Of a stretch of 48,160 bases of DNA, positions 1 through 48,160 are shown piece after piece. The position numbers were made by a program, and so were the translations under genes. Positions within the stretch are counted from its first letter, which is position 1, and each line of letters begins with the position of its first letter. A model generated the notes under the pieces. The model had not been told where the DNA came from and searched no databases. It saw only the letters and a program-made list of their open reading frames with translations. The DNA comes from Actinomycetota bacterium. Lineage in GTDB: Bacteria > Actinomycetota > Actinomycetes > S36-B12. The DNA is taken from the NCBI GenBank assembly GCA_016870515.1, contig VGBL01000013.1, positions 1 to 48,160 of the forward strand. The letters are read 5' to 3'.

Positions 1-1707
<1,707 letters not shown>

Positions 1708-1710
1708 CCA

Positions 1711-1740
1711 AATATTGGCACTCTCGAGTGCCGAGTGCAA
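1711..1740 (-). promoter_or_regulatory. Predicted groEL promoter embedded in CIRCE 2
   Basis: On the minus strand TTGCAC (1740-1735) is followed after 18 bases by AATATT (1716-1711). Transcription would then start near 1704, inside CIRCE 1, so the two operators would flank and cover the whole promoter. The hexamers are imperfect; this is an inference from spacing. Confidence 0.45.
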
Positions 1741-1741
1741 A
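1715..1741 (-). promoter_or_regulatory. CIRCE operator 2, groEL-distal
   Basis: Second inverted repeat, TTGGCACTC-N9-GAGTGCAAA (8/9 and 8/9 matches), separated from operator 1 by 7 bases (34 bases start to start). It overlaps the predicted groEL -35 and spacer. It also contains the GTG at 1735, which would be an implausible upstream start for gpgS. Confidence 0.88.
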
Positions 1742-1794
1742 TCCTGGGGAGCACCGAGGCGGCCTCCCCCACTGCGGGCGGGCACACTGGATGG

Positions 1795-2757
1795 GTGAAT
1801 CCCCGTGCCCTCGCCTGGTTCGCCCGCCGCACCAGCACCGTAGCCCACTGGCCCCGCGCCGAGGTCGCCCGGGCCAAGGCGGGGCATCGCGTCTCAGTCG
1901 TGATCCCGGCCCGCGACGAGGAGGCCACCGTCGGGGCCATCGTGGCCGCTATTCGCGCCGACCTCATGACCGGCGTCACTCCCCTGGTCGACGAACTCCT
2001 GGTCATGGACTCCGACAGCACCGACCACACCACGCAGGTCGCCCGAGCCGCCGGCGCGACCGTACGCGCGACGCACGAGGTGCTCCCCGACGTCCCCACC
2101 GTGCCGGGCAAGGGCGAGGCCATGTGGCGCGGCGTGGCCGCCACCACCGGAGACGTCATCGTCTTCTTGGATGCCGACCTGCTGTCGTTCACCTCCGACT
2201 ACGTGGTCGGCCTCCTCGGGCCCATGCTGCTCGATCCATCGGTGCACCTGGTCAAAGCCGCCTACGAGCGCCCCTTGGTCGACGGTTGCGGCGCGCGCGT
2301 GGCCGGGGGCGGTCGCGTCACCGAGCTCGTCGCGCGGCCGTTGCTCAACCTGCACTGGCCGGAGCTCGCCGGTGTGGCGCAGCCGCTCGCCGGCGAATAC
2401 GCGGTGCACCGCGATTTGATCGAGGCCCTGCCGATCCCCTGCGGATACGGCGTGGAATTCGCCCTCCTGGTGGACGCTGCCGAGCGCCTCGGCATCGATG
2501 CCATCGCGCAAGTCGACCTCGGGGAGCGCATGCACAAGCACCAGGACGAGCAGCAGCTCGGGCGCATGTCGGCGCAGATCTGGCAGGTGGCGCTCGATCG
2601 ACTCGACCCCGACTACGTCATCGCCCGACCGTCGACCGAGGCGGAGATCGCGCAGTTCATCTACGGGCCGGAGGGCCTGCGGGTGGAGCGCCACCCCGTG
2701 GATGCCCTCGTACGGCCACCTCTGCGCCAGGTGCCTGAATACACCTTGGAGAACTAG
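1795..2757 (+). CDS. gpgS: Glucosyl-3-phosphoglycerate synthase (GT81)
   Basis: Transfers glucose from a nucleotide sugar to 3-phosphoglycerate, the first step toward glucosylglycerate and, in mycobacteria, methylglucose lipopolysaccharides. About 320 aa, normal for the family. The N-terminus has the GT-A fold opening VSVVIPARDEEATVG, then DELLVMDSDSTDHT and the metal-binding VIVFLDADL; PCGYGVEFALL and ERMHKHQ follow in the C-terminal half. I start at GTG 1795 because CACACT sits exactly 6 bases upstream, the leaderless spacing seen throughout this window. The longer frame starts at GTG 1735 inside a CIRCE repeat. Divergent from groEL and convergent with the DUF3263 gene, 3 bases away. No gpgP phosphatase is adjacent. 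Confidence 0.92.
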   Translation: MNPRALAWFARRTSTVAHWPRAEVARAKAGHRVSVVIPARDEEATVGAIVAAIRADLMTGVTPLVDELLVMDSDSTDHTTQVARAAGATVRATHEVLPDVPTVPGKGEAMWRGVAATTGDVIVFLDADLLSFTSDYVVGLLGPMLLDPSVHLVKAAYERPLVDGCGARVAGGGRVTELVARPLLNLHWPELAGVAQPLAGEYAVHRDLIEALPIPCGYGVEFALLVDAAERLGIDAIAQVDLGERMHKHQDEQQLGRMSAQIWQVALDRLDPDYVIARPSTEAEIAQFIYGPEGLRVERHPVDALVRPPLRQVPEYTLEN

Positions 2758-2760
2758 GCC

Positions 2761-3063
2761 CTAGCGGACGTCGAGGTCGATGCCCAGCCTGCGAGCCGAG
2801 CGAACGCGCTGGCGGGAGGCCCGCATCCGGCGCAGGCGCTTGACCAGCATGGGGTCGGCGGCCAGCGCTTCGGGGGTGTCGATGAGGGCATTGAGGATCT
2901 GGTAATAGCGAGTGCTGCTCATGTCGAACAGGTCGCGAATCGCCTGCTCCTTGGCACCGGCGTACTTCCACCACTGGCGCTCGAACTCCAGGATTCTCCG
3001 ATCGCGCTCCGACATTGCTGCCGCCGCTTCATCGGGGTCGAGGCGTGCGGCGCCTGAATCCAT
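2761..3063 (-). CDS. DUF3263 family protein
   Basis: Small (100 aa) protein of an actinobacterial family of unknown function. The conserved core is visible: SERDRRILEFERQWWKYAG, then AKEQAIRDLFDMSSTRYYQ and NALIDTPEALAADP, ending in the basic stretch VKRLRRMRASRQRVRSARR. The middle looks like a helix-turn-helix, so DNA binding is plausible but unproven. The start is ATG 3063, preceded by a clear AAAGGAG ribosome site 8 bases away; the open frame extends to 3147 but has no better site. It lies 80 bases downstream of the channel gene on the same strand. Confidence 0.85.
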   Translation of the reverse strand: MDSGAARLDPDEAAAAMSERDRRILEFERQWWKYAGAKEQAIRDLFDMSSTRYYQILNALIDTPEALAADPMLVKRLRRMRASRQRVRSARRLGIDLDVR

Positions 3064-3143
3064 GCCAGCAACTCCTTTGGGGAAAGGTGACGTCGGCGAC
3101 GTCAGGAGCAGTGCCGACATCCTAGGCGGCGTACGAGGGCATG

Positions 3144-4007
3144 TCATTGACCGTCACCCGCGCGCGTCGCGGAGGTGCCGTCGAGTCGGTCAGCAATGTG
3201 ACGAACCTCCTCCTCCATCGACTTAAGGTGCGTGAGCAGGTCGTCGAGTCGTGAGTCCGTCGATGAAGTCTGTGCCGCCTGTGCTGCCTGTGACGTTTGT
3301 GTCGCCTGTGATGATGACGAAATGAAGCGGGATGCCACCGCCGCCGTGACGGCGCCGACCGCCGCGGCTCCGGTGAACATGATGAAGACCGCAATCACCC
3401 GACCGCCCACGGTGACGGGCGTGAAGTCGCCGTAGCCGACGGTGGTCACCGTGACGAATGCCCACCAGGTGGAGTCACCGAAGCTCTCGATGTTGGCGCC
3501 CGGCGCACCGATCTCGAACATGAGAGTGAAGAGCGACCCGAAGATGACGACGAAGGTGACGGCGTAGATGGCGGTGAGGCCGACGATCTTGGTCAGGGCA
3601 TTGCGGTCGCGCGCCACTCGCATGACGGCCGCGACCACCAGCAGGATGCGCAGCGGCGGGAAGAGCAGGGCGATCATAAGCGGCCAGTCACGCTTGACGA
3701 AGTTCTTCTTGTGGGGATCCAGGACGAAGCGGATAAACAGGTCGAGGGCAAAGATGCCCCAGGTGATGATGCTGATCATGACGCCTTCCGCCCGATATAT
3801 CGGCGACAGGGCGGGGGACCACGTCAAGAAGGTCGAGACCAGCCAGGTGATGGAGACGACGAACATCGGCAGTGACGAGAACTTGTCATACCGGATCTGA
3901 GCGGGTGTAAGGGTGCCCGGATCGGGGAGGGCGGAGTAGCGCTGCCAGAACCTGGGACGACGGGACGCCTTGGCGCCCGGGTGCGAGCCGGCGGTGGGAC
4001 TGGACAT
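3144..4007 (-). CDS. Ion channel with potassium selectivity filter
   Basis: 287-aa membrane protein. Hydrophobic helices lie near residues 47-66, 73-95, 107-128 and 138-160. They are followed by the pore loop STWWAFVTVTTVGYGDFTPV with the canonical TVGYGD filter, and a last helix GRVIAVFIMFTG. The third helix ends with Arg residues (LRIL...MRVARDR), reminiscent of a voltage-sensor S4, though too short to be sure it senses voltage. The C-terminus is a Gln/Ser/Ala low-complexity linker and a predicted coiled coil (RLDDLLTHLKSMEEEVRHI), probably for tetramer assembly. Start at ATG 4007, 26 bases after the CPBP protease stop, so probably one transcript. Confidence 0.9.
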   Translation of the reverse strand: MSSPTAGSHPGAKASRRPRFWQRYSALPDPGTLTPAQIRYDKFSSLPMFVVSITWLVSTFLTWSPALSPIYRAEGVMISIITWGIFALDLFIRFVLDPHKKNFVKRDWPLMIALLFPPLRILLVVAAVMRVARDRNALTKIVGLTAIYAVTFVVIFGSLFTLMFEIGAPGANIESFGDSTWWAFVTVTTVGYGDFTPVTVGGRVIAVFIMFTGAAAVGAVTAAVASRFISSSSQATQTSQAAQAAQTSSTDSRLDDLLTHLKSMEEEVRHIADRLDGTSATRAGDGQ

Positions 4008-4033
4008 GGCCCCAGCCTCTCAGACCGGATGGG

Positions 4034-4783
4034 CTACGCCCGGCCGCGACGCCGCCATCGGATGATCGTCCACGAGAAGAAGTACCCCATGCCGTTGGTC
4101 GCCCAGTGCGAGCCCATGGGTGCGATCACACTGCCCGACACGATGCGCAACCCGGCGAAGATCACGCCGGCAATGGTTGTCGCGAGCACCGACAGCACGA
4201 CGGCCAGCACGTTGCCGCGGCGCCCTTCGCCCACCACCGAGCCAAGGGCGGCGCTGTGCTCGTGCGATCCGATCGACGGCAGGATGTGCCACAACCCGAA
4301 CAGGACAGCCGAGATGACGACGGCCCACACCACCCCGAAGCGCCGGGCAAGCATCGAAAAGAGCACCGCTCGGAAGGCAATCTCCTCGAAGAGGACGATG
4401 GCGAAAGGCACCTGGACCAGCGCCTTGAACATCAGGCGAGGACCGCTGAGCTCGGCGACGCGCTCGTCCTGCATGGCATCGCGGCCGCGCCGAAACGAGG
4501 CGGCAATCAGGTAGCCCGCGGTTACGAGAACGACGCAGCCCACGCCCCACAGGACGCCGGAAATCAGGTAGGTCCACCCCAGGCCCATGTCCGTCCAGCT
4601 ATTGCCATCGAGGATGCCCAGCGCGAGGAGCCCGAAGGACCCACCCAGGGCCCACAGCAGGTGATGGCCCTCCGGCGCCAGCCGGTTGGTGACGACGTTG
4701 AAGGCGATCAGCGCGACGATGACGACGATGACAGGCCACAGCGGCAGACCCTCGACCTGGGCCGGGTAGGAGATCAAGAGCAC
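4034..4783 (-). CDS. CPBP family intramembrane metalloprotease
   Basis: 249-aa multi-pass membrane protein of the CAAX protease/bacteriocin-processing (Abi) family. The family's catalytic motifs are present in order: FEEIAFRAV (EExxxR), FGLWH (FxxxH) and SHWATN near the C-terminus. Substrate unknown. The start is GTG 4783: TAGGCT lies exactly 6 bases upstream on the minus strand, indicating a leaderless message. It heads a probable operon with the channel gene and faces TIGR03089 divergently across 36 bases. Confidence 0.9.
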   Translation of the reverse strand: MLLISYPAQVEGLPLWPVIVVIVALIAFNVVTNRLAPEGHHLLWALGGSFGLLALGILDGNSWTDMGLGWTYLISGVLWGVGCVVLVTAGYLIAASFRRGRDAMQDERVAELSGPRLMFKALVQVPFAIVLFEEIAFRAVLFSMLARRFGVVWAVVISAVLFGLWHILPSIGSHEHSAALGSVVGEGRRGNVLAVVLSVLATTIAGVIFAGLRIVSGSVIAPMGSHWATNGMGYFFSWTIIRWRRRGRA

Positions 4784-4789
4784 CCGACG

Positions 4790-4813
4790 AGCCTAGGCCC
4801 GTGGGACTAGCGT
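4790..4813. promoter_or_regulatory. Divergent leaderless -10 pair (CPBP protease / TIGR03089)
   Basis: Minus strand: TAGGCT (4795-4790), then 6 bases, then GTG 4783. Plus strand: TAGCGT (4808-4813), then 6 bases, then GTG 4820. Both match TANNNT-N6-RTG. The hexamers are 12 bases apart, so two polymerases could not occupy both at once. Confidence 0.65.
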
Positions 4814-4819
4814 GGTCGG

Positions 4820-5515
4820 GTGAAGCAATCGTTCGGAGACCAGACACTCTGGGGAGCGCTGCAGGCTCGCGCCCGCCGCGTGCCTGCCGCTCCCCTTGTC
4901 ACGTATTACGACCTGGCCACCGGCGAGCGCATCGAACTATCGGCGGTGAGCGTGGAGAATGCCGTCGCCAAGACCGCGGGCCTGCTTCGCGACGAGCTCG
5001 ACGTGCAGCCCGGCGACACGGTGGCAGTCCGACTGCCCCTCCACTGGCAACGGGCGGTGTGGCAGGCGGCGTGCTCGGCCGTGGCGGCCCGTTACGAACC
5101 GGCCGCGGAACCGTTGACCGCGCACACCCTGGTCACCGACCGCGATCACCTCGATCTGGCGGGGCTGGCAACCGAGACCGTGATCGTCTCGCTGGCACCT
5201 TTCGGCCTGCCGTCCGCAGAGCCACTCCCGGCCGGCATCGTCGATCACGCCTCTGCCGCTCGCGCGCACCCCGACGTGTTCATTGCATCCGCCGATCCCG
5301 GGCCCGAGCCCTTGATGCAGGAAGCGGCGGCCCTCATCTTCAGCCAAGGCCGTCTTGAGGCCGATCGAATGCTCGTCCTCGAGGATGACCCGCATGCCGA
5401 TCTGCTGATCCTCGCCGTCCCACTACGCCTGCATGGCGCAGCGGTGATCGTCCGCCATGCGGCAGGCGGCGACGTCGAAGCGGTAGCTGCCGCAGAGCGC
5501 GTGACGGCTAGATGA
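4820..5515 (+). CDS. TIGR03089 family protein (AMP-ligase-like N-terminal fragment)
   Basis: 231-aa actinobacterial protein resembling the N-terminal part of acyl-CoA/AMP-forming ligases: LWGALQARARRVPAAPLVTYYD, TAGLLRDELDVQPGDTVAVRLPLHW. It lacks the adenylate-forming catalytic core and the C-terminal lid, so it is unlikely to be an active ligase; function unknown. In mycobacteria the homologue (Rv3268) neighbours an LCP gene, as here. Start GTG 4820 is fixed by TAGCGT six bases upstream. The 3' end overlaps the convergent amidase gene by 8 bases. Confidence 0.88.
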   Translation: MKQSFGDQTLWGALQARARRVPAAPLVTYYDLATGERIELSAVSVENAVAKTAGLLRDELDVQPGDTVAVRLPLHWQRAVWQAACSAVAARYEPAAEPLTAHTLVTDRDHLDLAGLATETVIVSLAPFGLPSAEPLPAGIVDHASAARAHPDVFIASADPGPEPLMQEAAALIFSQGRLEADRMLVLEDDPHADLLILAVPLRLHGAAVIVRHAAGGDVEAVAAAERVTAR

Positions 5516-8500
5516 CCTTGGCTGTGCGCGTCGGGCTGCTGGCCACCACGGTGCCCGCGCTGTAGACGAGCACGCGCCAGGAGTACGTCGTGCCCTTACC
5601 GGTTACGGGCACGGTGAAGGTGAAGGAGCCATCCGAGCTCGGCACAGCGGTATTGCGGTCCTGCCAGGCGCTGCCATTGACCTGCACCTGACGCTGCACG
5701 ACGAGGCCGGGCTTCATGTCTTTGACCCGTCCGGTCATCGTGACGACCGTGCCGTCGGCCACGTCGCCACTTGGCTTGACATTGAGGGTGACACCGCCGC
5801 TGGGAACAGGGCCAGTGCTCACGCGCTCCTCGTCGACGATCTCGGACAGATAGGTCGAGCGCAGACCGAAAGCGGATCGGAATTCGGAGCCCGAGGCGGT
5901 GCTGGTGTGGCCGTCGATGCTCTTTGCGGTGAGCTCCCTTGCCGACCCCGACTTGAGCGTGCGTGTGACCGACACCGTCATGATGTCGTCCATTCCGAAG
6001 AACTCAGCGAGGGCTTCCTGGGTCACCTTGACCTTCCAACGCAGATAGGGATTGCCGGGCGCTTCGACGCTCCAGTGATCATCGACGCTCTGCGACCAGG
6101 GGTAGCCACTGCCACCCCAGACCTCAGCGGCCGAATTGGTCATGCCTCCGGTAGCCGCCGTATAGAAGGCATTGATGGGCTCGTCCTTGTAGACGGCGGT
6201 CAGACCCTGCTCACCCGAGGTGTGCGTGGCAACGACGGCCTCGCGCCATTTGTTGGGGTCGCCGTAGCGGGACTCGGCGATCCATCCCTGGAACGTCTGG
6301 TCGTAGGAGGGGCCATCCCCGTCATCCATGTGACAGTTGCACGCCTTGTCGACGCCCTTGGCCAGCTGTGACAGGGCGTACGAGCGTGACGCGATGACCT
6401 GCGCCTGCAGGGCGGGCAAGTCCCACGTGGGATTGACCTCAGCGATGCCAAAGAGGTATTCGTCATGGAGGCGCAGGGAGTTGACCAGGGCGAGGCGACT
6501 TCCAGCACTGGTCGAGACGATGCTGACGTCCACCGATCCGTAGCGATAGCGATGGCCCTCAGAGGAGAAGCTCTCCCCCGGTCCGGCCACGTTGAGCAGG
6601 GCCGAAGCGGTGCCTGCCGTGCCGGGATCGCGTGTGCCTGACCACTTGATGTTGACGGTCCGCGCGCGGCCGATGCGCGTGGAGGTGCCACCCTCGGTCT
6701 TGCGGATGGTCACGAAGCGCCCCGAAGGCGTCAGGGTGAAGTTGGCTGCCGGCCCGGCGACGTGGACGTTCTTGCCGTAGGTGAATTCGACCTGCGCCCC
6801 GCTCCCATCGAGGTCCTCGACACGGACGTGGGCGTTCTCCTTCTGGTAGAGCAGGCTGATGCGAACGTCCTGCGAGTCAGTGAATGGCTTGACAGCGACA
6901 CCGGGGTAGTAGTACTCGACGATGCGCTTGGCACTCCACCCCTTGCGCGCCATCGCGAACGCACCCCACTGCGAAAGCCCCACGCCATGCCCGTAGCCCG
7001 TACCCTCGACGACGAACTCCTCGGGTGGCGTGCACGGGTCAGGTGGGGAGTCGGGAGTCGCGGCTATGCGCGCGGTGCCCGTCCACGGATACAGCTTCTT
7101 TGCCCCACTCGTGGCGGAGATGTGGAAGATGTAGGTGCCCGGTGGCACCTGCTTGCCCTCGTCGTCTCGCAGGTTCCACGTCATCGGGAACTCCGCCGCG
7201 CTCGACGCAGAGGCCGAGAGGGTGCGTACGGGGTCGCCGCAGGCGTTCGACACCGTCATGGTGGCTTCGACGGGTCCGATCGAGCGAGGCGTCAGCTTGA
7301 TGGATCCACCCGATCCCCACGGGACCTCATCGCCATCGATGGTCGGTGGATAGAAGTTCTTGCCCTGTCGGGCCGAGACGGCCAGGCGCACGTGCGCCAT
7401 CGTCGGCCTGAGGAATTCGCCGGGGCACGACGTGCTGCCGATGTCGCCGTGGCCGACGATCGTCTTGGTCGCGACCTTCTCGCCGGCGTAGTACATCGAT
7501 GTGGTGCCTCCGCCCGGCCCCGGGCCGGCCGAGGTGAGGACCGCCGTGCCGAGCGGATTGACGTCGAAGAGATCGAACTTCCAGGCAATGAGCTGGCCGA
7601 TCGCGTCGAGGATCTTCTCCTTATCAGGCTGGGTGGGGTCGAGGGTGTCGGCATTGCCGAGGAAGGACACGGCGAAGGTCTCGGCATTGAAGCCCGAGGT
7701 GTGGGCGCCGATGACCGCCTTGTCGATACCGCCCGAGCGCCCCTCGTAGAGGCGGCCGTAGCGATCCACCATGAAGTTGTAGCCGAAGTCGTTGACCTTG
7801 ATGCCCTCGGTGAACCAGGAGTAGACGTTGCGCATCTGCTGGGCGGCCTGAGCGGGTGTGTAGCCGTTGGATGACACGACGTGGTGCACGAAGGCGACCT
7901 TGATCGTGTCCGAGTAGGCCGTCTCACCGCGCTTGAGGGATTCGTCGGCACCCCACATCTTGCGCGTGATGATGGGGGGCTGCGTGACAGCAGCCTGTAC
8001 CGTCGATGCCGGCCCCATGCGGGACCCGATGTTGTTGTCTTCGGGTCGCACGGGGTTGTCGATCATGGTCAGCTGAGTGTCGGTCGGCACGGTTCCGGTT
8101 GGAGTGTCGATGCGCACCTGCACGCCGTCGCTGCCGTTGGTCGCGATCGGCTCGGTGGCGTAGCGCGCCCGCTGGCCTTCGTCGGTGCTGGGATCGGGCA
8201 GGTGTCCGCTCATGGGCAGCTCCATCCAGGGCTGCCACTCACCGCTCTCGCGGATGCGGATGACGACCCTGGTGCGCGGGTCGAAGGGCGCGGCGGCCGT
8301 GATCCCGACGAGCCCGAAGGCTTCGGTCGCCGTGGGCTGTGTGGCCGCTGCGGGACGAAGGCGCGGCCCCCCATCGCGCGTCTGCGGTCCCACGTGGACG
8401 TGCGTCTCTCCGGCCCGCGGGACCGGGGTTGACGCTGCTGGAGTGTCGGCCAAGGCCCCGGCCGCCACGCCCGTCAGCGGGATAGTGACCACGGAAGCGC

Positions 8501-8600
8501 GAACGGGACCGGGTTCGGCCGAGGAGACGCTGGAGGCCACGGGGAGGGCCACCGTCGCGGGGACGATCAGGGCAGCCGTCAGCACCGCGAGGACTCTCAC
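5508..8600 (-). CDS. Secreted PGRP-type amidase fused to a SpoIID/LytB domain
   Basis: About 1030 aa, exported, cell-wall active. A signal peptide (MRVLAVLTAALIVPATVALP) is followed by a linker. A peptidoglycan-recognition amidase domain follows at about residues 208-400, with HHVV near 240 and GHGDIGSTSCPG near 385 supplying the zinc His/His/Cys ligands. Next come a FlgD-type beta domain (VPPGTYIFHISATSG) and a SpoIID/LytB domain starting at GYGHGVGLSQWGA and including EVNPTWDLPALQAQVIASR, then a C-terminal Ig-like module. Expected activities are cleavage of the MurNAc-L-Ala bond plus SpoIID-type glycan cleavage. I start at GTG 8600 (CACCCT 6 bases upstream, and a good signal peptide) rather than the TTG at 8636. 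Confidence 0.9.
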   Translation of the reverse strand: MRVLAVLTAALIVPATVALPVASSVSSAEPGPVRASVVTIPLTGVAAGALADTPAASTPVPRAGETHVHVGPQTRDGGPRLRPAAATQPTATEAFGLVGITAAAPFDPRTRVVIRIRESGEWQPWMELPMSGHLPDPSTDEGQRARYATEPIATNGSDGVQVRIDTPTGTVPTDTQLTMIDNPVRPEDNNIGSRMGPASTVQAAVTQPPIITRKMWGADESLKRGETAYSDTIKVAFVHHVVSSNGYTPAQAAQQMRNVYSWFTEGIKVNDFGYNFMVDRYGRLYEGRSGGIDKAVIGAHTSGFNAETFAVSFLGNADTLDPTQPDKEKILDAIGQLIAWKFDLFDVNPLGTAVLTSAGPGPGGGTTSMYYAGEKVATKTIVGHGDIGSTSCPGEFLRPTMAHVRLAVSARQGKNFYPPTIDGDEVPWGSGGSIKLTPRSIGPVEATMTVSNACGDPVRTLSASASSAAEFPMTWNLRDDEGKQVPPGTYIFHISATSGAKKLYPWTGTARIAATPDSPPDPCTPPEEFVVEGTGYGHGVGLSQWGAFAMARKGWSAKRIVEYYYPGVAVKPFTDSQDVRISLLYQKENAHVRVEDLDGSGAQVEFTYGKNVHVAGPAANFTLTPSGRFVTIRKTEGGTSTRIGRARTVNIKWSGTRDPGTAGTASALLNVAGPGESFSSEGHRYRYGSVDVSIVSTSAGSRLALVNSLRLHDEYLFGIAEVNPTWDLPALQAQVIASRSYALSQLAKGVDKACNCHMDDGDGPSYDQTFQGWIAESRYGDPNKWREAVVATHTSGEQGLTAVYKDEPINAFYTAATGGMTNSAAEVWGGSGYPWSQSVDDHWSVEAPGNPYLRWKVKVTQEALAEFFGMDDIMTVSVTRTLKSGSARELTAKSIDGHTSTASGSEFRSAFGLRSTYLSEIVDEERVSTGPVPSGGVTLNVKPSGDVADGTVVTMTGRVKDMKPGLVVQRQVQVNGSAWQDRNTAVPSSDGSFTFTVPVTGKGTTYSWRVLVYSAGTVVASSPTRTAKVI

Positions 8601-8737
8601 CGAATGAGGGTGCCCCAGCCTCGTGGGGCGAGGCAAGGCGACTCACCCTCCCCACAGGTCCCGTTGATCACATTCCCAGGCACCCTGAAGGAACCGCCCC
8701 TGACCGGTCGGGCGTCCCAACAGGTGGTTCGCGCCCC

Positions 8738-8765
8738 TACCCTGGGGGGGCAGCACCGAGAGGAG
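8738..8765 (+). promoter_or_regulatory. Predicted LCP promoter -10 and ribosome site
   Basis: TACCCT at 8738-8743 is a good actinobacterial -10. GAGAGGAG at 8758-8765 lies 4 bases before GTG 8770. Unlike most heads of units here, this message would carry a short leader of about 20 bases. Confidence 0.5.
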
Positions 8766-8769
8766 CCCC

Positions 8770-10251
8770 GTGACAAAGGCAGCCCAGGCTCGGTCCGACG
8801 GGCCAGCCGAGCCCCCCTCGTCGGGCCCCCGCCGCTGGCCGCGCATCCTCCTCGCCGTCGCCGCCGGCGTGGTGCTGATGCTCAGCCTGGCCGGGGTCGG
8901 CGTCGACGTGGTCTCGGCCAAGCTCGAAGGCAACATCACCGCGATCGATATCAGCGACACCACGGGTCGTCCGCATGTCAGTGCCCCCGTCATCAACGAG
9001 GAGGGTAACTACTCCGCCGTCAACATCCTGCTCATGGGCAGTGACAGTCGTGAGGGCGAGACATCGAATAGATACGGAGACCCCGACGTCTACACCGGAC
9101 AGCGGTCCGACACCACGATCCTCCTGCACCTGTCCGAAGACCGGTCCTTCGCCACCGCCGTCAGCATCCCGCGCGATACATGGGTAATGATCCCGGAGTG
9201 CAAGCGCGTCGGCGAGACGGTCGGCGGCTTCGAATCGAAGTTCAACACCGCTCTCGAGATCGGTGGCCCAGGCTGCACCGTCAAGCTCGTCGAGCAGATG
9301 ACCGGCCTGACGATCGACAATTTCGCGATCGTCGACTTCACCGGTTTCAAGAACGTCGTCGACGCCCTCGGGGGCGTCGAGGTGTGTCTCACCGAGCCGG
9401 CCAACGACCCGTCCAGTGACCTCAACCTCCCGGCGGGCACCAGCATCGTCAACGGCGAGCAGGCACTCGGCTTCGTCCGCGCACGCAAGACCCTCACCGA
9501 TGGCTCAGACCTCAGTCGCATCAAGCGCCAGCAGGCCTTCCTGTCGTCGATGATCCGTGAGGCATCCTCTACCGGCCTGCTGCTCAACCCCGTGCGCCTT
9601 TTTTCCGTGCTCGACTCCGCGACGCAAGGCCTCACCACCGACCCCGGCCTGGCCGACATCGACGTCCTGCGCGACATGGCGCTGAGCGTCAAGGGGATGG
9701 CTCCCGGAGACATCGCCTTCCTCACAATGCCGTGGCTCGATCGCGGCGACGGCGAAAACGTCGTGGTCGACGAGGAGGGGGCAGCACCTGTCTGGCAATC
9801 AATGCGGGATGACGTCGCCTGGATCAAGCCGAAGAAGGTGGGTACCACCGGGTCCGGCACCTCTAAGATCACTGTTGCCCCGTCGGACATCACCGTGCGC
9901 ATTCTCAACGGCAGCGGCATTGCCGGACGCGCCGCCGAGGCGGCCGCCGCGCTGGAGGCGCAGGGGTTCACCGTGACTGAGATCGACGACGCCGACCGAT
10001 CCGACTACGTATCAACCGAGATCCGGCACGACGCGCCCTCGGCCGAAGCCGCGCGCACGGTCCTGGAGGCATTCCCGGGGGCCACCACCGTGGCGGACGA
10101 GTCGTCCGCCACGATCACGATCGTCATCGGCTCGTCGTTCAGCGGGGTGTCTGTTGTTAATACTCAGGGCACATCCAGCAATCCCGACAAGGACCGGGAG
10201 AGCGACGCGGTCACCGATCCCACGACCGCAGACAAGGTGCGCTGCGCCTAG
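8770..10251 (+). CDS. LCP family protein (LytR-CpsA-Psr) with LytR_C domain
   Basis: 493 aa. After a basic cytoplasmic N-terminus (residues 1-30) there is one membrane helix (RILLAVAAGVVLMLSLAGVG). The extracytoplasmic LCP catalytic domain runs from about 75 to 300, with NILLMGSDSR, RSDTTILLHLS, SIPRDTWV, ALGGVEVCL and LGFVRARK, the acidic and Arg residues that bind polyprenyl pyrophosphate. A LytR_C domain follows at about 375-460 (DITVRILNGSGIAGRA). LCP enzymes ligate lipid-linked glycopolymers to peptidoglycan. The neighbours fit: two envelope glycan genes downstream and a wall amidase upstream. Convergent with the methyltransferase, 3 bases apart. Confidence 0.93.
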   Translation: MTKAAQARSDGPAEPPSSGPRRWPRILLAVAAGVVLMLSLAGVGVDVVSAKLEGNITAIDISDTTGRPHVSAPVINEEGNYSAVNILLMGSDSREGETSNRYGDPDVYTGQRSDTTILLHLSEDRSFATAVSIPRDTWVMIPECKRVGETVGGFESKFNTALEIGGPGCTVKLVEQMTGLTIDNFAIVDFTGFKNVVDALGGVEVCLTEPANDPSSDLNLPAGTSIVNGEQALGFVRARKTLTDGSDLSRIKRQQAFLSSMIREASSTGLLLNPVRLFSVLDSATQGLTTDPGLADIDVLRDMALSVKGMAPGDIAFLTMPWLDRGDGENVVVDEEGAAPVWQSMRDDVAWIKPKKVGTTGSGTSKITVAPSDITVRILNGSGIAGRAAEAAAALEAQGFTVTEIDDADRSDYVSTEIRHDAPSAEAARTVLEAFPGATTVADESSATITIVIGSSFSGVSVVNTQGTSSNPDKDRESDAVTDPTTADKVRCA

Positions 10252-10254
10252 GCA

Positions 10255-11289
10255 TCACCGTAGGGTGAGGATCAATGCACCCTTTTCGAAATCCAGGCTG
10301 AGCGTCTCGGTGCCGGGGTAGCGCTCCAGCCAGTCCTGGGCGATCTGCTGCTCGTCGACGCGGATCATGTCGTCGAGGATCACTCGACCACCGGCCGACA
10401 TGCGGTCGTGGAAGAACGGCAGGGCGGGCCAGCGGGCCTGCCTGGCGCCCTGGGCGGGGGGACCGTCGACGCACAGCAGGTCGACCGCGTCGAGCGACCG
10501 CAGGGCGAATTCGTCGTACCACGTGACCGCCCGACCAGCGATGGACTCCTCGACGAGGGGCGCATGGATGACGGTCAGCCACTCGGAGACTCCCTGTCGT
10601 CTGCCGAGCTCCTCCGTGGCCCGCGCGTACTGCTCCTCGTGGTCGACCCCGACAACCTGGCCGTCGTATCCGGCGACGCGCATCGCACCGGCCATCCACA
10701 CGCTGGACTGACCGCTGCCGAGGTCGACAACCAGACGCGGACGATGCTCGAGCACATATCCGGCGAGCCACAGCAGCAGGTCTTCGGACGCCGCCCAGGT
10801 GCCCGCCCGCGGCATGGGCAGCGACATCGGCACCAATCGCTGCAGCTGCATGAACGACTCGAGCAGGGCCACCTGGTCATCGAGCTTCTGCTGGTAGTGC
10901 ACCCGGGTCTCTCGGCGCTCGGCGGACTGGTTTTGGGCGAGTTCGCGCAGCGCGAGACGGTAGGTCGAGCGGGGATGGGTCAACTCGTCGTCAATCTTGC
11001 CCACCTTGCCGCGGATCTCGGTGATGTTCTTGCCCATCGCGCCGTCTCGGCGTGACGTGTCGTTCTTCAGGCCCTCGAGCCGATGATTGACGTAGTGCTC
11101 CAGCCGAGCCAGCCGCCCGGTGGTGATGCGGACCCACGCGAATGTCTGCCCGAGCAGCGCACCGACGGTCAGGCCGATGAGAGCGGCTATCGCGATGACG
11201 GCCGGGGACCATCCGGCCGCGACACCCAGCACCAGCAGTCCCGCGCCGAGGCCCAGGGCCACGACAACGAGGGGAATGCGGGCGCGCAC
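10255..11289 (-). CDS. Membrane-anchored class I SAM methyltransferase
   Basis: About 344 aa. Two N-terminal membrane helices (IPLVVVALGLGAGLLVLGVA and VIAIAALIGLTVGALLG) lead into a predicted coiled coil with many charged residues. A Rossmann methyltransferase domain of the Methyltransf_24 type follows, with SAM motif VVDLGSGQSSVWMA, an acidic VGVDHE, and VDLLCVDGPP. The substrate is unknown; an envelope glycan or lipid is suggested by the membrane anchor and the LCP and GT2 neighbours. The start is GTG 11289 (TAGCCT 7 bases upstream); the frame is also open from GTG 11340, but that would run into the divergent GT2 gene. Confidence 0.82.
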   Translation of the reverse strand: MRARIPLVVVALGLGAGLLVLGVAAGWSPAVIAIAALIGLTVGALLGQTFAWVRITTGRLARLEHYVNHRLEGLKNDTSRRDGAMGKNITEIRGKVGKIDDELTHPRSTYRLALRELAQNQSAERRETRVHYQQKLDDQVALLESFMQLQRLVPMSLPMPRAGTWAASEDLLLWLAGYVLEHRPRLVVDLGSGQSSVWMAGAMRVAGYDGQVVGVDHEEQYARATEELGRRQGVSEWLTVIHAPLVEESIAGRAVTWYDEFALRSLDAVDLLCVDGPPAQGARQARWPALPFFHDRMSAGGRVILDDMIRVDEQQIAQDWLERYPGTETLSLDFEKGALILTLR

Positions 11290-11296
11290 GGGTCCG

Positions 11297-11306
11297 AGGC
11301 TACCCT
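11297..11306. promoter_or_regulatory. Overlapping divergent -10 hexamers (methyltransferase / GT2)
   Basis: The 10 bases AGGCTACCCT hold TAGCCT on the minus strand (11302-11297, N7 to GTG 11289) and TACCCT on the plus strand (11301-11306, N6 to GTG 11313). They share the TA at 11301-11302. Both genes would be leaderless and the two open complexes mutually exclusive. Confidence 0.6.
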
Positions 11307-11312
11307 TCCGAC

Positions 11313-12314
11313 GTGGGTGCCGAGGGACGCGAGGTTGCACGTCCAGGCGTGTCCGTGGTCATGCCCGTACTCAGCGAGGAGCGCCACCTCGAAGCAGCCG
11401 TACGTCGCATCCTGTCGTCGGCCTACGACGGCTCTCTCGAGGTCGTACTGGCACTTGGCCCCTCGCACGATGACACCGACGTGGTCGCCGGGCGCCTGGC
11501 ATCCGAGGACCCCCGCGTACGCACCGTCGCCAATCCCACCGGGCGCACTGCCGCCGGCCTCAACCTCGCGGTTCAGGCGGCGTCCTTCGACATCATCGTC
11601 CGCGTGGACGGGCACGCGCTCATCCCTGATAACTACGTGGCGGTCGCCGTCGCAACTCTTGAGGCAACCGGTGCCGACAATGTCGGCGGCATCATGGGGG
11701 CGGAGGGCGTCAGTGAGTTTGAGCGGGCGGTTGCCGCCGCCATGACGTCGTGGTTCGGGGTCGGAGGTGCCGCATTCCATATCGGCGGCGAGCCCGGACC
11801 GGCCCTGACGGTCTACCTCGGGTGCTTCCGACGGTCTGCCCTCGAGCGCGTCGGAGGATTCGACGAATCGATGGTCCGGGCGCAGGACTGGGAGCTCAAC
11901 CACCGCATCCGCCAGACGGGCGGGCTCGTCTGGTTTACTCCCGAACTGCACGTCACCTATCGGCCACGACCCGACCTTGCATCACTCGCCCGGCAGTACT
12001 TTCAGTACGGCCGATGGCGACGCGAGGTGGCAACGCGTCATCCCGAGACCGTTTCTGCTCGATACCTCGCGCCTCCGGTCACGCTCATCGCGGTGTTCGG
12101 CGGGACCCTCGTTGGCATACTTGGACTCGCCACGCGCTCACCTTCCTTGACAGCCATCGGCTTCGCCATGCCGGTGGGCTACGCCGCCGCAAACCTCGTC
12201 GCAAGCGCGCGTGCAGGGCGCTCGCTCAGTCCGGCCGCGGCATTGCGACTGCCCGCGGTCTTCGCAACCATGCACGGAGCCTGGGGCGCCGGCTTCCTGC
12301 GGGGTGCCCGCTAG
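11313..12314 (+). CDS. GT2 family glycosyltransferase (ExoA-like)
   Basis: 333 aa. The GT-A nucleotide-sugar fold is shown by VSVVMPVLSEERHLEAAV, NPTGRTAAGLNLAV and the metal-binding IIVRVDGHALIP; the acceptor/catalytic region has VGGFDESMVRAQDWELNHRI. Two or three membrane helices close the protein (LIAVFGGTLVGILGLA and the stretch near residue 280). This arrangement is typical of ExoA-like transferases adding sugars to lipid-linked exopolysaccharide precursors. Start GTG 11313, 6 bases after TACCCT. Its stop codon interlocks with that of the thioesterase in a shared CTAG. Confidence 0.88.
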   Translation: MGAEGREVARPGVSVVMPVLSEERHLEAAVRRILSSAYDGSLEVVLALGPSHDDTDVVAGRLASEDPRVRTVANPTGRTAAGLNLAVQAASFDIIVRVDGHALIPDNYVAVAVATLEATGADNVGGIMGAEGVSEFERAVAAAMTSWFGVGGAAFHIGGEPGPALTVYLGCFRRSALERVGGFDESMVRAQDWELNHRIRQTGGLVWFTPELHVTYRPRPDLASLARQYFQYGRWRREVATRHPETVSARYLAPPVTLIAVFGGTLVGILGLATRSPSLTAIGFAMPVGYAAANLVASARAGRSLSPAAALRLPAVFATMHGAWGAGFLRGAR

Positions 12315-12844
12315 GGCTCCAGGCCCCGCTCGCGCAATTCCTTGATGGCGCGACGACGTTCGAGGCGGGATGCCCGGCGAATCTCAGCCGCATGGAATCG
12401 GAGCCTCTCCTCATCGCAGTCGGGCTCCACCGGCGGGATGGGGCGAGGAACGCCGGCGGCGTCGATGGCCACGAAGACCAGATATGCCGTGCTCACGTGG
12501 ATCTCCCCCTCGATGCCCAGGCGCTGAACAGTGACGCGCACGCCCACTTCCATGCTCGTGCGCCCCGTCCAATTGACCTGTGCCCGCGTAGTGAGCAGGT
12601 CACCCTGCTTGACCGGCTCAAGAAGGGCCATTTCGTCCATGAAGGCTGTCACGGCTGGTCCCTGCGAGTGACGGATCGCGGCGACGCCACCCGCCTCATC
12701 GACAGCTCTCATGATGACGCCACCGTGGACGTTGCCGTAGTTGTTGGCATCGACCACGCCCATGACTCGCGCAAGGGTGGTGCGTGAGCGTTCGGTAGGA
12801 ATGGATTGATCGAGTGGCTGCTCGACGATGGGATCAAACGGCAT
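12311..12844 (-). CDS. Acyl-CoA thioesterase, hotdog fold
   Basis: 177 aa, single hotdog domain of the YciA/BACH type that hydrolyses acyl-CoA to free acid and CoA. The signature is NNYGNVHGGVIMRAVDEAGG, with the Asn and Asp/Glu positions used for catalysis, followed by TAFMDEMALLEPVKQGD and STAYLVFVAID. The C-terminal 40 residues are a charged helix, an extension beyond the domain. ATG 12844 begins 1 base after the acyl-CoA dehydrogenase stop, so the two are co-transcribed and probably act on the same acyl-CoA pool. Confidence 0.92.
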   Translation of the reverse strand: MPFDPIVEQPLDQSIPTERSRTTLARVMGVVDANNYGNVHGGVIMRAVDEAGGVAAIRHSQGPAVTAFMDEMALLEPVKQGDLLTTRAQVNWTGRTSMEVGVRVTVQRLGIEGEIHVSTAYLVFVAIDAAGVPRPIPPVEPDCDEERLRFHAAEIRRASRLERRRAIKELRERGLEP

Positions 12845-12845
12845 G

Positions 12846-14015
12846 TCAGCCTCTCAAGAGTTCGCGCGCCATGACAATGCGCTGAATCTGGTTGGTCCCC
12901 TCGTAGATCTGGGTGATCTTGGCGTCCCTCATGAAGCGTTCGACGGGATAGTCACGGGTGTAGCCGTAGCCGCCAAACACCTGCACGGCATCCGTGGTGA
13001 TCTCCATGGCCACGTCGGAGGCGTAGCACTTGGCGGCTGCACCGAAGAAGGGCAGGTCATCGTCGCCGCGTTCGCTCTTGGCTGCGGCCGCGTAGACGAG
13101 TGCTCGGGCAGCCTCGAGCTTCATGCCCATGTCGGCGAGCATGAATTGGATGCCCTGGAAGTCGGAGATCGGGCGCCCGAACTGCTCGCGCTCGCGCGAG
13201 TAGGCGATCGCTGCATCAAGCGCTCCTTGCGCGATCCCCAAGGCTTGAGCGCCAATGGTGATGCGTGTGTGGTCAAGGGTGGTCATCGCGGTGCGGAAGC
13301 CGCACCCGGGCTCGCCGACCAGGCGATCTCCTGGCAATAGCAAGCGATCGAAGATGATCTCGCATGTCGGCGAGCCATGGACACCGAGTTTGCGCTCGGG
13401 GCTGCCGATCATCAGGCCCTCATCGTCGTGGTGGACGACGAAGGCGGAGATGCCCTTGGCTCCGGCATTGGGATCGGTGACTGCCAGCACGGTGTAGTAG
13501 TCGGAGTTGCCGGCGTTGGTGATCCAACTCTTCTGGCCGGTGAGGATCCAGCCATCGCCATCGCGCGTGGCACGTGTCTTCATTGCCGCAGCGTCACTGC
13601 CGGACTCGCGCTCGGACAGGCAGTAGGAGAACATCGCCGCGCCCGAGGCCACCGATGGGAGATAGCGCTCGAGCATCGTTTCGCTGCCGGCAACCATGAG
13701 CGGCATGGTGCCCAGCTTGTTGACCGCAGGAATGATCGAACTCGAGGCACAGACGCGCGCGATCTCCTCGATGACTAGGCAGGCCGCCAGAGCATCCCCG
13801 CCCTGTCCGCCGTACATCTGCGGGATGTGAATGGCGTGGTAGCCCGATGCCACGAGCAGGTCGTAGATGTCGCGGGGAAATTCCCCCGATGCATCGATCT
13901 CGGCGGCGCGCGGGGCGATCTTGTCGTCGGCCAAGCGGCGCACCGCCGATCGGAGTTCTCGGTGCTCCTCTGGCAGGGAGAAGGCGGCGAAGTCCGGGTT
14001 GGACACGAGCGGCAC
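12846..14015 (-). CDS. Acyl-CoA dehydrogenase (FadE25-like)
   Basis: About 389 aa FAD enzyme that introduces the alpha-beta double bond in acyl-CoA. Visible are the N-terminal helical domain, the beta domain [19 protein letters not shown] with [15 protein letters not shown], the C-terminal FAD-binding [23 protein letters not shown], and the catalytic-Glu segment [18 protein letters not shown]. Position beside purE-purK matches mycobacterial fadE25 (Rv3274c), although short-chain specificity is inferred. I start at GTG 14015 because AGGAAGGGG lies 6 bases upstream and TAGGCT (14047-14042) gives a short leader. The open frame extends to a TTG at 14042. Confidence 0.92.
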
Positions 14016-14041
14016 GAGAAGCCCCTTCCTGGTGGATCCCA

Positions 14042-14067
14042 AGCCTACGCCCGCGGCGGTCTAGGCT
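14042..14067. promoter_or_regulatory. Divergent -10 pair (acyl-CoA dehydrogenase / ugd)
   Basis: Minus strand TAGGCT at 14047-14042 followed by a short leader with AGGAAGGGG before GTG 14015. Plus strand TAGGCT at 14062-14067, N6, GTG 14074 (leaderless). Confidence 0.55.
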
Positions 14068-14073
14068 CACGGC

Positions 14074-15375
14074 GTGCGCTTGAGCGTGGTGGGTACCGGC
14101 TACCTCGGGGCGACTCATGCCGCATGTATGGCCGATCTCGGCCACGAGGTCATCGGCCTCGATAGCGATCCAACGAAGGTTGCCGCACTCGCCGAGGGCC
14201 GCGTGCCCTTCTGGGAACCCGGGCTCGACGCCGTTCTGCAACGCGGCTTGGAATCCGGACGACTGCGATTCACAACCAAACCGGCCGACGTCGCGGGTGC
14301 AACGGTCCATTTCCTGTGCGTGGGCACCCCCCAGCAATCAAACTCGCCGGAAGCCGACCTCACCCAGGTGAATGCGGCCATTGAAGCCCTGCTGCCCGTG
14401 CTCCAAACCGACGATCTCGTCGTAGGCAAGTCGACGGTGCCGGTCGGGACAGCGGCTGACATCGAAGGTCGCGTTACGCCGACGGGGGCGAGGGTTGCCT
14501 GGAATCCGGAATTCCTTCGCGAAGGCAACGCCGTCGAAGACACCTTGCGCCCGGACCGCCTTGTCTTCGGAGTGCGCGATTCTCGCGACGACGCGATCCT
14601 CCGCGAGGTCTACGCACCACTGCTGGAGGCGGGCACTCCCCTGCTCGTCACCGACTTTGCCACTGCCGAACTCGTCAAGGTCTCTGCCAACGCCTTCCTT
14701 GCCACGAAGATCTCGTTCATCAACGCCATGGCCGAGGTCTGCGAGGCCACCGGCGGTGACATCGTGACCCTGTCCGCGGCGCTGGGCATGGATCCGCGTA
14801 TCGGCCCTCAATTCCTGCGCGCCGGACTCGGCTTCGGTGGCGGGTGCCTCCCCAAGGACATCCGTGCATTCATGGCACGCGCCCGCGAGTTGGGCGTCGA
14901 TGAGGCCCTGATGTTCCTGCGCGATATCGACGACATCAACGTCCGACGGCGCCAGCACACCGTCGACCTGGCGGTCGCGTCCATGGGAGGGACGGCTGCC
15001 GGACGCACTGTTGCGGTGTGGGGGGCCGCTTTCAAGCCCAATAGCGACGATGTGCGCGATTCGCCGGCTCTGCATGTGGCACAGGCCCTTCACAATGCTG
15101 GAGCACGCGTCGTGGTGCACGACCCTCGTGCCGTGCCCCATGCACGGACGCTCTTCCCTCAACTCGACTACACCGAGGGTGCGGCTGACGCCGTCCAGGG
15201 TGCTGACGTCCTCCTTCTCCTCACCGAGTGGAAGGACTACATCGACATTGATCCCGCGGTCATTCGTCCGCTGATGTCGACTCCCACCGTCATCGACGCG
15301 CGCAATGCCCTCGACGTTGATCGCTGGCGCTCAGCCGGATGGACCTACCGCGCCCTGGGTCGTCCGACCGCCTAA
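14074..15375 (+). CDS. ugd: UDP-glucose 6-dehydrogenase
   Basis: 433 aa. Oxidises UDP-glucose to UDP-glucuronate with 2 NAD+, supplying precursors for envelope polysaccharides. NAD-binding Rossmann motif VVGTGYLGATHAACMADLG at the N-terminus, GTPQQ and GKSTVPVGTA, then AWNPEFLREGNA. The catalytic cysteine is in FGGGCLPKDIRAF, and the C-terminal UDP-binding domain has VWGAAFKPNSDDVRDSPAL. All key residues are present. GTG 14074 is leaderless. It fits with the LCP and GT2 genes upstream as an envelope glycan set. The stop interlocks with that of the CoA-binding gene. Confidence 0.95.
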   Translation: MRLSVVGTGYLGATHAACMADLGHEVIGLDSDPTKVAALAEGRVPFWEPGLDAVLQRGLESGRLRFTTKPADVAGATVHFLCVGTPQQSNSPEADLTQVNAAIEALLPVLQTDDLVVGKSTVPVGTAADIEGRVTPTGARVAWNPEFLREGNAVEDTLRPDRLVFGVRDSRDDAILREVYAPLLEAGTPLLVTDFATAELVKVSANAFLATKISFINAMAEVCEATGGDIVTLSAALGMDPRIGPQFLRAGLGFGGGCLPKDIRAFMARARELGVDEALMFLRDIDDINVRRRQHTVDLAVASMGGTAAGRTVAVWGAAFKPNSDDVRDSPALHVAQALHNAGARVVVHDPRAVPHARTLFPQLDYTEGAADAVQGADVLLLLTEWKDYIDIDPAVIRPLMSTPTVIDARNALDVDRWRSAGWTYRALGRPTA

Positions 15376-15803
15376 CGACCCGCCCACACGATGGCGGGGC
15401 AGTTGTCCATGACGACCGTGAGCCCGGCATCCGCTGCGCGCTGCGCCGCCGATTCGTCGATGACACCCAGTTGAAGCCACACGGCCCTGGCACCTGCGGC
15501 AATCGCCTCGTCGACGAGGGGGCCGACGCGGTCACCACGCACGAACATGTCGACCACATCGGGGGCGCCGATGGCGTCAGCCGCCTCGGCGATGGTTGCG
15601 TATCCCTGCTCGCCGTGCACGACCTCGGCATGAGGATAGATGGGAATGATCCGCTTGCCGCGCGACTGGAGGAGACGCGCTATCTGGTAGGCATCGCCTT
15701 CCGGCTTGTTGCCGAGGCCCACAACAAACCAGATGGTCGTGTCGTCCAGCACTCGGGCGGCGACCTCTGGGGTGCCGTAGAGGTGTGGATCGCGGCTAGT
15801 CAT
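15372..15803 (-). CDS. CoA-binding domain protein (YccU-like)
   Basis: About 143 aa single Rossmann domain of the CoA-binding family: [68 protein letters not shown] and a C-terminal MDNCPAIVW. The usual Asn/Cys pair at the end (DNC) is kept. No catalytic role is established for this family. I start at ATG 15803, which overlaps the purE stop (ATGACTAG), so it is translationally coupled as the third gene of purK-purE. Longer frames run inside purE. Confidence 0.85.
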
Positions 15804-16296
15804 GCTCGCGGACCCGGGCGCCATTGTCCGTTGCGGCCCGTCGCAAGCCGGCCTGGAATTCCTTGGTCGCCTCCTTGAGGTCGTCGTCTGCGCATCCCAG
15901 GATGCGAATCGCCAGAAGTCCGGCGTTGCGCGCACTGCCCACCGCGACCGTGGCCACCGGCACTCCGGCGGGCATCTGGGCGATGGCTAGCAGAGAGTCA
16001 AGGCCGTCGAGGTGCGACAGCGGAATCGGAACGCCAATCACGGGCAGGGGGGTCAGTGACGCCACCATGCCCGGAAGATGCGCAGCGCCGCCGGCGCCGG
16101 CGATGATCACGCGCAGCCCACGATCGGCCGCGGACTCCGCGTAGGCCACCATCTCCTTTGGCATGCGGTGCGCGGAGACGACGTCGGCCTCGTAGGGGAC
16201 GCCAAACTCGCGCAGGGCCTCTGCTGCGGCCTCCATGACGGGCCAGTCGGAATCACTGCCCATGATGATGCCGACGAGGGGGCTCGGATCACTCAT
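15796..16296 (-). CDS. purE: N5-carboxyaminoimidazole ribonucleotide mutase
   Basis: 166 aa, class I PurE. Converts N5-CAIR to CAIR in purine biosynthesis. The signature [25 protein letters not shown] and [15 protein letters not shown] are intact, with PVIGVPI and [21 protein letters not shown] downstream. Start ATG 16296 overlaps the purK stop as ATGAGTGA; a TTG lies one codon upstream. Second gene of the purK-purE-CoA-binding operon. Confidence 0.96.
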
Positions 16297-17467
16297 CAAT
16301 GACTCCCATGAGGTAGTTGGCGGCGTGGTGGGCGCGCGCGAGAAGCGTGTCGAGATTGTCTCCCACGACCGTCACGTGCCCCAGTTTGCGCCCTGGACGC
16401 GGATCCTTGCCATAGAGGTGCACCCTCACCCCGGGATCACGTGCGAGCACATGGCGGTAGGCGTCCTGAAGCGGCGGCAGGGTGTCCGCGTCGCGAGGAC
16501 CTATGACATTGACCATCACTGTCCACGGGGCCAGCGGGTGAGGGTCCCCGAGCGGCAGGTCGAGTACGGCGCGCAGGTGGTTCTCGAACTGACTCGTGAC
16601 GGCACCGTCGATCGACCAGTGCCCCGAATTGTGCGGCCGCATGGCCAGCTCATTGACCAGGATTCCCTGCGGGGCGTCGAAGAGTTCGACCGCCAGCATT
16701 CCCGTCACGTCCAGGTCCTTGGCCAGGCCAAGGGCGAGTTCCTGCGCCTGCATGGCGCGCTCATCGGAAAGGCCCGGGCACGGAGCCACGACCTCCGAGC
16801 ACATCCCATCGACCTGCACCGTGCGTACGACGGGGTAGGCGACCGCCTGGCCTGAGGGCGATCGCGCCACCTGCGCGGCGAGTTCGCGCGTGAAGGCCAC
16901 CCGCTCCTCGGCCAACCACGCGGCATCAGCAGCGAGCGGCGTGGTCGCCAGGATGTCGGCAGCCTCCTGATGCGACGACACCACCCAGACTCCCCGCCCG
17001 TCGTATCCGCCCCGAGAGACCTTGAGTACGAGCGGCCAACCGAGGTAGTCCCCCGTGCGCGTGAGATCGCCGATGCCTTCGACGATCGTCCAGCGCGGGG
17101 TCGGTGCACCCGCCGCAGCAAGTGCCTCCCGCATGGTGCGCTTGTCCTGGGCGTGCACCAGGGCGCCGGGGCCGGGTCGCACTGCGACGCCCGAGGCCTC
17201 CAACTCGAGCAGATAGGCGGGCGGCACGTGCTCGTGGTCGAAAGTCACCACATCGCATCCATCAGCCAGTCGCAGCAGCGCATCGAGGTCGTCATGGTGA
17301 CCGATGACCACGTCGGACACGACCTGGGCCGCTGACTCGTCAGCCGAGGTGGCCAGCACCCGGAAGCCGATGGCGAGCGCGGTCGCGGGCGCGGCGGTCA
17401 TCCTCGAGAGCTGACCGCCTCCCACCATGCCCACCCGCGGGATCCGACGCTCGGTGACTGGGTTCAC
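16289..17467 (-). CDS. purK: 5-(carboxyamino)imidazole ribonucleotide synthase
   Basis: 392 aa ATP-grasp enzyme that carboxylates AIR with bicarbonate and ATP to give N5-CAIR for PurE. It opens with [17 protein letters not shown] (most homologues read GQLAR), then [11 protein letters not shown]-grasp elements [20 protein letters not shown] and AWLAEERV, and the metal/phosphate region [20 protein letters not shown] 17467 is six bases after TAGGGT (minus strand), so the operon message appears leaderless. Divergent from gtrA. Confidence 0.95.
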
Positions 17468-17473
17468 AGCCGG

Positions 17474-17528
17474 ACCCTACTGATCTGACCTCTCGGGCCC
17501 GTCGATGGAGGTGGGCCGCCGGTAGCAT
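17474..17528. promoter_or_regulatory. Divergent leaderless -10s (purK / GtrA)
   Basis: Minus strand: TAGGGT (17479-17474), N6, GTG 17467. Plus strand: TAGCAT (17523-17528), six C bases, ATG 17535. Both fit the leaderless arrangement. Confidence 0.6.
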
Positions 17529-17534
17529 CCCCCC

Positions 17535-18068
17535 ATGTCCACCCAGGCTCCGGTCGAGCGACGTACCCTCGTCGACCGCGTGCACGACTCGCTTGGCATG
17601 CTGATGCGCGAGGTTGCCAAGTTCGGCGTCGTCGGGCTCACCGCATTTGTCATCGACGTGGGCTTGTTCAACATCTTGATGTATGCCGGTGGCGAGGGGC
17701 CTCTGGCCGACAAGCCATTGACGGCGAAGGCCCTGAGCGTGATGGCCGCGACCACCTTCGCCTACTTCGGCAACCGGTTCTGGACCTTCCGTCATCGCGT
17801 CCGCACGCACATGGGTCGCGAATACATCCTGTTCTTCGCGCTCAACGGCGTCGGTATGCTCATTGCGCTGACCTGCCTGTGGTTCAGCCACTACGCCCTG
17901 GGGCTCGACAGCCCGTTGGCCGACAACATCTCGGCCAACGTCATCGGCCTCGGCCTCGGCACCCTGTTCCGCTTCTGGTCCTACCGCAAGTGGGTCTTCC
18001 CGGCCATGCCGGCAGGCGACGAAGCAGGGCGCGAGCTCGCCGAGCGCGACGCCTCGGCGCCGATCTAG
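17535..18068 (+). CDS. GtrA family membrane protein
   Basis: 177 aa with four hydrophobic helices: FGVVGLTAFVIDVGLFNILMY, ALSVMAATTFAYFGNRFW, YILFFALNGVGMLIALTCLW and SANVIGLGLGTLFRFWSYRKW. GtrA proteins are thought to move polyprenyl-linked sugars or to organise glycosyltransferases at the membrane; the FRFWSYRKWVF ending is characteristic. Its place between purK and the PH protein matches mycobacterial Rv3277. The ATG is leaderless. The stop codon interlocks with that of the PH gene in a shared CTAG. Confidence 0.9.
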   Translation: MSTQAPVERRTLVDRVHDSLGMLMREVAKFGVVGLTAFVIDVGLFNILMYAGGEGPLADKPLTAKALSVMAATTFAYFGNRFWTFRHRVRTHMGREYILFFALNGVGMLIALTCLWFSHYALGLDSPLADNISANVIGLGLGTLFRFWSYRKWVFPAMPAGDEAGRELAERDASAPI

Positions 18069-18616
18069 CCGTCGGCGGGCGGGTAGGGATCCCCGCCCTG
18101 CTCGGTGCTACGCCGACGACGACGTTCGTCGTCCTGCTCATGGAGTCGATAGACATCTCGCTGGATGACCTCCACGTTGGGCACGTCGCTGATCACGAGG
18201 TCTTCGTCACTCGCCGAAGTGATCTTGAGGACCCCGTAGTTCAAGAAGCGACCCAGCATGCCGATATCGAACGACACATTGTTGACCTTGGACAAGGGCA
18301 TGTCTCGCCCCTTCTTGGCGATCACCCCCGAGCGAGTGATGATTCGGCGATTGGTGAAGACGTATTCGGTGGAGAGCCACTCGAGAAACGGTCTCAGGAC
18401 CCAAACGAAGAAGATGATGAGGCCGATGATGATGATCGCGGGGCGGCCGATCGTCTCGACAATGTTGTCCCATCCACCCATGAGGGTAAAGAGCCAGGCG
18501 CCGACGAAGACGGTGAGGATGAGGTAGATCACGGGGAGGATGAGGCCGCGCCAGTGCGGCTTCATCTCGAACTCGATGACCTCGCCCTCGCCCAGCAGTT
18601 TCGTCGGGTATCCCAT
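18065..18616 (-). CDS. PH-domain membrane protein
   Basis: About 183 aa. Two adjacent membrane helices (RGLILPVIYLILTVFVGAWL and AIIIIGLIIFFVWVL) precede a bacterial PH (bPH2) domain: STEYVFTNRRIITRSGVIAKKG, DMPLSKVNNVSFDIGMLGRFLNYGVLKI. The C-terminus is charged (DDERRRRRS). The role is unknown; position next to birA matches Rv3278c. I start at ATG 18616 (GGAGG 9 bases upstream) instead of the frame opening at 18748, which would overlap birA coding sequence. Confidence 0.87.
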   Translation of the reverse strand: MGYPTKLLGEGEVIEFEMKPHWRGLILPVIYLILTVFVGAWLFTLMGGWDNIVETIGRPAIIIIGLIIFFVWVLRPFLEWLSTEYVFTNRRIITRSGVIAKKGRDMPLSKVNNVSFDIGMLGRFLNYGVLKITSASDEDLVISDVPNVEVIQRDVYRLHEQDDERRRRRSTEQGGDPYPPADG

Positions 18617-18662
18617 CGGGTAATCCTCCCACACCGCCGTGGGCACTCCCGAGGATTCGTCG

Positions 18663-19472
18663 TCATCTGAACGCCGGACGCACGAGGAGCACGTCACCCG
18701 CGGAGATCTTGTGATCAGTGCCCGACCTGTCGGTGACCAGGAGATCACCGTGGGGGCCGACCCCGGTCGCGCGCCCCTCGATCGCGACGCCGGGTGCCTC
18801 CACGCGCACGTCGGAACCGATAGTCACGCACAGGTCGAGGTAGTCCGGGGCCGGATCCGCGCCAGCGATCCACTGGCGATACGCCACGGCGAACTCGCCC
18901 AGCACCGAGACGAGGATGTGCTCCCTGGAGTCAACCGCTCGAAGAAGTCGAAGGGATGTCCCCCCCGGTGGAAGCTCATCCGCTACCTGGTCGACGTTGA
19001 TGCCGATGCCGACGAGCACCGAGCCGTCGCCGAGCCGCTCGGCGAGGATGCCGCCCACCTTGCCGAGGCCGTCACGCAACTCAACGACCAGGTCATTGGG
19101 CCACTTCAGGCGCACGTCGCATCCGGTCGTAGCTCGCAGCGCGGTCACGACCGCGGTGCCCGTGATGAGCGGCAACCACCCGAGGAACTGTGCGTCGAGC
19201 ACAGGACGCAGCAGGATCGTGAGCCAAAGGCCGGCGTGCGCCGGCGATTCCCACTGACGTCCCGCACGGCCGCGGCCCGCGGTCTGCTCCTCGGCCACGA
19301 TCACCGTGCCCTCGGGCGATCCGGACGCCGCGAGCTGGGCTGCGTCGGCCATCGTCGATTCCGTCGTTGGCAGCACCACCGGGTCGGCCCACGGTGCCCA
19401 TCGACCATCACGCGCGAGGCCGTCTGCGACATCCGAGAGGGCCTGGCGGGCCTCACGGCTGCGGTCGGTCAC
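18663..19472 (-). CDS. birA: Biotin--[acetyl-CoA-carboxylase] ligase
   Basis: 269 aa. Activates biotin as biotinyl-AMP and attaches it to the AccA3 carrier lysine. The catalytic core is clear: TTESTMADAAQLAA, EEQTAGRGRAGRQWESPAHAG, the lysine-bearing KWPNDL, KVGGILAE and GIGINV, followed by the small C-terminal SH3-like domain (GRATGVGPHGDLLV). There is no N-terminal winged helix, so it is a monofunctional ligase and not a repressor. The open frame continues to 19706, but GTG 19472 has TACCTT 6 bases upstream, and anything longer would overlap accD5. Its 5' end is 17 bases from that of accD5. Confidence 0.94.
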   Translation of the reverse strand: MTDRSREARQALSDVADGLARDGRWAPWADPVVLPTTESTMADAAQLAASGSPEGTVIVAEEQTAGRGRAGRQWESPAHAGLWLTILLRPVLDAQFLGWLPLITGTAVVTALRATTGCDVRLKWPNDLVVELRDGLGKVGGILAERLGDGSVLVGIGINVDQVADELPPGGTSLRLLRAVDSREHILVSVLGEFAVAYRQWIAGADPAPDYLDLCVTIGSDVRVEAPGVAIEGRATGVGPHGDLLVTDRSGTDHKISAGDVLLVRPAFR

Positions 19473-19477
19473 GGGGC

Positions 19478-19484
19478 TAAGGTA
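19478..19484. promoter_or_regulatory. Shared 7-bp divergent -10 (birA / accD5)
   Basis: The heptamer TAAGGTA reads TAAGGT on the plus strand (19478-19483, N6, GTG 19490) and TACCTT on the minus strand (19484-19479, N6, GTG 19472). Both starts fit the leaderless rule exactly, so the two -10 elements occupy the same base pairs. Confidence 0.7.
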
Positions 19485-19489
19485 CGCAT

Positions 19490-21079
19490 GTGACCGCAGC
19501 CGAGGGCCCAGGTTCCCCGATCCCGCGTGCCACGAAGGACAAGGCCGACGACCTCCAACGTCGGCGCGCCGAGGCGGTCGGACGCCGCCAGGCCGCCGTC
19601 GACAAGCAGCACGCCAAGGGCAAGCTGACCGCGATGGAGCGCATCGAGGCTCTTCTCGACCCCGACTCGTTCCAACAGCTCGATGGCCTTGCACGCCACC
19701 GCTCACATGCGTTCGGGCTCGAAAACAACCGCCCCTACGGCGACGGCGTCGTCACCGGCTACGGCACCATCGACGGCCGTCCCGTGTGCGTTTTCGCCCA
19801 GGACTTCACGGTCTTCGGCGGATCGCTCGGCGAAGTCTTCGGGGAGAAGATCGTCAAGGTGATGGATCTCGCGCTGAAGACCGGGTGCCCGGTGATCGGC
19901 ATCAACGACTCTGGCGGCGCGCGGATCCAAGAAGGCGTGGTGTCGCTGGGCCTCTATGGCGAGATCTTTCGGCGCAATGTCGCCGCGTCGGGAGTGATAC
20001 CGCAGATCTCCCTGATCATGGGCCCGTGTGCCGGAGGCGCCGTCTACTCCCCTGCCCTGACCGACTTCATCGTCATGGTCGACAAGACCTCGCACATGTT
20101 CATCACGGGTCCTGACGTCATCAAGACGGTCACGGGCGAGGACGTCGAGTTCGAGGACCTCGGGGGTGCCCGAACCCACAACTCGAAATCGGGTGTCGCC
20201 CACTACATGGCAACCGACGAGGCCGACGCCTTCGACTATGTCCGAGCCCTCCTCGCGCACCTGCCCAGCAACAACCTGGACGAGCCCCCCTACGACGACA
20301 TCGAGGCCGACCTCGAGGTGGGTGAGGCCGATCGAGAGCTCGACACCTTGATCCCCGATTCACCCAACCAGCCCTACGACATGCATCGGGTCATCGAGCA
20401 TGTCGTCGACAGTGCCGACTTCCTCGAGGTGCAACCGCTCTTCGCACCCAACATCATCTGCGGGTTCGGGCGCGTCGAAGGGCGCTCGGTGGGAGTGGTC
20501 GCCAATCAGCCCATGCAGTTCGCCGGCACCCTCGACATCGATGCCTCCGAGAAGGCGGCGCGCTTCGTGCGCACGTGCGATGCGTTCAACATCCCAGTGC
20601 TCACCTTCGTCGACGTGCCCGGATTCCTTCCCGGGACGGATCAGGAGTGGGACGGCATCATCCGGCGCGGCGCCAAGCTCATCTACGCCTACTCCGAGGC
20701 GACCGTGCCGCTTGTCACCGTGATCACGCGTAAGGCGTACGGCGGCGCCTACGACGTCATGGGCTCCAAGCACCTCGGCGCCGATATCAATCTCGCGTGG
20801 CCGACGGCGCAAATCGCCGTCATGGGCGCACAGGGAGCGGTCAACATCCTCTATCGCAACGAGATCGCAAACGCCGCCGACCCTGCGGCCGAGCGTGCAC
20901 GGCTTATCGAGGAATATGAAGCGACCCTCGCCAACCCCTACATCGCGGCGGAGCGCGGATACATCGACCGCGTCATCCTCCCGCAAGAGACCAGGCCCAT
21001 GGTCGTGCGCGCGCTGCGCGCCCTGCGCACCAAGCGTGCGAGCCGGCCGCCGAAGAAGCACGGAAACATTCCACTGTGA
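19490..21079 (+). CDS. accD5: Propionyl-CoA-type carboxylase beta subunit (AccD5/PccB-like)
   Basis: 529-aa carboxyltransferase moving CO2 from carboxybiotin to an acyl-CoA. Two crotonase-like halves: oxyanion loops at [13 protein letters not shown] with [13 protein letters not shown], and the second at [18 protein letters not shown]. The Asp in GGAYDVMGS is the residue associated with propionyl-CoA preference in Streptomyces PccB (Ile in the broader-range paralogue), so methylmalonyl-CoA is the predicted product. GTG 19490 is leaderless; accE follows with a 4-base overlap. The biotin carrier AccA3 is encoded 2.4 kb downstream. Confidence 0.94.
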
Positions 21080-21279
21080 GCGACGAGCCTGTCGTCGTCC
21101 GCGGAAACGCCACCGACGCAGAGGTAGCGGCCGTCGTCGCTGCCCTGGCGGTCATGCGCGAGGCGCGGGCCAAGATTGCACGGCGCCAGCGCAGCCTGTG
21201 GTCTCTGCCCTCGCGGCAGACCCGTCCCCCCCTATCGCCGGGGCCGGGCGCCTGGCGCGCCTGCGCCCTGCCTCACTAG
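21076..21279 (+). CDS. accE: Acyl-CoA carboxylase epsilon subunit
   Basis: 67-aa actinobacterial accessory subunit that stabilises the AccA3-AccD5 complex. Family features: an N-terminal helix [22 protein letters not shown] and the C-terminal [13 protein letters not shown] ending. GTG 21076 overlaps the accD5 stop (GTGA), so translation is coupled. In mycobacteria maf follows directly; here a secreted-protein gene intervenes. Confidence 0.9.
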
Positions 21280-21301
21280 GCCCAGGACACGAGGCCTGGG
21301 C
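21280..21301 (+). terminator. Hairpin after accE
   Basis: A 7-bp perfect stem GCCCAGG / CCTGGGC with an 8-base loop begins immediately after the accE stop. There is no T-run after it, so it may be an actinobacterial hairpin-only terminator or simply stabilise the 3' end. Confidence 0.4.
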
Positions 21302-21351
21302 AAGAGCCCCAGGGGCACTTCATCTCTTCCCCGGGAATCCCGGCAGGAATC

Positions 21352-22731
21352 GTGCTGAACCTAGTCATGACCCCAACTTTGGCCCGCCTGTCTCTTGCCC
21401 TACTGGGGGCCTGCGTGCTCTCCGCAACCAGTCTCGTCACTGCCGGATCAGCCGCCGCCATCGGTTATGACCCTGAAGCGCCACCCCACTCTGGGTTCAC
21501 TGTGTCCCCACCGACAAAGCCCTACCTCATGGCCTTCCATACCTGCTCCACGACAAGCAATTGCGAAGACCCGACCAACCACACCATCCGCATTGCGGAA
21601 TCCAGTAACGGCGCCAACTGGACGGACGTCAGCGGATGGCAGGGCTACCGCGGTTCGGTCCCTGATGTCATCCGACGCGAGAACACCATCTATGTCATCG
21701 GCGCGGGACTGTCTCGCATTGATGTGACAACCGGCCAGGTGACAGCTGACTCCTTCAGTGTTAGCAGGACCGACGGAAGCCCGTCGCTGGCCCGCGATCC
21801 CGCATTCGCGGGGCAACTCACCGATGGGCGACTCATCGTCGTCTATGTGCCTTCGATGCAGGAGGTCGAGGGAAAGACGTCGATACCCGTGAAGTTGGGC
21901 ACCGAGGTCGTCGACAGCAATGGCAGCAGCTTCGTGGAGTACGGAACGGCGGTCGACGTTCCTCTCGACATCGCGGGCGTCCATGGCATGGCGTCCGATC
22001 CCGACATCTTCTTCAACGGCACGGAGTGGGTTCTGTACGTTTCGATGGGTTCCAATGTTGTGTCCTTCACCGCTCCCTCGGTCACCGGCCCCTACTCCGT
22101 GGCATCGGTGACCGTCGTGTCACAGGGGGCTGGGGGCGTGCCGTCTGCCATGGTCGGAACCGATGGCGTGTGGGTCTACGTGAACGACGGCCTCAGCCGC
22201 GACAGCATCTACATCCGCCGCGCGGTCACCACCACGGGCACCAGCAAGGTTCCATCGTCCAGTTTCCAAACGGTCCTCACCGGCACGCCCTATGGCGCCA
22301 CCACCGCAGAGAGCCCTGGGGTAGCACCGAATACTGAAGGCAGCCCGTGCTTGGATGGCTGCAAGACGATCGCCCCGGTGGTCGCCGCCCCCGGCCAGGT
22401 GCGCAGCGCGAAGGTGGGCCGGTCGACCTCCTCAACGGTGACCCTGACCTGGCGAGCCCCCACGACTGACGGCGGCGGTGCCATAACCGCATACGAAACG
22501 CGACTCAAGGTGGCGGGAGGCAAGTGGTCGGCGTGGGGCTCGCAGTCCGCTACGTCCTCCACCGGCACCTTCTCGAAGAAGTGGACGGGCCTCAAGGCAG
22601 CCAAGGGCTACACCGCACAGGTGCGCGCCCAGAATTCCGCAGGCACGGGGGCTTCAACGTCGGTCACCTTCAGGACAGCCAAGAAGTTAGGCGCCGAGCA
22701 TCACCCGGCGAAGTACATCTTCTTCTTGTAG
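21352..22731 (+). CDS. Secreted protein with C-terminal fibronectin type III domain
   Basis: 459 aa. A signal peptide with a long hydrophobic stretch (LARLSLALLGACVLSATSLV, then AGSAAA) precedes a 300-residue region. That region contains repeated beta-strand segments resembling a GH43-type beta-propeller: GYRGSVPDVIRRENTIYVIG, RDPAFAGQLTDGRLIVVY and GMASDPDIFFNGTEWVLYVS, each with an acidic residue at a blade start. A fibronectin III domain covers about residues 342-445 (APGQVRSAKVG to FRTAKK). Glycan or surface binding is plausible; no catalytic residues can be assigned safely. GTG 21352 has AGGA nearby; ATG 21367 is an alternative. It separates accE from maf, which are adjacent in mycobacteria, so it looks inserted. 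The last ten residues read antisense into a possible gene remnant. Confidence 0.75.
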   Translation: MLNLVMTPTLARLSLALLGACVLSATSLVTAGSAAAIGYDPEAPPHSGFTVSPPTKPYLMAFHTCSTTSNCEDPTNHTIRIAESSNGANWTDVSGWQGYRGSVPDVIRRENTIYVIGAGLSRIDVTTGQVTADSFSVSRTDGSPSLARDPAFAGQLTDGRLIVVYVPSMQEVEGKTSIPVKLGTEVVDSNGSSFVEYGTAVDVPLDIAGVHGMASDPDIFFNGTEWVLYVSMGSNVVSFTAPSVTGPYSVASVTVVSQGAGGVPSAMVGTDGVWVYVNDGLSRDSIYIRRAVTTTGTSKVPSSSFQTVLTGTPYGATTAESPGVAPNTEGSPCLDGCKTIAPVVAAPGQVRSAKVGRSTSSTVTLTWRAPTTDGGGAITAYETRLKVAGGKWSAWGSQSATSSTGTFSKKWTGLKAAKGYTAQVRAQNSAGTGASTSVTFRTAKKLGAEHHPAKYIFFL

Positions 22732-22802
22732 GCCGCATAGCCGTCGACGGCCGGAGCCTTGAGCGTGGCCGTCAACTGAAGCGGATTGCTGTAGATGGTC
22801 AC
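22701..22802 (-). other. 33-codon open frame after maf, possible gene remnant
   Basis: Downstream of the maf stop, and in the same reading frame, a GTG opens VTIYSNPLQLTATLKAPAVD followed by GYAAYKKKMYFAG and a stop. The composition (Tyr, Lys, Asn-rich) resembles the end of an Ig-like secreted domain rather than random high-GC sequence. No ribosome site was found. It could be the tail of a deleted gene or a readthrough extension. Confidence 0.25.
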
Positions 22803-22805
22803 GGA

Positions 22806-23435
22806 CTACCCCCAGCCCATGACGTCCGGCCAGCGCCTGCCGATCCGCGTCGCAAGTCGACGTAGCTCGGGCAGGGAGACGCCGATGACGTTGCCCGGAT
22901 CGCCATCGACACCCGCGACGTAGGGCGCACCCAGGGCATCGAGGGTGAATCCGCCCGCTACCTGCAGAGGTTCGCCCGTCGCGATGTAATCGGCGATCTC
23001 GGCGTCGTCGATGTCGGCCATTCGCACGACAGTCGACACGGTGGCGCCGACGCCTGAGCCAGTCGCCGCATCAATGAGCCAGTGACCCGTGTGCAACGTG
23101 CCGGAGCGCCCCCGCATCATCTGCCAGCGCCGCAGCGCCTCATCCGCAGATGGGGGCTTGCCCAGCCGCACGCCGTCCACCTCGAAGATGGAGTCGCACC
23201 CGAGGATGAGCGAGTCGTCGGGGGCAAGGCCCCGAACCGCTTCCGCCTTAGCGCGGGCGAGGGCGAGCGCCACATCGGGCACCGGCCGGTCACTCATGCG
23301 CCCCTTGATGGTCTCCTCGTCCACGCCGCTGACCAGCACCATCGGCCGGAGACCGGCCTGCTCGAGAAGGCGCCGGCGCGCCGGGGACGCAGACGCCAGA
23401 ATGAAGGGCGGGGGCGTCTGCCCGGGTGACCTCAT
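22806..23435 (-). CDS. maf: Maf family nucleotide pyrophosphatase
   Basis: 209 aa. Hydrolyses non-canonical or specific nucleoside triphosphates; linked in some bacteria to septum control. Signature [19 protein letters not shown] at the N-terminus, [19 protein letters not shown] with the catalytic Asp and Lys, and [20 protein letters not shown] near the end. ATG 23435 is preceded after six bases by CACAGT, a weak leaderless -10. Divergent from accA3. Position inside the carboxylase locus matches Rv3282. Confidence 0.93.
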
Positions 23436-23441
23436 GCGACC

Positions 23442-23464
23442 ACTGTGTCAGCCCTCCCTAGACT
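23442..23464. promoter_or_regulatory. Divergent -10 candidates (maf / accA3)
   Basis: Minus strand: CACAGT (23447-23442), N6, ATG 23435. Plus strand: TAGACT (23459-23464), N7, GTG 23472. The second is the stronger match. Confidence 0.45.
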
Positions 23465-23471
23465 GCCGCGC

Positions 23472-25226
23472 GTGCGCAAGGTCCTCATCGCCAATCGCGG
23501 CGAGATCGCCGTCCGCGTCGCCCGGGCCTGCCGCGACGCCGGGCTGATGTCCGTGGCGGTGTACGCCGATCCCGATCGCGATGCCCTCCACGTGCAGGCG
23601 GCCGACGAGGCCTACGCCCTGGGAGGTTCGACCGCGGCCGAGACCTACCTCGACATCGCCAAGATCCTCGACGCGGCCGCACGATCCGGAGCCGACGCGG
23701 TGCATCCGGGCTACGGCTTCCTGTCGGAGAATGCCGACTTTGCCCAGGCTGTCATCGACGCCGGCCTCACGTGGATCGGCCCGCCGCCGGCGGCGATCCG
23801 TTCGCTGGGCGATAAGGTTTCCGCTCGCCACATTGCCGCTCGCGCCGGGGCACCCCAGGTCCCCGGCACTCCTGATCCCGTCTCCGGCGCCGACGAGGTG
23901 GTCGCCTTCGCCCAGGAGCACGGCCTACCCGTTGCGATCAAGGCGGCATTCGGTGGCGGCGGTCGCGGGCTCAAGGTGGCGCGCACCCTCGAAGAGATCC
24001 CCGAGCTCTACGACTCCGCGGTGCGTGAAGCGGTGGCAGCCTTCGGCCGTGGCCAATGCTTCGTGGAGCGCTATCTCGACAATCCTCGGCACGTCGAGAC
24101 ACAGGTGCTCGCCGACAAGCACGGCAACGTCGTCGTCATCTCCACGCGCGACTGCTCCCTGCAGCGTCGTCACCAGAAGCTGGTCGAGGAAGCCCCTGCT
24201 CCCTACCTCTCGCAGGACCAGCTCGACGAGCTCTACCACGCATCCAAGGCAATCATCCGCGAGGCGGGCTACGACAACGCCGGCACCTGCGAGTTCCTGG
24301 TTGGCGACGACGGCACCATCTCCTTCCTCGAGGTCAACACCCGCCTGCAGGTCGAGCACCCCGTCAGCGAGGAGGTCGCCGGCATCGACCTCGTACGCGA
24401 GCAGTTCCGCATCGCCGACGGTGGCGTCATCGACTACGACGATCCCGTGCTGCGGGGCCACAGCATCGAGTTCCGCATCAACGGCGAGGATCCGGGCCGA
24501 GGGTTCCTTCCCGCGCCCGGCGTGCTTACGACCTGGGTGGCTCCCTCCGGTCCGGGAGTGCGCGTCGATGCAGGATTCCGTCAGGGCGACGTCATCGGTG
24601 GCAGCTTCGACTCGCTGCTGGCCAAGCTGATCGTGACCGGACGCGACCGCGAGGAGGCACTGGAGCGCTCACGCCGCGCGCTTGCGGAATTCCAGATCGA
24701 CGGCATCGCGACCGCACTGACCTTCCATCGTGCCGTCGTCGACGATCCGGCGTTCGCACCCACTGATGGCAAGCCATTCCAGATCCACACCCGCTGGATC
24801 GAAACCGAGTTCGACAACACAATCCCGCCCTACTCCGGCACAGCGGACGCCGCCACCGATCCCCAGGAGCGCGAGACGGTCGTGGTGGAGGTAGATGGCA
24901 AGCGTCTCGAGGTGACCCTCCCGTCCGGGCTGTCAGCACGCGGTTCGTCCGCCCCGCGAGCGAAGCCAAATTCACGTAGCCGCGGCCGCAGGGCGGGTGC
25001 AGCCGCATCGGGTGACTCCTTAGTTGCGCCCATGCAGGGCACGATCGTCAAGGTCGCGGTCAAGGACGGTCAGCAGGTCGCCGCCGGTGACCTCGTGGTT
25101 GTCCTTGAGGCTATGAAGATGGAGCAGCCGCTCAATGCGCACAAGGCCGGCACCATTACCAGCCTCGACGCAGCAGTGGGGGAGACGGTGCCCACCGGCA
25201 CCGTCCTGTGCGAGATCACCGACTAG
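23472..25226 (+). CDS. accA3: Acyl-CoA carboxylase alpha subunit (biotin carboxylase + BCCP)
   Basis: About 584 aa. It joins the biotin carboxylase domain, which carboxylates biotin using ATP and bicarbonate, to the biotin carrier domain. Visible: [38 protein letters not shown]-grasp loop [49 protein letters not shown]. After a basic linker (about 500-520), the carrier [14 protein letters not shown] ends in EAMKMEQP, with the biotinylated Lys 35 residues from the C-terminus. The start is GTG 23472 ([10 protein letters not shown]), 7 bases after TAGACT; nine more upstream codons are open but would put the start inside the promoter. It is the substrate of the nearby BirA and partner of AccD5. 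Confidence 0.95.
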
Positions 25227-25234
25227 CCCCCCAC

Positions 25235-25291
25235 CTGAGTTACCCCAACGGTGGGATAGCGGGTCGTTGGCCCACCACTGGGGTGACTCAG
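25235..25291. repeat. Large imperfect inverted repeat between accA3 and the next gene
   Basis: Two 21-base arms, 25235-25255 and 25271-25291, are complementary at 18 positions plus one G-U, around a 15-base loop. The arms share CTGAGT-ACCCCA-GGTGGG. No T-run follows. It could terminate accA3, or be a REP-like palindrome. Confidence 0.6.
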
Positions 25292-25303
25292 ACGCGAGCG
25301 GGG

Positions 25304-25309
25304 TACCGT
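25304..25309 (+). promoter_or_regulatory. Leaderless -10 of the Gly-rich membrane protein gene
   Basis: TACCGT at 25304-25309, six bases before ATG 25316. Confidence 0.5.
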
Positions 25310-25315
25310 CGAGAT

Positions 25316-26626
25316 ATGCGCTACCGCCGCTCCCTCGCCCCGGCCCTGTGCGTGCTCCTCGCGGCCCTGGCCCTAATCGCCGCTCCCGCGACCCTCGCTC
25401 GCACCTCGATCGAGGCCGTGGCGTCGGCCCTGCGCAACGACCCCGTTTACAACGACCCCTCAGCCGAGAACGCCCTCACCCCCGGTCAGGCGAGCGACCT
25501 GCGCGACCAGATCGCCGCCACGGGTCTGCCCATCTACGTCGCGGTGCTTCCTGGCGCCGCCGCCACCGATGCCGGAGGCCCCGACGCGCTCCTGCGCGAC
25601 CTGCGTAATGCCGTCGGCCGCGAGGGCGTGTACGCCGTAATCGCCGGCAATGCCTTCCGGGCAGGCGCGACCAGCGGTTCCGTGAACGCCGTCGCCGACG
25701 ATGCCTTCCAGTCGCAGGCCTCCAACGGGCCCTTCGCTGTGCTCGAGGCCTTCGTCGCCGGAGTCGATGCGCAGTACAACGATTCGGGGCAGTCGAGCGG
25801 TGGCGACTCGTCAGCAGGGGGCGGCGGTTCATCGTGGACCGGCCTGATCATCCTGGTGGTCATCCTTGGCGGGATCGGAGCTCTCCTCTTCTTCGGCATT
25901 CGTGCAGCGCGTCGCTCGCGCGTCAAGCAACTTGTCAGCATTCGCAGCACTCTCGACGAGGACGTCACGTCGCTCGGCGAGCAGCTCGCTGCCTTCAATG
26001 TTGCCGACCCCCGCCTCGACGACACCGGGCGCGCCGATCTGCAGACGGCGCTCGACGCCTACTCCCGTGCCAGCCATGCCTCATCGCGGGCCCGGACCGA
26101 TGCCGACATCACCACTGCGACCTCCGAACTCGAGGCCGGCCGCTACGCCCTCGCATGCGTGCAGGCGCGGGTCGATGGTCGTGCGCTTCCACAGCGCCGT
26201 CCCCCATGCTTCGTGGATCCACGCCACGGCCCGAGCGAGTCCGATGTCATGTGGGCCCCCGACGGCGGTGCACCGCATCCGGTCCCGGTCTGCGCCACGT
26301 GCGCGGCCACCTTGAAGAGCGGCGCCGCCCCGCAGCCCCGCGTGGTGATGGCGGGTGGGCAGCGCGTTCCCTACTGGCGTGCCGGAGCCGACTACGCGCC
26401 CTATGCGCGCGGCTACTACTCCTCGTTTGCCGATGCCCTGCCGATGATCTTCGTCGGCACGATGCTGGCCACCGCCTTCATGCCACCGGTCGCGGGCATC
26501 TCCACGGCCGGTCCCTCGGGGGGCGCCTCCGACGGCGGCGGGTTCGGCGGCGGAGACTTCGGCGGCGGGAGCTTTGGTGGCGGCGGAGACTTCGGCGGAG
26601 ACTTCGGCGGCGGCGACTTCAGCTGA
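25316..26626 (+). CDS. Membrane protein, TPM-like N-terminus, Gly-Phe-Asp-rich tail
   Basis: 436 aa. A signal or anchor helix (LAPALCVLLAALALIAAP) leads to an extracytoplasmic domain of about 120 residues (IEAVASALRNDPVYNDPSAE, LPIYVAVLPGAA, GVYAVIAGNAF) resembling the TPM-like/DUF6676 domains of actinobacterial envelope proteins. A Gly/Ser linker, a second membrane helix (WTGLIILVVILGGIGALLFF) and a cytoplasmic helical region with a Cys pair (CATC) follow. The C-terminus is built of GGGDF-like repeats (about residues 405-436). Function unknown. ATG 25316 is leaderless; the first 36 codons of the longer open frame lie in the upstream hairpin and promoter. Confidence 0.8.
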   Translation: MRYRRSLAPALCVLLAALALIAAPATLARTSIEAVASALRNDPVYNDPSAENALTPGQASDLRDQIAATGLPIYVAVLPGAAATDAGGPDALLRDLRNAVGREGVYAVIAGNAFRAGATSGSVNAVADDAFQSQASNGPFAVLEAFVAGVDAQYNDSGQSSGGDSSAGGGGSSWTGLIILVVILGGIGALLFFGIRAARRSRVKQLVSIRSTLDEDVTSLGEQLAAFNVADPRLDDTGRADLQTALDAYSRASHASSRARTDADITTATSELEAGRYALACVQARVDGRALPQRRPPCFVDPRHGPSESDVMWAPDGGAPHPVPVCATCAATLKSGAAPQPRVVMAGGQRVPYWRAGADYAPYARGYYSSFADALPMIFVGTMLATAFMPPVAGISTAGPSGGASDGGGFGGGDFGGGSFGGGGDFGGDFGGGDFS

Positions 26627-27747
26627 AGCCTGGGCCTCGTCGCTGACGTGCAGCCGACGCGCCGCCTCGGCGATCGATCCGCTGAGGCTCAGATAGACCG
26701 CGAAGGTCGACGCCAGTTGATCGACCGTGAGCCTGGTGTCGACGGCGAGCGTGAGCGCATGAATGAGCTCGTCCGCCCGCGGCGCGACGATGACTCCCCC
26801 GATCACGATCCGCGAGGTCAGGCGGCAGAAGACCTTGACAAATCCGTGGCGCAACTCCTGCATCTTCGCCCGCGCATTGGTCGCGAGGGGAAGCATGATC
26901 GAGTCCGCGCGCACCTCGCCGGCGTCCACCTGCGCCTGTGTCGCCCCGACCGTTGCGATCTCCGGTCGCGAATACCGTGCTCGACACCGACACGCGTTCG
27001 AGGGATTGCACGGCATCGCCTAGCGCGTGCCACATGGCTGTGCGTCCCTGCATCGCCGCAACCGAAGCGGCCGGAAAGATATCCGTGCAATCTCCTGCGG
27101 CATAGACGCCACGCGCCGACGTGTGCCAGACACGATGCACCTGGATCAAGCCCCGCTCGGCCGTGGCAATGCCCGCGGCGTCCAGCCCGAGGTCCTCGGT
27201 GTTGGGGACGGAGCCGAAGGCGAGCAGGACGTGGTTGCGACTAGACACCAGGACGACCTGCGAGCCCAGGGCCTCGTAGGCGGACGCAAACTCCGCGCCG
27301 GTAACCCCGGAGCCGACGACGAGGCGCGGGGGCACCTCGGCGAGGTCGTAGAGCTGCTGCCAGGTGAGAATGCGTTCATCATCCGGCGGCGACTCGGGCA
27401 GCAGCCGCGAACGCGAACCGGTCGCAATTCGAACGACGTCGGCGGGTAGCTCGACGGAGCCCTCATCGGTGGAGACGCTGACCCGCTGCGCCGACAGCAG
27501 GCGCCCTCGGCCCTTCTGGTGACGGATTCCTTCGGCGGCAAGACGCGTCTCGATGTCATCGCTCTGGGCCGCTGCGAGGCGGCGGATGCGCTCGTTGACC
27601 ACGCTGAGATCGACGCTCAGTGCCCGGCTTTGCGGGACCTGGCCGGCGATGCCAATGCCGAGCTCGCCGATGCGGCCCGGCGCGGCAGCTGGGCCGCCTC
27701 ATGGCCGCCGGGACCTGCCCCACGATCACCACCGACGTCACCACCAC
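26627..27747 (-). pseudogene. lpdA: Decayed NAD(P)H-quinone dehydrogenase (LpdA-like flavoprotein)
   Basis: Pieces of one flavoprotein disulfide-reductase-family gene are spread over two frames. Reading leftward: VTSVVIVG, a 1-base slip, GAGPGGHEAAQL, then a jump to RIGELGIGIAGQVPQSRALS and VVNERIRRLAAAQSDDI. The segment with the FAD-domain CxxxxC is gone. LVVGSGVTGAEFASAYEALG is present, but VLVSSRNHV runs straight into LLAFGSVPNTEDL, losing the end of the NAD domain. A second frameshift near 26972 separates VSVSSTVFA from RPEIATVGATQAQVDAGEV; the dimerisation domain (ELIHALTLAVDTRLTVDQLA) then continues to SIAEAARRLH. About 365 codons remain of the 490 or so expected. It occupies the place of Rv3303c. 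Confidence 0.85.
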
Positions 27748-27784
27748 ATTTTGTCGGACGACCCACAGCACGCCCTCGCGCCCG

Positions 27785-27790
27785 TACCCT
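27785..27790 (+). promoter_or_regulatory. Leaderless -10 of the cyclotransferase-like gene
   Basis: TACCCT at 27785-27790, six bases before GTG 27797. Confidence 0.5.
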
Positions 27791-27796
27791 GGCGTC

Positions 27797-28246
27797 GTGT
27801 CGCTCTACGCGGCCTACGGCTCCAACCTTGATCCCCACCGGATGGCGGAGCGGGCCCCCCACTCACCGGTGGCCGGCACCGGCTGGCTCGAGGGCTGGCG
27901 TCTCACCTTCGGTGGCGAGGACCTCGGCTGGGACGGCGCGCTGCCGACCGTCGTCGAAGATGCCGGAAGCGCCGTCTTCGTCGTCCTCTACGACATGCAT
28001 CCGCTCGACGAGGCGGTGCTCGACGCATGGGAGGGCATTTCGCTCGGCCTGTGGCACAAGATCCGCGTGCGCATCCAGACACTGGATGGCAACGTGCTGG
28101 CGTGGCTCTACGTGCTCGACGCCTACGAGGGTGGCTTGCCCTCGGCCCTGTACCTGTCGATCATCGCTGACGCCGCCGAAGCCGGCGGAGCACCGGAGAA
28201 CTACGTTCGCGAGTTGCGCGAGCACCCCTGCACCGGCATCGAATAG
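27797..28246 (+). CDS. Gamma-glutamylcyclotransferase-like (AIG2/GGCT fold)
   Basis: 149 aa. Begins SLYAAYGSNLDPHRMAERAP: the YGSNL loop is the substrate-binding signature of the family that converts gamma-glutamyl amino acids to 5-oxoproline. It continues with GWRLTFGGED, AVFVVLYDMHPLDEAVLDAWEG and VLAWLYVLDAYEGGLPS. The acidic catalytic position after the DE pair (DEAVLDAWEG) is consistent with the fold, but the substrate is uncertain. GTG 27797 follows TACCCT by 6 bases; upstream codons belong to the antisense lpdA remnant. It sits upstream of the purine nucleoside phosphorylase, as Rv3304 does near deoD. Confidence 0.82.
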   Translation: MSLYAAYGSNLDPHRMAERAPHSPVAGTGWLEGWRLTFGGEDLGWDGALPTVVEDAGSAVFVVLYDMHPLDEAVLDAWEGISLGLWHKIRVRIQTLDGNVLAWLYVLDAYEGGLPSALYLSIIADAAEAGGAPENYVRELREHPCTGIE

Positions 28247-28259
28247 CCCGCCCCGCTGG

Positions 28260-28265
28260 TAGCGT
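28260..28265 (+). promoter_or_regulatory. Leaderless -10 of the nucleoside operon
   Basis: TAGCGT at 28260-28265, six bases before ATG 28272 of the purine nucleoside phosphorylase. Confidence 0.5.
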
Positions 28266-28271
28266 CGACGC

Positions 28272-29081
28272 ATGACAGATCCGAGCGATGACCCGCAGGA
28301 AGCCGCGCTCGCGGCCGCGGCCGCCATTGCCAAGCGCACCGCAGTCCCGGCTCACGACGTTGCGGTCATCCTCGGCTCGGGCTGGGGCTTGGCCGCTGAC
28401 CTCCTCGGCACAACGGTCGCGGAGTTCCCGGCCACCGACATCCCCGGATTCGCAGAGCAATCGGCGGTGGGCCACTCGGGGCGAATTCGCAGCGTCGACG
28501 CCGATGGCCGCCCCGTTCTCGTCTTCCTTGGCCGCACGCACCTCTACGAGGGCCAGGGAATCGATGCCGTCGTGCATGCCGTGCGCACAGCGGCCGCAGC
28601 AGGGTGCCGCACCCTCGTCCTGACCAACGGTTGCGGCGGCCTGGATCCGTCGTGGAGCCCGGGCACCCCGGTCCTCATCCGTGATCACCTCAACCTCTTT
28701 GGGGTCACGCCCCTGCGTGGGGCGACCTTCGTCGACATGACCGACCTGTATTCCGCACGCCTGCGCGCGATCGTCAAGGCGATCGACCCGTCGCTGGACG
28801 AGGGTGTTTACGCGCAGTTCCTCGGCCCGCAGTTTGAAACGCCCGCCGAGATCCACATGGTGCGCGCCCTGGGTGGCACCCTCGTCGGCATGTCGACGGT
28901 GCAGGAAGCCATCGCCGCGCGCGAGGCAGGCATGGAGATCCTCGGCATCTCCCTTGTCACCAACCTGGCAGCCGGCATGACGGGCGAACCCCTGAGTCAC
29001 GAAGAGGTCATCGTGGCGGGCAATTCCGCCGCCGAGCGCATGGGCGCCCTACTGGGCGAGTTCCTGCGACGTCTGCCCTGA
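28272..29081 (+). CDS. Purine-nucleoside phosphorylase (trimeric type)
   Basis: 269 aa. Cleaves inosine, guanosine and deoxy forms with phosphate to give the base and (deoxy)ribose-1-phosphate. Phosphate loop VAVILGSGWGLAADLL, sugar/phosphate site GRTHLYEG, TLVLTNGCGGLDPSWSPGTPVLIRDHLNLFG, and the base-binding MSTVQEAIAARE and LVTNLAAGM with the Asn that selects 6-oxopurines. Residues are intact, length normal. It is the first gene of a tight unit: GNAT starts 1 base after its stop. The mycobacterial equivalent is called deoD (Rv3307). Confidence 0.94.
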   Translation: MTDPSDDPQEAALAAAAAIAKRTAVPAHDVAVILGSGWGLAADLLGTTVAEFPATDIPGFAEQSAVGHSGRIRSVDADGRPVLVFLGRTHLYEGQGIDAVVHAVRTAAAAGCRTLVLTNGCGGLDPSWSPGTPVLIRDHLNLFGVTPLRGATFVDMTDLYSARLRAIVKAIDPSLDEGVYAQFLGPQFETPAEIHMVRALGGTLVGMSTVQEAIAAREAGMEILGISLVTNLAAGMTGEPLSHEEVIVAGNSAAERMGALLGEFLRRLP

Positions 29082-29082
29082 G

Positions 29083-29574
29083 ATGCATCTCGTCGGGAGC
29101 ATCCACGGCAAGCGCCTCGAGGTGCGCGACCTCTCCCCCGACGATGCGCGGCCCGACGAGTCATCCGAATGGGACGCGTGGGACGACGACTGGCTTCCTG
29201 ACGAGGAGCAGCCCCACCAGCATCGCGCTGCCGTGATCCTCGACGGCGACATTGTCGGCACCATGTCGTGGCATGCCGTGCTCTACGGTCCGACGCGCGG
29301 CTCTCGAGCGTGGAGCATGGGCATCGGCCTTGCTCCCGAATGCCGAGGGAAAGGCATCGGGTCGGAGGCACAGCGCATGCTCAGCGAACACCTGCTCCAG
29401 ACGGCCCACCGGGTCGAGGCATCGACAGATGTCGACAACATCGCCGAGCAGCGCTCGCTGGAGAGGGCCGGATTCCAGCGAGAAGGAGTCCTTCGCGGAG
29501 CCCAGCGTCGTGCTGACGGCGCCAACCACGACCTGGTCATGTACTCGCGCACCCCGGATACGCTGACTGGGTGA
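29083..29574 (+). CDS. GNAT family N-acetyltransferase
   Basis: 163 aa. Acetyl-CoA-dependent transferase fold: SMGIGLAPECRGKGIGSEAQRML carries the Q/RxxGxG/A pyrophosphate loop, followed by VEASTDVDNIAEQRSLERAGF and a closing strand. The N-terminus is unusually acidic (DESSEWDAWDDDWLPDEE). Substrate unknown. It starts 1 base after the phosphorylase stop and overlaps the next start by 4 bases (GTGA), so it is co-translated with nucleoside and aldehyde-dehydrogenase-like genes. Confidence 0.88.
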   Translation: MHLVGSIHGKRLEVRDLSPDDARPDESSEWDAWDDDWLPDEEQPHQHRAAVILDGDIVGTMSWHAVLYGPTRGSRAWSMGIGLAPECRGKGIGSEAQRMLSEHLLQTAHRVEASTDVDNIAEQRSLERAGFQREGVLRGAQRRADGANHDLVMYSRTPDTLTG

Positions 29575-31007
29575 TCGCCGCGCTTCATCCCCAGTCACGG
29601 GCAGACGTCGACATCGCCCCGCACTACGGCCTCTTCATCGATGGAGACTTCGTCGATCCCATCGACGGCGCGTCGTTCAAGACGATCAATCCAGCCACCG
29701 AGGAGGTGCTCGCCAGCATCAGCGAGGCCGGCGCGGCGGACGTCGATCGAGCCGTAAGGGCAGCTCGCAGCGCCTACAAGGCGACATGGTCGCGCATGCC
29801 GGGCGCCGAGCGCGCCAAGTACCTCTACCGGCTCGCCCGGATCATCCAGGAGCGTTCACGCGAACTAGCCGTGCTGGAGACTCTCGATCACGGAAAGCCG
29901 ATCAGGGGATCGCTCGATGCCGACGTGCCCCTGGCGGCCGCGCACTTCTTCTACAACGCAGGCTGGGCCGACAAGCTCGAGCATGCGGGCTTCGGAGCTA
30001 AGCCGCGTCCCTGCGCAGTAGCGGCTGTGATCATCCCCTGGAACTCTCCGCTGCTGGCGCTCGCTGGCAAGATTGCGCCCGCGCTGGCGACGGGCAACAC
30101 GGTCGTGCTGAAGCCTGCCGAGACCACGCCGCTCACAGCATTGGCCTTCGCAGACATCTGCCAACAGGCCGAACTCCCCCCGGGAGTCGTCAACATCGTC
30201 ACTGGAGGCGAGCAGACCGGCCGCCTCCTGGTCGAGCACCCCGACATCGACACGATTGCGTTCACCGGGTCGACGCAGATGGGCGAGTCCATTCAGCGCG
30301 CAATCGGGGGCACTCGCAAAGGGCTCACCCTCCAACTCGCTGGCACGGTAGCCAACATCGTCTTCGACGACGCACCCATCGACGAAGCGGTCGAAGCAAT
30401 CGTCGGCGGCCTCCTCGTCAACACTGGTCCCGTTCCGTTCGCTGACTTGCGCCTCGTGCTTCAGGACTCCATTCACGATGACGTGCTCGAACGGCTCAAG
30501 GATCGACTCCAGACGCTGCACCTCGGCGATCCACTCGACAAGAGCACCGATATCGGAGCCATCAATTCCGCCGAACTTCATGCCAGGATCGACGAGTTCG
30601 TACGCTCAGGTGACACCGAGGATGCCGAGCGCTGGTCAGCGCCGTGCAGCATCCCCGATCGCGGCTGGTGGTATCCGCCCACGATCTTCACGGGCGTTGC
30701 CCAGGCCCACCGAATCGCTCGCGAGGAGATCTTCGGGCCCTTTCTGTCCATACTGACGTTCCACGCGCCCAACGAAGCTGTCGAGATAGCCAACGACAGT
30801 CCCTACGGCCTTGCGGCGGGGGTATGGACGCGGGAGGGAGCGCGCGCCCTGTGGACGGCGTCACGATTACGAGCGGGCACCGTGTGGGCCAACACCTTCA
30901 ACGTGGTCGATCCGGCCTCCCCCGTCGGCGGCTTCAAGGAGTCCGGGTTCGGTCGTGAGGGTGGACGCCAGGGCCTGGCGGCCTTCCTGAGGACGGACGT
31001 GATCTGA
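29571..31007 (+). CDS. Aldehyde dehydrogenase fold protein, catalytic Glu and Cys lost
   Basis: 478 aa, full-length ALDH fold with cofactor-binding residues kept: IIPWNSPLL (Asn158), VVLKPAE (Lys181), FTGSTQMG, and EEIFGPFL late in the protein. The general base and nucleophile are missing. The usual LELGGK motif reads LQLAGT (Gln255), and the usual GQ/HVCCAG loop reads GPVPFADLRL (Pro289, Phe290 where Cys should be). The frame is unbroken and neighbours are conserved, so this looks like a maintained pseudoenzyme rather than decay. Overlaps the GNAT stop by 4 bases; the next gene starts in its stop codon. Confidence 0.88.
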   Translation: MIAALHPQSRADVDIAPHYGLFIDGDFVDPIDGASFKTINPATEEVLASISEAGAADVDRAVRAARSAYKATWSRMPGAERAKYLYRLARIIQERSRELAVLETLDHGKPIRGSLDADVPLAAAHFFYNAGWADKLEHAGFGAKPRPCAVAAVIIPWNSPLLALAGKIAPALATGNTVVLKPAETTPLTALAFADICQQAELPPGVVNIVTGGEQTGRLLVEHPDIDTIAFTGSTQMGESIQRAIGGTRKGLTLQLAGTVANIVFDDAPIDEAVEAIVGGLLVNTGPVPFADLRLVLQDSIHDDVLERLKDRLQTLHLGDPLDKSTDIGAINSAELHARIDEFVRSGDTEDAERWSAPCSIPDRGWWYPPTIFTGVAQAHRIAREEIFGPFLSILTFHAPNEAVEIANDSPYGLAAGVWTREGARALWTASRLRAGTVWANTFNVVDPASPVGGFKESGFGREGGRQGLAAFLRTDVI

Positions 31008-31876
31008 TGAATGGCCGCACTGATGTCCGCAAGACCTACAAGCTGTATATCGACGGAGCATTTCCCCGCGGTGAGAGCGGCCGCACCTACGCGATCACCG
31101 ATGCCAAGGGCCGCTTTATCGCCAACGCCTCCCTGGCCTCTCGCAAGGATGTCCGCAATGCCGTCTCCGCAGCCTGCGCCGCCCAGCCAGAATGGTGGCA
31201 GTCCACCGCTGTTGATCGCGGCCGGGTGCTGTTCAGCATCTCCGACCTGCTCGAGCAACGTCGAGCCTCGTTCGAGGACGAACTCGGCAAGGCCGAGGGG
31301 CTTCCTGGGCGAAAGGCCGCATCGGCCGTGGATGCGGCGATCGATCGCTGGGTCTGGTACGCCGGCTGGTCCGACAAAATCGCCCAGGTGCTCGGCTCGA
31401 TCAATCCGGTCGCCGGTCCCTACCTCAACGTCTCGCTCCCGGAGCCCGTGGGCGTGGTCGCCGCGATCGCGCCGCAGCGGTCATCGCTCCTCGGCCTCGT
31501 GAGCGTCGTCGCGCCGATCATCGTGGGCGGCAACGCCTGCGTCGTCGTCGCCTCGCAGGATCGACCGCTTCCGGCCATCGCACTGGCGGAGGTCCTGGCC
31601 ACCTCGGACCTGCCCGGTGGCGTCGTCAATATCCTGACGGGGCGCCCGACCGAGATCGGCCCGTGGCTCGCCTCTCATCTCGACGTGCAGGGCCTCGACC
31701 TCACCGGAGTCGACGACGATGCCTTGGCGACCGAGATGCAGGTGTCCGCCGCCGTCAACGTCAAGCGCGTCTTGAATCCGCCGAAGCGAGAGCCCGATTG
31801 GACGGAGGATCCCGGACTCGGACGCATCAGGCACTTTGTCGACACCACGACGGTCTGGTACCCGACCGGTGCCTGA
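31007..31876 (+). CDS. Truncated aldehyde dehydrogenase-like protein (no catalytic domain)
   Basis: 289 aa matching only the N-terminal, NAD-binding half of aldehyde dehydrogenases: KLYIDGAFPRGESGRTYAI, ALASRKDV-type linker, WVWYAGWSDKIAQVLG, EPVGVVAAIAPQRSSLLGLV, SDLPGGVVNILTG. The expected PWN is PQR (159) and the cofactor Lys of VLKPSE is absent (VVVASQ). After about residue 245 the sequence departs from the fold and ends VDTTTVWYPTGA, with no cysteine-bearing domain. Its ATG overlaps the previous stop (TGATG), so the two ALDH-like proteins are co-translated and may form a hetero-oligomer. Convergent with the small membrane protein gene. Confidence 0.82.
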   Translation: MNGRTDVRKTYKLYIDGAFPRGESGRTYAITDAKGRFIANASLASRKDVRNAVSAACAAQPEWWQSTAVDRGRVLFSISDLLEQRRASFEDELGKAEGLPGRKAASAVDAAIDRWVWYAGWSDKIAQVLGSINPVAGPYLNVSLPEPVGVVAAIAPQRSSLLGLVSVVAPIIVGGNACVVVASQDRPLPAIALAEVLATSDLPGGVVNILTGRPTEIGPWLASHLDVQGLDLTGVDDDALATEMQVSAAVNVKRVLNPPKREPDWTEDPGLGRIRHFVDTTTVWYPTGA

Positions 31877-31924
31877 CCGATCGGGGGTCGGAGAGGAGAC
31901 CACCTGGCGCCTGCACCTGCCCGA

Positions 31925-32206
31925 CTAGTGGTCCTGCTTGCGCTTGCGGATGCGAAGCACGATGACGGTGCCCACCGCCGCTAACGCGACAACGCCGAGC
32001 ACGATGCCCACTCGGGGAGCCCATCTCTTGGACTCCTCGAGAGCTTCGGTCGCCTGCAGGATGATGTCGTCAGCCTTGCCCAACACGTCGTCGGCAACCG
32101 AGAGCACAGAATCCGCCTGATCGATAACGCCGCGTACGCGGCCCAGACCCTCGCGCAGGTCCTCGACGCGCAGCGAGGTGATGCTCAATTCCTCCATGAG
32201 GCTCAT
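31925..32206 (-). CDS. Small C-terminally anchored membrane protein
   Basis: 93 aa, not recognised. Residues 1-62 form one long amphipathic helix with heptad-like Leu/Val/Ile spacing (LREGLGRVRGVIDQADSVLS, LGKADDIILQATEALEESK), likely a coiled coil. A single membrane helix (VGIVLGVVALAAVGTVIVL) and a basic cytoplasmic tail (RIRKRKQDH) follow. It lies 16 bases downstream of add on the same strand, so probably co-transcribed. Confidence 0.7.
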   Translation of the reverse strand: MSLMEELSITSLRVEDLREGLGRVRGVIDQADSVLSVADDVLGKADDIILQATEALEESKRWAPRVGIVLGVVALAAVGTVIVLRIRKRKQDH

Positions 32207-32222
32207 GCTCGCTCTCCCGTGT

Positions 32223-33299
32223 TTAGGCGGCGTGTGCCGCGTAGGCCGGTTTGATGACCCCGTCGATCAGGGCCAGACGTTCATCGAAGGGGATGAATGC
32301 ACTCTTCATTGCATTGACGGTGAGCCAACGCAGGTCATTGATCCCCCAGCCAAAGGCGTCGCACACCTGCATCATCTCGCGAGTCATGGTCGTATCGCTG
32401 ACCAGTCGATTGTCTGTGTTGAGCGTCACCCGGAAGCGCAGGTCGGACAGGAGTCCGATCGGATGCTCCGCGATGCTGGCCGCGGCTCCCGTCATGACAT
32501 TGGACGTCGGGCACATCTCAAGGGGAATTCGCCTATCGCGCACATAGGCGGCCAGTGGACCGAGGGCGACGGTGCCATCGGGACGCCGCTCGATGTCATC
32601 CACTATGCGGACGCCGTGCCCGAGTCGGTCGGCGCCACACCACTGGATGGCCTCCCAGATGCTCGGCAGCCCGAAGGCCTCGCCGGCGTGGATGGTGAAG
32701 TGGGCATTCTCTCGACGCAGGAACTCGAAGGCATCCAGGTGGCGGGTCGGTGGGAACCCTGCTTCACGGCCCGCGATGTCGAAGCCGACGACTCCCCTGT
32801 CGCGATACTCGACGACGAGGTCGGCGATCTGTCGGCCCTGGGCTGATGTGCGCATGGCGGTGAGGAGCGTGCCCACGCGAATCCGACCGCCGGAGGCCAC
32901 CTCGCCATCGCGGAATCCGGCCAAGACGGCATCGACCACCTCCTCGCGCGTCAGCCCACGCTCAGTGTGGAGTTCGGGCGCGAACCGCACCTCGGCATAG
33001 ACCACGCCGTCGGTCGCAAGATCCTGCGCGCACTCCGAGGCGACTCGGGCCAGCGCATCCGTCGTCTGCATGACGCCCACCGTGTGACGGAAAGGCTCGA
33101 GGTAGCGCTCTAGGGAGCCGGAATTGCCAGCGTCGCGGAACCACTGGGCAAGCTCGCGGGGTTCCTCGGCCGGCAGATCGGCGTATCCGGTCTCGGCCGC
33201 GAGTTCGGCCACCGTCTCGGGCCGCAAGCCGCCATCAAGATGGTCATGCAGCAGCACCTTGGGAAGGTCCCGGATCGTGGACTCGTCCAGGGACGCCAT
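32223..33299 (-). CDS. add: Adenosine deaminase
   Basis: 358 aa zinc enzyme converting adenosine and deoxyadenosine to inosine forms, which the phosphorylase 3 kb away can then cleave. Zinc and catalytic motifs are complete: LLHDHLDGG (His18, His20), TIHAGEAFG with the catalytic Glu, [10 protein letters not shown], and [16 protein letters not shown] holding the metal Asp pair position (Asp-Asn variant common in actinomycetes). ATG 33299 is leaderless after TAGATT; that hexamer contains the stop codon of the upstream glutamate dehydrogenase gene. Confidence 0.95.
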
Positions 33300-33305
33300 G
33301 ACAAG

Positions 33306-33311
33306 AATCTA
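33306..33311 (-). promoter_or_regulatory. Leaderless -10 of add, overlapping the gdh stop codon
   Basis: TAGATT on the minus strand (33311-33306), six bases before ATG 33299. Its first three bases are the TAG stop of the glutamate dehydrogenase gene, so add can be transcribed on its own although it follows gdh by 9 bases. Confidence 0.55.
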
Positions 33312-36300
33312 CTCGGAGCCCGCCTGACCCTGGGCGACGAGGTTGCGAAGCACGCGCAGCGCCACGGAGATGGTGGCCAGGTCGCCGGTCTCTTGCGCCG
33401 CGATCTGATCGAGCGTGGACTGGGCACGTGCAAGACCCTGGCTGTATCGCGACTCCCACGTGGATATGCGCTCCATAGGATCAGCGCTGCTCGGCGTCGC
33501 TTCGACGATGCTTCGCGTCATTCCGGCGAGTGCGGCATAAAGGTCGGTGCGCAGGGCCTGTCGGGCCAGTGCCGTCCATCTGTCGCCTCGGGGCAGCGCG
33601 GTGATTCGCCGCAGCAGTTGGTCGACGTCATAGCGCTCGGAGATCGCGAAATACAGGGGCATGATGGCCTCTGCCGGCTGGCCCGTCCTATCCGAGATTT
33701 GGATCACGTCGAGGAGCGCAAACACCTCCAGCATGGCCGCGGCCTGGAGTGCGAGATCCGCTGGAGCCCCGAGGGCACCCAGATCCCTGGCGACGCCATC
33801 CATGCGTTCGCGCTCTATTCCAACGAGTGCGTCGGGCACCAGCGGGGCGAGCTTCTGAACGGTCGGACGGAAGCGATCCACCTCCTGGCTGACATCGATG
33901 CCGGCGCCCCTTGTCTGCAGGAACCACCTCATTGCACGATCGAGCAGACGACGTGACTGGAGATAGAGCGCATCCTGCCCCGACGTAGGGACACGGTTAT
34001 CGAGGGCTTCAACGCGCTCCCAGAAGTCCGGCAGGTCGAAGATCGCCGTCACGGCAGCGGCAGCGCGTACTGCTTCGAGAGGGGTGGTGCCGGTCTCCTC
34101 GCAGGCGCGGAAGACGACGGAGATGCCACCTGAGTTGATCATCTGGTTGACCACGGCTGTCGTGACGATCGCCTCGCGCAGCGGATGGTGATCGATGCGG
34201 TCGGCGAACCTCTCTCTCAGGGCACGCGGGAAGTAGTCGATCAATTGACGGGCGAACCACGGGTCGTCTGCCAGCCCAGCTCCCGTGAGGTCGCCGGTCA
34301 GCGCGATCTTGGAATGGGCGGCCAGCACCGCGAGTTCGGGCGAGGTGAGGCCCTGGCCGGCTGCGGCGCGGGTCACGAGCTCCTCGTCATCGGGCAGGTA
34401 CTCCAGGGCGCGGTTGAGCACGCCTCGCGCCTCGAGATCCTCGATGAGTCGCTGGTGCACGGAGATGAGGGCAGGAGCGCCCGCTCGGGCGTTGCCGAGT
34501 AGGACGTTTTGGTCATAGTTGTCGCGTAGGACCAGGTTGGCGACCTCATCGGTCATGGATGCGAGCAACTGGTCGCGGTCGCCCTCGGAAAGGCCACCCT
34601 CTCGCACAGCACTGTCGAGCAGGATCTTGATGTTCACCTCATGGTCAGAGGTGTCGACCCCCGCTGAGTTGTCGATCGCGTCGGTGTTGAGTCGCACGCC
34701 GTGGCGAGCCGCCTCGACTCGACCCAACTGCGTAAGGCCGAGATTGCCGCCTTCGCCCACCACGCGGCATCTAAGGGAGTGGCCATCGACGCGCACGGCA
34801 TCGTTGGCCTTGTCTCCGACGGAGGCGTTGGTCTCGATCTGCGCCTTGACGTAGGTGCCGATGCCGCCATTCCACAGGAGATCGGCAGGCGAGATGAGAA
34901 TGCGGTTGATGAGGTCGGCCGGCGTCATGGAGTCCACGTCGTCCGAGATGTCGAGGGCAGCGCGGACCTGCGGGGTGATCGGAATGGACTTGGCCGACCT
35001 GGGGTAGACACCGCCACCGGCGGAGATGAGCGAGGGGTCGTAGTCCTCCCAGGAGGACCGCGGAAGATCGAAGAGCCGGCGTCGCTCGCGGAACGACGCC
35101 GCGGTGTCCGGATCGGGATCCAAGAAGATGTGACGGTGGTCGAAGGCCGCCAGCAATCGGATGTGCTCCGACAGCAGCATGCCGTTGCCGAAGACATCGC
35201 CGCTCATGTCGCCGATGCCTACAACGCTGAAGTCGTCATGCTGGGTGTCGACCCCAAGCTCGCGGAAGTGTCGCTGCACCGACAGCCAGACGCCGCGCGC
35301 GGTAATGCCCATGGCCTTGTGGTCATAGCCCGCGGAGCCACCCGAGGCAAAAGCATCGCCGAGCCAGAAGGAGTACTCGGCTGCCACTGAATTGGCGAGA
35401 TCGGAGAGGGTCGCCGTCCCCTTGTCGGCCGCGACCACGAGGTAGGGATCGTCGCCATCGTGGCGAACGACATCACGCGGGGCAATGATCTGTCCGTCGA
35501 CGCGATTGTCAGTGATGTCGAGCAGTCCGCGAATGAAGGTGGCGTAGGCACCGCGGCCCTCTGCTAGCCAGGCATCACGATCGGTCGCAGGGCCTGGGAG
35601 GACCTTCGGGACGAAGCCCCCCTTTGCCCCGACCGGAACGATGACGGCGTTCTTCACCTCCTGCGCCTTGACCAGCCCGAGCACCTCGGTGCGGAAGTCC
35701 GCTCGGCGATCGCTCCATCTCAGGCCGCCGCGCGCGACGTTGCCGAAACGCAGGTGCACGCCCTCCACGCGCGGTGAGTAGACCCAGATCTCGGCGTAGG
35801 GCCTTGGCAGCGGCAGTTCGGGGATGTCTCGCGCACTGACCTTGAAGGAAAGGCGATCGAGGTGCCGGCCGGCCTCGTCTCGCCGATAGGCGCTGGTGCG
35901 AAGCGTGGCACGCATAGCACCGAAGATCGATCGCAACACCCGGTCTTGGTCGAGGCTCGACACGGCATCGAGCGACTGCAGGATGCGCGCGGCAATCTCC
36001 TCTTGGGCACTGCGGCGACCCTCCTCGCACGACGGGTCGAAACGGGCTTCGAAGAAGTCGATGAGGAGCCGAGCAAGGCCCTGGTGGGCGTTCAGGGCGC
36101 TCTCGACGAACTCCTGACTGAGGCTGTTGCCCGACTGCTGCAGGTAGCGCACATAGGCGCGGAGGATGACGACCTGCCGCCAGTCGAGCCCTGCTGTCAC
36201 GACCAGGGCGTTGAGCGCATCCGACTCGCAACGGCCATCCCACAGGGCGAGGAACGTATCCTCGAAGAGCTCGCGCAGCCGCTCGTGATCGTCGATGGCG

Positions 36301-38159
36301 CCCTCTGGCAGCCGGAAACCCAGGTCGTAGACGTAGAGGGCCGGGCGATCCCGGCGGATGAGCTCATACGGATGCTCGTCTTCGATCAGCACACCGAGAC
36401 TGCTCAAGACGGGCAGCACGCGAGACAGCGAGATGGGGCCGCCCTCCCGCATGATCTTCAGTCGTCGGTCGCGAGAGTCCCTGCCCTGCGGCGCGTAGAA
36501 GCGCAATCGAACGTCGGATTCACTCGCAAGAGTCTCGGCCAGCAGCACATCGCGCACGGCCGCTTCGGGTGGAACCTCCTGCTGATAGGCCGGCGGGAAG
36601 CCGCCGGCGTAGATGGCCTCGAGGCGCTGGGATCGCTCATCGCCGACGCGGACGCGAAGCAGATCCTGGAACGAGTCTTCCCAACTCCTCACCGCAGCGG
36701 AGATCTGCTCCTGGACCACCGGGATGTCCGGGTCGCCGATGAGGTGACCGGAGGCCGCATGGATGACGACGTGCAGGTGCGCCAGGACCGACTCGCTGAC
36801 ACGGGCGGTGTAATCGACGGTCGCGCCGTCGTACGCCCGGCGAAGGATTTCCTGGATCTCCAATCGCACCGCCGTCGTATAGCGATCGCGAGGGAGGTAG
36901 ACCAGGCACGAGACAAAGCGACCATAGGGATCGCGGTGGACAAACAAGCGGGTCTGGCGCCGTTGAGCGAGTTGATGCACGGCCAGGGCGACGCGTGCCA
37001 AGGACTCCGGCTCGAGCTGGAAGAGCTCGTCACGAGGGTAGGTCTCCAGGAATTGCAGCACGTCCTTGCCGCTGTGGGAGCGTGGGTCGAAGCCGAGGAT
37101 GTCCAGCACGGCCTGCGCGGTTGCGCGCAGCACGGGGATCTCGTGCACGGAGTGGGAGTAGGCGCTTCCGGCGAAGAGTCCGAGGAATCGATGCTCGCCG
37201 ACAACTTTGCCCGCGCCATCGAATCGCTTGACGCCGATGTAGTCGAGGTAGGCGGGTCGATGAATCGTTGATCGACTGTTGGCGGTGGTGAGCAGGAGCA
37301 CACGAGGCTCGCGGGCGTGCGCGGCGACCTCTGGAGTCAGGTGATGGAGCACCGGCGCCGCGTCGGTCGTGGGCCGCAGGATGCCCAGGCCGGAGCCTTC
37401 GACGGCGATCAGGCTGTCGCCGTTGGGGCTCTCCACGAGGTCGTACTCGCGGTAGCCGAGGAAGGTGAAGTTGTCGTCTGCCAGCCAGCCAAGAAGCGCC
37501 GCCGACTCATCGGCCTCTGCCTTGGGGACCCATGCCGGGGGGTTCTGGACAAGGTCCTTCGAAAGGTCGAGCACCGTCTCGCGCATCCTCGGCCAATCGT
37601 CGACGGCAGATCGAACGTCGGCCAGGACACGGCGGATGGACGACTCAATCTGGGTGGCATCACCGGGGCCGCGATCGATCTCGATGTGAATCCAGGATTC
37701 CTTTGTTCCGTCTGCATCAACGGGGCCAACGGAAACCAGACTCCCCTCGTCGTCGCGTAGGACACGAAACACCGGGTGAATGACGAGCTGGGGGCCACGC
37801 CCGAGTCGCGTGAGCTCGCTCGACACGGAGTCGACGAGGAATGGCATGTCATCGGTGACGATCTCGACCACGGTGCGGCCGCACGACCATCCATCGCTGT
37901 CGACGGTCGGGGTGTAGACATGCACCCGGGCGGTGCCGGGCCTGCGATCGCTCGCCAGGGCAATGTGGGAGACCATGGCGCCGAGGAGGTCTTCCGGCGT
38001 GCGCCCCGCGATGTCCTCGACCGGGACGTGCCGGTAGTAGTAGTGGGGGTCGACCTCCTCGACGAGTTCGCTCCCCCTCGCCAGGTCAGCGAGCGCGGTC
38101 AAGGCTGCAGAGGGGTCCGATGTCGAGGGATCATCGCCATTCGCATGACGCCTCACCAT
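33309..38159 (-). CDS. gdh: NAD-specific glutamate dehydrogenase, 180-kDa class
   Basis: 1616 aa, the expected size of the L_180 class. Deaminates glutamate to 2-oxoglutarate with NAD+. N-terminal regulatory ACT-like region ([19 protein letters not shown]), a long helical part, then the catalytic domain around residues 800-1150: [32 protein letters not shown] with the catalytic Lys, [12 protein letters not shown], and the dinucleotide-binding [20 protein letters not shown]. The C-terminal 500 residues ([20 protein letters not shown] onward) are also typical. Ribosome site AAAAGGAGG lies 5 bases before ATG 38159. It is the third gene of a wax synthase-patatin-gdh unit. Confidence 0.96.
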   Translation of the reverse strand: [1616 protein letters not shown]

Positions 38160-38181
38160 GCTCGCCTCCTTTTGAGGACCG

Positions 38182-39159
38182 TCAGCCCGCGTCGGCTAGC
38201 CTGCCAGATCCCCCTCGCTGCAGTGCGGCCCTACTGGTGATCAATGACGTTTCGAGCACGCGCAGGCGGCGTCGCCCGTCCATGATGTTGCCGCCCATGG
38301 CCTCGAGATCGTCGGGCCCCGGGCCGAGGACGGTGACCTGCGTGCCGATCGCCTCGAGTTCGGTCACCTCTGCCAGGCACCGCCTCGTGACGCTGCCTCG
38401 CCAGCGGCGTTCGAGCCGACTCAGCAGATTGGCGGGTTCGTCGGCCTCGAAGGACACCATCGGGGCGACGACGTAGACCTCGTCGAGGTCGGCTCCGGCA
38501 ACGACATCGGCTGACGTGGCCGACCACGCTCCCCCATCGATATAGGTGCGGTCGCCGATGGTGACCGGCTCGAACCAGCCGGGGATCGCACACGAGGCCA
38601 TCACCGCCTCGGCAAGGCCCACCCGCGGAGCATCGTCGCGACCGAAGACCACGCGCCGACCGGACTCATAGTCCAGAGCGACGATCCACAGGTTGGGGTG
38701 GGGAGACCACTCGTCCATGGGTGTGATCGCGTCGATGAGGTGACCGACGCGCTCGAGTGATCCACTGCCAAGTGGCATGAAGGCCGACAGCACCGCCGTG
38801 GGGGGCATGCGCAGGCCGTGGCGCAGGGAAGATGCCATGAGGCGGACCGAACCGGGGCCGCGCAACTTGGGCATGGTCGGTCTCGGGCCGCCCGTCGCGG
38901 TCTCGTAGTCCCACGCGTATCCCACCAGTGGGCCTTCGGTGACCGGGATGCCGAACTGGTGATCGCGCAAGGCATCGACGCTGGTGCCGGCCGCGATGAG
39001 GGCGCCCAGGACGGAACCGGCCGACGTGCCGGCGATGACGTCGAAGGTCCGCGGGTCGATGCCGCGGGCCTCCTGGATGGACTGCAGGGCGCCGACCGCC
39101 CAGGCAGCACCCAGCACCCCTCCACCACCGAGGACAAGCCCTCGTCGAATCGCGGGCAT
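38182..39159 (-). CDS. Patatin-like phospholipase / lipid hydrolase
   Basis: 325 aa with the Ser-Asp dyad of patatins. Oxyanion loop LVLGGGGVLGAAWAVGAL at the N-terminus, nucleophile elbow VIAGTSAGSVLGAL, and the catalytic Asp in YIDGGAWSATSADVV. No signal peptide, so cytosolic. It follows the wax ester synthase stop by 4 bases, suggesting a coupled make-and-break system for neutral lipid. The C-terminal MDGRRRLRVLETSL is basic. Confidence 0.92.
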   Translation of the reverse strand: MPAIRRGLVLGGGGVLGAAWAVGALQSIQEARGIDPRTFDVIAGTSAGSVLGALIAAGTSVDALRDHQFGIPVTEGPLVGYAWDYETATGGPRPTMPKLRGPGSVRLMASSLRHGLRMPPTAVLSAFMPLGSGSLERVGHLIDAITPMDEWSPHPNLWIVALDYESGRRVVFGRDDAPRVGLAEAVMASCAIPGWFEPVTIGDRTYIDGGAWSATSADVVAGADLDEVYVVAPMVSFEADEPANLLSRLERRWRGSVTRRCLAEVTELEAIGTQVTVLGPGPDDLEAMGGNIMDGRRRLRVLETSLITSRAALQRGGSGRLADAG

Positions 39160-39163
39160 GGGG

Positions 39164-40573
39164 CTAGTCCGTCACATCCCCTGCGACGGCGAGCCGGGCC
39201 CCTCGAGGCCGCACCGCGTCGAGCAACTCGGCGAGGGCATCGCGCAGCGACTGCACGAGTACGTCGAGATCGGCAAGTGCGTCGCGATCTGCATTGAGCC
39301 CCAGGAACACCCGGCCATCGTATGACGTCAACCCGATGCTCAGCGCATGCCGCTGGGTCAATGGGATGATCGGGTAGGCCGCCAGCATCTGGGCGCCGCC
39401 AGCAAAGAGCGGCGTCTGCGGACCGGGCACGTTGGTAACCGACAGGCTGTAGGCGCGCTGCGAGAGGGATGCGCCCACCCGTGCTCCTAGCGTGTGCAGC
39501 GTGGGAGGTGCGAAGCCCACGAGCGCGGCCATCGCCTGCGCCCCCACCGGTCGCGCCGTCTCTTCGAACCTCGCTGTGTCGAAGCCGATCCGCTGAAGGC
39601 GGATGACCGGATCTGGCTCGCCCACAGGAAGGTCGAGGAGGAACGCCTCCACGAGACTCGCCGCCTCCCGGTCGTCGCCCACCTTCACGCTCATGGGCAC
39701 CAGGGCCCGCACCACCGTCTCGTGAGTCACCGGTTCTGCCCGGGCAAGCAGCCACGCACGCAGCCCGCCCGCGATGACAGCGAGAGCAACGTCGTTGATC
39801 GTGCCGCCGCGCTGTCGCCGGACCTCCTTGAGTTCATCCAGGCGCAGATCCAAGGTCGCGAACCGCCGCTGCTGGCCGACCTCGACGGTCAAAGCGGTCT
39901 CCTCCTTTCCGCGCACGGCCGACATAACCGTCGCCGCCACGTCTCCTAGTGCCTGGCGCGCCGTTCCGACACCGCCGCGAACGACGCCGAGCAGTGACGT
40001 CGGGTGCGTGACCGCGTCGCCCACTGCTCCGGCGACCAGTTCGACATTGGTCGGGCCAGGCGCGGGCCGCCACGTGGTGGCCGGGGCTGCCCTCACTTCG
40101 GCCGTCTCCTCAAGGATGACTTCGCCGATGTCGACGGCCGTCACTCCATCGACCATCGCCTGGTGGGTCTTGGTCAAGAGGGCGAAGCGATTCCCTTCGA
40201 TTCCCTCGACGAGGTAGACCTCCCATAGGGGATGGCGCCGGTCGAGCGGGCGGCTGACGATGCGTGCCACCAGGTCGTTGAGCTGACGCAGGCTCCCGGG
40301 GGCCGGCAAGGCGGAGCGGCGTACGTGGTAGCTGACGTCGAAACGTTGATCGTCGATCCACACTGGGTTGGCTAGGCGCCCCGGCACCTCGCGCAGGCGC
40401 TGGCGGTAGCGCGGCACGTAGGCGATGCGGTCGCGGATGAGCTTGACCAGGCGCTCGTGGTCGATCGTGCCCGCCTCGTCCTGGAAGAGAGTGAGACTGC
40501 CGACGTGCATGGGCGTCGTCGGTCCCTCGAGATAGAGGAACGACGAGTCGAGCGCGGAGAGGCGGTCGGCCAC
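39164..40573 (-). CDS. Wax ester synthase / diacylglycerol acyltransferase (WS/DGAT)
   Basis: About 469 aa acyltransferase making wax esters or triacylglycerol. N-terminal ADRLSALDSSFLYLEGPTTP is characteristic. The usual HHxxxDG catalytic motif reads HQAMVDG (residues 137-143), keeping the first His but carrying Gln at the normally catalytic second. The C-terminal DUF1298 part has GGTINDVALAVIAGGLR and NVPGPQTPLFAGG. Start GTG 40573 gives the family N-terminus and has CACGAT 6 bases upstream; GTG 40594 is an alternative. Followed by patatin. Confidence 0.88.
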   Translation of the reverse strand: MADRLSALDSSFLYLEGPTTPMHVGSLTLFQDEAGTIDHERLVKLIRDRIAYVPRYRQRLREVPGRLANPVWIDDQRFDVSYHVRRSALPAPGSLRQLNDLVARIVSRPLDRRHPLWEVYLVEGIEGNRFALLTKTHQAMVDGVTAVDIGEVILEETAEVRAAPATTWRPAPGPTNVELVAGAVGDAVTHPTSLLGVVRGGVGTARQALGDVAATVMSAVRGKEETALTVEVGQQRRFATLDLRLDELKEVRRQRGGTINDVALAVIAGGLRAWLLARAEPVTHETVVRALVPMSVKVGDDREAASLVEAFLLDLPVGEPDPVIRLQRIGFDTARFEETARPVGAQAMAALVGFAPPTLHTLGARVGASLSQRAYSLSVTNVPGPQTPLFAGGAQMLAAYPIIPLTQRHALSIGLTSYDGRVFLGLNADRDALADLDVLVQSLRDALAELLDAVRPRGARLAVAGDVTD

Positions 40574-40624
40574 GGTGTCATCGTGCCACGGCACCCGCCG
40601 TGAAGACGGGTAAGGCGCCTCCGG

Positions 40625-41266
40625 TCAGGTAAGGTCCATGTCGAAGATCGCCTCGAGCTCACGCAGGGTGTCGTCGTAATTATCGTGACGCACCCCGATG
40701 AAGCCGAGCCCCGCAGCAGCCTCGACGTTGTGCGCCAGGTCGTCGATGAAGACGCACTCGTGGGCGGGCAGGTCGAGTTGGTCGAGTGTCAGCGCGAAGA
40801 TTCCAGGCTCGGGCTTGCGCATGCCCACCTCGCCACTGATGACCACGACGTCGAACATGCCCTCCCATAGGTCGCGCGGGTAGAAGTCGCCCCAGGAATT
40901 CGACAGAAGCGCCGTGCGAATCCCGTGCTGTCGGGCACGCCGCACAAGGGCATTCATGTCATGTGCGTGCTCGAACTCTTCGAACATGCTCTTGAGGAGC
41001 TTATGGGCATCGTGATGGCTGCCGGTGTGGCGAGTGAGCTCGGTGGCGAGGATCTCCTCGAACTGCGGCACCTCGATCTCACCGCGCTCCAGCGCGTGGA
41101 CGGGATTGACCATCGCCTCGAGCTCGCCGTCGGGGCTGAGCCACTGGCTCATGACCCGCCCGTAGGCCTTCAGGTCGACACCATGTCGATCGGCCCAGCG
41201 GCCAACGGAACCGCGGATATCGGACGTGAGTACGCCACCCCAGTCGACGACAAGACCGCGTGGCAT
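40625..41266 (-). CDS. HAD superfamily hydrolase
   Basis: 213 aa. Haloacid-dehalogenase fold: motif I GLVVDWGGVLTSD with nucleophile Asp8 (third position Trp instead of the Asp of phosphatases), motif II TALLSNSWGD, motif III Lys in GMRKPEPGIF, motif IV VFIDDLAHNVEAA. The lack of the second Asp in motif I is seen in some epoxide-hydrolase-N/phosphatase-like members, so the reaction is uncertain. ATG 41266 is leaderless after TAGGAT. It lies between the CpaE-like gene and the wax synthase. Confidence 0.88.
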   Translation of the reverse strand: MPRGLVVDWGGVLTSDIRGSVGRWADRHGVDLKAYGRVMSQWLSPDGELEAMVNPVHALERGEIEVPQFEEILATELTRHTGSHHDAHKLLKSMFEEFEHAHDMNALVRRARQHGIRTALLSNSWGDFYPRDLWEGMFDVVVISGEVGMRKPEPGIFALTLDQLDLPAHECVFIDDLAHNVEAAAGLGFIGVRHDNYDDTLRELEAIFDMDLT

Positions 41267-41272
41267 GCCCCG

Positions 41273-41278
41273 ATCCTA
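41273..41278 (-). promoter_or_regulatory. Leaderless -10 of the HAD gene
   Basis: TAGGAT on the minus strand (41278-41273), six bases before ATG 41266, just downstream of the CpaE-like stop. Confidence 0.5.
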
Positions 41279-41286
41279 CGGACGTG

Positions 41287-42513
41287 TCATGAAGTCGAGG
41301 AGACCACCGCCAGTTTGCGCGCGAACTCTGCGAGAACACCGCGTGCTGGGGACCGCTGGGCGCACTCGGCCAGCGTCCTGCCCTGGCGCAGGCACGTGTC
41401 GAAAGCGTCGCGATCGTCGGGAACGTAGACCGCATCGTGCACTCCCGCGTGCCGCGCCAGTGCCTCGCTTATCTGGCCACGCGCATCACGACCGAGAGGA
41501 CCAGGTCGCAGCCGGTTGACGACGACGAAGATGGGCCGGCCATCCGCGACTCGTCGTACGTCGGGAAGGGCAGCGATGAATCGCTCCATGCCGACCGGGT
41601 CGCCAGACGCCACGGCGACGATGGTGTCGGCGGCCGCCAGGGCCGAGAGAGTCGTGGCGTTGCGACGAGGCGTGCGGGTGTCAGCGAGATAGTCCTCATC
41701 CGATTCAAGCGAGAACCCGGCGTCGACGACGCACACGCCCGGCATCCTTCGAGCCGTCTCCCAGAGCCGACCCAGCGATGCGGGCCGAAGCTCAGCCCAT
41801 CGATCAGCGCGCGGGATCCCGGTCACGACCCGGAAGTTCGAGGTGATGCTGCGCGCGGCTGCCGCGAGCCCGGCGGGGTCGAGTGCACCGGCATCAGCCT
41901 GTCGGCATGCGGCCACGATCCCGCAGGTGTCATCGAGCACACCCAGGTGAGTCGCGACCGTGCCGCCGTAGGTGTCGGCATCGACAAGAAGCGTCGTGGT
42001 GCCACAACGGGAGATCTCATCGGCAAGGGCGATGCCCACCGTCGTGCGCCCCGGTGCCCCCACCGGACCCCAGACGGCAACCAGTGACCCGGCTGTGGAC
42101 TCGACAGGGTCATGGTCGACATGTCGCGGCGTTATGCCGATCGCCTCGGGATCGTCCAGCGCGCTGGCGAGCGAGAGCACTGCGGCATCGACGTCATCCA
42201 TCGCCAGCGAGACGACCGGCACGTCGAGGTCTCGCAGGTGCCGCCGACCGACTTCGTCGCCGGCCGCGGCCACTCCCAGCACACGTACGTTCTCCGATCC
42301 CAGACGGGCCACCGTCTCGCGAGCGAGGCGGGGAAGGGCGGGTCCGATCACGGCCACGCGTGCGCGACCGCTTGCCGCTGCGCCGAGCAGATCAACCGCG
42401 TCGACGCACCGGCGGACCACCGTGACGGGAGCGCCCGGGCGGGTGAGTGCGGTGACCAGTTCCGGCTCGCCGGCCAGCCCTGGGGCGCCGAGAAGGATGG
42501 GCAGCGCGGTCAT
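41287..42513 (-). CDS. CpaE/TadZ-like MinD-family ATPase
   Basis: 408 aa. N-terminal receiver-like domain without obvious phosphorylation triad, then a P-loop ATPase: deviant Walker A WGPVGAPGRTTVGIALADEI, switch-like DADTYGGTVATHLG, and VVNRLRPGPLGRDARG. The normal second Lys of Walker A is Arg here (GRTT), as in other actinobacterial CpaE relatives. Such proteins position Flp/Tad pili. ATG 42513 overlaps the SAF gene stop (ATGA). No TadA ATPase, platform or pilin gene is in the window. Confidence 0.8.
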   Translation of the reverse strand: MTALPILLGAPGLAGEPELVTALTRPGAPVTVVRRCVDAVDLLGAAASGRARVAVIGPALPRLARETVARLGSENVRVLGVAAAGDEVGRRHLRDLDVPVVSLAMDDVDAAVLSLASALDDPEAIGITPRHVDHDPVESTAGSLVAVWGPVGAPGRTTVGIALADEISRCGTTTLLVDADTYGGTVATHLGVLDDTCGIVAACRQADAGALDPAGLAAAARSITSNFRVVTGIPRADRWAELRPASLGRLWETARRMPGVCVVDAGFSLESDEDYLADTRTPRRNATTLSALAAADTIVAVASGDPVGMERFIAALPDVRRVADGRPIFVVVNRLRPGPLGRDARGQISEALARHAGVHDAVYVPDDRDAFDTCLRQGRTLAECAQRSPARGVLAEFARKLAVVSSTS

Positions 42514-43169
42514 GGCGTCACCGCCGGCACGCGCACGAGATCGATGGCACCCGAGCGCAACGCCTCGAGTACATCACCGGCTGCCTCTGGCGTCACCTCG
42601 AGGACGACGCCGTACTCACCCCCGAATCCCACCGAGTCAGTGGCCACCGATGACACCAGCGCGGCCGGAAGCACGAGTCGCGGGGGCGTGGCTGCCGCAA
42701 GGTCATCGGACCGTGTCGCCCACACGTCGACGCGCTCGCCCGGCAGGAGATCGGTGGGTGCGTGCAGGGGCTCCACGGGCACCGTCACCCAGCGGACGTC
42801 GGGGGCGGACGAATCCTCGACCACGGGCACGAGTTCACCGGCGCGGATATCGCGAGAGAGTCGATCGACGGGAAGTCCGCTTGCGAGGGCGTAGGCCGCC
42901 GCTGTCGAGGTGGGCACATCGACGGCCGTGACGTCGGCGGCGCTGAGCACCGTGCCCGCAGCGACATCGCGATTGACCTGCCACACCGCTACCGTGTCGT
43001 CATCGGACGCCATGAGGCGTGCGCCCAACACGACCGAGACGATGATGATGAGAATGCCGCCGACGATTCGACCGTCACGCCACCATGCACGCCCCGTGCG
43101 GGCAGCCGGTGGAGAGGCGGGAGTCGTTGATTCGGGGCGCGGTGAACGCGAGAGCAGCGTGAGAGACAT
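42510..43169 (-). CDS. SAF-domain protein (CpaB/RcpC-like)
   Basis: 219 aa. Short cytoplasmic N-terminus, one membrane helix (IVGGILIIIVSVVLGARLMA), then a SAF domain: WQVNRDVAAGTVLSAADVTAVDV, LSRDIRAGELV. The remainder resembles the RcpC region (LLPGERVDVWAT, VLEVTPEAAGDVLEALRSG). In Flp/Tad systems this protein sits on the secretion channel or binds wall glycans. AGGAGG lies 5-10 bases before ATG 43169. First gene of the two-gene unit with the CpaE-like ATPase. Confidence 0.85.
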   Translation of the reverse strand: MSLTLLSRSPRPESTTPASPPAARTGRAWWRDGRIVGGILIIIVSVVLGARLMASDDDTVAVWQVNRDVAAGTVLSAADVTAVDVPTSTAAAYALASGLPVDRLSRDIRAGELVPVVEDSSAPDVRWVTVPVEPLHAPTDLLPGERVDVWATRSDDLAAATPPRLVLPAALVSSVATDSVGFGGEYGVVLEVTPEAAGDVLEALRSGAIDLVRVPAVTP

Positions 43170-43240
43170 GATTCCTCCTGGTTGAAAATCCAGGATCGAT
43201 CCGGGCCAGTGTCCGATGCCAATTCAACGATGCTCCGCGC

Positions 43241-43276
43241 ACGCCGCGTGCGCGTTCGGCACACGCCGCGTCCGCG
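43241..43276. repeat. 14-bp direct repeats upstream of the HTH gene
   Basis: ACGCCGCGTGCGCG (43241-43254) and ACGCCGCGTCCGCG (43263-43276) are identical but for one base and start 22 bases apart, about two helical turns. Possible operator for the adjacent HTH protein. Confidence 0.4.
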
Positions 43277-43288
43277 TCCCTCACCCGG

Positions 43289-43323
43289 CTATCCACAGCC
43301 TGGAGCGTGACCGGCCATCCACA
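43289..43323 (+). promoter_or_regulatory. Two DnaA-box-like sites
   Basis: CTATCCACA (43289-43297, 8/9 to TTATCCACA) and CCATCCACA (43315-43323, 7/9), same orientation, 26 bases apart, in the SAF/HTH intergenic region. Two sites are too few for an origin. Confidence 0.3.
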
Positions 43324-43335
43324 CCGCCGCTGTGC

Positions 43336-43341
43336 CACGAT
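43336..43341 (+). promoter_or_regulatory. Leaderless -10 candidate of the HTH gene
   Basis: CACGAT at 43336-43341, six bases before ATG 43348. The same hexamer and spacing precede the wax synthase start. Confidence 0.4.
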
Positions 43342-43347
43342 GCCCGG

Positions 43348-43590
43348 ATGCCTCGCTTCCTCACCCTCGCCGACGTGGCCGAGGTGCTCAGCGTCTCGGG
43401 CGCACAGGCCTATGCCCTGGTGCGCTCCGGTGATTTGCGCGCCATCAAGGTCGGCGGCCGGGGTCAGTGGCGCATCGAGGAGTGCGAGCTCGAGGCCTAC
43501 ATCCAGCGCCTCTACGTCGAGACTGCCGCCTTCGTCCACCAGCACCCCTTCGGTGCCGACGAGATCACGCTCGACGTCGCAGCGCACTGA
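43348..43590 (+). CDS. Small MerR/BldC-like helix-turn-helix protein
   Basis: 80 aa. Excisionase/MerR-type winged helix: LTLADVAEVLSVSGAQAYAL and VRSGDLRAIKVGGRGQWRIE, then ECELEAYIQRLY. These are the conserved elements of actinobacterial BldC-like regulators and of phage excisionases. Because it stands alone beside chromosomal Flp-type genes and a Rv3235-family gene, a housekeeping regulator is more likely than an excisionase. Start ATG 43348 is supported by CACGAT six bases upstream; the longer open frame (from 43216) lacks any domain. Its last 26 bases overlap the convergent gene. Confidence 0.8.
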   Translation: MPRFLTLADVAEVLSVSGAQAYALVRSGDLRAIKVGGRGQWRIEECELEAYIQRLYVETAAFVHQHPFGADEITLDVAAH

Positions 43591-44140
43591 TAGCCGCGAG
43601 CGGCACGACCACAGAGCGCCGCACCTGCTCCCCCCGACGGGGCACTCCAGGATCGTGCTCGGCCAGGTCCACATGGTCGGCACCCACGCGATCGATCGTG
43701 CCGTCTAGAGGAGCACTCGCCCATCGATGGATCCGAACGACGGCGCGCTCGCGAGACCAGCTGCGGGCGACACAGGCCAGCCCGAGGCGACCGGAGACGG
43801 CAGTGGCGCGCTCGGCCACCTCCGCGAGGCCGGTCACGGCGGATATCCCGCCGAGCACAATGGCCCAGGTGCCGTCGCTCGCATCGATGACCACGACATC
43901 ACGGCCGACCTCCGCGACGACGCCCTCGATGGGCCCATGACCAGCGACCTCGATCACGACCGCATTCGCCGCGCGCAAGCGGTCGAGCAACGGGACCTCG
44001 GCGCGCTCAGCGCGTGCGAGGTCCTCTGCGGCGGAGTCGTCGTACACCGCGTCCATGGCATCGGCCTGGTCCTGCAGGCCGGAGAGCAGCGTTTCCACAG
44101 GGTCGAGGGAGCGCTCATCGCCCGTGCGCGGTTCTTCCAC
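43565..44140 (-). CDS. Hypothetical protein with Sm-like beta-barrel segment
   Basis: 191 aa, not recognised by name. The N-terminal half is a charged helix (PVETLLSGLQDQADAMDAVY, LARAERAEVPLLDRLRAAN). The middle, AVVIEVAGHGPIEGVVAEVG then RDVVVIDASDGTWAIV and LGGISAVTGL, looks like an Sm-like barrel strand pattern. A second half repeats the theme (DGTIDRVGADHVDLAEHD, VVPLAAISALRRR). The start GTG 44140 has TACGCT 6 bases upstream; the frame stays open to 44752 but that part is antisense to the next gene. Convergent with the HTH gene. Confidence 0.7.
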   Translation of the reverse strand: MEEPRTGDERSLDPVETLLSGLQDQADAMDAVYDDSAAEDLARAERAEVPLLDRLRAANAVVIEVAGHGPIEGVVAEVGRDVVVIDASDGTWAIVLGGISAVTGLAEVAERATAVSGRLGLACVARSWSRERAVVRIHRWASAPLDGTIDRVGADHVDLAEHDPGVPRRGEQVRRSVVVPLAAISALRRRA

Positions 44141-44146
44141 AGCCGA

Positions 44147-44152
44147 AGCGTA
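44147..44152 (-). promoter_or_regulatory. Leaderless -10 of the Sm-like hypothetical
   Basis: TACGCT on the minus strand (44152-44147), six bases before GTG 44140. Confidence 0.5.
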
Positions 44153-44251
44153 GGCGGTTGACTCCTGCTCGCGCGCCCCTTGGAATGCAAAGCCACGACA
44201 CGCAAATGCACGCAAACGCCAGCATCCGCCGGCATTGCACAAGGAGGCCCC

Positions 44252-44749
44252 ATGTCCCGCACGTCCCAGGCCGTCATGGAGACGACCGAGCCCGCTCTCC
44301 CCCTGGAGTGGGTACTGCCCAGCGGCCTGCCCGCGGTGCCACCGCCCGCGCGCCACCTGCGCCTTGTGCCCGGATCGCAGGCGCAGGTGACGCAGGTGCC
44401 CGAGGGCACACCCCGCCTGCCCTCTCCCGCACCATGGGTCGGCCGACTCGCACCGGCCATCCTCGAAGTGGTGGCAGGTGAGCGTCCCGCCGCCCAGCTC
44501 ACGCGCTGGGTGACCGGCGAGATTCGCGAGACGCTCGCCCGACGAGGTGCCGCGGCCATGCGGCACCCGGCGGGGAAGGGGCGACCGCCCGCATGTCGAC
44601 GCGTGCGGTCCGTGCGGGTGACCGAACCCGCACCGGGCGTCATCGAGGCCAGTGCCGTGGTCCTCGGGGGCATGCGCGCCCGCGCGGTCGCGATCCGCCT
44701 CGAGATCGTGCGCGGACGGTGGCTCGCCACCGCCGTGGAGATCGGCTGA
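44252..44749 (+). CDS. Rv3235 family protein (DUF6459-like)
   Basis: 165 aa. A variable Pro-rich N-terminus (LPSGLPAVPPPARHLRLVPG) precedes the conserved domain: LAPAILEVVAGERPAAQLTR, WVTGEIRETLARRGAAA, RVRSVRVTEPAPGVIEASAV, ARAVAIRLEIVRGRWLATAV. Function unknown. In mycobacteria the homologue lies near secA and hpf. ATG 44252 has AAGGAGG 4 bases upstream; the frame opens at 44180 without support. The secA gene expected nearby is not seen; the following genes look accessory. Confidence 0.82.
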   Translation: MSRTSQAVMETTEPALPLEWVLPSGLPAVPPPARHLRLVPGSQAQVTQVPEGTPRLPSPAPWVGRLAPAILEVVAGERPAAQLTRWVTGEIRETLARRGAAAMRHPAGKGRPPACRRVRSVRVTEPAPGVIEASAVVLGGMRARAVAIRLEIVRGRWLATAVEIG

Positions 44750-44774
44750 CACCCGCTCCTTGACACCCGTCTAG

Positions 44775-45134
44775 ATGTCCGTGCATTTACCCCATGGCTA
44801 TGCCCGCGGGCCTTCGCGGGCCACTGCTCCCCGACCGGCGCAGCCCCGTCCCCCGTGGCGCCAGGTCTGCGACGACCTGCGACGTCGCATCGCAGCCGGT
44901 GAGTTCGTCCCCGGATTTTCCGGCGAGTTCACCTTGCCGAAGCAATACCAGATCAGCCGCCACGCCGTCCGTGACGCCCTGCGCGTCCTGCGCGGCGAAG
45001 GGCTCGTGGTGAGTGAGGGCGGGCACACCAGCACGATCGCCCCACCGCGCGTGCGCCACAAGCTCGACACTGTCTCAGACGCATGCTCGCTACGCCTACC
45101 GTCGCGGTGTTGGTTGGTTCGTCATCGTGTCTAA
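44775..45134 (+). CDS. GntR-type HTH protein without effector domain
   Basis: 119 aa. Only the winged-helix domain of GntR regulators is recognisable: PPWRQVCDDLRRRIAAGEFV, then TLPKQYQISRHAVRDALRVL and RGEGLVVSEGGHTSTI. The last 30 residues (HKLDTVSDACSLRLPSRCWL) do not resemble an effector domain, so it is either a stand-alone DNA-binding protein or a truncated regulator. The start is uncertain (ATG 44775 or GTG 44781); a TTGACA lies at 44760. It precedes the class-V PLP enzyme by 30 bases and could control it. Confidence 0.6.
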   Translation: MSVHLPHGYARGPSRATAPRPAQPRPPWRQVCDDLRRRIAAGEFVPGFSGEFTLPKQYQISRHAVRDALRVLRGEGLVVSEGGHTSTIAPPRVRHKLDTVSDACSLRLPSRCWLVRHRV

Positions 45135-45164
45135 GCAGGGCGTGATTCAGAAGGAAGGTGCCTC

Positions 45165-46901
45165 ATGTACGGTAAGGCCGTGGCGGAGCAAGACGCGATC
45201 CTGGAGCAGATCAGGTCGTCGATCATCGGTGAGGACAGCGTGATGCACGGCCCCTTCGGGCCTCGACGAGTGACCTACGCCGACTACACGGCGAGCGGCC
45301 GGGCCCTGACCTTCATCGAGGACTTCATCCGCGGGGAAGTGCTGCCCCGCTACGCCAATACGCACACTGAGGCTAGCGGCACGGGCCTGCAGACCACGCG
45401 GCTGCGCGAAGACGCCAGACGGATCATTCGCGATTCCGTGCACGGTGACGATTCCACATGCGTGATCTTCGCCGGGCAGGGCTGCACGGGCGCGATCGAT
45501 CGCCTCGTCGGCATCCTCAACCTGCGCATTCCAGCCGACCTCGATGCCCGCTACCACCTCAGCGACGCGATACCTGCCGATGAGCGTCCCGTCGTCCTGG
45601 TCGGGCCCTACGAACACCACAGCAATGAACTGCCCTGGCGTGAGTCCATCGCCGACCTGGTGACAATCCCCGAGGACCGCGACGGCCACATCGACCTCGA
45701 TTCACTCGAGGCGGCGCTGATGGAGCATCGGGACCGGCCGCTGGTCATCGGTGCCTTCAGCGCTGCCAGCAATGTCACGGGCATCCTCACCGATACCGAT
45801 GCCGTCACCGAGCTCCTGCACCAGTACGGCGCACTCGCGGTGTGGGACTACGCGGCGGCTGCACCCTACGTCGACATCGACATGCACCCGGGCGAACGCG
45901 CGATCGCCAAGGATGCGGTGGTGCTGTCGCCGCACAAGTTCGTCGGCGGACCTGGCACGCCGGGCATCCTCATCATCCGGCGCGAACTCCTCGCCAATTC
46001 GGTGCCCGTGGTCGTCGGCGGCGGCACCGTGGCCTACGTCAATCCCGAGGAGCACGTCTACCTCGACGACCCAGTTCATCGTGAGGAGGCTGGCACGCCC
46101 GCAATCGTCGAGTCGATCCGGGCCGGGCTCGTCTTCCAGTTGAAGCTAGCGGTCGGCACGACCGTGATCAAGGAGCGTGAGGATGAACTTCTGACGCGCG
46201 CCTTCACTGCGTGGGGCAATCACCCTCGCATCGATATCCTCGGCAATCGAAATGTCGAGCGGCTGTCGATCGTCTCGTTCACCATTCGCGCCACCGAGGG
46301 CGGATACCTGCATCACAACGCGGTCGTCGCCATCCTCAACGACCTCTTCGGCATCCAGGCGCGCGGCGGCTGCTCGTGCGCCGGGCCCTACGGCCACCGG
46401 CTGCTCAACCTCGACCTCGATCGCTCGCATGCCATCGAGAGCCAGGTCCTGATTGGGTGCGAGGGCATCAAGCCCGGCTGGGTGCGCGTCAACTTGAACT
46501 ACTTCATCGAGGACGAAGTGGCTGACTACGTCATCGAGTCGGTGCGGCTCGTCGCCGACTCGGGTGAACGCCTGCTTCCGCTCTACCGCTTCGAGCCGGC
46601 GACCGGCCTGTGGCGTCACCAGCACGGGCCGGTCGAACCACCTCTTCGACTCGCAGACCTGAATTACGACAGCGGGATGCTGACGTATCCACGTCACGAC
46701 GATCGACTCCCACTGTCAGCACTGGGCGAGCATCTGCTCGAGGCGCGCACCCTCCTGCAGGCACTACCCCCGCTGTCTGCCGACGCATCCCTCAATGCGG
46801 ACTTCGACTCGCTGCGGTGGTTCCCGCTGCCCCGCGAAAGCGTTGCCGCCAGCAACGAAAGTGAAGGCATCCGGCACAATGAGCCTTCCCCGTCGCGCTG
46901 A
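45165..46901 (+). CDS. Class-V aminotransferase / cysteine-desulfurase-like PLP enzyme
   Basis: 578 aa, longer than SufS-type desulfurases (about 410). Fold-type I PLP features: YADYTASGRALTFIEDFI, PYEHHSNELPWRES, WDYAAAAPYVDIDM with the PLP-binding Asp, and VVLSPHKFVGGPGTPGIL with the Schiff-base Lys. The loop RGGCSCAGPYGHRLL carries two Cys where desulfurases have the active-site Cys. The C-terminal 150 residues are an extra region ending SNESEGIRHNEPSPSR. The reaction is uncertain: sulfur mobilisation or a Cys-directed lyase. GGAAGG precedes ATG 45165. tRNA-Arg begins 11 bases after its stop. Confidence 0.8.
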   Translation: MYGKAVAEQDAILEQIRSSIIGEDSVMHGPFGPRRVTYADYTASGRALTFIEDFIRGEVLPRYANTHTEASGTGLQTTRLREDARRIIRDSVHGDDSTCVIFAGQGCTGAIDRLVGILNLRIPADLDARYHLSDAIPADERPVVLVGPYEHHSNELPWRESIADLVTIPEDRDGHIDLDSLEAALMEHRDRPLVIGAFSAASNVTGILTDTDAVTELLHQYGALAVWDYAAAAPYVDIDMHPGERAIAKDAVVLSPHKFVGGPGTPGILIIRRELLANSVPVVVGGGTVAYVNPEEHVYLDDPVHREEAGTPAIVESIRAGLVFQLKLAVGTTVIKEREDELLTRAFTAWGNHPRIDILGNRNVERLSIVSFTIRATEGGYLHHNAVVAILNDLFGIQARGGCSCAGPYGHRLLNLDLDRSHAIESQVLIGCEGIKPGWVRVNLNYFIEDEVADYVIESVRLVADSGERLLPLYRFEPATGLWRHQHGPVEPPLRLADLNYDSGMLTYPRHDDRLPLSALGEHLLEARTLLQALPPLSADASLNADFDSLRWFPLPRESVAASNESEGIRHNEPSPSR

Positions 46902-46912
46902 GGCGCGGCCGA

Positions 46913-46985
46913 GCCCCCGTAGCTCAGGGGATAGAGCAGAGGTTTCCTAAACCTTGTGTCGGCAGTTCGATTCTGCCCGGGGCCA
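46913..46985 (+). tRNA. tRNA-Arg (anticodon CCU)
   Basis: 73 bases folding as a cloverleaf: acceptor 5' GCCCCCG, TA, D arm GCTC-loop-GAGC, anticodon arm GAGGT-TTCCTAA-ACCTT with CCT in the loop, and T arm GGCAG-TTCGATT-CTGCC. The acceptor 3' strand is CGGGGCC followed by discriminator A. The C2-C71 pair is a mismatch (G71 would be expected). CCA is not encoded. It overlaps the 3' end of the antisense integrase, marking it as a phage or island attachment site. Confidence 0.92.
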
Positions 46986-47783
46986 CAGACGAAAGTCGTT
47001 GTGCTGCAACAGAATCTGCCAATCCCGATACTTTGAATGCACGGACTGAATTGGTGCCAGTCACTTCTGAGTCACTTTCTGGATCACGGAATGCCTCATC
47101 CATCTTGTCTGCAACGTCGTCCAATTGGCTATCGAATAGGCCCGCGTAGCGGTCCAAGGTCATCTGGGCTGAGGCGTGACCCAGCATCTGCTGGACCGCC
47201 TTGACGTTGGCTCCGGCTGCCACCGCAAGAGATGCCGCCGTGCGGCGCAGGTCGTGAATTCGAAGGTCTGGCTCGCCTGCTGCTTGACGTGCGGGATCCC
47301 ACGTCCGTGAGTGGAAATTGGCGTTTCTGAGGGGGTCCCCATTCGGGCTCGTGAACAGCAGTTCCCCATCTCCTCGTCCTTGGACAAGAAGCGAGAGTTT
47401 CTCCGTCATTAAGGATGTGAGAGGCACTGAGCGGGCCTCGTGATTCTTGGGTGTGTCGATCCGAATGGCACCGTTGTCCTCCACGTGGGCCTTGGTCACT
47501 CGGACCCTGCGTCGAAGCCAGTCCACGTCGCAGACGGTGAGAGCGGTGGCCTCGCCCCAACGAAGGCCTGTCGTCCCCATGAGCAGGATGAGGGTCTCGT
47601 AATCGCCGCATGCAGCGGCGACCTCGCGTAAGCGTGGAGCGGTCAGGTAGCGGTGCTCTGTCATGAGCCGCAGTGGTGGCAGATAGTTGACCCTCCCGAC
47701 TGCATCGAACCGTGCCGGGTTTCGTTCAAGCCGTCCGTCCCGAACTGCGTGGTCCAGAACCATGGACAGAACCTGATGGCACC
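46924..47783 (-). pseudogene. Tyrosine recombinase (integrase), 5'-truncated
   Basis: The C-terminal catalytic domain is intact: Arg in GTTGLRWGEATAL, Lys-bearing TKAHVEDNG region, HDLRRTAASLAVAAGAN (His-x-x-Arg), MLGHASAQMTLDRYAGLFD with the nucleophile Tyr. Upstream only the end of the core-binding domain remains (CHQVLSMVLDHAVRDGRLER). At about 47783 homology stops and the frame continues as unrelated residues to 47862. The N-terminal arm-binding domain is absent, so it is probably inactive. The C-terminus (APGRIELPTQGLGNL) is read through the tRNA-Arg gene, typical of a tRNA-site integrase. Confidence 0.82.
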
Positions 47784-48160
47784 TGGTACATGTTGAACGT
47801 CTTCTCGGCGGGCGTGCCATAGCCGGTCGTAACAATGGCGGCGATGCCCTGGGCACCGGCATGACCCAATGCCATATAGATCACCGGCTGGGGAGTCAGC
47901 GTCGTCCCGGGGAGCGGGCCGGCCAGGATGTACATCGACGGCACGTAGACATAGTTCGCGATGACCTGTCCGTCAAGCACCACCACACCATCAGCCGTGA
48001 CCGTCATGACGTGTGTGCGGGTCACATCGGTCAGGGTTGCGGCGAATGCCCCCACTGGAGTGTTGTTGAACAGCGACGAACCGCTCACGTCCTGGCCACG
48101 AATTGTTCCCGTCATGCGGTAAAGCGAGCGTGTCTCCGGGTTGTACTCGCGGGTGAACGC
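47784..48160 (-). pseudogene. Fragment of an unrecognised, beta-rich protein, open at window edge
   Basis: The frame enters from beyond 48160 (AFTREYNPETRSLYRMTG) and runs through LTDVTRTHVMTVTADGVVVL, ANYVYVPSMYILAGPLPG and YGTPAEKTFNMYQV to about 47784. There it meets the truncated integrase in a different frame and then reads nonsense to a stop at 47726. The alternating Thr/Val pattern suggests beta strands, perhaps a secreted or virion protein. I do not recognise the family. It lacks both its start (outside) and its natural end. Confidence 0.5.

Follow-up and report, generated by a model that had tools for sequence, protein, structure and literature searches.

The gene pair and its neighbours

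We analysed a window of 48,160 nucleotides (the whole stretch of DNA under study) from an Actinomycetota draft genome (61 contigs, 96.7% complete), the single record of its species that was available. In this window, a run of genes opened by a purine-nucleoside phosphorylase (PNP) contains two open reading frames, P0001 and P0002, that belong to the aldehyde dehydrogenase (ALDH) superfamily (Table 1). A preliminary description of this DNA had given both frames as open and joined by overlapping stop and start codons, which was verified in the sequence together with their coordinates (GTGA at 29571-29574 and TGATG at 31005-31009), and the PNP and GNAT that it named as neighbours were supported by profile matches, those of the GNAT being under the cut-offs. 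For comparison, 112 loci of relatives were fetched, from which 3 were excluded as too short, 4 as duplicates and 1 as being without an ALDH gene; some species occur twice among them. A PNP match was present in 63 of the 112 fetched loci, and an acetyltransferase match was located 5' of the pair, with the same orientation, in genomes G001, G004, G007, G009 and G010, and before deoC in G008. Near the pair, the lpdA gene is broken.

Table 1. Features at the locus, numbered from the first nucleotide of the window
Feature	Position	Strand	Remarks
PNP (purine-nucleoside phosphorylase), opening the run	28272..29081	+	TIGR01698, 309.1 bits (cut-off 302.6)
GNAT acetyltransferase, 3' of PNP and 5' of the pair	29083..29574	+	weak NCBIfam acetyltransferase matches, all below cut-off
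Apparent deoC deletion scar	29571..29588	+	GTG overlaps GNAT stop, like deoC in G001
P0001, predicted ALDH16 catalytic (N-terminal) part, active site erased	29571..31007	+	best PDB match 6mvu/6mvr
Codon 255 of P0001, general base Glu to Gln	30333..30335	+	
Former catalytic Cys loop, P0001 codons 283-293; Cys codon 289 is Pro	30417..30449	+	
P0002, predicted ALDH16 C-terminal domain as its own gene	31007..31876	+	aligns to 6mvr/6mvu 499-767
Adenosine deaminase, convergent neighbour	32223..33299	-	NF006847, 593.6 bits (cut-off 412)

The best PDB match of P0001 was the ALDH16 of Loktanella (6mvu/6mvr, residues 32-477), at 475 bits with the next ALDH at 361, and residues 7-289 of P0002 were aligned to its C-terminal part, again as the best PDB match and reaching the last residue of both structures. 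The AF2 model of P0002 (pLDDT 91) found its best fold matches in 6mvu, 6mvs and 6mvr (1.6-1.9 A over 283-284 columns); the model of P0001, run without a control, was poor (pLDDT 71, fold matches at 10-11 A). P0001 shows the N-terminal similarity of ALDH16, and P0002 represents the extra C-terminal Rossmann-type domain that is without catalytic residues. ALDH16 is one polypeptide, whereas the pair is encoded by two genes whose stop and start codons overlap, and a fused gene was found in 0 of 80 named loci. Since there are two polypeptides instead of one, we named the pair a two-gene variant and not a plain ALDH16. P0002 had been described as the N-terminal half of an ALDH from which the cofactor Lys and Asn were lost; it corresponds instead to the C-terminal domain of ALDH16, and these two residues are also absent at the corresponding sites from the relatives read and from the C-terminal domain of the Loktanella enzyme. 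By similarity, P0001 and P0002 are the predicted catalytic part and C-terminal domain of ALDH16, split over two genes.

The two-gene pair is widespread among relatives, where its first partner is as a rule active. Identities were 61-80% for the first partners and 45-80% for the second, reaching 81% in another comparison, and the window pair clustered with those of G001 and G008 in a tree at 100% bootstrap. P0001 and P0002 probably form one complex; in ALDH16-type dimers the C-terminal domain packs as a mock partner, according to PMC8160307.

Loss of the active site in P0001

Bacterial ALDH16 members carry a catalytic Cys and Glu, and in P0001 these are replaced by Pro289 and Gln255. The motifs PWN158, K181/E184 and E386/F388 are retained, in agreement with the earlier statement that the first protein keeps its cofactor residues. 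Glu at the codon-255 site and Cys at the codon-289 site were found in 101/101 other distinct sequences and in 55/55 further loci. Within the order, both were intact in all 85 readable loci (30/30 and 55/55), so that a catalytic loss common to the clade, as the preliminary description proposed to check, was rejected, and among the loci read the dead catalytic centre is found in this one genome only. The proposal of tandem dead ALDHs held for P0001, but the genes are two parts of ALDH16, and the active site was lost in P0001 only. Judged from its residues, P0001 is a predicted catalytically dead ALDH with its cofactor residues present.

The loss extends beyond the "exactly two" residues claimed at first. 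Both are gone, but of the 200 columns conserved in at least 99% of the 101 other distinct sequences, P0001 differs at 37 in all, and none of the others has more than 4 such differences. The invariant substrate-pocket and catalytic residues were struck most, 9/11 being changed compared to 28/189 others (P 4e-6), with a wider published pocket list giving 9/13 compared to 28/187 (P 4e-5), and this wider list without C302, C303 and E268 giving 6/10 (P 0.002). The ALDH2 residue numbers were assigned from motif offsets. The pocket list is concordant with a docking table (Table 3) in PMC11112092. Six of the pocket changes are from large to small residues (F159S, M163A, W166G, F283V, F446V and F452V), and C290F runs in the opposite direction, from small to large. 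The NAD-contact residues were not better kept than the remainder (2/16 changed compared to 26/173 other conserved positions), and the changes were not significantly clustered along P0001 (15 neighbour pairs compared to 11.8, p 0.13). Codons needing at least two base changes were no commoner among the changed conserved codons (6/37) than among the other changed codons (6/42), and therefore there is no sign of special age.

Linkage to deoC and its absence from the window

Deoxynucleosides are converted by PNP and phosphomutase to deoxyribose 5-phosphate, which DeoC cleaves to glyceraldehyde 3-phosphate and acetaldehyde. In relatives, deoC was located upstream of the pair and in its orientation in 104/104 readable loci, with 30-108 bases between the matches, and a phosphomutase match was present in 85 of these 104 loci. 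The same arrangement was seen in proteobacteria, where deoC lies directly 5' of a fused ALDH16 (772-793 aa, Cys and Glu present) in 8/8 annotated records fetched, these being 8 of 30 listed and 2,282 matching. In PMC4207490, which concerns microcompartment loci, an aldehyde dehydrogenase and deoxyribose-phosphate aldolase are both named.

A search of the window for a deoC remnant gave none (best E 1.2). The interval corresponding to deoC is 18 bases in the window compared to 973 in G001 and is in frame with approximately codon 9 of the ALDH gene, and the first six codons of this apparent scar bear a weak resemblance to the start of deoC. A second deoC is found elsewhere in the genome, on contig C32, where its run also contains uridine phosphorylase and phosphomutase; G004 and G010 also have a second deoC, yet both have retained the first deoC and an active ALDH16. 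Where both the deoC site and the active site could be read, the sole locus without deoC is the sole one without an active site. The window is in this respect a natural experiment, in which the absence of deoC coincides with that of the active site.

Constraint and the fate of the pair

Neither gene contains a stop, frameshift or truncation, and no indels were found relative to G001 and G008; the broken lpdA nearby is the local example of a disrupted gene. The omega of the window branch, which averages over time before the catalytic loss too, was 0.077 for P0001 and 0.054 for P0002, far below 1 in both cases (2 dlnL 64 and 44). The three other branches ranged from 0.014 to 0.050 for P0001 and from 0.010 to 0.077 for P0002, so the P0001 value is the highest among its branches and that of P0002 is not unusual; by our own arithmetic, a neutral spell of about 5% of the branch would give an equal mean omega. 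Four-fold divergence and GC3 of the pair were similar to those of its neighbours, and decay of codon usage or an odd synonymous rate was rejected since synonymous divergence and GC3 are normal.

The adenosine deaminase was used as the rate control (scale 0.52); its window copy was changed at 0/112 invariant columns. For GNAT, PNP and GGCT as controls, reference sequences were too few or absent. By this gene, the window is nearer to G001 than are 5 of the 6 other genus members tested, and therefore the expected value is lower. At scale 0.52, the excess non-pocket change was spread evenly across the three column classes (invariant, intermediate, variable), with a fit p of 0.20 and 0.91 for the two subunits, and was similar in strength in both (12.6% and 10.8% of codons); this fit replaced a statement, since dropped, that variable columns were not accelerated and neutrality was excluded. 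Uniform drift also fits at scales 0.4 and 0.6, whereas for P0001 it fails at scales of at least 0.8 (p <=0.007); scales judged by eye from other genes were approximately 0.6 for GDH and 1 for GNAT. These fits show that the verdict on uniform drift hinges on the rate scale chosen. By our own scaling, both subunits evolved about 2-2.7x faster than expected. Intact motifs in close relatives together with neutral evolution of this copy had been named as evidence against a maintained pair; the intact relatives were found, and as to selection, omega is far below 1, yet the non-pocket change is even on the adenosine deaminase scale.

Two sets of observations pull apart: the intact frames and pocket-focused change favour a maintained pseudoenzyme, and the broken neighbour, together with a relaxation that apart from the pocket is even in both subunits, favours an open-frame pseudogene. 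We give barely better than an even chance to a two-subunit ALDH16 in which deoC was lost, catalysis was then erased and the pair persisted as a non-catalytic NAD-binding complex. The even non-pocket change at scale 0.52 counts against maintenance, because it would be expected if constraint on the pair were gone altogether. A pair of pseudogenes in early decay, drifting unselected for a brief time after the loss of deoC with frames open by chance, is a serious possibility that we rate below even; the even and similarly strong excess in both subunits (on the adenosine deaminase scale), their 2-2.7x acceleration, the broken lpdA nearby and the restriction of the loss to one genome are all consistent with it. 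The pocket, however, was struck far beyond the remainder (9/11, P 2e-6 under uniform drift), and therefore a phase would be needed in which catalysis alone was free. The drift would also require about 91 and 47 neutral substitutions in P0001 and P0002, for which the chance of no stop is 0.067 and 0.246, respectively, with that of no indel lower still under assumed indel ratios, and the P0001 fit fails at the higher rate scales.

A new enzyme, its pocket remodelled for a different ligand or reaction and its activity other than that of an aldehyde dehydrogenase, is improbable: the six large-to-small changes and the NAD-contact residues present would suit such an enzyme, but C290F runs the opposite way, and the novel residues are common to no relative, and therefore new constraint cannot be demonstrated. 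Although the evidence comes from a single genome of the species, an assembly or sequencing artefact of the draft is very improbable, since frames are intact, synonymous divergence, GC3 and the adenosine deaminase are normal, the pair falls together with G001 and G008 in the tree, and errors would not target the pocket. Hardly credible is the original picture of two dead ALDHs distinct from each other, the second cut to a half, and retained as a structural pair; the genes are adjacent and both of the ALDH superfamily, but P0002 follows the C-terminal domain of ALDH16 up to the last residue, and relatives as a rule have the two genes with the first partner active.

Under the reading that we favour, a maintained non-catalytic complex, ALDH16 in relatives would be the aldehyde-oxidising partner of DeoC, with acetaldehyde being oxidised with NAD+. 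The deoC gene, now absent between GNAT and the ALDH gene, would have been lost, apparently by an in-frame deletion, after which the substrate pocket and catalytic residues, now erased, would have been released from constraint; most likely, the source of aldehyde was lost first and catalysis second. The continuous frame, NAD-contact residues and partner gene are still present, and the two proteins most likely survive as a non-catalytic, predicted NAD-binding complex of the nucleoside operon, which would be a counterpart among bacteria to the human pseudoenzyme ALDH16A1. A more ambitious version is doubtful: the pair, deprived of its source of aldehyde, would have become a maintained NAD-binding regulator in a purine-salvage operon and so have converged on human ALDH16A1, and in bacteria at large ALDH16 would serve DeoC as its dedicated acetaldehyde dehydrogenase.

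In the open-access literature, as far as accessible, we found no physiological role assigned to ALDH16 despite its solved structure. The constant pairing of deoC and ALDH16 in the loci read suggests a testable substrate, acetaldehyde from deoxyribose 5-phosphate, and, if true, the DeoC partnership would be an ancestral job for this enigmatic family. The window would further show, at a young stage, how a subunit of an enzyme becomes a pseudoenzyme or pseudogene. With the Loktanella ALDH16 (6mvr, 6mvs, 6mvt, 6mvu) the pair shares homology over the full length, but that enzyme is one chain, whereas here there are two genes with Cys/Glu and most pocket residues replaced and deoC gone; the eight other fused members lie directly 3' of deoC. 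The two-gene ALDH16 of other Actinomycetota (loci L039-L150 and L205-L262) has the identical gene order, and differs in having Cys and Glu in all readable cases and deoC upstream wherever readable. As in the DeoC pathway, PNP is a neighbour in the window, and the relatives' loci contain deoC and often a phosphomutase match; unlike them, the window run has lost deoC, with the other copy on contig C32. PMC10650815 and PMC8160307 describe human ALDH16A1 as a pseudoenzyme, an ALDH16 without catalytic residues, like P0001, and its purine context is also similar, with a suggested HPRT1/gout link there and PNP and adenosine deaminase as neighbours here. The human protein is said in these texts to lack all three catalytic residues, whereas the window copy keeps the Asn of PWN, and the human loss is a separate one from that seen here in one bacterial genome, where ALDH16 is split over two genes.

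An ALDH16 encoded by two genes

The bacterial ALDH16 6mvu/6mvr was the top solved-structure match for P0001 (the catalytic part) and P0002 (the C-terminal domain) alike. Residues 18-475 of P0001 aligned to residues 32-477 of 6mvu/6mvr with 475 bits (next ALDH, 361), and residues 7-289 of P0002 aligned to residues 499-767, reaching the last residue. The AF2 model of P0002 (pLDDT 91) matched 6mvu, 6mvs and 6mvr at 1.6-1.9 A over 283-284 columns; other listed ALDHs aligned over ~247-260. Because of these sequence and fold matches, the pair is an ALDH16 encoded by two genes, and what the preliminary description took for two tandem dead ALDHs are the N- and C-terminal parts of one enzyme.

Each gene of the run from PNP to P0002 overlaps or nearly touches the next, all on the same strand, and adenosine deaminase lies downstream on the opposite strand. 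The genome (2.4 Mb, 61 contigs, 96.7% complete) contains 17 ALDH family matches, the pair included. The named loci closest to P0001 belong to an uncultured actinobacterium and Candidatus Nanopelagicales. P0002 was matched at E below 1e-50 in 33 of the 59 genomes of the first search, its own counted, and at E 1e-45 or better in 92/166 genomes of the order. In 79 of 80 named loci the C-terminal gene directly follows the ALDH gene, at an estimated distance of -5 to 114 bases (at the exception, L099, the contig edge is reached), and none of the 80 carries a fused ALDH16. All eight proteobacterial copies examined are fused into a single gene (772-793 aa). Four loci titled Bifidobacterium breve (L078, L079, L101 and L147) resemble those of Nanopelagicales-type actinobacteria, and these labels look wrong.

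Features of the ALDH16 region and of the second nucleoside run
Feature	Position	Strand	Remark
lpdA (NAD(P)H-quinone dehydrogenase, PRK07845)	26619-27602 and 26081-27016	-	looks like a true pseudogene
PNP	28272-29081	+	first of gene run
GNAT	29083-29574	+	between PNP and P0001
P0001	29571-31007	+	478 aa, GTG start
P0002	31007-31876	+	289 aa
P0002 residues 57-88	31175-31270		
93-aa protein	31925-32206	-	between ALDH16 pair and adenosine deaminase; no NCBIfam match
Second nucleoside run (L196, contig C32 of the window's genome)	674-5505		deoC of another type

The window's lpdA lacks a detectable match to the first 72-85 residues, has an internal deletion of ~50 residues and runs out of frame in its last quarter; in the relatives G005 and G008 the frame is open over 490 and 488 residues. 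The 93-aa protein turned up, at E 1e-12, in loci of the genus alone (7 distinct).

Loss of the catalytic pocket in the window

With ALDH2 residue numbers, assigned to P0001 by motif, F170, M174, W177, E268, F296, C302, C303, F459 and F465 are replaced, while N169, K192, E195, E399 and F401 are kept. The earlier observations that the catalytic Glu and Cys are lost and the named cofactor residues kept hold, but the loss is not of exactly two residues, since among the 11 pocket and catalytic residues that are otherwise invariant, nine have changed. The remaining invariant residues changed at 28/189 (Fisher 4e-6), in a test run after the pattern was seen, with residue lists drawn from outside these data. 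A wider list, from an ALDH2 docking table in PMC11112092, gave 9/13 against 28/187 (P 4e-5), and 6/10 (P 0.002) after C302, C303 and E268 were removed. At NAD-contact positions the frequency of change matched that elsewhere (2/16 against 26/173), so this comparison gave no sign of special retention of the cofactor site.

The catalytic loss is private to the window and not common to a clade. Both Cys and Glu are kept in all 30 pair regions readable at the active site (32 fetched) and in 55/55 further loci of the order (58 loci from 57 genomes, the first partner readable in 57 and the active site reached in 55); the Cys motif is kept in 80/80 named loci, partly of the same species. Within the genus (11 genomes), the pair is intact in all eight other genomes where it is readable; G003 carries nothing but a partial second gene, and the pair is absent from G002. 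Across an alignment of 102 distinct sequences, the window deviates in P0001 at 37 of the 200 columns with at least 99% conservation (next sequence 4, median 0), and in P0002 at 7/52 (next sequence 2). In P0002 the conserved positions that changed are concentrated at residues 69-88, a stretch that may face the altered catalytic subunit.

Absence of the adjacent deoC

In genus member G001 the order is GNAT, deoC (deoxyribose-phosphate aldolase), P0001-like, P0002-like. G008 has biotin carboxylase, TPM, lpdA, GGCT, PNP, GNAT, deoC and the start of the ALDH gene, on contigs ending within that gene, and apart from deoC this is the window's order. Two G008 contigs, C137 and C138 (loci L199 and L200), carry one region in two versions, with PNPs that share 85% and 77% identity with that of the window, which suggests two strains in that assembly. 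A deoC of the pair-associated type is present in 8/8 genus relatives with a readable pair. From 112 fetched loci, some species being represented twice, 4 duplicates, 1 without an ALDH gene and 3 too short were set aside; all 104 remaining carry a same-strand deoC upstream, with 30-108 bases between matches.

No deoC remnant was found in the window (best E 1.2). The start codon of its ALDH gene, a GTG, overlaps the stop codon of the GNAT gene, an arrangement that deoC has in G001; five codons weakly like a deoC start follow, then, in frame, the counterpart of ALDH codon 9 onward, so that 18 bases stand for 973 in G001. The run that holds the genome's second deoC reads amidase, uridine phosphorylase, deoC, phosphomutase, and related copies occur in G004 and G010. 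In both of these genomes the first deoC and an active ALDH16 are still present, so having a second deoC does not by itself account for the loss. The G004 copy of the second type contains an in-frame TAG.

Selection on the pair and wider comparison

The pair may be a maintained non-catalytic complex or a pair of pseudogenes whose frames are still open. In a branch codon model (custom script, 11 genomes), omega for P0001 was 0.077 on the window branch and 0.027 elsewhere (2 dlnL 18.5, and 64.3 when tested against omega 1); for P0002 the values were 0.054 and 0.037 (2 dlnL 1.3, and 43.7 when tested against omega 1). The window-branch values are means over that branch and compatible with a brief neutral phase at its end. 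Omega on three other branches was 0.014-0.050 (P0001) and 0.010-0.077 (P0002). Neither P0001 (compared with G008 from residue 50 onwards) nor P0002 has an indel relative to G001 or G008, and GC3 and 4-fold divergence were similar to those of the neighbours. In the adenosine deaminase control, 0/112 invariant columns changed, and at variable columns the window-G001 distance was about half that of five other genus members.

On the rate scale taken from this control (0.52), extra non-pocket change was even over conservation classes, as would be expected of pseudogenes: P0001 has it in 12.6% of its codons (fit p 0.20), P0002 in 10.8% (p 0.91). This uniform model also fits at scales 0.4 and 0.6, and fails for P0001 at 0.8 and 1.0 (p 0.007, 7e-5) and for P0002 at 1.0 (p 0.003). 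Neutral drift to that level would require ~91 and ~47 substitutions, with a chance of no stop of 0.067 and 0.246, respectively, and at the rate of the other invariant sites the pocket change observed would have a probability of 2e-6. The evidence is good for a specific release of the catalytic pocket and moderate for continued selection on the pair; of the two readings, we consider a maintained complex without catalysis somewhat likelier than open-frame pseudogenes.

The more general result is that the deoC-ALDH16 link spans two phyla. In all eight annotated proteobacterial plasmid records fetched (of 30 listed, 2,282 matching), deoC directly precedes the fused ALDH16, with ribokinase and aldose epimerase also present in four; a ninth record, from Nonomuraea, has no annotation at that place. 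No paper stating this link was found in open-access listings and the openings of their abstracts. Human ALDH16A1 is said, in PMC10650815 and PMC8160307, to be without its catalytic residues. The window's ALDH16 is like the human protein in outcome, but the loss is not of shared descent.
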